Assembly (NCBI GenBank): GCA_020723015.1
Contig: DYJR01000006.1
Location: 1 to 33,796 of the forward strand
Length of the DNA: 33,796 bases
Origin: Arcobacter nitrofigilis
GTDB taxonomy: Bacteria; Campylobacterota; Campylobacteria; Campylobacterales; Arcobacteraceae
Direction of reading: 5' to 3'
The notes beneath the pieces are model-generated. The model was not told the origin of the DNA. It saw only the letters and a list, made by a program, of their open reading frames with translations, and ran no database searches. Shown in pieces: positions 1 to 33,796 of this stretch. How positions within the stretch are numbered: position 1 is the first letter of the stretch; each line of letters begins with the position of its first letter. Position numbers and translations under genes: made by a program.

Positions 1-546
1 TGGGAGTTTGGTTTAGGTTAAGGTTTGGCTATTGCATAATCCGGGATAAACATAGGCGGTCAAGATAGCAAAGCCATATCCCTAGACAACGAAGGAAACG
101 TAGTCAATTTTGCTATGAATGATAGATGTGCAGCAGGTACGGGGAAGTTTTTAGATGTGGTAGCACTAAAGCTTGAAATAGGAGTAGATGAATTGGGTGA
201 TTATCATTTCAAATCAACAGGTACTCCACTATCGGTTAGTAGCACTTGTGCGGTTTTTGCAGAGTCTGAAATAATAGGACTTTTGGGTAACAACCACTCG
301 GTAGAAGATATAGTTTGCGGTGTTCACTATTCCATAGCAAAAAGAATAGTCAAACTAGTAAAAAGAGTTGGAGTAAAAGAAGGTATTTATTTTGACGGTG
401 GTCCGGCTATGAATGGTGGACTTGTAAGTGCCATAGAAAACGAACTAGGTCATGCTATTTTTATCCCTCAATATCCGCAAATTACCACATCTTACGGTGC
501 AGCTATAATGGGTGTAGATTCATATAAATACGAACAAAGCTTATGA
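1..546 (+). pseudogene. BadF/BadG/BcrA/BcrD-type ATPase (2-hydroxyacyl-CoA dehydratase activator family), 5' end broken
   Basis: The frame open from about position 40 reads an IGGQDSKAIS motif, then NDRCAAGTGKFLD, FAESE and a GGPAMNGG segment near the C-terminus. These are hallmarks of the ASKHA-fold ATPases that activate 2-hydroxyglutaryl-CoA or benzoyl-CoA reductase-type enzymes; the Cys of CAAGTGKF binds the bridging [4Fe-4S] cluster in that family. Only about 168 residues of a protein usually near 260 are visible. In the same frame TAA codons occur at 19-21 and 37-39, and the first 40 bases do not resemble the expected upstream segment in any frame. The first internal ATG is at 115. The gene is therefore either a pseudogene or lies at a damaged or misassembled edge. 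The natural partner, a dehydratase, is not in the window, and many Campylobacterota homologues are of unknown role. Confidence 0.65.
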
Positions 547-1180
547 TTTTTATAGCTACTTTTTTCTTGGTTTACAGCTTGGAGCAACTGCGTGTGCTAT
601 TAGCTGTATGCCTATATTAGCCCCTATATTATTAAACAAAAGTGACAACAATCCACAAGCTTTGACGATACTATATCGATTTTTCGGTGCAAAAGTCTTA
701 GCTTATACACTTATATCAAGCCTTGCTTTTTTGGCTCTGCTTTTATCAAAAACCATATTCAATCTATCCAAATAAATAAACTTATGGGGGTTATTATCGT
801 ATTGCTCAGTATTGTTTTATTGGTCAAGTCCATACAAAATAAAACTTCTTGCAAAACATCATGCACTAACTCCTCTTTTGATAAAAGTAGCTATTTTCTA
901 ATAGGCTTTTTTAGTTCATTTAGTTTTTTGCGTCCCTCTACTCTCTTTGGTCACCATCAGTGCCTCATCTTCATCGTTTGCATATTCTTTATTTTACGGT
1001 ATCTCCTTTGGTTTTGGAGTAATTGCTATACCTTTTTTGTTTTTTTATCTATTTGTATATCAAATAAGTTCCCATATCTTACAAGAACTATCCAACCACA
1101 AAACAAAAATAGAGTTTTTTGCCTCTTCTATACTTGTTTTGGTAGGTTTTTTGGTATTTTTTGAACTTCTCAAACTTTAA
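543..1180 (+). pseudogene. Multi-helix membrane protein (TauE/SafE, UreH or DsbD-like), three frameshifts
   Basis: A single hydrophobic protein can be followed across three frames. The ATG at 543 overlaps the upstream stop and begins MIFIATFFL. The frame then changes at the T-run 560-565 and continues GLQLGATACAISCMPILAPI up to a TAA at 773. It resumes as INKLMGVIIVLLSIVLLVKS in the next frame, shifts again at the T-run near 920-930, and ends FCVPLLSLVTISAS...LVFFELLKL at 1180. The shifts coincide with runs of T, A and T, so sequencing indels are a real alternative to gene decay. The Cys-Pro helix motifs (CAISCMP, FCVPLL) recall cytochrome-biogenesis or sulfite-exporter type transporters; the family assignment is tentative. 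Reconstructed length is about 210 residues. Confidence 0.6.
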
Positions 1181-1237
1181 ATTAACACATAATTAACACA
1201 GAAACGTTAAAATTAAATAAAATTTTTAGGGTAATAA

Positions 1238-1675
1238 ATGAATATTGAACTTTTACACCAAATTACGGACTATGCTATTATAGGAATACTTGGACTTATG
1301 AGCTTTATTTCGGTCTGGCTTTGGATAGAAAGACTTATGTTTTATAGAAAAATCAAACTCCAAAACTATCAATCAAAAGAGGAACTTGAAATAGAACTTA
1401 CAAACAATATAAACGTAATATCGTCATTTGCTTCAAATGCACCTTATATAGGGCTTTTGGGTACCGTTATAGGTATTATTATCACATTTTATATCATGGG
1501 ACAAAGCGGTAATTTAGACGTAAAAAATATTATGACATCACTTGCACTTGCCCTCAAAGCAACTGCAATGGGGCTTATAGTTGCCATACCCTCTATGTTT
1601 TTTTACAATCATCTTTCAAGAAAAATAGAAGTTATAGTTACAAAATGGGAAATTGCAAACAATGGTAAAAATTAA
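1238..1675 (+). CDS. exbB: ExbB-type MotA/TolQ/ExbB proton channel subunit
   Basis: A 145-residue inner-membrane protein. It has an N-terminal helix (about 12-32), a cytoplasmic loop, and two C-terminal helices containing the family signature APYIGLLGTVIGII (about 69-82) and LALKATAMGLIVAIPSMFFY. ExbB pentamers surround ExbD helices and carry protons to energise TonB. The protein is shorter than E. coli ExbB (about 244) but matches the compact ExbB of Campylobacterota. The start at 1238 follows TTTAGGGTAATAA, a good ribosome-binding site. exbD and tonB follow with overlaps, so the three are surely one operon. No Fur-box was recognised upstream, although such operons are commonly iron-regulated. 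Confidence 0.92.
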   Translation: MNIELLHQITDYAIIGILGLMSFISVWLWIERLMFYRKIKLQNYQSKEELEIELTNNINVISSFASNAPYIGLLGTVIGIIITFYIMGQSGNLDVKNIMTSLALALKATAMGLIVAIPSMFFYNHLSRKIEVIVTKWEIANNGKN

Positions 1676-2048
1676 AAAATTCGACTCTATAAATGTCGTA
1701 CCTTTTATAGATATAATGCTTGTATTGCTTGTGATAGTTCTCACAACTGCAACTTTCGTATCTCAAGGCATCATACCAGTAGAACTTCCGGACTCAAACG
1801 CATCATCAAAATTTGACCCTAAAGAAGAGCTTATTATAACCATAAATAAAGACAATCAAATATTTTTCGGCAAAGAAAAAGTCAGCCTAGATGAAGTCAG
1901 AGACAAGCTTTCAAACTATGATAAAACAACAAACGTATTTATAAACTGCGACAAAAGCGTCCCTTTTGAACAGTTTGTTTATGTGCTAGATATTGTCAAA
2001 CTACAATCTTTTGAAAATTTGGGGATTATTACAAATGATAACAAGTAG
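1662..2048 (+). CDS. exbD: ExbD-type biopolymer transport protein
   Basis: 128 residues from the ATG at 1662, which overlaps the exbB stop; an upstream in-frame codon at 1653 would add three residues and is less likely. A single N-terminal helix holds the motif NVVPFIDIMLVLLVIVL, with Asp17 as the proton-carrying residue essential in ExbD/TolR. A small periplasmic domain follows (about 45-128) with the ExbD pattern of a hydrophobic strand, LIITINKDNQIFFG, and a FVYVLDIVK helix. It works with ExbB in the inner membrane and hands energy to TonB. Its 3' end overlaps the tonB start by 14 bases, suggesting coupled translation. Confidence 0.93.
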   Translation: MVKIKKFDSINVVPFIDIMLVLLVIVLTTATFVSQGIIPVELPDSNASSKFDPKEELIITINKDNQIFFGKEKVSLDEVRDKLSNYDKTTNVFINCDKSVPFEQFVYVLDIVKLQSFENLGIITNDNK

Positions 2049-2679
2049 ATATTTCAATTCGTTTTTTATAACGTTTTTTCTGTTTTCAACACTGTTTTTC
2101 GGTATCTTTTTGATATTTAAAAACCAAGAAACTTTTGCAAAAAACATATCTCAAGCACCTCAAAAAATCTCTTTTACCATAATATCTCAAAAACCACAAC
2201 CTGTGGTAGAGCAAAAAGTGGTTGAAAAACCGATAGAAAAAGTTGTCGAAAAACCTATAGCACAAAAACCAAAACAGATAGAACCGGTAGCTACAAAACA
2301 AACTCAAGCAGAGCCTACCCCTACCGCAATAGAAGAGGTAAAACAAGTAGTTCCGGTAATAGAACAACAAATAGCTGTAGCTACGCAAATAGACACAAAT
2401 GCCATAAAAGAAGAGTTTTTAAAAGGCATCAAGATAAACATAAATAAAAACAAAGTATATCCAAAACGTGCTATTTCAAGAGGCATAGAAGGTATGGTAG
2501 ATGTTAATTTCAAGTTATTATCAAACGGAACAATATCAGATATAAATATATCGGGACACAATGTCTTTACATCATCAATAGAAGATGCTTTGGCAAAAAG
2601 TTTTCCCGTATCTATACCAAAAGAGTTAAATGTGTTTCCTATGGTGATAAATTTCCAAATAGCATTCAATCTGAAATAA
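2035..2679 (+). CDS. tonB: TonB energy-transducing protein
   Basis: From ATG 2035 the protein has 214 residues; an upstream codon at 1993 would add 14 residues inside exbD and is unlikely. The order is that of TonB: a short cytoplasmic tail, one transmembrane helix (about 8-27), a Pro/Lys/Glu-rich spacer with repeated VVEKPIEK-like units (about 55-100), and a C-terminal TonB domain starting YPKRAISRGIEGMVDV and ending VINFQIAFNLK. TonB spans the periplasm and pulls on the plug of outer-membrane receptors for iron chelates or vitamin B12. No TonB-dependent receptor is encoded in the window, so the substrate is unknown. Confidence 0.9.
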   Translation: MITSRYFNSFFITFFLFSTLFFGIFLIFKNQETFAKNISQAPQKISFTIISQKPQPVVEQKVVEKPIEKVVEKPIAQKPKQIEPVATKQTQAEPTPTAIEEVKQVVPVIEQQIAVATQIDTNAIKEEFLKGIKININKNKVYPKRAISRGIEGMVDVNFKLLSNGTISDINISGHNVFTSSIEDALAKSFPVSIPKELNVFPMVINFQIAFNLK

Positions 2680-2708
2680 TATTTTAGCTCACCGATGCCG
2701 ATATTTGC

Positions 2709-2714
2709 TATAAT
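2709..2714 (+). promoter_or_regulatory. Probable -10 element of the carbonic anhydrase-like gene
   Basis: A perfect TATAAT inside TTTGCTATAATACGC lies 23 bases before the TTG start at 2738 in the short gap after tonB. No clear -35 box is seen, which is usual for Campylobacterota sigma-70 promoters. Confidence 0.55.
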
Positions 2715-2737
2715 ACGCAAAAATAGCGGAGAAGACT

Positions 2738-3262
2738 TTGATACTTAAATTTAAAAATTGGTACCCACAAATAGGCGAAAACTCTTGGATTGCACCGAGT
2801 GCAGACGTAATAGGAAATGTAACCATAGGAAAAGATAGCTCTATTTGGTTTGGTACCGTCATAAGAGGCGACGTACATAGGATTGAAATAGGCGATAGAA
2901 CGTCCATACAAGACCTATCTATGGTACATGTAACACACTACAAAAAAGAAGATATGAGCGATGGTCACCCTACTATCATTGGTAATGACGTAACAATAGG
3001 ACACAAGGTAATGCTTCATGGCTGTACCATAGAAGACGGCTGCCTTATAGGTATGAGTGCTACTATACTTGACGGTGTAGTAATAGGCAAAGGCTCTATC
3101 GTAGGTGCTCACTCACTTGTAACTCAAGGCAAAAAATTCCCACCCAAATCCCTAATAATGGGAAGCCCTGCAAAAGTAGTAAGAGAACTAAGCGATGAAG
3201 AGGTAGAAGGACTACTAGCTCACGCTGCAAGATATGTGAAGTTTAAAAACGAGTATATCTAA
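2738..3262 (+). CDS. Gamma-class carbonic anhydrase-like hexapeptide-repeat protein (YrdA/PaaY family)
   Basis: A 174-residue left-handed beta-helix protein made of hexapeptide repeats such as IAPSADVIGNVTIGKDSSIW, ending with a C-terminal helix. Three His residues in the family positions (MVHVTH and GHKVMLHGC) would bind Zn or Fe at trimer interfaces, as in gamma carbonic anhydrases. Many family members have weak or no hydratase activity, so the reaction is uncertain. The start is TTG at 2738, chosen because GGAG (2728-2731) sits six bases upstream and homologues begin a few residues before the NWYPQIGENSWIAP segment; no ATG is available near the expected N-terminus. It appears to be transcribed on its own. 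Confidence 0.88.
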   Translation: MILKFKNWYPQIGENSWIAPSADVIGNVTIGKDSSIWFGTVIRGDVHRIEIGDRTSIQDLSMVHVTHYKKEDMSDGHPTIIGNDVTIGHKVMLHGCTIEDGCLIGMSATILDGVVIGKGSIVGAHSLVTQGKKFPPKSLIMGSPAKVVRELSDEEVEGLLAHAARYVKFKNEYI

Positions 3263-3269
3263 AAACAAA

Positions 3270-3295
3270 CGTCAATCATTTAACAATGATTGACG
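3270..3295 (-). terminator. Hairpin terminator for minus-strand genes
   Basis: A perfect 10-bp stem (CGTCAATCAT / ATGATTGACG) with a 6-base loop. Read on the minus strand it is followed by TTTGTTTTT, as expected for an intrinsic terminator; on the plus strand no T-run follows. It thus most likely ends the minus-strand transcript of the small genes at 3306-3858, with possible secondary use after the carbonic anhydrase gene. Confidence 0.6.
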
Positions 3296-3305
3296 CAAAC
3301 TTAAT

Positions 3306-3503
3306 CTAAAAGTGAAACAACACAATATTTTTTGCACCGTCAAGAATCACAAACTCTTGAAATATAACAAAGTAAAAATTTAAAATAATCCATACATACA
3401 ATATATGCATACCTAAATATTTTAGATAAAGACTCTTGATAACTTGTCTTGGATTTGATTGTGTTTTGTAAAGATTTTTAGCAAAAGTTATATTTGGCTT
3501 CAT
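3306..3503 (-). CDS. Small hypothetical membrane protein
   Basis: About 65 residues from the ATG at 3503 (a TTG directly before it is a weaker start). A basic N-terminal third (KNLYKTQSNPRQVIKSLYLK) is followed by one strongly hydrophobic helix, MHILYVWIILNFYFVIFQ, and a short tail. No family is recognised. Support comes from the lack of overlap with another gene, the reasonable membrane topology and a minus-strand terminator just downstream. The ribosome-binding site is weak, and the 115-base gap to the preceding gene leaves room for doubt. Confidence 0.45.
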   Translation of the reverse strand: MKPNITFAKNLYKTQSNPRQVIKSLYLKYLGMHILYVWIILNFYFVIFQEFVILDGAKNIVLFHF

Positions 3504-3618
3504 CAAATCACTTACTCTAATAAAAGATAAAAGAGTTACTAAAGGGCTATTTCAAATCCTGCTTGTAAAACTTTTATTATATAGGACTTGTCCTCAAAAC
3601 TATACATAGATTGAAAGC

Positions 3619-3858
3619 CTATAAAAATCTCAAAAAAGCCCCTATAGCCCCGGCAGTTACGTAAAAAACAAATGCTACATATAACATTACGTAAAAAAAC
3701 TTACTTATAGTATAGGTGTGGCTATCAAGTTCGATTTTTTTCATAATAACATCACCTATCTTATCGATATGCTCTCTATATCCACGTCTATATGCCAGCC
3801 AAAACAAAATAGGAACAAACAACACGAAATAGTAAAAAATTTGATTTATTAATTTCAT
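3619..3858 (-). CDS. Small hypothetical membrane protein with two helices
   Basis: 79 residues. The first helix spans about 5-22 (IFYYFVLFVPILFWLAY), a short basic and acidic loop (RRGYREHIDKIGDVIMKKIE) follows, and a second helix covers about 52-74, ending GAIGAFLRFL. The ATG at 3858 is preceded by AAAGG at proper spacing. It starts 23 bases after the dnaQ-like gene on the same strand and is likely co-transcribed with it. No family is recognised; the topology predicts both ends on the same side of the inner membrane. Confidence 0.65.
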   Translation of the reverse strand: MKLINQIFYYFVLFVPILFWLAYRRGYREHIDKIGDVIMKKIELDSHTYTISKFFYVMLYVAFVFYVTAGAIGAFLRFL

Positions 3859-3881
3859 AGTTTGAACCTTTGGATGAAAAC

Positions 3882-4637
3882 TTACGACTTAGAAAACCCT
3901 ATCAAATCCTCAACGGTAACCACATGAGAAGGCAGATTTTTCAAACACTCGTCAAAAACCAATTTCGTACTCAAAGCGTCACTATAAGCCCTATGATGGG
4001 TTGCTATATCGATACCGAGAAGCTCTTTTAAGGATACCAAACCGTATTTTTCACTTTTAATAGTTCGTTTTGCTAGGTCTATGGTACACAGTTTTCTATT
4101 TTCAAGTTTGCCGTAGTTATAAAGCTCCATAGAAGCAGAGATAAAATTGTAATCAAACTTTATATCATGAGCCACAAATACGGTATCTTCTAGGAATATT
4201 CTAAACTCCAACAACACATCTTTGAGTGTGGGTGCACCTTTTAACATATTTGGAGTTATATTGGTTACCTCTTGGATATATTCTGGGATCTCTTTTGCAT
4301 ATACAAGCGACTCATAATTATCGATAATCTCGCCGTTTTTTATCTTGATAGCGGCTATTTCTATGATTTGTCCGTTTTGTACCTTTGAGCCGTTCGTTTC
4401 TATATCTATGATACAAAACTTTTGCTCTTTTATAGGCGTAGTCCTAGTTTTTAGCCTCACGTTTTCGTCAATTATCTCCAAAGGTAAGCCGTTGGATACC
4501 AAAAGCTGAAACTCAAGCTCAGGATTTTCAAAAAACGTATCAATTTTACTTAGTACATCATAAAACTCATCTTTTGGAATATCTTGTTTTCTTAATTTTT
4601 CTACTATATTTAATAAATCATTTTTCTTGTGTTTCAA
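3882..4637 (-). CDS. DnaQ-like 3'-5' exonuclease (DEDDh family)
   Basis: 251 residues. The exonuclease domain covers about 73-230 with motif I CIIDIETNG (Asp78, Glu80), motif II FVAHDIKFD (Asp162) and motif III HHRAYSDA (His215, Asp220), giving the full DEDDh metal-binding set. The N-terminal 70 residues are an extra helical region found in epsilonproteobacterial homologues. The family includes the proofreading subunit of DNA polymerase III and RNase T-like enzymes, so it may act as epsilon subunit, but this is inferred. The start is TTG at 4637, preceded by AGGA at seven bases. rpe and rpmB nearby match the Campylobacter gene order for dnaQ. Confidence 0.85.
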   Translation of the reverse strand: MKHKKNDLLNIVEKLRKQDIPKDEFYDVLSKIDTFFENPELEFQLLVSNGLPLEIIDENVRLKTRTTPIKEQKFCIIDIETNGSKVQNGQIIEIAAIKIKNGEIIDNYESLVYAKEIPEYIQEVTNITPNMLKGAPTLKDVLLEFRIFLEDTVFVAHDIKFDYNFISASMELYNYGKLENRKLCTIDLAKRTIKSEKYGLVSLKELLGIDIATHHRAYSDALSTKLVFDECLKNLPSHVVTVEDLIGFSKS

Positions 4638-4650
4638 AATTTATCCTAGT

Positions 4651-4743
4651 CAATTGGTTATGAGTTATCGGTATATTAGTTAATTTAGTGTATTAGTAGG
4701 AAATATTTTCTTCCCAATATACCAATTACCAATACACTAGTTA
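4651..4743. repeat. Imperfect inverted repeat of TATTGGT-type words between trpF and dnaQ-like gene
   Basis: Both arms carry related words: GGTATATTAGTTAATTTAGT on the left, and on the complementary strand of the right arm GTGTATTGGTAATTGGTATA. The two sides can fold over a short AT-rich centre (4701-4712). The right arm runs into the trpF stop codon, and the left arm ends just before the AGGA of the dnaQ-like gene. Similar TTGGTTATTGG words recur at 6031-6059. Confidence 0.5.
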
Positions 4744-5331
4744 CTCATTCTTACTATTTTTTACAAACGCCTCTACTTTTGCCTTATCTTTTTTGCCCTT
4801 ACTTGCCTCTACGCCACTACTTACATCTACACCGTAAAATCCATACGGTCTAATTTCGACTAAATTCTCATGGGTCAAACCACCGGCAAGGATAATCTTC
4901 GAACAATCAACACCCTCAAACCACTCCAAAGCCACCCTTTTGCCCTCTCCGCCGTAACTTTCCACAAAAGCATCCACCAAAATATACTCATTTGCATATT
5001 TTTGAATATCTTCTTTACAAGTAGCTCTAACCACTCTTATATAAGGAGTTTTAAGGGACTCAAAAAATTCATCACTTGCTTCAAAGTGTATTTGTGCCAA
5101 ATCAAGCCCACAATAATCACACACTTCATTCACAAAACTTGGCTTCACATTTACAAAAAGCCCTACCCTTTTTACAAACGGAGGAAGTGACTTGACAATT
5201 TCTCTTACTTGTTCTTTTGTGACGGCACGTGGAGATTTTTCATAAAAAACAAACCCCAAAGCATCAGCTCCTGCTTCACACGCTATTAGGGCATCTTCAA
5301 GATTTGTCAGTCCGCAGATTTTTGCTTTCAT
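4741..5331 (-). CDS. trpF: Phosphoribosylanthranilate isomerase
   Basis: 196 residues forming a TIM barrel that converts N-(5'-phosphoribosyl)anthranilate to CdRP in tryptophan synthesis. Visible hallmarks are KICGLTN with the general-base Cys6, ALGFVFYEKSPR, ILVDAF with the general-acid Asp120, LAGGL and the C-terminal phosphate-binding GVDVSSGVE. The start codon overlaps the rpe stop as ATGA, so the two are translationally coupled. No other trp gene is present, so the pathway genes are dispersed, and coupling to rpe is the only local context. Confidence 0.95.
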   Translation of the reverse strand: MKAKICGLTNLEDALIACEAGADALGFVFYEKSPRAVTKEQVREIVKSLPPFVKRVGLFVNVKPSFVNEVCDYCGLDLAQIHFEASDEFFESLKTPYIRVVRATCKEDIQKYANEYILVDAFVESYGGEGKRVALEWFEGVDCSKIILAGGLTHENLVEIRPYGFYGVDVSSGVEASKGKKDKAKVEAFVKNSKNE

Positions 5332-5969
5332 ATTTTCAAAGACTCAATAGCTTTTTTATAATCACCGCTTCCAAATACATAGCTACCGGCTACCACTACG
5401 TCAACACCGGCATCACGAAGCTCATAAATATTTTTGTCGCTTACACCGCCGTCAACTTCTATAAGACAGTTTTTATTTCTTTTTTCTATCAAATTTTTTA
5501 ATCTTTTTGATTTTTCAAGCACTGACGGTATAAACTTTTGTCCGCCAAAACCTGGATTTACGCTCATAAGCAAAACCATATCCAAATCTTCTAGTATATG
5601 TTCTATGGTTTCTACGGGAGTATGAGGATTTAGCGTTATCGCCGGTTTTATCCCTAAACTTCTTATTTTTTGTATCAATCTATGGGGATGTTTCTCCTCT
5701 TCTATATGAAAAGAGATATATCTCGGATTCAAAGGTGCAAACAAATCTACGAAAAAAGTATTATTTTCTACCATTAAATGTATATCAAGAGGCTTTGTAG
5801 CCACTTTTGCAACTGCACTTACCACCACAGGTCCTATTGTCATATTCGGTACAAAATGACCGTCCATAACATCAACATGTATCAAATCACAACCTGCATC
5901 GCAAATTGCCGTTATTTCATCATTTAATTTTCCAAAATCTGCACTTAGTATAGATGGTGCTACAAGCAT
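5328..5969 (-). CDS. rpe: Ribulose-phosphate 3-epimerase
   Basis: 213 residues, the usual length. It interconverts ribulose 5-phosphate and xylulose 5-phosphate in the pentose phosphate or Calvin-type pathways. The N-terminal APSILSADF motif, the metal ligands His31 and Asp33 in IHVDVMDG, His64 in LDIHLMVE, the MSVNPGFGGQKF loop, the EVDGGV Asp and the phosphate-binding VAGSYVFG are all present. The ATG at 5969 is preceded by AAAGGAC. It is the first gene of the rpe-trpF pair, and repeat sequence lies immediately upstream of its ribosome-binding site. Confidence 0.96.
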   Translation of the reverse strand: MLVAPSILSADFGKLNDEITAICDAGCDLIHVDVMDGHFVPNMTIGPVVVSAVAKVATKPLDIHLMVENNTFFVDLFAPLNPRYISFHIEEEKHPHRLIQKIRSLGIKPAITLNPHTPVETIEHILEDLDMVLLMSVNPGFGGQKFIPSVLEKSKRLKNLIEKRNKNCLIEVDGGVSDKNIYELRDAGVDVVVAGSYVFGSGDYKKAIESLKI

Positions 5970-5986
5970 TAAAGTCCTTTAATATA

Positions 5987-6059
5987 GCGACCGAGAAATT
6001 GAGCGACTGAGGAACTAAGCATTTATGCTAATAACCAATGCACCAATAACCAATCAACC
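5987..6059. repeat. Two 16-bp tandem units (GACTGAG family) plus 15-bp ATAACCAAT tandem repeats
   Basis: 5987-6002 (GCGACCGAGAAATTGA) and 6003-6018 (GCGACTGAGGAACTAA) are adjacent copies of a 16-bp unit also found at 14749-14792 and 25962-26036. 6031-6045 and 6046-6059 are adjacent copies of ATAACCAATGCACCA-like sequence. The block sits between rpe and rpmB, next to the rpe ribosome-binding site. The rest of the gap (6060-6140) is AT-rich and unremarkable. Confidence 0.65.
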
Positions 6060-6142
6060 GAAAATTTATAATTAAAAACTCGAAATTTCAAATTCATCAT
6101 TAATCAATCGTAGAATCTTATCATACTTTAAGTTAATTTAGG

Positions 6143-6148
6143 TATAAT
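6143..6148 (+). promoter_or_regulatory. Probable -10 element of rpmB
   Basis: TATAAT within TTTAGGTATAATTACG lies 33 bases before the rpmB start. The leader carries AAGGG before the ATG. This promoter would serve rpmB and probably the channel gene and argJ. Confidence 0.6.
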
Positions 6149-6181
6149 TACGCCTAAATTACAATTCAATAAGGGTATATT

Positions 6182-6370
6182 ATGTCAAGAAAATGTCAAA
6201 TATCTGGCAAAGGGCCAATGGTAGGAAACAATGTTAGCCACGCTAACAACAAAACAAAAAGAAGATTTTTACCAAATCTTAGAACTATCAAATTAACTCT
6301 TGAAGACGGTACGACTGCAAGAATTAAAATATCTGCAAAAGAGCTAAGAACTCTTAAAAAACAATCATAA
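6182..6370 (+). CDS. rpmB: 50S ribosomal protein L28
   Basis: 62 residues, the normal size for L28. The N-terminus [20 protein letters not shown], then [11 protein letters not shown] and the C-terminal [11 protein letters not shown], are diagnostic. It is a component of the large ribosomal subunit. It is read from the opposite strand to rpe and directly precedes the K+ channel gene by 24 bases. Confidence 0.97.
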
Positions 6371-6394
6371 TAGTAGCACAGGAGTGCTTCTATT

Positions 6395-7549
6395 ATGAGT
6401 AACTCTACTAACAAATCGAGTAACTCCTTTAAAAAGTTAGGTAACTTTCTAGGTTGGGATAGTTCCAGCAGAAAACCTGAGTACAACTTAAACCCACAAA
6501 TATATGAACAACTCAAACCATTTAGGCTTCCTTTAGTTATTATACAAATAACTATGATTATAGGTACGCTTGGATATGTATATATAGAAGATTATAGCAT
6601 AATGCATGCTATTTTTCAATCAGCTTATACATTTTCCACTACCGGATTCGGTGCATTAAACGAGGGTAATTTTTCAAACGCAGGAATCATATTTACGGTA
6701 ACTCTTATTATAGTAGGATTTGCCGTATTAACATTTTCGGTGGGGGTTTTGCTTAGGATTATTGCAGAAGGAACACTTTTTAGATTACTAAAGGAAAGAA
6801 GTATGTTATACAAAATCGCAAGACTTAGAAACCATTTCGTGGTATTTTATCACAATGAATACACGGCACAACTTGCAAAACAGTTCCGTGCAAACCACAT
6901 ACCGTTTGTGGTTGTTGATCCTGATCCAAACATAGAAGAAATTGCAAAAGAAAATAAATACCCGTACTTTATACAAGAAGAACCTTATATTGAAAAAGCA
7001 TTTTTGAAATCTCACTTATCTTCGGCAAAGGGCGTTATATCTTTATCGAAAAATATGTCGAATAATATTACGATAATAGCTTCTATAAGATTGTTTGAAA
7101 AAGAATTAGGCAGAAAACCTTATTTGATTATATGTAACGCCGAAACAAACAATGATATAGAAAAGCTTAAAAAACTAGGAGCGGATAAGGTTGTGGCACC
7201 TCCTGCACTTATGGCAAAACGCATGAGTGCTATGGCCATAAGACCTGATATGGAAAACGTTCTTGAAGAGTTTTTGTACAAAAAAGATACTCCTATAGAT
7301 ATGGAAGAGATAGAAATAAGAGATACTAGCTGGATGATAGGCAGAGAGATAAAAGAGGCTCATTTAAGAGATAATATCAAAGTTAGCGTTATAGGGATCA
7401 CCGAAACAAACGGACATTTTATAGAAATGCCTATGGGAACGGCAAAAATAAACGCCGGGGCAAAACTACTAGTAGTCGGTAATCAATCAAATATAGCAAA
7501 AGCAAAAAGACTTTTAAGCAGACATGAAAAACCTAAGGAGTTAGAATAA
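6395..7549 (+). CDS. Two-helix potassium channel with RCK (TrkA-N/TrkA-C) domain
   Basis: 384 residues. Helix 1 spans about 44-62, a pore loop with the filter-like sequence STTGFG follows at 81-86, and helix 2 spans about 97-120. A cytoplasmic TrkA-N domain (about 147-270) and a TrkA-C domain (about 300-380) come next, as in MthK-type channels. Two features differ from textbook members: the filter has TTGFG where TVGYG is usual, and the first loop of the Rossmann fold reads FYHNEYT (151-157) instead of a Gly-rich GxGxxG, so NAD(H) binding is doubtful. A homologous channel next to rpmB is known in Helicobacter. argJ follows directly after the stop. Confidence 0.88.
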   Translation: MSNSTNKSSNSFKKLGNFLGWDSSSRKPEYNLNPQIYEQLKPFRLPLVIIQITMIIGTLGYVYIEDYSIMHAIFQSAYTFSTTGFGALNEGNFSNAGIIFTVTLIIVGFAVLTFSVGVLLRIIAEGTLFRLLKERSMLYKIARLRNHFVVFYHNEYTAQLAKQFRANHIPFVVVDPDPNIEEIAKENKYPYFIQEEPYIEKAFLKSHLSSAKGVISLSKNMSNNITIIASIRLFEKELGRKPYLIICNAETNNDIEKLKKLGADKVVAPPALMAKRMSAMAIRPDMENVLEEFLYKKDTPIDMEEIEIRDTSWMIGREIKEAHLRDNIKVSVIGITETNGHFIEMPMGTAKINAGAKLLVVGNQSNIAKAKRLLSRHEKPKELE

Positions 7550-8737
7550 ATGTTTACGATTTTACCAATTAAAGGATATATAGACCAAATCGACGGTTTT
7601 TACTGTAACGGTGTAAGTGCAGGACTAAAACCAAACGGTAAATTCGACGTTGGATTTATTTACAGTGATACGCCTTGCGAATGTGAGGCGGTATTTACGC
7701 TTAACAAATTTCAAGCGGCACCTCTTGTACATTTCCAAAGATACCCGAAAAATTTCAAAACAAATTTTCTTTTAATCAATGCAAAAAATGCAAATGCTTT
7801 GACCGGTGAAGAAGGAATAGAAGATATAAACGCTATTTTTGCCGAACTCGGTAAAAAATTTGATTTAATAAACCCTATTATGAGCTCAACGGGCGTTATA
7901 GGGAACCGTCTTCCGATGGACAAAATCATCAATGCTGCTAAATCTTTTGATTTAAGTGCAAAAAGCGGTGAAAACCTATCTTTGGCAATAATGACGACCG
8001 ATGCTTATCCAAAAGCTACAATGTACGAAGTAATACTAAAAGACGGTAGTAAATTCAAAATCGGTTCAGTTGCAAAAGGTGCAGGTATGATAAATCCAAA
8101 CCTTGCAACAATGCTTTGTTTTATTACGACTGATGCAAATGTTCCAAGAGCAGATATGAAAGAGCTTTTGTTAAGACATACGGATACCACTTTCAACGCT
8201 ATTAGTGTGGACGGCGACACATCTACAAACGATACCGTACTGCTTATGGCAAACGGTAAATCAGGAGCTTACGACAAAGAGGCTTTTAGTGAAGCTTTAA
8301 GACTTGTAATGCACGATATGGCGATAGCTATAGTAAGCGACGGCGAAGGTGCAAAAAAATCTGTAGCATTTGAAGTATTCGGTGCCGTTAGTGACCGTGA
8401 CGCTGAAATAGCTGCGAAAGCATTGTCAAACTCTCTTTTGGTCAAAACGGCACTTTTCGGAGAAGATCCAAACTATGGAAGAATAGCATCCACCATAGGT
8501 GCAAGTAGAATAGAATGTGACCCAAAGACACTGACAATATCGTACAACGATGTAGTGGTATATGACAAAGGCAAAATAGTATTTGATAAAGAGTGCGAGA
8601 TAAGAGCCGGTGAAGTTCTAAAAAATCAAACTTTCAAAATCAAATGTGATATAGGTCTAGGTAACGGTAAATTCACCGCTTACGGCTGCGACTTAGGGTA
8701 TGAGTACGTCAAAATAAATGCAGACTACAGAACTTAA
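7550..8737 (+). CDS. argJ: Bifunctional ornithine acetyltransferase / N-acetylglutamate synthase
   Basis: 395 residues. ArgJ transfers the acetyl group from N-acetylornithine to glutamate in arginine synthesis. The autocleavage site KGAGMINPNLATMLCF is intact, with Thr187 as the new N-terminal nucleophile of the beta chain. NAKNANALTGEEG, DGEGAKKSV, GEDPNYGRI and the terminal YEYVKINADYRT are also conserved. The ATG follows the channel stop with no gap, so both are on one transcript. Whether it is mono- or bifunctional cannot be told from sequence alone. After the stop a second copy of the last codons occurs in the same frame (see 8771-8818). Confidence 0.95.
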   Translation: MFTILPIKGYIDQIDGFYCNGVSAGLKPNGKFDVGFIYSDTPCECEAVFTLNKFQAAPLVHFQRYPKNFKTNFLLINAKNANALTGEEGIEDINAIFAELGKKFDLINPIMSSTGVIGNRLPMDKIINAAKSFDLSAKSGENLSLAIMTTDAYPKATMYEVILKDGSKFKIGSVAKGAGMINPNLATMLCFITTDANVPRADMKELLLRHTDTTFNAISVDGDTSTNDTVLLMANGKSGAYDKEAFSEALRLVMHDMAIAIVSDGEGAKKSVAFEVFGAVSDRDAEIAAKALSNSLLVKTALFGEDPNYGRIASTIGASRIECDPKTLTISYNDVVVYDKGKIVFDKECEIRAGEVLKNQTFKIKCDIGLGNGKFTAYGCDLGYEYVKINADYRT

Positions 8738-8770
8738 TATACAGACATTTCAAGAGTGAGTGAATCTCAC

Positions 8771-8818
8771 TTGTGGACGTACGAAAATGTCAAGATTAAC
8801 GCAGACTACAGAACGTAA
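8771..8818 (+). pseudogene. Second copy of the ArgJ C-terminus (remnant)
   Basis: In the argJ frame, 34 bases after the argJ stop, the DNA reads LWT-YENVKINADYRT-stop. The last peptide VKINADYRT is identical to the argJ end, but codons differ at several third positions (GTC AAG ATT AAC against GTC AAA ATA AAT). The copy is therefore not a recent tandem duplicate but a diverged argJ tail. It probably marks a recombination endpoint. No ribosome-binding site or function is proposed. Confidence 0.7.
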
Positions 8819-8833
8819 AACGATTAATAACAC

Positions 8834-10132
8834 TTACTGCACCGCAATAAGTGTTATCCCTTCCACTCTATCTATAAGCAAACTATCCTCTACGACATTC
8901 GGTAAATCTTTTCCCATCTCAAGAGTAGTTACGACAGCTTGACCGACTACAAATCTCCCTACACTCCCGTCATCTTGCACAGTTCTCACACCCCATACGT
9001 TATGAAACACCAAAGGCTCACCGTTTTTTGAACCTATGTAAATCATTATATGTCCTTTCATATACACCAAAGTCATCCAAGGCACACCGTTTTCAAGTAT
9101 ATATTGTTTTTTGGATTTTCTATCCATCTTTTTTATATCCATATATTTGCCGTCATTTTTTTGATCACCTGAATTTCTTTGCAAGAATATCCCAAAAGGT
9201 GCATAAAAATCTTTTGTCATAGCAGAGCAGTCCCTATGACCATACAAGCCTCCCCAGCCATACTTTTGACCTATTAATTCACTGCTAATCAATTCTAAGT
9301 TTTGGGCATTAAAATCAATAGGCATTTTCTTTAAATTATGGTTATCATCAATATAAGAAATCATTGCATTGTGTGAATAATCTTTAGTGGCTATCAAAAA
9401 ACCTTTATCGTCTCTAGGTAATATAGTCCCTAATTCGATACTATCTTGTATGAAACCTTTGGTGTAAATACCGTTTTTGTCTTTGATATTTATATAATAA
9501 TCTTCTGTTTGAAACTCTTGTATAAATTGTTCATCAACAAATGCAATATCTTGAATTTTAATCCATCCCAAAGCAACACTTGATTCTACAAAAGCCCAAA
9601 GCCTATCTTGCGAAAAATGTGATACAAACAAAGGAGTATTTATTTTTATAGATGAGTTTTGATTATAATCAAAGGGGAACCCCTCTCCTGCACGATTTGG
9701 ATTATAAAATATTACACCGTCGGTAGGTAAAGCTCGTAAATAGGTATTTCTTATAGTAATCCCTTTTTTTGCTAAATTATTATATTGTTCAAAATTAGAA
9801 TTACTTATTAAATCTTGAAAACTTTTTTTATCGATAAGCTTGTGATTTTCGGCATATACTTTTTTGTCTTTATATTCAAAAGCCCATGTGGCAACATCAA
9901 ATGAATATGAGATTTTATCGATATTCCAAGGCTTAAAGTATTGATTTATATAATCCTTATAAAACTTGTTTTGTTCGCTTTTTGAAATAAAGATATTCAT
10001 ATTTCCGTAAAGATAAGGTTTTTGTTCTATTTGTGTCAAATCATCGATATTTTCAGGCACAATTCTCTTTGTAGCACATGCCGAAAAAAACAGTAAATAA
10101 AAAGTTGTAATAAATATGATATAAAATTTCAT
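8834..10132 (-). CDS. NlpC/P60-type lipoprotein with SH3 domains (cell-wall peptidase)
   Basis: 432 residues from the ATG at 10132, chosen because AAGGA lies six bases upstream; an ATG two codons earlier would touch that site. A lipoprotein signal ends with FFSAC (Cys19). The middle (about 115-285) looks like paired SH3-like domains with GITIRNTYLRALPTD and WAFVESSVALGWI. The NlpC/P60 domain follows with YGWGGLYGHRDCSAM (catalytic Cys302) and GHIMIYIG (His361). Homologues are peptidoglycan endopeptidases with an N-terminal stabilising domain. The gene stands alone, convergent to argJ and divergent from the DUF465 gene. Confidence 0.85.
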   Translation of the reverse strand: MKFYIIFITTFYLLFFSACATKRIVPENIDDLTQIEQKPYLYGNMNIFISKSEQNKFYKDYINQYFKPWNIDKISYSFDVATWAFEYKDKKVYAENHKLIDKKSFQDLISNSNFEQYNNLAKKGITIRNTYLRALPTDGVIFYNPNRAGEGFPFDYNQNSSIKINTPLFVSHFSQDRLWAFVESSVALGWIKIQDIAFVDEQFIQEFQTEDYYINIKDKNGIYTKGFIQDSIELGTILPRDDKGFLIATKDYSHNAMISYIDDNHNLKKMPIDFNAQNLELISSELIGQKYGWGGLYGHRDCSAMTKDFYAPFGIFLQRNSGDQKNDGKYMDIKKMDRKSKKQYILENGVPWMTLVYMKGHIMIYIGSKNGEPLVFHNVWGVRTVQDDGSVGRFVVGQAVVTTLEMGKDLPNVVEDSLLIDRVEGITLIAVQ

Positions 10133-10188
10133 AAGCATTCCTTAATTTTTGACTATTGTACACAAACAAATCTTAAGAAATTTTGTGG

Positions 10189-10194
10189 TAAAAT
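10189..10194 (+). promoter_or_regulatory. Probable -10 element of the DUF465 gene
   Basis: TAAAAT within TTTTGTGGTAAAATTC, 30 bases before the ATG at 10225. The T-rich segment before it is typical of Campylobacterota promoters. Confidence 0.45.
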
Positions 10195-10224
10195 TCTGTC
10201 AAATACACAAAAAAGGGTTACAAC

Positions 10225-10452
10225 ATGTTTCACGAATACAGAGATATCATAACTGAACTAAAAACTGCAAATGCACACTTCGTTAAAATATTTGAAAAAC
10301 ACAATGAATTAGACGACAAAATAGACGCTGTAGAAGCAGGTAGAGAGCATATGGAGCACTTCGAGTTAGAAACTCTTAAAAAAGAGAAGTTAAAACTTAA
10401 AGATGAAGCTTTCCAAATGATTATGGCTTATAAAAAAGAGCACAATAAATAA
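10225..10452 (+). CDS. YdcH/DUF465 family small protein
   Basis: 75 residues, highly charged and helical. The N-terminal FHEYRDIITELKTANAHF, the central HNELDDKI and the C-terminal LKKEKLKLKDEAFQMI are the DUF465 (YdcH) signature, a predicted two-helix hairpin or coiled coil of unknown function. It is preceded by AAAAAAGGGTTACAAC and its own promoter, and followed by an intrinsic terminator, so it is monocistronic. Confidence 0.85.
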   Translation: MFHEYRDIITELKTANAHFVKIFEKHNELDDKIDAVEAGREHMEHFELETLKKEKLKLKDEAFQMIMAYKKEHNK

Positions 10453-10466
10453 TTACATTCCATAAG

Positions 10467-10493
10467 GAGGTCGGATACACTGACCTCTTTTTT
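10467..10493 (+). terminator. Intrinsic terminator after the DUF465 gene
   Basis: Stem GAGGTC / GACCTC with a 9-base loop, followed directly by six T. It separates the DUF465 gene from gyrA. Confidence 0.8.
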
Positions 10494-10600
10494 CTTTTCC
10501 TTCAAATTAATCATTTTTTTCCTGACTAATTTTTTTAATAAATACCCATATCACACCTAAAAATAAACAATTTGCCCCTTACTTTTAAGTTCTTTTTGGA

Positions 10601-10606
10601 TAAAAT
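10601..10606 (+). promoter_or_regulatory. Probable -10 element of gyrA
   Basis: TAAAAT in CTTTTTGGATAAAATC, 33 bases before the gyrA ATG. The leader has AGAGG before the start. The rest of the gap (10494-10590) is T-rich with no other signal noticed. Confidence 0.5.
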
Positions 10607-10639
10607 CTTAACAAATTTATTGCTAGAGGTTAAATATAT

Positions 10640-13180
10640 ATGGAAAATCTTTTTGACTCCCAAGATATTGTTGACGTAAATATAGAAGACTCTATAAAAA
10701 CTTCCTATTTAGATTACTCTATGAGCGTTATTATAGGTCGTGCTTTGCCTGATGCAAAGGACGGTCTAAAACCTGTTCATAGAAGAATTCTTTATGCTAT
10801 GCACGAACTAAATCTGACTTCAAAAGCTGCATACAAAAAATCTGCGAGAATCGTCGGAGATGTTATCGGTAAGTACCACCCACACGGTGATACATCCGTT
10901 TATGATGCTTTGGTTAGAATGGCACAAAGCTTCTCAATGAGAGCTCCTCTTGTGGATGGACAAGGAAACTTCGGAAGTATAGACGGTGATAATGCCGCTG
11001 CTATGAGATATACGGAAGCTAGAATGTCTAAAATATCTGAAGATATTTTAAGAGATTTAGATAAAGATACCGTAAACTTTGTATCAAACTATGATGACAC
11101 TATGAAAGAGCCGTCCGTACTACCTACAAGAGTTCCTACGTTGCTTTTAAACGGTAGTGAAGGTATCGCCGTAGGTATGGCTACAAAAATACCTCCGCAC
11201 AATCTAGGAGAGTTACTTGATGCTATTTTACACCTTGTGGACAATCCTGAATCAACTCCTGATGAGCTTATGGATTTTATCCAAGGTCCAGACTTTCCAA
11301 CAGGTGGAACGATATTCGGTAGAAGCGGTATAGTTCAAGCCTATAGAACGGGTCGTGGAAGAGTAAAAATAAGAGCAAAACACCATATAGAAAACAAAAA
11401 TAAAAAAGACGTAATAGTTCTTGATGAGCTTCCATATCAAGTAAATAAAGCAAAACTTATAGAACAAATAGCAGAACTAGCAAAAGAGAAACAAATAGAC
11501 GGTATTTCTGAAGTAAGAGACGAGAGTGATAGAGACGGACTAAGAGTCGTAATTGAACTGAAAAAAGATGCAATGAGTGAGATAGTAATGAATAATCTTT
11601 ACAAATCCACTCCTCTTGAAGTTACATTCGGTATTATACTTCTTGCCGTACACAACAAAGAACCGAAAGTATTTAATCTTAGCGAAATATTAACAACTTT
11701 CCTTTACCATAGAAAAACGGTTATTATTAGAAGAACTATTTTTGATTTGGAAAAATCAAAAGCTAGAGCTCATATTTTGGAAGGTTTGAAAATAGCCCTA
11801 GATAACATCGATGAAATCGTGAAAATCATCCGTGGAAGTGCAAACGATGCAGAAGCAAAAGAAAAAATGTCTGCAAGATTCGGATTAAGCGAAATTCAAT
11901 CTCAAGCTATTTTAGATATGAGACTAGGACGTTTGACGGGTCTTCAAAGAGAAAAGCTTGAAGCTGAATATGCAGAACTTATGGCTTTGATTGCGGAACT
12001 TGAAGCGATACTAAAATCTGAAGATAAATTAAATGAAATTATCAAAGAAGAATTGGTAGAAATCAAAGATAAATATGCTACGAAAAGATTAACTGAAATT
12101 GAAGATAGCTATGATGATATAGACATCGAAGATTTAATCCCTAATGAGCCTATGGTTGTAACAATCACTCACAACGGATACGTAAAAAGAGTACCTATAA
12201 AAGCTTATGAAAAACAAAGACGTGGCGGTAAAGGTAAAGTTGCGGTTACTACGCACGATGATGACTTTATAGAGAGATTCTTCGTAAGTAATACTCATGA
12301 CACTTTGATGTTTGTTACGGATCAAGGTCAATTATACTGGTTAAAAGTATATAAAATCCCTGAAGGTAGTAGAACGGCAAAAGGTAAAGCAGTAGTAAAT
12401 CTTATCAACCTAAGACCTGATGAGAAGATAAAAGCTATCATACCTACTTCAGATTTTGCACCAGAAAAATCACTTGCATTCTTTACAAGAAACGGTGTAG
12501 TAAAAAGAACAAAACTTGATGAATTCTCAAATATAAGAAGTAACGGTGTAAGAGCTATAGTTCTTGATGAAAACGATGAACTTGTAGCGGCAAAAATAAC
12601 TCACCCTGAGTCACAATTCTTGATAATTTTCACAAGTCAAGGACAATGTATTAGATTTGAAATAGACAAAACAAGAGAGCAAGGAAGAAGCACTAGAGGT
12701 GTTACCGGTATCAAACTCAAAATAGACGGTGACTTCGTAGTAGATGCGGACGTTATAGATAACGAAGAGCAAGAACTTCTAACAGTAAGTGAGAAAGGTA
12801 TCGGAAAACGTACAACCGTAGATGAGTACAGACTTACAAATCGTGCAGGTACCGGTGTAATTGCTATGAAGCTAAACAACAAAACCGGAAATATAGTAGG
12901 TAACGTAATAGTTGACGAGCAACAAGACCTAATGCTCCTCACAAGTGTCGGTAAAATGATAAGAGTAGATATGCAATCAATAAGAAAAGCAGGTAGAAAT
13001 ACGAGCGGAGTTATCATAGTAAACGTTGATAAAGACGATAAGGTAGTAAGTATTGCAAAATGTCCGAAAGAGGATGAAGAACTAGATATAGAAGGGATAG
13101 AAATTCCTGAAAATTCAACAACACCTATGATGGTAGATGTACAAGAAAGTTTAATTTTAGATGATGAGGATAATGAATAA
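10640..13180 (+). CDS. gyrA: DNA gyrase subunit A
   Basis: 846 residues, full length. GyrA breaks and rejoins DNA in the A2B2 gyrase that introduces negative supercoils. The catalytic Tyr124 is in [10 protein letters not shown], and the GyrA-box QRRGGKG near residue 525 begins the DNA-wrapping C-terminal domain, marking it as GyrA rather than ParC. The quinolone-resistance region reads [13 protein letters not shown] with Thr85 and Asp89, the residues usual in susceptible Campylobacter (Thr86, Asp90). The C-terminal tail is acidic (DDEDNE), and the last stop base overlaps the asd start (TAATG), implying coupled expression with asd. Confidence 0.98.
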
Positions 13181-14217
13181 TGAGAACATATAATGTTGCG
13201 GTTGTCGGAGCAACCGGTGCAGTCGGTGAAGAGTTATTTAGAATTTTAGAAGAGATGAACTTCCCTGTAGGGAATCTTCTTCCTCTTGCAAGTGCAAGAA
13301 GTGCCGGAAGTATGATAGAGTTCAAAGGTAATGAATATAAAGTTTACGAACTTACGACTACTGTTTTTGAAGAACACGAAGTTGATATTGCATTTTTTAG
13401 TGCCGGTGGGAGCATATCTGCAGAATTTGCAAAATATGCGGTTGCGAGTGGAGCTGTTGTAATAGACAATACAAGTCATTTTAGAATGGAGCCGAATATT
13501 CCTTTGGTTGTACCTGAAGTAAACCCTGAAGATATAGTTCTTTGGAGAGAAAGCGGTATTATTGCAAACCCAAATTGTTCTACTATACAAATGGTACAAG
13601 TTCTAAAAGCACTAGATAGCGTATACCCTATAAAAAGAGTTGATGTAAGCACATATCAAGCTACGAGCGGTGCAGGTAAAAAAGGGATGGAAGAGCTAGT
13701 TCAACAAATGCAAGATTTCTTTGCATTTAGACTTGATGAAACTGAAATAAAAGCATTCCCACACCAAATAGCACTAAACGTAATACCTCAAGTTGACAAA
13801 GCAATGCCAAGCGGTTTTACTAAAGAAGAGGAAAAAATGGTGTATGAAACTCAAAAAATCATGCACAAACAAATGAAAATAGCGGCAACTTGCGTAAGGG
13901 TTCCGGTTTTAAGAAGCCATAGTGAGTCTGTTACCGTAACTTTTGAAAATGATATTGATGCCGATTTGGATAAATGTCGTGAAGCTATAGCAAACTTTGA
14001 AAACGTAAAAGTTATAGATGATTTACCGAACAAACAATATCCTATGCCAATAATAGCAACAGATACGGATTATACTTACGTTGGAAGACTAAGAAAAGAT
14101 ATTTACGATTCAAACGTAATACATTTTTTTAATGTTGCCGACCAAGTAAGAGTCGGTGCTGCGACAAATGCAGTTAGAATTGCTTTGAAATGGATTAAAT
14201 TAGAAGAGGCAAACTAA
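13180..14217 (+). CDS. asd: Aspartate-semialdehyde dehydrogenase
   Basis: 345 residues. It reduces aspartyl-4-phosphate to aspartate semialdehyde with NADPH, feeding lysine, diaminopimelate, threonine and methionine synthesis. The dinucleotide motif GATGAVGEEL (10-19), the nucleophile Cys133 in ANPNCSTIQMV, QATSGAGKKG, and the catalytic RSHSES segment are all intact. The ATG overlaps the gyrA stop by one base, and the next gene begins one base after its own stop, so it lies inside a tight operon. Confidence 0.97.
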   Translation: MRTYNVAVVGATGAVGEELFRILEEMNFPVGNLLPLASARSAGSMIEFKGNEYKVYELTTTVFEEHEVDIAFFSAGGSISAEFAKYAVASGAVVIDNTSHFRMEPNIPLVVPEVNPEDIVLWRESGIIANPNCSTIQMVQVLKALDSVYPIKRVDVSTYQATSGAGKKGMEELVQQMQDFFAFRLDETEIKAFPHQIALNVIPQVDKAMPSGFTKEEEKMVYETQKIMHKQMKIAATCVRVPVLRSHSESVTVTFENDIDADLDKCREAIANFENVKVIDDLPNKQYPMPIIATDTDYTYVGRLRKDIYDSNVIHFFNVADQVRVGAATNAVRIALKWIKLEEAN

Positions 14218-14218
14218 G

Positions 14219-14740
14219 ATGTTAGAAAAAATATTTGAAAATGGCTTATGGAAAAGTAGATTTATAGTAATACTTGCCGTGATTTTCGGTTTTTTGGGTG
14301 CTATTATACTTTTTGTAGTAGCAAGTGTGGATATTATAAGTGTTGCTAGTTATGCATTTACAACAATTATCAACGGTGCCCATCTTGAACATTTTCATGA
14401 AGATATAGTTGCCGGTATTATCGGTGCGGTTGATTTGTATTTAATAGCTGTCGTAATGCTTATTTTTTCATTTGGTATCTATGAGTTGTTTATATCCAAA
14501 ATAGACGCTGCATGTAATGAAGAAAATGAAAATTGTAGCACTATCTTAGCTATTCATTCACTTGATCAACTAAAAGATAAAATAGCAAAAGTTATTATAA
14601 TGGTTTTAGTAGTAAATTATTTCCAAAGGGTTTTACATACGACCTATGAATCACCTTTGGAATTGTTATATTTTGCTTTAGCAATTACTGCTTTGTCTGT
14701 TGGGCTTTACTTTTTGGGTAAAGTAGGGAAAAAACATTAA
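14219..14740 (+). CDS. YqhA/UPF0114 family membrane protein
   Basis: 173 residues with about four hydrophobic segments: 15-37, 65-88, 122-138 and 149-168. The start LEKIFENGLWKSRFIVILAV and the central DLYLIAVVMLIFSFGIYELF match the UPF0114 family, an inner-membrane family with no established function. It follows asd by one base and precedes hemE. Its acidic, Cys-containing loop (DAACNEENENCS, about 98-109) is typical of neither neighbour. Confidence 0.85.
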   Translation: MLEKIFENGLWKSRFIVILAVIFGFLGAIILFVVASVDIISVASYAFTTIINGAHLEHFHEDIVAGIIGAVDLYLIAVVMLIFSFGIYELFISKIDAACNEENENCSTILAIHSLDQLKDKIAKVIIMVLVVNYFQRVLHTTYESPLELLYFALAITALSVGLYFLGKVGKKH

Positions 14741-14748
14741 TTTAAGAA

Positions 14749-14792
14749 GAGACTGAGAGACTGAGATTTTTATTGCTTAGTTTCTCAGTTTC
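14749..14792. repeat. GACTGAG-family inverted repeat in the hemE leader
   Basis: One direct unit (14749-14764, GAGACTGAGAGACTGA) and one inverted unit (14777-14792, TTAGTTTCTCAGTTTC) form an imperfect stem of about 16 bp with a 12-base loop. It ends nine bases before the AAGGA of hemE. Without a T-run it is not a standard terminator. Confidence 0.65.
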
Positions 14793-14812
14793 TTTTAAAA
14801 AAGGAATAATAA

Positions 14813-15859
14813 ATGTCAAAAATTTTTGTAGATGCATGTTTAAGAAAACCTACTCCATACACTCCTGTATGGATGATGAGACAAGCCGGAAGATACCTTC
14901 CTGAATATATGGCGGTAAGAGCAAAAGCCGGTAATTTTTTGAATCTTTGCCACAATCCAGAACTTGCTGCCGAAGTTACTATTCAACCGCTTGATTTAGT
15001 CGGTGTTGATGCTGCCATACTTTTTAGTGATATATTAGTAGTCCCGAATGAAATGGGTATGAAGCTAGAATTTTTAAAAGGTGAAGGACCGGTATTTGAA
15101 AAACCTGTGGTTACCGAAGCAGACGTTGATGCACTTCTTGGCGGTGAAGAGGCTGCAAATAAGCTAACGTATGTATATGAAACTATCAAAATACTAAGAA
15201 AACAATTAGATGTAAGAGGTGATGAAAAAGCTCTTATCGGATTTACCGGTGCTCCATGGACACTTGCTACGTATATGATAGAGGGTCAAGGTACAAAAAC
15301 TTATAATATTTGTAAAAAAATGATGTATTCAAACCCTGCTCTACTTCACAAAATACTAAAAAAAGTAACCGAAGTAGTAAAATTTTATATGGAAAAACAA
15401 ATCCAAAGCGGTGTTGACGTGGTTCAAATATTTGATTCATGGGCAGCAGCGATTGAGCCGTCTAAATATGATGAATTTAGCTGGAAATATATGGTAGAAA
15501 TTGCTGAGTATCTCAAAGCAAAATACCCACACATACCGGTTATTATGTTCCCAAAAGGAATCTCTGCGTTTATTGAAAGAGGTTTAGTTTACGGCAACTT
15601 TGACGTATTTGGCGTTGATTGGGGTACGCCTATGGCTATGGCTAAAGAAAAGCTTGGTGATAAATACGTACTTCAAGGCAATATGGAGCCGTGCAGACTA
15701 TATGACAAAACTGCAACTACGCAATGTGTAGAGGGTATCCAAAACATAATGAAAGGTGAAGGCCATATTTTCAATCTTGGTCATGGTATCTTACCTGATG
15801 TGCCCGTAGAAAATGCTATTCACTTCGTAAAAGAGTGTCAAAGAGTAAGCAAAAAATAG
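14813..15859 (+). CDS. hemE: Uroporphyrinogen decarboxylase
   Basis: 348 residues. It decarboxylates uroporphyrinogen III to coproporphyrinogen III in haem synthesis in the cytoplasm. Diagnostic are the N-terminal [15 protein letters not shown] with the substrate-binding Arg residues, [14 protein letters not shown] with its conserved Asp, [16 protein letters not shown], and [16 protein letters not shown] near the end. AAAAAAGGAATAATAA precedes the ATG. It is the last gene of the plus-strand run from gyrA, convergent with priA. Confidence 0.97.
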
Positions 15860-15860
15860 T

Positions 15861-15878
15861 GTCACGATTTTTCGTGAC
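15861..15878. terminator. Short hairpin between convergent hemE and priA
   Basis: Seven-bp stem GTCACGA / TCGTGAC with a TTTT loop in the 22-base gap between the two stops. Neither strand has a strong T-run directly after it; on the minus strand ACTATTTTTT follows. It may serve both genes as a weak bidirectional terminator. Confidence 0.45.
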
Positions 15879-15881
15879 CTA

Positions 15882-17732
15882 TTAAATTGTATCCATATCT
15901 ACACTGCTACACAAATTTTGTACTTGATAAATAGTATTTAAAAGAGCCTTTGGGCTTTTACTACGAAGAAGTATTTGATATCTATATTTATTTGCCACCT
16001 TAAAAATACCCTCTTCTCCAAAACCAATCACTTGAACATCGTTTTTATCGGCAAAAAGAATATTTGCACACTCTTGCATAGCTTTTAATGCTATTTTATG
16101 ATTTATATGAGCGAATGACAGTTTAGCAAGTTTCATAAACGGCGGGTAAAGCTCTCTTCTATACTCCAATTCATCTTCCAAAAAAGTTTTGTAGTCACCA
16201 AACAAATAATTCTCAAAAAACTCTTTATTTTTTGTTTGAATAATAACCTCTCCAAACCCTTTTCTTCCGCTTCTTCCGGCAATCTGTAGTAACAATGACA
16301 AGGCATTTTCCCTTGAGCGGTAGTTATTTGACGATAAAATAGAATCTATCCCCAAAATAACGGCAAGTTTGACATTGTGATAGTCATGCCCTTTGCTGAG
16401 CATTTGAGTACCTACTAGAATATCTATTTTTTCATCGTTAAAATCGCTCAAAACAGCTTTTAATTTTGACTCGCTATTTATCTCGTCCCTATCAAATCTT
16501 GATACTTTTTTATCTATAAAAATATTTTGCAACTCTTGTTCTACCTCTGCAGTACCGAGTCTAAAATTCTTAACAATACCGACTTTACATGATGGACAAG
16601 TTTCAGGTATCATCTGCGTATAACCGCAATAATGACATTTGAGAGCTTTTAGATTTTTATGTAAACTCATACTTACGCTACAATAAGGACATTCTACTGC
16701 CTTACCGCATGTATCGCATATTTGATATTTGAAATTTGCCCTCGTAGGTAAAAATACTATAACTTGATTATTGTTGTTTATGGTATTTTTTATTTTCCCG
16801 ACTATTAAATTACTAAGCCCTAGTCTATTTTCATCAAATATGAACTCTTTTTTTGTGTCAAAGTAAGTTTGAGATAGCCTATAATGGGGAACTTTTGAAT
16901 ATGTTATAATAGAAGGAGTAGCACTTCCTAATACAACACCGATGTCGAACTTGGATCCGGCAAATATACTCAAATCTTTTGCATTGTATTTTGGGCTTTG
17001 GTCACTTTTATATGAGTCATCATGCTCCTCATCTACTATAATCCGACCTAAGCTATAATAAGGCAAAAAGAGTGCAGATCTTGCCCCTGCTATGATTTTG
17101 ATAGTTCCGTCCAAAAGTCCAGAGATAATGTCTGTTTTTTTCTTTTTTGTTACCTTTGAATGCCAAATAGCTACCGTATCACCAAACACCGCTTTTAGTC
17201 TTTTTTCCATTTGAGGAGTAAGAGAAATTTCCGGCATCATTAGCAATGATTGCTTACCGTCAACCAAAGCATCTTTGATTAGCTTGATATAAATCTCGGT
17301 TTTACCGCTACCGGTATCGGCAAACAAAAGTGAAACTTTATTGTTTTTTATAAACTCATAGGCATTTTGCTGATGATTAGAGAGTATAATCTCATCTTTA
17401 ATTATATGCTGATTATTTTGATACTCTATATTTCTATCAAAGGGGACAAACATTCCAAAACAAAGCCCCAGATGAGATACGTAATAGCTAGAACAAAACT
17501 TGGCAAGCTCCATCATATTTATGGATAAATAATTAGGTGTAGTACCCAAAATATCATTACAAGCGAATGAAGGCTTTTCGACTTCTTTTAGAACTACGGC
17601 TAGATTTGTTTTTGCACGATTGCGTAGCTTAACTTCTACTATATCGCCGATAGACAATTTATCGCCGAATTGATAAGTCAAAGGTTGTAGATTGCTACCT
17701 ATGATGGAAACTTCATAATAAAATATGTTCAT
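15882..17732 (-). CDS. priA: Primosomal protein N' (replication restart helicase PriA)
   Basis: 616 residues, shorter than E. coli PriA (732) but in the range of Campylobacterota. The N-terminal DNA-binding domain is followed by an SF2 helicase core with Walker A FADTGSGKTEIY, Walker B DEEHDDSYKSDQSPKY and GSATPS. The zinc-binding insert has CDTCG, CPYC, CHYCG and CPSC, then motifs V-VI with LVGTQMLSKGHDY and QIAGRSGRKG. PriA reloads the replisome at stalled forks. Its start overlaps the prepilin-like stop (ATGA), placing it last in a minus-strand operon. Confidence 0.95.
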   Translation of the reverse strand: MNIFYYEVSIIGSNLQPLTYQFGDKLSIGDIVEVKLRNRAKTNLAVVLKEVEKPSFACNDILGTTPNYLSINMMELAKFCSSYYVSHLGLCFGMFVPFDRNIEYQNNQHIIKDEIILSNHQQNAYEFIKNNKVSLLFADTGSGKTEIYIKLIKDALVDGKQSLLMMPEISLTPQMEKRLKAVFGDTVAIWHSKVTKKKKTDIISGLLDGTIKIIAGARSALFLPYYSLGRIIVDEEHDDSYKSDQSPKYNAKDLSIFAGSKFDIGVVLGSATPSIITYSKVPHYRLSQTYFDTKKEFIFDENRLGLSNLIVGKIKNTINNNNQVIVFLPTRANFKYQICDTCGKAVECPYCSVSMSLHKNLKALKCHYCGYTQMIPETCPSCKVGIVKNFRLGTAEVEQELQNIFIDKKVSRFDRDEINSESKLKAVLSDFNDEKIDILVGTQMLSKGHDYHNVKLAVILGIDSILSSNNYRSRENALSLLLQIAGRSGRKGFGEVIIQTKNKEFFENYLFGDYKTFLEDELEYRRELYPPFMKLAKLSFAHINHKIALKAMQECANILFADKNDVQVIGFGEEGIFKVANKYRYQILLRSKSPKALLNTIYQVQNLCSSVDMDTI

Positions 17733-18169
17733 TGCGTTAATTCTTTACATAATACTATATTGTAATCACAATCAAATAAACCGCTAGAAGCATCATACAC
17801 AAAATCTACCGATTCATTTGTGGATATAAAAGCCCTATAAATATTAGAAGCGTATTTTACCCAAGTTCCACCGCTCGCTTCTGTTATATCTGACGATAAA
17901 ATAGGATAATCCAATACATAGTTGAAAAGTTGTTGATTTTTGGTGTTTATATTTGCTTCGTCCAAAGCTTTGATATCGGTATCGTTACCGCTTAATGCAA
18001 GTTTTTGTTTCGCATTTGATATAGAATACCTAATAAGAGCTACATCTGATTTGATTTTTGTTTTGATTGATAATTTACCCGTATCGTTTAATTTAATAAG
18101 TGCAACCGAAGTTATAATAGAAATAATCAAAATAGCGAAAACTATTTCTAAAATACCAAATGCTTTCAT
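17729..18169 (-). CDS. Prepilin-like (type II secretion/type IV pilus) protein
   Basis: 146 residues. The N-terminus MKAFGILEIVFAILIISII is a prepilin signal: a two-residue basic leader, cleavage probably between Ala3 and Phe4, Glu at mature position 5, and a hydrophobic helix. Ala instead of Gly before the cleavage site is common in Campylobacterota pseudopilins. The remainder is a small globular domain with two Cys near the C-terminus (FDCDYNIVLC), perhaps a disulfide. It could be a minor pilin or competence pseudopilin. The start and stop overlap neighbouring genes by four bases, but no assembly ATPase or peptidase is nearby. Confidence 0.75.
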   Translation of the reverse strand: MKAFGILEIVFAILIISIITSVALIKLNDTGKLSIKTKIKSDVALIRYSISNAKQKLALSGNDTDIKALDEANINTKNQQLFNYVLDYPILSSDITEASGGTWVKYASNIYRAFISTNESVDFVYDASSGLFDCDYNIVLCKELTQ

Positions 18170-18375
18170 ACTTTCGGTAGTTTTGCGGATATTTTACTTA
18201 TTTCTGTTTTTAATGCCAAACACTCTTGAGATTTTCGCACATAGGCCACCAATAAATCTTTTACGTCTATATTAACACCTTTTTGCAAAAACATAGTCAT
18301 CTCTTTTTCAAGAGAATCATCAACCTCAAAATGGTATGCTAAATTATCAATATAAAATATTATTTTTTTTTTCAC
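18166..18375 (-). CDS. Small hypothetical protein between coiled-coil and prepilin-like genes
   Basis: 69 residues. GTG start at 18375 with AAGG six bases upstream; it begins inside the preceding gene (29-base overlap) and its stop overlaps the prepilin start (ATGA). The sequence begins KKKIIFYIDNLAYHFEVDD and continues with a predicted helix rich in Glu and Lys; there is no signal peptide or membrane helix. No family is recognised. The overlaps at both ends strongly suggest a real, translationally coupled gene. Confidence 0.65.
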   Translation of the reverse strand: MKKKIIFYIDNLAYHFEVDDSLEKEMTMFLQKGVNIDVKDLLVAYVRKSQECLALKTEISKISAKLPKV

Positions 18376-18565
18376 TTATCGCCTTTGAAATTGCTAATGC
18401 TCTATCTATATTCAATAACATGTCCTCATTGTTTCTAAGCAATTCATCATTGATGTCTTTTAATTTTTCAAGCTGCACCTTAAGAGCTTGATTCTCGAAC
18501 TTTAGTTCTTCATATTCTTGTAATAATTTATCAACTTGCTTATTTAGTGTTTCTACCATTTCCAT
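18347..18565 (-). CDS. ZapB-like coiled-coil protein
   Basis: 72 residues that are almost entirely a heptad-patterned helix: ETLNKQVDKLLQEYEELKFE, then LKVQLEKLKDINDELLRNNE. Such small coiled coils resemble ZapB, which stabilises the Z-ring, but short coiled coils are hard to assign and the similarity may be only structural. Start options are the ATG at 18565 and an in-frame ATG at 18559; neither has a good ribosome-binding site. A -10-like TAAAAT at 18572-18577 would put transcription start at or next to the ATG. Confidence 0.65.
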   Translation of the reverse strand: MEMVETLNKQVDKLLQEYEELKFENQALKVQLEKLKDINDELLRNNEDMLLNIDRALAISKAISEKKNNILY

Positions 18566-18571
18566 AATGAT

Positions 18572-18577
18572 ATTTTA
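18572..18577 (-). promoter_or_regulatory. Possible -10 element before the coiled-coil gene (leaderless start?)
   Basis: On the minus strand CTTTTTTTGGTAAAATATC precedes the ATG at 18565 with only six bases between the TAAAAT and the ATG. If used, the mRNA would be nearly leaderless. It would separate the coiled-coil/prepilin/priA operon from the broken kinase gene. Confidence 0.35.
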
Positions 18578-18587
18578 CCAAAAAAAG

Positions 18588-20021
18588 TTAAATAGTAGGT
18601 ATAGTTATAGTGAACTTTGCACCATTTTTTGTATTTATTACGTTAATATCACCGTTATGATGTTTATAAACTATTTCTTTACACATATAAAGACTTACAC
18701 CTACTCCTTGTTTTTTATGTTTAGTCGTAAAATATGGGTCAAAAATCCTTTCTATATACTCATCCGGTATACCACCTGCATTATCTTCAACATTGATAAA
18801 TATCTTATCATCAGCCCTAAACGATTCGATGTGTATTTCTTTATTAAAAATATCTTTTTTGTCTTCAAATGCTTCTACGGCATTATTTACTAGATTCAAT
18901 ATTACTTGAAATAACTCATTTTGATAACCGTAAATTGTTATACCGTCTTCAAGAGTCAAAGTCAATTCTATAGATTTTTCAACAAGTAAGACATATATTA
19001 TACTTTCTAACTTTTCAATGGTTTCTTTAAGATCAAAATAAATTTTTTTATCCGTATGCTCCTCTATAAAAAACGTTCTAAAATCATCTATAGTAGAAGA
19101 TAATTTTTGTGTTTGAGACATAATAATATTCAAAGAGTTAATTAACTCTTCATCATCTAACGTACCGATTTGTTTTTGAAGCCTTAAACTTGATACCGTA
19201 CTGCTGATAGCACTAAGAGGTTGTCTCCAATGATGTGCTATATTGCTTATCATCTCACCCATCTGTATAAATCTTGCTTTACCATAAAGCTCTTTTTCTC
19301 TTTTACTACTTTTTTTCAACTTCTTCTTGAATTCTAATTTCTAACTCATTATTTAGTTTTTCTAAATCATGAATACTCTTTAACACTGCATCTTGCATTT
19401 AGTTAAATTCATGTGCGAGAACCTTAAATTCATCATTTGTGTCTAACTCTATTTTTGTATCATATTGTTTAGTTTTTCTTACATGTGATATTAGACGTTT
19501 TAATGTTTTGAGATTTTTTATTACAGACCTATCTATAGCTATTTTAAAAACTATAAGTACAAAAAGCAAAACCATTATAAATTGTGTAAATTGATTCAAC
19601 AAATTACCAAAAAGCCTAGATTCAATAACTTGTTTATCGTATAAAACCTCTATATTTGCAATATGCTCACTCATAAAATGGATGTCAAAAACCTCTTTAT
19701 GCATATTTGTACTTATTTCACCGTTATGAACAGCCTTTGCTATCAACATTCCATCTATATCATTTACTACGATAGAAGCTATGTATGGGTCTTGTACCTC
19801 TATTTTTATAATATCTTCTACAACATCATAATATAAATTCCATACCGGGGACGAAACGGCTAATTTGAGTCTTTGTTCTAAGAGTTTTGTTTTTGATTGT
19901 AGTTCTTCCATATAATTATTTTTTGTATTATAATAGTTTATAGGTACCCTCACGGCAAACACTATAAACATGGCTATAAATAGTATTAAAAGCAATTTAT
20001 TTGATAAGCTATATTTGTCAT
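18588..20021 (-). pseudogene. Membrane sensor histidine kinase, disrupted
   Basis: One kinase is spread over three broken segments. A well-placed ATG at 20021 (SD AAGGGAG) is one base out of frame with the sensor part; one extra A would give MTKYSLSNKLLLILFIAMF. The sensor segment (to 19399) has two membrane helices flanking a periplasmic domain and a HAMP-like end, DEFKVLAHEFN, then TAA at 19399-19401. The same frame continues MQDAVLKSIHDLEKLNNELE and EIRIQEEVEKK to a TAG, while the kinase core continues one base shifted at an A7 run (19316-19322). The core has the H-box IAHHWRQPLSAI, N-box NLVNNAVEAF, and DNAGGIPDEY and GVGVSLYMCKE boxes. No response regulator lies nearby. Real decay and sequencing error are both possible. 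Confidence 0.75.
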
Positions 20022-20127
20022 TAACTCCCTTTTTAGTGAGTCATTATAAGATAAGAAAGATTAAAGAGTAATTAATAGAAGAATAAGTATATTTTATAAT
20101 AATAGTTACAAAAAAATTACAAGAATA

Positions 20128-20155
20128 AACAAAACGGGGCTATGCCCATTTTGTT
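20128..20155 (-). terminator. Intrinsic terminator of acnB
   Basis: AACAAAA...GGGC arms fold over a short loop directly after the acnB stop; on the minus strand the stem is followed by GTTTTGTTTATT. This marks the end of the acnB transcript. Confidence 0.65.
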
Positions 20156-20160
20156 ATTTA

Positions 20161-22734
20161 TTAACTATGAACTAGATATTTAAGCTCATCTGCTCCAAAC
20201 TCATGGAAGTTTAGATATTTATAGATTTTTGTTTTTTTATCGTCCGTAATTTTCTTAGTTACGATATTGTTGTATTCTTCCGCCGTAGGTATTTTACCTA
20301 ACATTGCACAAACAGCAGCTAGTTCAGCACTTCCTAGATAACACATAGCATCTTTACCCATTCTGTTATCAAAGTTTCTTGTGCTTGTACTAAATACTAC
20401 CGCTTTATCCGCAACTCTTGCTTGGTTACCCATACATAAACTACATCCAGGAACCTCAAGCCTTGCACCTGCTCCACCGAATACTGCATAGTAACCCTCT
20501 TCAGTTAGCTGTTTTTGATCCATTTTTGTCGGAGGGCATACCCATAGTCTAGCAGGTACTGCACCCTCACCTCTTAGAACCTCACCTAAAGCTCTAAATA
20601 AACCTATGTTTGTCATACAGCTTCCTACGAAAACTTCATCTATATTTTTAGGTCTTTTCGGGTCATTTAATACTTCACTCAATGTTGCAACATCATCTGG
20701 ATCGTTTGGACAAGCAACTATCGGTTCTGTTATTTCATTTAAATCTATTTCGATTATAGCTTTGTATTCAGCATCTTTATCAGCTTCCATCAACGACGGA
20801 TTAGCTAACCACTCTTTCATTTTTTCTGCACGTCTAGCTAGTGTTCTAGCATCTTGGTAACCCTCAGCTATCATTTGCTCTATAAGTTTAACATTTGAGC
20901 TTAAATACTCTTTTACGCTATCGATTCCAAGTTTAACCGTACAAGCTGCCGCACTTCTTTCTGCACTTGCATCACTTAACTCAAACGCTTGTTCTACTTT
21001 AAGGTCTTCTAAACCTTCGATTTCAAGAACAGTTCCGTCAAATACGTTCTTTTTACCTTTTTTCTCTACCGTTAAAAGTCCAGCTTTTATAGCATAGTAC
21101 GGTATTGCATTTACAAGGTCTCTTAAAGTGATACCAGGTTGCATTTTACCTTTGAATCTAACAAGTACCGATTCCGGCATATTAAGAGGCATAGCACCGG
21201 TAACACCAGCAAACGCAACAAGTCCAGATCCGGCAGGAAAAGAGATGCCTATAGGGAATCTTGTATGGCTATCTCCACCTGTTCCTACGGTATCAGGTAA
21301 ACATAATCTATTTAACCATGAGTGAATAACACCGTCACCCGGTCTTAAAATTACACCGCCTCTACTTGTAATAAACTCAGGCAATGTATGTTGTAATTTA
21401 ATATCAGCCGGTTTTGGATAAGCTGCAGTGTGACAGAATGATTGCATAACCATATCCGCACTAAAGCTTAAAGCCGATAACTCTTTTACTTCATCTCTAG
21501 TCATTGGTCCCGTTGTATCTTGGCTTCCTACGGTTGTACAGATTGGCTCTACATACATACCCGGTCTAACACCTGCTAATCCACAAGCTTTCCCAACCAT
21601 TTTTTGAGCTAGAGTATAACCTTTGCCTGTATCAGCCGGTTGCTCAGGTCTAGCAAATATTGTATCTTCACCCATACCAAGAACTGCTCTAGCTTTAGCC
21701 GTAAGACCTCTACCGATAATTAGTGGGATTCTTCCACCTGCTCTAATTTCATCAGGAAGTGTATTTGGGTCTATTTTGAATTCACCTATAAGCTCACTAC
21801 CTTTATAAACTTTACCTTCATAGTATTTTACGGTGATTACATCACCCATTTCCATTTTAGAAACATCTACCTTAATCGGTAAACATCCACTATCTTCTGC
21901 CGTGTTGAAGAAAATAGGAGCTATTATTGAACCTATTACAACACCGCCTGTTCTTTTGTTCGGTACACCTTCTATATCAACACCCATATGCCATTGAACA
22001 GAGTTGATACCTGATTTTCTACTACTTCCTGTACCTACAACGTCACCGACATAAGCTACAGGATAACCTTTTTCTTTTAGTTTAGCTATTGTTTGTAAAC
22101 CGTCAGTCATTTTTGATTGAAGCATAGAGTTTGCGTGTAAAGGAATATCACTTCTTGTGAAAGCCTCTCCCGCAGGGCTTAAATCATCCGTATTTGTTTC
22201 ACCAGGAACTTTAAATACAGTTAGAGTCATTTCAGCAGGGATTGCAGGTCTATTTGTAAACCACTCAGCGTTTGCCCATGAAGTAATAACCTCTTTTGCC
22301 AATGCATTACCTGCATCCATCAAATCTTTTACGTCATTAAATGCATCATATACAAGTAATGTATTTTTTAGCTCATTTGCTGCAGATTGTGCAACATCAC
22401 CGCCTAATTTTAACGCTTCAACAAGTGGAGTTACATTGTATCCACCCATCATTTTACCAAGTATTTCAATAGCCTTGATCTTAGATATAACTTTAGAAGT
22501 AGCTTTACCTTGAACTATATCATTTAAAAATGCAGCTTTTACGTAAGCAGCATCATCAACACCCGGATTTACTCTATTTGCTATTAAATCAACTAAATAA
22601 TCAGCCTCTTTTATATCATCAGCTTTTAATAATTCTACCAACTCAGCAGTTTGTTTTGCAGTTAGCGGAAGCGGTGGAACACCTAAAGTTTCTCTCTCAA
22701 CGGTATGAGCTTTGTACTCTTCTATTAAAGCCAT
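20161..22734 (-). CDS. acnB: Bifunctional aconitate hydratase B
   Basis: 857 residues, as in E. coli AcnB (865). It interconverts citrate and isocitrate in the TCA cycle and, in some bacteria, 2-methylcitrate intermediates; apo-AcnB can bind mRNA. The N-terminal HEAT-like domain ([15 protein letters not shown]...) precedes the swivelling domain, whose GTGSSRKSG loop is visible, and the [4Fe-4S] core. The cluster ligands are in [11 protein letters not shown] and GCSLCMGNQ. The ATG is preceded by AGGAGA. A terminator upstream and another downstream make it a single-gene unit. Confidence 0.97.
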
Positions 22735-22814
22735 TAAAATCTCCTATTTTTTTTTATGTAAAGCAATGATATCAAAAAATGATTTTTTTAAAAAGAGATT
22801 TAATGTGGATAAAA

Positions 22815-22850
22815 TAAAAAAGTGTAACCATTGAGTTGTTTGGTTACACT
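22815..22850 (-). terminator. Intrinsic terminator after the DedA-type gene
   Basis: Perfect 10-bp stem AGTGTAACCA / TGGTTACACT with a 10-base loop (22821-22850). On the minus strand it is followed by TTTTTTATTTT, a textbook Rho-independent terminator separating the DedA gene from acnB. Confidence 0.9.
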
Positions 22851-22862
22851 TTAAATACGTAG

Positions 22863-23393
22863 TTATATTTTTTTGTAGAGATATGAAACAGATAATACAA
22901 TTAAAAGTATTATACCTATGCCTACATATTTATAATCTTCGGCATAAGTCAGCACCACTTCTCCTAGCATATAAGCTACGCTTCCTACAACGATAGCCCA
23001 TAAAGCAGAAGCAAATACATTATAAAATGCAAACCTTTGGGTAGAATATTTTGTGAGTCCTATCGCCAAAGGTACAAGAGTTTTTACACCGTAGATATAT
23101 TTTTGTAAAAATATAGCCAAATAACCGTATCTTCTCATCAAAAGATGTGTATATGCTACTTTTCTACCATATTTTTTCATTATATCGTTTGCAAAATGCT
23201 TATTATGCCTAGCCATATAAAACAAAAACTGATCACCTATAAAATTTGCGACTCCTGCTACCGCAATAGATACAAAAATATTAAGCTCACCGCTAAAACT
23301 CAAAACCCCGGCTACCGCAAGAGCAACAAAACCACCGCCAAAGGAATATAAAAACAATATTATATATCCCCAGTCCCTAATCAATTCTTCCAT
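22863..23393 (-). CDS. DedA/VTT-domain membrane protein
   Basis: 176 residues with hydrophobic segments at about 8-33, 38-60, 127-148 and 155-172. The re-entrant motif FIGDQFLFYMAR and the segment FLQKYIYGVKTLVPLAIG, where Gly and Pro follow a basic patch, are typical of the SNARE-associated (VTT) DedA family. Members move lipid carriers such as undecaprenyl phosphate or phosphatidylethanolamine across the inner membrane, but the substrate here cannot be assigned. AGGA precedes the ATG. It begins 12 bases after the lipoprotein gene and is probably co-transcribed with it. Confidence 0.85.
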   Translation of the reverse strand: MEELIRDWGYIILFLYSFGGGFVALAVAGVLSFSGELNIFVSIAVAGVANFIGDQFLFYMARHNKHFANDIMKKYGRKVAYTHLLMRRYGYLAIFLQKYIYGVKTLVPLAIGLTKYSTQRFAFYNVFASALWAIVVGSVAYMLGEVVLTYAEDYKYVGIGIILLIVLSVSYLYKKI

Positions 23394-23405
23394 AAATATC
23401 CTAAT

Positions 23406-23984
23406 TTATTTTTCGTAATACTCGTTGCTCGATTCTCTTGAGAAATAACCCTCTATAAAATTACGTTCAACCAAACTTTTATCTATTTTCTCATCAAACC
23501 GTAATGATTTATCAATCAAATAACACTCTTTGCAAATGTTTGTTACAAAACTACCGTCATAATCTATTATAAATAAATCACTCGTTACATCATAGGTATG
23601 AACAAAATAAAACTCTTTTCCGTTTTTTGCATACAAGAAGATATTGTACTTATCTTTTACGAAACTTTTGATTAATTGTAATTTTTTAATATTTAAATTC
23701 AGGAAATTTTGATAAAAACTACTTGATAAACCGTTCCATTGACACCAAGAATGAAGCTTAATATATTCAATATGCTTATTTGTATCATCTATGGTAAAAC
23801 CGTTAAATACGCAAGAATCATACCTATCTATTTTTCTTGGATTTTTTAGCTCAATTACATTTGTATTATCCGCATCATTCAAATACATGGCATTTTGTGA
23901 AAACTGCATATAAGGAGTGCTGGAACAACCGCTTAAAAATACTACAAGACCTAAAATTACAAATGAGAGTTTTACTTTATTCAT
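23406..23984 (-). CDS. Hypothetical lipoprotein
   Basis: 192 residues. The lipoprotein signal KVKLSFVILGLVVFLSGC puts the lipidated Cys at residue 20. The mature part is rich in aromatic and Asn residues, with Cys pairs (DSCVFNGF, SWCQWNG, ICKECYL) that could form disulfides in the periplasm. No family is recognised. A 21-bp inverted repeat stands just before its ribosome-binding site, AAGG at eight bases from the ATG. It likely shares a transcript with the DedA gene. Confidence 0.7.
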   Translation of the reverse strand: MNKVKLSFVILGLVVFLSGCSSTPYMQFSQNAMYLNDADNTNVIELKNPRKIDRYDSCVFNGFTIDDTNKHIEYIKLHSWCQWNGLSSSFYQNFLNLNIKKLQLIKSFVKDKYNIFLYAKNGKEFYFVHTYDVTSDLFIIDYDGSFVTNICKECYLIDKSLRFDEKIDKSLVERNFIEGYFSRESSNEYYEK

Positions 23985-24001
23985 TATTTTACCTTTTTGG
24001 A

Positions 24002-24056
24002 ACGCCAGTTTTTAACTGGTGAAATAAACATGAAATCACCTGTTAAAAACTGGCGT
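24002..24056. repeat. Long inverted repeat (21-bp arms) between htpG and lipoprotein gene
   Basis: Arms 24002-24022 (ACGCCAGTTTTTAACTGGTG...) and 24036-24056 pair in 20 of 21 positions around a 13-base AT-rich loop. No T-run follows on either strand, so it is not a classic terminator. It may be an mRNA-processing or attenuating element between htpG and the lipoprotein gene, or a mobile palindromic repeat. Confidence 0.75.
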
Positions 24057-24069
24057 GCCATAAGTCTTC

Positions 24070-25938
24070 CTAAAACACTTTAGCCATAACGCTATTTAGT
24101 CTTTTTGCAAAACCGATAGGGTCTTTTATCTCCATACCTTCGCTTATTTTTGCATTATCTAGTAATAACCAAGAAATATCGGCTATTAGACTATCATCTG
24201 CACAACCGTTTAACTTTTTGATTATATCATGGTCTGGGTTTATTTCCAAAATAGGTGCAGATTCAGGCATCTCTTGTCCCATTGCTCTAAACATATGAGC
24301 CATAGAAGCCATAGGGTCGTTACCGTCTTTTACTACACAACTTGGGCTATCACTTAATCTGTTTGTTACTTTTACATCTTTTACGGCGTCACCTAAGTTT
24401 GATTTGATTTTTTCTACTATTGATTTGTATTTCTCTTCAATCTCTTTTTTCTCTTCTTCACTTTGCTCCGATGCCGGTGCTTCGCAAGATGTGATATCTT
24501 TGAACTGCCACTCTTGGTATGCTCCAAAAGCAGGAGTGATAATATCATCTATCTCTTTATCGTCAAGGATAAGTACTTCTATATCTGCTTTTTTGTAGCT
24601 TTCAAGCAACGGTGAGCTTCTTAAAATCTTCTCATTTTCACCTACGATATAATAAATAGCTTTTTGCTCCGTAGAAGCTCTATCTTTATACTCGGCAAAT
24701 GACGTCATACCGTCAACTTTTGTTGATTTATATCTTAAAAGTTCTAAAATTGCCTCTTTGTTTGTAAAGTCTTGATATGCACCCTCTTTTAATGCTCTAC
24801 CGAACTCTTTATAAAACTTCTCATATTTCTCTTTGTCTTCACTAAGCTTTTTGAACTCTGCAAGAAGTTTTTTAACACTTGATTGCTTGATATTTGCTAA
24901 AATTCTATTTTCTTGTAGAATTTCTCTACTTACATTTAGCGGTAAATCTTCACTATCTATGATACCTCTTACAAATCTTAGATATGTTGGGAGAAGTTCT
25001 TTATCATTATCAGTAATAAATACCCTTTTTACATAAAGTTTCACGCCGCTTTGATAATCTACCCTATACATATCAAAAGGTGCTTTTTGCGGTATGTAAA
25101 ATAGTGTAGTGTAGTTATTTACTCCTTCTGCTTTCGTATGTACGTGAAGTAATGGGTCGGTACTATCGTGAGAAATAGATTTATAAAACTCATTATACTC
25201 TTCAGGCTTTATTTTTGATTTAGGCAATGTCCAAAGAGCCGTAGCAGCATTTATTTGCTCACATTTAGATTCTTCTTTTTTCTCTTTCGTATCTTTATCT
25301 TCTACCTCTTCTTTGTAGTTCAAAAAGATTGGATAAGCTATATGATTTGAATATTTTTTTATTATATTTTCGATTCTCCATCTACTTGTAAAATCTTCTA
25401 CTTCATCATCTTTTAACTTGATATAGATTACCGTACCTTGAGATTCTTTTGTAACAGGTTTTATTTCAAACTCGCCCTTACCGTCACTGCTCCATTTGTA
25501 TGCTTGTTCGCATCCTGCTTTTTTGGTAATAACATCAACATAATCAGCCACCATAAAGACGGAATAAAAACCTACCCCAAATTGTCCTATTAGGTTACTA
25601 TCTTTTTTTGCATCACCGGTAAGCTTTTCTATAAACGACTTTGTACCGCTTTTTGCAATAGTTCCTATGTTATTAATAAGGTCTGTTTCATCCATACCTA
25701 TACCGTTATCGGAAATTATCAAAGATTTATCATCTTTATCAAAACTTATGTTGATTTGCGGAGTCCACTCCAAACTTTTCAAAGACTCATCTGTCAAAGT
25801 TAAATATTTTAGTTTATCAATAGCATCACTACTATTTGATACAAGTTCTCTTATGAAAATCTCTTTATTTGAGTAAAGCGAATGTGTCATAAGATATAAT
25901 AGTTGCCCTACTTCCGTTTGAAATTGTTGTTTTCCCAT
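24070..25938 (-). CDS. htpG: Chaperone HtpG (bacterial Hsp90)
   Basis: 622 residues, the normal length. The GHKL ATPase domain is intact: LVSNSSDAIDKL with the catalytic Glu in the preceding FIREL, DNGIGMDE, and GQFGVGFYSVFMVADY. The middle domain has VKRVFITDNDKELLP and LNVSREILQENR with the Arg that contacts ATP, followed by the dimerising C-terminal domain. The ATG at 25938 is preceded by AAGGAGA. Regulation is visible: a CIRCE-like operator lies about 155 bases upstream, and a hairpin-forming repeat sits between it and the ribosome-binding site. Confidence 0.97.
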   Translation of the reverse strand: MGKQQFQTEVGQLLYLMTHSLYSNKEIFIRELVSNSSDAIDKLKYLTLTDESLKSLEWTPQINISFDKDDKSLIISDNGIGMDETDLINNIGTIAKSGTKSFIEKLTGDAKKDSNLIGQFGVGFYSVFMVADYVDVITKKAGCEQAYKWSSDGKGEFEIKPVTKESQGTVIYIKLKDDEVEDFTSRWRIENIIKKYSNHIAYPIFLNYKEEVEDKDTKEKKEESKCEQINAATALWTLPKSKIKPEEYNEFYKSISHDSTDPLLHVHTKAEGVNNYTTLFYIPQKAPFDMYRVDYQSGVKLYVKRVFITDNDKELLPTYLRFVRGIIDSEDLPLNVSREILQENRILANIKQSSVKKLLAEFKKLSEDKEKYEKFYKEFGRALKEGAYQDFTNKEAILELLRYKSTKVDGMTSFAEYKDRASTEQKAIYYIVGENEKILRSSPLLESYKKADIEVLILDDKEIDDIITPAFGAYQEWQFKDITSCEAPASEQSEEEKKEIEEKYKSIVEKIKSNLGDAVKDVKVTNRLSDSPSCVVKDGNDPMASMAHMFRAMGQEMPESAPILEINPDHDIIKKLNGCADDSLIADISWLLLDNAKISEGMEIKDPIGFAKRLNSVMAKVF

Positions 25939-25961
25939 AATAAATTCTCCTTCTTTTTAAA

Positions 25962-26036
25962 GTAACTGAGAGACTAAGTGACTGAGAAACTAAGTTTGAA
26001 TTGCTAAGTCTCTCAGTTTCTAAGTTTCTCAGTCTC
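25962..26036. repeat. Two direct plus two inverted 16-bp GACTGAGAAACTAA units in the htpG leader
   Basis: 25962-25977 and 25978-25993 are direct copies (GTAACTGAGAGACTAA, GTGACTGAGAAACTAA). 26005-26020 and 26021-26036 are the same unit inverted. The whole can fold into a long stem around an 11-base loop. It ends about eight bases before the htpG Shine-Dalgarno sequence. Confidence 0.8.
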
Positions 26037-26091
26037 TTATGCAAAATTTTAACACAAACTTTATAAAAGTTCACTAAAGTTTTTTTAATAA

Positions 26092-26118
26092 TTAGCACTC
26101 GATATTCAAAAGTGCTAG
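26092..26118. promoter_or_regulatory. CIRCE-like operator (HrcA binding site)
   Basis: TTAGCACTC, a 9-base spacer, then AAGTGCTAG. This is the CIRCE layout (TTAGCACTC-N9-GAGTGCTAA) with a perfect left half and 7 of 9 matches on the right. It lies between htpG and the divergent gene at 26192 and could repress either or both through HrcA. hrcA itself is not in the window. Confidence 0.75.
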
Positions 26119-26191
26119 TTATTGATATTTTATAGTTTTTTTATCTAATTTTATATTATACTATTACCATAAATTCAAAAAGGGGTTTAAT

Positions 26192-26611
26192 ATGTGGAAA
26201 TCTTTATTTATAGTCATTTTTATCTCCTTGCAACTATTTGCAGAGATTACCCAAGAAAGGTGTGAGTATATAATAAAACCTCTATCTAGCGAACAGATAA
26301 ACTCGCTAAAAATAGATTTGGACACATTGGCACGACAAAATGATATATCTATAGAACTTTTCAAAATAAACCAAAACGAATGCGAATTTTTGAATTACGA
26401 AATAGTAGTAGCTCAAGCCAAACAAACTGATAAGAACAAAAAATTTTCAATATCTTCCCTATACCCTGATAAAAAGCCTAAAATAAATGATTATGTACGC
26501 CTTGAAATCCCAAATATAGAGGACATCTTAAGTAAAATAAACGAAATAGTGAAACAAGAAATAAATAAAAACGTGGAAATTACTTATACTAGCGACAAAG
26601 AAGAAAACTAA
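26192..26611 (+). CDS. Hypothetical secreted protein
   Basis: 139 residues. A signal peptide (WKSLFIVIFISLQLFA) is probably cleaved after LFA, near residue 17. The mature protein begins EITQERCEYIIKPLSSEQ and has two Cys (REC-like ERCEY and NECEF), which could pair in the periplasm, then a C-terminal amphipathic helix IEDILSKINEIVKQEINKN. No family is recognised. AAAAAGGGG precedes the ATG. It is divergent from htpG with the CIRCE-like site about 75 bases upstream, so heat control is possible. Its end overlaps the convergent glycosyltransferase by four bases. Confidence 0.7.
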   Translation: MWKSLFIVIFISLQLFAEITQERCEYIIKPLSSEQINSLKIDLDTLARQNDISIELFKINQNECEFLNYEIVVAQAKQTDKNKKFSISSLYPDKKPKINDYVRLEIPNIEDILSKINEIVKQEINKNVEITYTSDKEEN

Positions 26612-27435
26612 AGTTTTAGTTTTTCTTCAAGATTTACGGATGCTATATTCTTTACTATCTGAGCATTTTGTTCGCCTATAAGCTTCAAATCACTCTCGCT
26701 TTGAAGAATTCTCTCAACCTTAAAAAGTACGGTCATATCGTTGTGTGAGTGCATCACGGAATAGTTATCCAATAGTTCGCTTACGTCATTGTCTATTGAA
26801 GTAAAAACCACATTTCCGTATGCCATAGCTTTCAGTACACCTAGGTGAAAAGTTTTCTGACGTGTAGGCGATATAAAAACGTCACTAGCTTTTAAAATAT
26901 CATCAAGATTATCATCTTCTACCAAGATAAATCTATGTTTGGTTTGTAGTCTTGCCACAAAAAGCCTCACCGTATCAAGAGATTTGCTATCGCCTATTAT
27001 ACAAGCTTTAGCAAATTTGTAATTAAGGCTATTTATCATAGATATAAACTCTTTTACGCCGCCGTTTTTGAAGTCCGTATCATAAAAGGAGATAACTTTG
27101 GTTTCGCTTCTTAGCCCATGAATATCGCAAAAATCTTGCTTGGCTTGTTGTTTTGAGAAACTTTGCGGCAACTCTACAAATGGATATATCAGCTCTACTT
27201 TTTTGTCTAAATATTTACTTTTTACTATTTCTTCAACTCTTTTTGACCCAACCACAATCAATTTTGAATTTTTAGATAGCTCATCTTTGTCTTTATCTGC
27301 TGAATTGTAAAAATAAATATCGGGGTAAGTTTTTTTTGAGAAAAGCTTTTTTAAACCTTTTTGAGGTTTATATTCTTGAAGATTTTGCAAGTTTTTTATA
27401 TACGATACTTCTTTTGAAGAAAAATATGTGTTCAT
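26608..27435 (-). CDS. GT4-like glycosyltransferase
   Basis: About 275 residues from the ATG at 27435, which overlaps the waaF stop (ATGA); an upstream in-frame codon at 27480 would extend into waaF. The C-terminal half is a GT-B nucleotide-sugar domain with VISFYDTDFKNGGVKEFI, ACIIGDSKSL, DDILKASDVFISPTRQKTFH and LGVLKAMAYGNVVF, the E-x7-E-type region of family 4. The N-terminal domain is short, so total length is below the usual 350-400. It probably adds a sugar to the LPS core or a surface glycan; donor and acceptor are unknown. Confidence 0.75.
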   Translation of the reverse strand: MNTYFSSKEVSYIKNLQNLQEYKPQKGLKKLFSKKTYPDIYFYNSADKDKDELSKNSKLIVVGSKRVEEIVKSKYLDKKVELIYPFVELPQSFSKQQAKQDFCDIHGLRSETKVISFYDTDFKNGGVKEFISMINSLNYKFAKACIIGDSKSLDTVRLFVARLQTKHRFILVEDDNLDDILKASDVFISPTRQKTFHLGVLKAMAYGNVVFTSIDNDVSELLDNYSVMHSHNDMTVLFKVERILQSESDLKLIGEQNAQIVKNIASVNLEEKLKL

Positions 27436-28376
27436 CTTAGTTTCTCCAGTACGTCTGATGAGGTGATTTGCTTCATACACTCATGATGACCCAACGGACA
27501 CACTCTTTTCATACATGGAGCACACTCCATATCTTTTCTTATTATGATTTCATTTGGGTTGTTCCATTGGTGTGTTTCTATATGTTTCGTAGGACCGAAT
27601 ATCGCTACTGTTTTTATCTTAAATGCGGCAGCTAGGTGCATTGGACCGCTGTCGTTCGTGATAAATAAATCAAGATTTTTGATGTATTCTATAAGTTTCG
27701 TTACGGTTGTCTTACCTGCTAGATTAGTGTAATTTGATATGCCAAAACTTTTTAGATATTTTTCTATTTCTCTTGCTTGTTCTACCTCAGTAGGACCTCC
27801 GAAAATCAGAATATCGTACTCTTTACTCAACTCTTTAGCCGTCAATGCAAACTCTTTTGGATACCATCTTTTGGCACTTCCGTATGTTGCACCTGGATTT
27901 AGACCCAACAATGATTTTGAATGTTGAATGTTGAATGTTGAGTTGGTATAGATTTTTAAATCACCGGCTTGATAATTTGTTTTTAGGCAGTGATTTACAA
28001 AGTCGTTATATCTAAGTACTAGATGGATTTGCTCTTTGGTAAGTCTTTTATAACCGTATTTTTGCCTTGCACTTACAAAAAACTTCAACACTCTAGCACT
28101 AAAAGACCTTCTAAAAGAGAAAAATACTTCTACTTTGCCGAAAGATTTGGCAAGATTATAGATATTTAGATACCTAGAACCACCTTTTTTTGTCTCATCT
28201 ACTATTATTTGTGATATTTTCGGGTGAAATTCAAAGATTTTGACCGATACATTGGAACCTAAAACAATATATTTATAGCTATCTCCGAAATGTTGTATTA
28301 TGTTTTCTATTGCAGGTGTTGCCATCACGGCATCACCTAGCCATGTAGGTATTTGCATAACTATCTTTTTATCCAT
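27432..28376 (-). CDS. waaF: Lipopolysaccharide heptosyltransferase II
   Basis: 314 residues from the ATG at 28376 (MDKKIVMQIPTWLGDAV...), which overlaps the upstream stop by eight bases; an earlier codon at 28400 is less likely. GT9 family: IPTWLGDAVMATPAIENI at the N-terminus, NPGATYGSAKRWYPKEF, and FITNDSGPMHLAAAF in the ADP-heptose site. The WaaF-specific C-terminal CAPCMKRVCPLGHHECM is also present. It adds the second heptose to the inner core of LPS on the cytoplasmic side. A 7-bp tandem repeat (27917-27941) encodes residues about 146-153 and could permit slippage. Confidence 0.92.
   Translation of the reverse strand: MDKKIVMQIPTWLGDAVMATPAIENIIQHFGDSYKYIVLGSNVSVKIFEFHPKISQIIVDETKKGGSRYLNIYNLAKSFGKVEVFFSFRRSFSARVLKFFVSARQKYGYKRLTKEQIHLVLRYNDFVNHCLKTNYQAGDLKIYTNSTFNIQHSKSLLGLNPGATYGSAKRWYPKEFALTAKELSKEYDILIFGGPTEVEQAREIEKYLKSFGISNYTNLAGKTTVTKLIEYIKNLDLFITNDSGPMHLAAAFKIKTVAIFGPTKHIETHQWNNPNEIIIRKDMECAPCMKRVCPLGHHECMKQITSSDVLEKLR
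27917..27941. repeat. Heptanucleotide tandem repeat (TTGAATG, about 3.6 copies) inside waaF
   Basis: TTGAATG occurs at 27917-27923, 27924-27930 and 27931-27937, followed by TTGA. The unit is not a multiple of three, so gain or loss of one copy would shift the waaF frame. It encodes the variable-looking NSTFNIQHSK stretch. Confidence 0.8.
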
Positions 28377-29424
28377 TTTGAACCATCTTTTTAAACTCAT
28401 AAAATGCTTTTGTTTTTATTATCTTGCCGTCACGATTATCCACAAGCCCGTACCCAGGGGCTATAAGCTGATGCCAAAATACCTTTGATATTTTTCCGCT
28501 TTTTTTGGCTATATCATAGTATTCTACCATATATCTTGCGTATTCATCGTATCCTACGCACTCTTTTTCACTTGTTGGGGCATAAGGAGCCGTACCTTTC
28601 AAAGGCCAATTAACTTCCGTGATATATATCTCATCGCTTCTCATTTTTGGACTAAGTCTGAGTAACGAATACAAAAGATTTATCTTATTTTTCGTATCAA
28701 AAATCCCCATTTGAGTGTTGTATGGACTTCCTCTTCTATCAACATAGAGCAAACTTGATAATTTGTCGTATTTTATATCATAGCCGTTAAACAAAGCTCG
28801 TATAGTATAGTAGTATTCAAAATCTATTACACTTGGGCCTATTAATTTAATATCTTTGAAATTCTCATCCCTAATATCTTGTACACACTTATAGAACTTT
28901 AAATATTCTCCAATGCTAAAAAATCCCCATTTAGTTCTGTTGATTGCATTACCTATTTGAAACTCATTTGTAATAATCTTAAATGTATTAAATATTACCG
29001 TTATATCTTTTTGCAAAAGCTGTAAATCATCAATATGCTCCCTGTCTTGCAAAATATTTACAACAATATTCTTTTTATCATTTTGTATAAATTTACAAGT
29101 AAAATCATAGTATCTTTGTATATTTTGTATATCACTTAACGGGAGTCTAACTAACAGATTTTTAACTCCAAGCTCTTCAATAAGCTCTACTTGAACATCA
29201 CCCTTGTCAAGATTAACTCCCATACCGTATATGTCGTTTCCTTTTGACATAGACGGTCTAAAAACTTTCATTAAAGCAGTAGCAACAGGAAACACAAAAG
29301 CAGTACTAAGTGCAAGTTTTAGATAATCCAAGCTATGCTTTTTTTTCATCTGTTTTTTGTATGCCCTATCTCGTATAACATGAGGCTGGTCCGAATAACT
29401 ATCCCAAATAAAAGGTGTTTGCAT
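28369..29424 (-). CDS. TIM-barrel glycosidase-like protein of the LPS cluster
   Basis: 351 residues. A basic N-terminus is followed by one hydrophobic segment (about 35-54), then a probable (beta/alpha)8 domain with IYGMGVNLDKGDVQVELIEE, VKNLLVRLPLSD, IITNEFQIGNA and IYITEVNWPLKGTAPYAP. The last segment matches the nucleophile strand of clan GH-A glycosidases (Glu270). The acid/base strand, usually ending GNE, reads GNA (158-160), so the normal catalytic pair looks incomplete, although Glu154 could compensate. It precedes waaF with an eight-base overlap and is therefore likely part of LPS or glycan assembly. No experimentally known family is recognised. Confidence 0.6.
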   Translation of the reverse strand: MQTPFIWDSYSDQPHVIRDRAYKKQMKKKHSLDYLKLALSTAFVFPVATALMKVFRPSMSKGNDIYGMGVNLDKGDVQVELIEELGVKNLLVRLPLSDIQNIQRYYDFTCKFIQNDKKNIVVNILQDREHIDDLQLLQKDITVIFNTFKIITNEFQIGNAINRTKWGFFSIGEYLKFYKCVQDIRDENFKDIKLIGPSVIDFEYYYTIRALFNGYDIKYDKLSSLLYVDRRGSPYNTQMGIFDTKNKINLLYSLLRLSPKMRSDEIYITEVNWPLKGTAPYAPTSEKECVGYDEYARYMVEYYDIAKKSGKISKVFWHQLIAPGYGLVDNRDGKIIKTKAFYEFKKMVQNG

Positions 29425-29506
29425 TTATAAAATAAGCCTTTAAATAAATATATGATACAATTGTAGCATATTATATATAAGCAATAGGATTAGCAAAGGC
29501 AGAGCA

Positions 29507-30481
29507 ATGACTAATTTACTGATTACAAGACATGACAAGATAGGTGATTTTATTACGACTCTTCCTATGATAAAAATAGCCAAAAGGGACTTGAAAGATA
29601 CTAATATCGTTGTGTTGGTTTCAAAAGTAAATTATGAACTTGCAAAGAGTATTGACTATATAGATGACGTAATACTATATAAGGACTGTATCTTTAAACT
29701 AATCAAAGCTATTAGAGAGAAGAATATAGATGTGAGTATAAGTGCCTTTAGTGATACAAAACTAGCACTTGCCCTACTTCTTAGCGGTGTTAAAAATAGA
29801 TTTGCGCCTGCAACTAAAATAGCACAAATATTTTATAACCATAGAATAGTCCAACGAAGAAGTAAAGTTGCTATGACTGAGTATGAGTACAACATAGAGC
29901 TTCTCAAAGCCTATGATAAACACATCCATCAACATTTTCACAAACCTGTGATAGAATTTAAGCCAGAAGAAACTTTAACTCAACTTGAAGAGTTTAAAAA
30001 TGAATTCAACATTATAGGTAATTATAAGTATATTGCTTTTCATCCTGGTTACGGTGGAAGTAGCGACGGTAATCTATCTTTAGATGATTATGTACTTTTG
30101 GCAAAATCATTAAACGACAAAAAAAACCTAAAAGTAGTTTTTACATTCGGTCCAGACGATACAAAAAGCAAAGAGTATCTACAGTCAAAAATTGATTTTG
30201 ATTGTATTATTTATAACTCAAAACTATCCCTGATTGATTTTTGCAGACTTTTAGCCAACTTTGAACTGCTTGTAAGCACATCTACCGGTCCTATGCATTT
30301 AGCCGGTGCAGTCAATATAAAAACACTATCTTTCTTTGGTTCAAATTTATTTGCAAGTCCTAAAAGATGGGCAACAGTAAGTGATGCGGAAAATCAAAGC
30401 AATTTTTGCGTGCCAAAACACTATGACAGAAACTTATATAAATCTATAGAAAATAAATTACACGAGATTATTGATAAATAG
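29507..30481 (+). CDS. Glycosyltransferase family 9 (heptosyltransferase-like)
   Basis: 324 residues. The N-terminal LLITRHDKIGDFITTLPMIK and the C-terminal LVSTSTGPMHLAGAVNIKTL are the two signature regions of GT9 heptosyltransferases, and IAFHPGYGGSSDGNLSLDDY lies at the domain junction. The WaaF-type Cys-rich end is absent; the C-terminus instead has a FGSNLFASPKRW segment. It probably adds heptose or a related sugar to the LPS core. AAAGG precedes the ATG. The gene is divergent from the glycosidase-like gene and convergent with the GT2 gene (four bases apart). Confidence 0.88.
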   Translation: MTNLLITRHDKIGDFITTLPMIKIAKRDLKDTNIVVLVSKVNYELAKSIDYIDDVILYKDCIFKLIKAIREKNIDVSISAFSDTKLALALLLSGVKNRFAPATKIAQIFYNHRIVQRRSKVAMTEYEYNIELLKAYDKHIHQHFHKPVIEFKPEETLTQLEEFKNEFNIIGNYKYIAFHPGYGGSSDGNLSLDDYVLLAKSLNDKKNLKVVFTFGPDDTKSKEYLQSKIDFDCIIYNSKLSLIDFCRLLANFELLVSTSTGPMHLAGAVNIKTLSFFGSNLFASPKRWATVSDAENQSNFCVPKHYDRNLYKSIENKLHEIIDK

Positions 30482-30485
30482 GTAT

Positions 30486-31235
30486 TTATTGTGTTAACTC
30501 TTTATTGGCTTCATAAAGCTTAATATATTTATAAAAATTTGTCACCATGTGTGAATAGGCTATTATTAGCCCAACGTATCCATCCCTAAAGCCTTGTTTA
30601 AATATGTAGGTACGTATAAAAGAATAAATACCGTTAAAAAAAGCTTTAGATGGACTTGATTTCTTTTTTCCTGCATTGTTTTTAGCAAATAGCGTAGAAT
30701 ATCTATCGGCCTTGATTATAAACTCTGATATGCTATGATAGCTGTAATGCTCCACATTTCCGGCTAAAACTTCCATTGTCAGCCCATCGGTTATAATATC
30801 TTCGTGAACGTCGTTTGAGTTGTAAGATGTTACCGTTTTATTATAAAGGCGTTTTATTTTTTGATTGTTCCACCCACAATGCTTTACTTGTATATCTTTG
30901 TAGAATGCCTTAAAATTAAGTTTATAAACACAATTCTTTTCTAAAACTTTATTTTTTAGAACTTCCAAAAGCTCACCGTCAACTACTTCGTCACTGTCTA
31001 TAATCAAAATCCAATCATTTTTAGCATAACTTGCTGCTTTGTTTTTGCTCCAACCAAAGCCTCTAAATTCACCCTCTATTAAGTTTACATTAGGAAAACT
31101 TTTAGCGATATTTATAGTTTCATCAACAGAACCATTATCGTAAACTACCACATCACTAAAATCTGTTAGACTTTGTAAGGTATTCCCTATTGTTTTTTCA
31201 TTGTTTTTTGCCAGCACGACTGCACTTATATTCAT
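30486..31235 (-). CDS. Glycosyltransferase family 2 (WaaE/KdtX-like)
   Basis: 249 residues with a GT-A fold. ISAVVLAKNNEKTIGNTLQS, VVYDNGSVDET and the metal-binding DSDEVVDGE (DXD-type) are clear. The central WNNQKIKRLYNK...NDVHE resembles KdtX/WaaE beta-glucosyltransferases of LPS core synthesis; FNGIYSFIRTYIFKQGFRDG near the C-terminus may associate with the membrane. The start overlaps the deacetylase stop (ATGA-type), so both are on one transcript. Confidence 0.85.
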   Translation of the reverse strand: MNISAVVLAKNNEKTIGNTLQSLTDFSDVVVYDNGSVDETINIAKSFPNVNLIEGEFRGFGWSKNKAASYAKNDWILIIDSDEVVDGELLEVLKNKVLEKNCVYKLNFKAFYKDIQVKHCGWNNQKIKRLYNKTVTSYNSNDVHEDIITDGLTMEVLAGNVEHYSYHSISEFIIKADRYSTLFAKNNAGKKKSSPSKAFFNGIYSFIRTYIFKQGFRDGYVGLIIAYSHMVTNFYKYIKLYEANKELTQ

Positions 31236-31957
31236 TTGTCACCCAATCTTTTAATCAAACCTTTAAATTTATATCCAAGTATCTTTTTAAATCCAAAAAT
31301 CTCATCAGGAGTTTTTAGTCCATCACCGTCAACTCTATAAATAACTCCATTAATGCCGTTAAAATCATTATGTATAGCATTACCTATTCTAAATGAGTAT
31401 TTGTAATATTTTTTAGCTTGCTGAAGAATTTCTTGATTATACTTGCCGAAAGGAAATACAAAACTATCTACCTCAACACCCAACTTTTGTTCCAGAATCT
31501 CTTTTGAAAACCTTAATTCAATATCCAAATCCACACCGTCTGCCGTTAAATCAATATGAGTATGAGAATGTGAGCCTATACGCACGAGCCCACTATCTAC
31601 CATCTCTTTTAACTCTTTAAATGTACAAAAGGTCCCTTTTTCATAATTTGCAAATAAATCATTGTGTTCAAATCCCATTCTAGTTTCAGAAATTTCATCA
31701 CAACTATCGAGTATATATTTACTAGGAACTGCCAATAAGGCTTTTAGTCCATACTTTTTGAGTAATGGATAAATCAAATAATAAAAATCGACATAGGCGT
31801 CATCAAAAGTTAGGCATACGCAATTACCCATTATATTTTCACCGGGAAATATTGACGTAAATTTTGATTTGATATATTGCAAATGTTCTTCAAAGATAGA
31901 CAAATCATTACTACATCTATCGCTATTTACATGATGATGCATAATACTAATCAACAA
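31232..31957 (-). CDS. Polysaccharide deacetylase (NodB/CE4 family)
   Basis: 241 residues. CE4 motifs are visible: CLTFDDAYVDFYYLIYPLL (catalytic Asp and metal-binding Asp), GSHSHTHIDL (metal-binding His pair), FVFPFGKYNQ and a C-terminal YRVDGDGLKTP in place of the usual motif 5. There is no signal peptide, which suggests a cytoplasmic substrate such as a nucleotide sugar- or lipid-linked glycan; this is inference. It is flanked by the kinase and the GT2 gene with overlaps of 11 and four bases, so it belongs to the LPS operon. Confidence 0.88.
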   Translation of the reverse strand: MLISIMHHHVNSDRCSNDLSIFEEHLQYIKSKFTSIFPGENIMGNCVCLTFDDAYVDFYYLIYPLLKKYGLKALLAVPSKYILDSCDEISETRMGFEHNDLFANYEKGTFCTFKELKEMVDSGLVRIGSHSHTHIDLTADGVDLDIELRFSKEILEQKLGVEVDSFVFPFGKYNQEILQQAKKYYKYSFRIGNAIHNDFNGINGVIYRVDGDGLKTPDEIFGFKKILGYKFKGLIKRLGDK

Positions 31958-32789
31958 CTTCTATACCTTTTAATCGTTTTTTGAAATTAATTCTATTTTT
32001 ATGAGCTTGTGAATATTTTATCCCGTTATCTATAGCTCTTTTTTCATTCATCCCTGCACTTTTTGCGTATGCCTTTAATATAATTATCAAATCCTCATCT
32101 TTAGCCCAAAGTTTAGCGAAATTTTTGAGTCTTTCATCATAGTATAAATCTTTAAATTCCATTCTATTAATGTCAACAATGCTAAATATGTAACCGTTTA
32201 AACCTTTTTTTATAAGTATATTTCCAGGTGAATAGTCTTTGTGAAATACACTGTTATTATGCAAATCAAACGTAAACTCACCAAATGTTTGAAATATAGT
32301 ATCTCTATCCGTAAAGTTTTTGTCAAGGAGGGGTTCACGTATGGTGAAATCATACTCAAACATTAAAGAGACAAAAAAACTCTCTTTTAATAAACCGTGT
32401 TCAAAAAATTCTATATATCCTACAGGAGTAGGAGTATTAATTCCAAGAGTTAAAAGGGTTGTTGCGTTGTCATAAGATTTCTTCGCCTTAGATGGCTTAA
32501 AATGAGCATAAACATATCTATTTAATAAATTAGGTACCTTAAAAGACTTTACGACTAGCTTTAATCCCTCATACTCTATAACTTTTAATTCATTTCTAGC
32601 TTTGTGGATGCTATGGGCATTTTGACTAAATAACTGTTTTATATTTAATAAAAAAGGTTCTAAGTTTTTAAATTCTTCGTTTATTACAAATTTATAGGTG
32701 GACAAGTCTAGCCTTTTTAGTATTTTATAGGTTGATTTTAGCAAAAAACTATTTAATTTGGGTTTAACCAACTTTTTACTAAAATACAA
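31947..32789 (-). CDS. Lipopolysaccharide core kinase (InaA/WaaP-like)
   Basis: 280 residues with a protein-kinase-like fold. VKSFKVPNLLNRYVYAHFKP holds the ATP-binding Lys, HKDYSPGNILI is the catalytic loop with Asp, and SIVDINRMEF replaces the DFG segment. Such kinases phosphorylate heptose or Kdo of the LPS inner core. The start is uncertain: TTG at 32789 is the only codon giving this N-terminus and has no clear ribosome-binding site; the domain proper begins further in. It is first of the kinase-deacetylase-GT2 operon, with the GT4 gene diverging 26 bases away. Confidence 0.8.
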   Translation of the reverse strand: MYFSKKLVKPKLNSFLLKSTYKILKRLDLSTYKFVINEEFKNLEPFLLNIKQLFSQNAHSIHKARNELKVIEYEGLKLVVKSFKVPNLLNRYVYAHFKPSKAKKSYDNATTLLTLGINTPTPVGYIEFFEHGLLKESFFVSLMFEYDFTIREPLLDKNFTDRDTIFQTFGEFTFDLHNNSVFHKDYSPGNILIKKGLNGYIFSIVDINRMEFKDLYYDERLKNFAKLWAKDEDLIIILKAYAKSAGMNEKRAIDNGIKYSQAHKNRINFKKRLKGIEVVD

Positions 32790-32815
32790 AACAAAATAGA
32801 ATATTAAAGAACATT

Positions 32816-33796
32816 ATGAAAAAAAATTTAGAAATTTGCCTATCTCCAGACCTTGGTGGACTTGAACTTCATATGAAAAATATTTCTTCATATCTCGGTT
32901 CATCTGTCGTAATAGCAAAAAACTCAAAACTTGAAAAAATATTAAAAAACGAAGAAATACCGCATATCGCAATCTCACGATACGGGATATTTAAGTTGGC
33001 ACAAATAATAGATAAAGAACAAATAGATATAGTACATCTTCATTGGACGAAAGATATCCCAGTAGTTGTTGCCGCAAAACTTTTATCCAAACGCAAACCC
33101 AAGATAGTACAAACACGCCATATGCATATGACTAGGTTTAAAAGCGATTTTTACCATAAATTTTTATACAAAAATCTTGATGCCATAATTGCAGTCACAA
33201 ATCTTGTAAAAGAACAATTAGAAAAATTTATACCGCAAAATATAAGGCCGACGATACACACTTGCTATATAGGTGCAAATATTCCTAAAACACTTTCAAT
33301 TGATGATAAAACAAAGCTAAAAAATAAACTCAATATCAAAGACGAATTTATAGTTTGCATAGTGGGTAGGATAGAAGAAGCGAAAGGTCAACATATCGTA
33401 TTACAAGCCGTAGAAAAGCTAAGGCTTGCAGGTATAAAAGCTAAAGCTTTGATTATAGGGCATTTTATGGACAAAGAATATTTCAATACACTGCAACAAT
33501 CTTATCCTCATGATATTTTTATGGGATTTGTAAACAACCCTACTGACTATATGCAACTATCAGATTGTGTAGTGTTGGCTACAAAAAAAGAAACTTTCGG
33601 ACTTGTTTTGATAGAAGCTATGAAAAGCGGTATTTGTGTACTAGGTAGCAATAGCGGAGGACCTCTTGAAATCATAAATGACGGCGAGAACGGACTTCTT
33701 TTTGAAAGTATGAACAGCGAAGATTTATATCAAAAACTCACACTTATAGCAAATAATCCGGAGCTAAAAAATCAACTTGCCAATAAAGGCAAGATA
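32816..33796 (+). CDS. GT4-family glycosyltransferase, 3' end outside window
   Basis: Open from the ATG at 32816 to the window end (327 codons, no stop). It reads MKKNLEICLSPDLGGLELHM, then IVHLHWTKDIPVVVAA, VCIVGRIEEAKGQH, GHFMDKEYF, and KETFGLVLIEAMKSG with the E-x7-E catalytic motif. SGGPLEIINDGENGLLF follows. These are the features of GT-B retaining glycosyltransferases of family 4 acting on LPS or surface glycans. The ribosome-binding site (AAAGA) is weak. It is divergent from the kinase gene and starts the next transcript to the right. Confidence 0.85.
   Translation, partial: MKKNLEICLSPDLGGLELHMKNISSYLGSSVVIAKNSKLEKILKNEEIPHIAISRYGIFKLAQIIDKEQIDIVHLHWTKDIPVVVAAKLLSKRKPKIVQTRHMHMTRFKSDFYHKFLYKNLDAIIAVTNLVKEQLEKFIPQNIRPTIHTCYIGANIPKTLSIDDKTKLKNKLNIKDEFIVCIVGRIEEAKGQHIVLQAVEKLRLAGIKAKALIIGHFMDKEYFNTLQQSYPHDIFMGFVNNPTDYMQLSDCVVLATKKETFGLVLIEAMKSGICVLGSNSGGPLEIINDGENGLLFESMNSEDLYQKLTLIANNPELKNQLANKGKI

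Follow-up and report, generated by a model that had tools for sequence, protein, structure and literature searches.

Dispersed hairpins of tandem 7-8-nt words in Arcobacter nitrofigilis, with words that differ between sibling species at orthologous sites

Short elements built from tandem arrays of degenerate 8-bp words, many of them paired into hairpins, are scattered between the genes of Arcobacter nitrofigilis and two of its congeners, and a considerable number of the sites carry an array of a different word in a sister species. We consider them to be dispersed, slippage-prone 'word hairpins', most likely selfish or neutral, which are tolerated and not selected and whose words turn over in place, and assign this reading a probability of about one half. 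The unusual part is the in-place replacement of words between sibling species, for which we found no description in the portion of the literature that was searched, which is no proof that none exists. Earlier reports of heptamer and octamer repeats are piecemeal, stem from several bacteria and carry the label of regulator sites. Sibling genomes with different words at the same positions, together with an empty outgroup, provide a natural experiment in which function can be told apart from turnover, and this genus thus makes it testable whether such arrays originate by slippage, copying or templated rewriting.

The host genome (G000) is a MAG of 1.50 Mb in 103 contigs that is 87% complete, and G001, G002 and G003 served as congeners. 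Its HemE protein is matched best by uncultured Arcobacter/Aliarcobacter, which places the host among the Arcobacteraceae. All counts rest on pattern searches and sampled stretches rather than a full census, with mechanically called open reading frames; word families were sorted by eye, and genes outside the window were named by eye from their sequence.

Word arrays in the window

In the window, i.e., the complete stretch of 33,796 nucleotides that was analyzed, a previous sequence-only reading had recognized a 16-bp unit repeated in direct and inverted form upstream of htpG, hemE and rpe, and had described it as modular, palindrome-forming, intergenic and unlike REP, ERIC or CRISPR designs. 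This description is correct and all three loci are confirmed by the sequence, except that the true unit is an 8-bp word, ACTGAGNN, with a period of 8 and not 16, two words making up the 16-mer. A 14-mer search with up to three mismatches yielded 14 matches in the window as opposed to 4.97 expected, a number reached by 0 of 100 shuffled sequences. The following features were recorded:

25960-26037, htpG leader element (htpG on the minus strand, start at 25938): imperfect hairpin with four-word ACTGAGNN arms at 25960-25995 and 26004-26037 and a short loop; from sequence and fold
14745-14797, hemE element: hairpin with a 10-nt loop between arms of about 2-2.5 words; from sequence and fold
5984-6079, rpe leader insertion: ACTGAGNN words in four degenerate copies (5987-6019, alternatively 5989-6019), then CCAATAAC words (6029-6060); from sequence
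4652-4738, related hairpin of another word (ATTGGT / ACCAAT) between a trpF-like gene (stop at 4741) and the next minus-strand gene; from sequence and fold
27917-27941, TTGAATG heptamer array of 3.6 copies within a glycosyltransferase-like open reading frame; same array class, but coding

The htpG element is located 22 nt upstream of the start codon and immediately 5′ of the Shine-Dalgarno (SD) sequence. Two direct and two inverted 16-mers, that is, four words in each arm (25964-25995 and about 26005-26034), form its stem, which folds with a z of -4.9 relative to shuffled sequences; the element is the same in G001 and missing in G003. At hemE, two words (14751-14766) and two inverted words (14776-14790) lie after the stop codon (14740) of the preceding gene and before the hemE SD sequence, and fold on the sense strand with a z of -7.6 against shuffles. 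The rpe insertion consists of two distinct word families instead of complementary arms, its direct words have no inverted partner, and it does not form a hairpin (z +0.3 against shuffles). It is restricted to the host: in G001 and G003 the matched flanks are separated by just 3-4 bases. The ATTGGT-word hairpin includes a period-7 array at 4714-4734.

Upstream of htpG, at 26092-26118, TTAGCACTC-N9-AAGTGCTAG resembles the CIRCE operator (HrcA). Relative to this candidate operator, the word hairpin would be part of the transcribed htpG leader.

Occurrence and anatomy in the host and its relatives

In the host MAG, the two-word pattern ACTRAGNNACTRAG has 36 matches, which fall at 20 loci; G001 has 58, G002 has 22 and G003 has none, and the other 96 relatives contain 0-3 matches per genome. 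A reversed control pattern gave 0 matches in each of G000 to G003, the host included. The genome-wide search that had been proposed along with the 16-bp unit therefore finds it far above chance and well beyond the three loci of the window. As the repeats are present in a single-contig genome (G002, 2,243,170 bp) and at identical sites across separate assemblies, they are not an assembly artefact. The intergenic enrichment, which had also been suggested as a check, is evident: of the 20 host loci, 18 lie between genes, compared with approximately 7% intergenic DNA in the sampled host sequence (12,922 of 193,796 bases).

The elements are roughly 40-90 bp in size and typically have the form ACTGAGNN ... 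loop ... NNCTCAGT, with two inverted arrays of degenerate 8-bp words. By a strict test, 20 of the 42 intergenic elements catalogued in three species are two-armed and 22 are one-armed, some of the latter being chimeras with a second word family. Arm order is constant in all 20 two-armed elements, with ACTGAG first and CTCAGT second. The elements commonly occupy, and often fill, the gap from a stop codon to the following SD sequence. Flanking genes are arranged in tandem in 34 cases, divergently in 3 and convergently in 3, which is close to the background in the host sample (145, 19 and 21, respectively), and no functional theme was noticed among the adjoining genes. Arrays inside genes were seen on the stop-free strand. 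In one host stretch (L011, 1433-1529), a word hairpin is situated between a GGAGG-like SD sequence and the ATG of a leuS-like gene, so that it would take the hairpin to bring the SD sequence and the start codon together.

The ACTGAGNN elements belong to a wider class of arrays. A sequence-blind detector found 17, 14 and 11 intergenic period-7/8 arrays in G000, G001 and G002, compared with 0, 0 and 1 in shuffled sequences; other periods stayed near background, and samples of two other genera contained 3 and 0 such arrays. The words encountered comprise ACTGAGNN, ATTGGTA, AATGTTG, GGTTGAA/GGATGAA, GTCGTGA, TTAATTA, CTATCAA, GGTAAAA and TTTTAGA, most of which are poor in G on one strand (e.g., ACCTTCA, ACCAATA, ACATTCA and ACTATCA). 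Weaker cases exist in other Campylobacterales: stretch L072 holds a word hairpin, and G099 has hairpins of the GGTTGAA type. G003, which has no ACTGAG words, contains a single 149-bp array of AGTCAAT/AGTCGTT heptamers (L309, 18168-18316) in which one word seems to be giving way to another.

Different words at orthologous sites

The flanks of 37 element loci and of the three window sites were searched in the four genomes and the gaps between them were compared. Of 23 orthologous sites in G003, 22 have no word array. A sister species contains an array of a different 7-8-nt word at about 15 sites. The hemE gap, for example, is filled with ACTGAG words in the host and with a GGATGAA/GGTTAAA hairpin in G002, and is empty in G003, while site L146:6600 carries ATTGGT, ACTGAG and TTAATTA words, one per species, in three species. 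Even within tsaD- and aroE-like genes, differing arrays occur at one and the same position across three species.

With a word-agnostic detector, another array was found at 6 of 11, 4 of 7 and 7 of 21 orthologous sites without ACTGAG words, whereas ordinary junctions held one in 7.6%, 6.7% and 6.6% of cases (Fisher p 0.0002, 0.001 and 0.0009); these values are weaker, though still significant, than those of a test whose patterns were partly taken from the switched sites. Since other arrays at orthologous sites exceed those at ordinary junctions, the sites appear, judging from these sequence comparisons, to be older than their words. The chimeric elements (at rpe and in L142 and L146) may represent intermediates of such a word change.

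Origin of the elements and possible roles

For the elements as dispersed, mostly neutral or selfish hairpins, we propose the following course. A founder hairpin would have spread by copying to numerous gaps that separate a stop codon from the next SD sequence, presumably where an insert does the least harm. Its arms would then grow and shrink in steps of 7-8 nt via replication slippage and would be re-homogenized or replaced, so that the words change and the site stays. Positioned directly upstream of the SD sequence, the hairpins, at about -15 to -40 kcal/mol, would influence expression, if at all, as a secondary effect. Slippage is supported by exact multi-copy runs (nine copies of GAGACTGA, five of CTATCAA) and by copy-number steps of 8 bp; a truB-like gene has four words in G001 versus one in G002. 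Dispersal is supported by the occurrence of one word at 20 loci and of the loop motif TCTTGCTTAG at four different loci, five of its six occurrences falling within elements and one elsewhere in approximately 1 Mb. It speaks against this account that both processes are needed, as pure slippage would not place the same word at as many as 20 loci, and in-place word replacement is not explained by dispersal alone. Replacement may come about by recurrent loss and insertion, by recombination with the flanks, or by contraction, mutation and re-expansion. We also entertain, as a tentative and rather improbable extension, that an active process rewrites the words in place, by which the whole array would be exchanged for another 7-8-nt word at a site that persists, frequently together with its hairpin form, even inside tsaD and aroE, such that a genome would draw on a limited set of shared words and sibling species would differ in this set.

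The sequence-only reading had offered an RNA-structure module as one possibility, and an intercistronic or 5′-leader hairpin that stabilizes mRNA or tunes translation of the next gene, selected on structure and not on sequence, would agree with the common position directly 5′ of SD sequences, with the strong folds at htpG and hemE and with the fact that several sites can still form a hairpin after a word switch (e.g., hemE and L146:8453), which could reflect selection for structure. Nevertheless, we judge it unlikely. A sense-strand bias suspected from hemE and a few others failed over 25 elements, with the sense strand as the better-folding one in 9 and the antisense strand in 15 (p 0.16). 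In aligned orthologous hairpins, a comparison of limited power with two or three species per site, 198 pairs were invariant, 11 were changed on one side, 6 were broken and 0 showed compensatory changes on both sides. The covarying stems named earlier as a check are thus not found in these alignments, even though occurrence above chance and at further loci speaks for the original observation. Whole word families are swapped at one site, the same genes lack elements in G003, roughly every second intergenic element scored as single-armed, and the genes have no functional theme in common. At gathering thresholds, the window matched no Rfam covariance model. More specific RNA functions were rejected as well: no T tract follows the hairpins in the sequences read, as would befit a terminator, and the htpG SD sequence lies outside the hairpin, contrary to an SD-sequestering thermometer.

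Plain simple-sequence slippage, acting independently at each site and with no dispersal, would account for exact 7-8-nt runs in differing copy numbers and is in line with the heptamer bias of long bacterial simple repeats (summarized in PMC4679880). We consider this reading distinctly unlikely, however, given one word and one loop motif at many unrelated loci and the constant arm order in 20 of 20 two-armed intergenic elements; moreover, among 70 stretches of a viral collection that carry three tandem words, none scored as two-armed. The latter count also led us to discard phage spread. Stretch L348 of the same collection looks two-armed by eye, with other words.

The closest precedents, three systems with the same ingredients, are known from other bacteria. 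Geobacter metallireducens contains paired octanucleotide and heptanucleotide arrays, 'predicted global regulator binding sites' of classes 1-3 (PMC2700814), with 3-5 tandem degenerate 7-8-nt words, opposite-strand pairs and dozens of copies. The elements described here likewise consist of multicopy tandem 7-8-nt words (periods 7 and 8 only), with two opposite-strand arrays in 20 of 42, but the Geobacter words differ (GTTGCTYN, TCTCCGTS and MTYCTGA), and the part of that report considered here holds no comparison of words at one site between species. By analogy, the elements might be sites for a DNA- or RNA-binding global regulator that reads 7-8-nt words, and the architecture, including the variable distance between opposite-strand pairs, matches (PMC2700814). 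We are very doubtful of this idea, given that sister species differ in the word at the same gene, that arrays also lie within genes and that the genes are without functional theme; for Geobacter, regulator binding is put forward as a proposal in PMC2700814. TAACTGA heptamer repeats of marine Beggiatoaceae, Cyanobacteria and Bacteroidetes (PMC4679880) are similarly tandem, intergenic, directly upstream of start codons and patchy in phylogeny, and in open reading frames mainly take the reverse, stop-free orientation. As far as described there, they differ in being direct (with one indirect case), in having a single exact word and in that canonical SD sequences are rare nearby. In the P6b hairpin of the Nostoc tRNA-Leu intron (PMC3488679), degenerate heptamers pair, copy number varies and Class 1 and Class 2 repeat motifs occur at one position, but the account given there concerns one intron locus and not hairpins dispersed between genes.

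The suggestion of a small mobile palindromic element stands as far as dispersed copies, presence or absence among congeners and a loop motif common to non-orthologous copies are concerned; a transposase, a target duplication and a fixed end were not seen. REP sequences and their RAYT enzymes likewise involve dispersed extragenic palindromes, but REP sequences, as portrayed in PMC3733652, are 20-40 bp long and mostly GTAG- or CGTC-tagged. The word hairpins, at about 40-90 bp, consist of variable word arrays, and by eye lack such a constant tag. Dispersed palindromes, sites that are empty in some species and shared loops would fit a REP/RAYT- or MITE-type element with a dedicated transposase, which we regard as highly improbable: Y1 transposase (PF01797) is present in one copy each in G001 and G002 and in neither G003 nor the host MAG (87% complete), no arrays adjoin these genes, and pairs of empty and filled sites, inspected by eye, reveal variable element ends and no evident target duplication. 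An element linked to reverse transcriptase was dismissed, the enzyme being confined to G001 and without flanking arrays, as was a CRISPR array, which would have identical direct repeats of about 24-40 nt set apart by unique spacers, the degenerate tandem 8-bp words having no spacers.

Other palindromes occur in the same surroundings. Behind htpG (23995-24063) lies a member of a second dispersed family, TGGAACGCCAG...CTGGCGTGCCA with GGAACCCCAG-like variants, and similar copies are found in or adjoining word elements of G002 (L162, L180, L208 and L211). In other Arcobacter-type genomes (L063, L065, L075 and L105), the hemE gap contains a different hairpin, GGTCCCTTAAAAATAGGGACTATTTTTAAGG and variants thereof.
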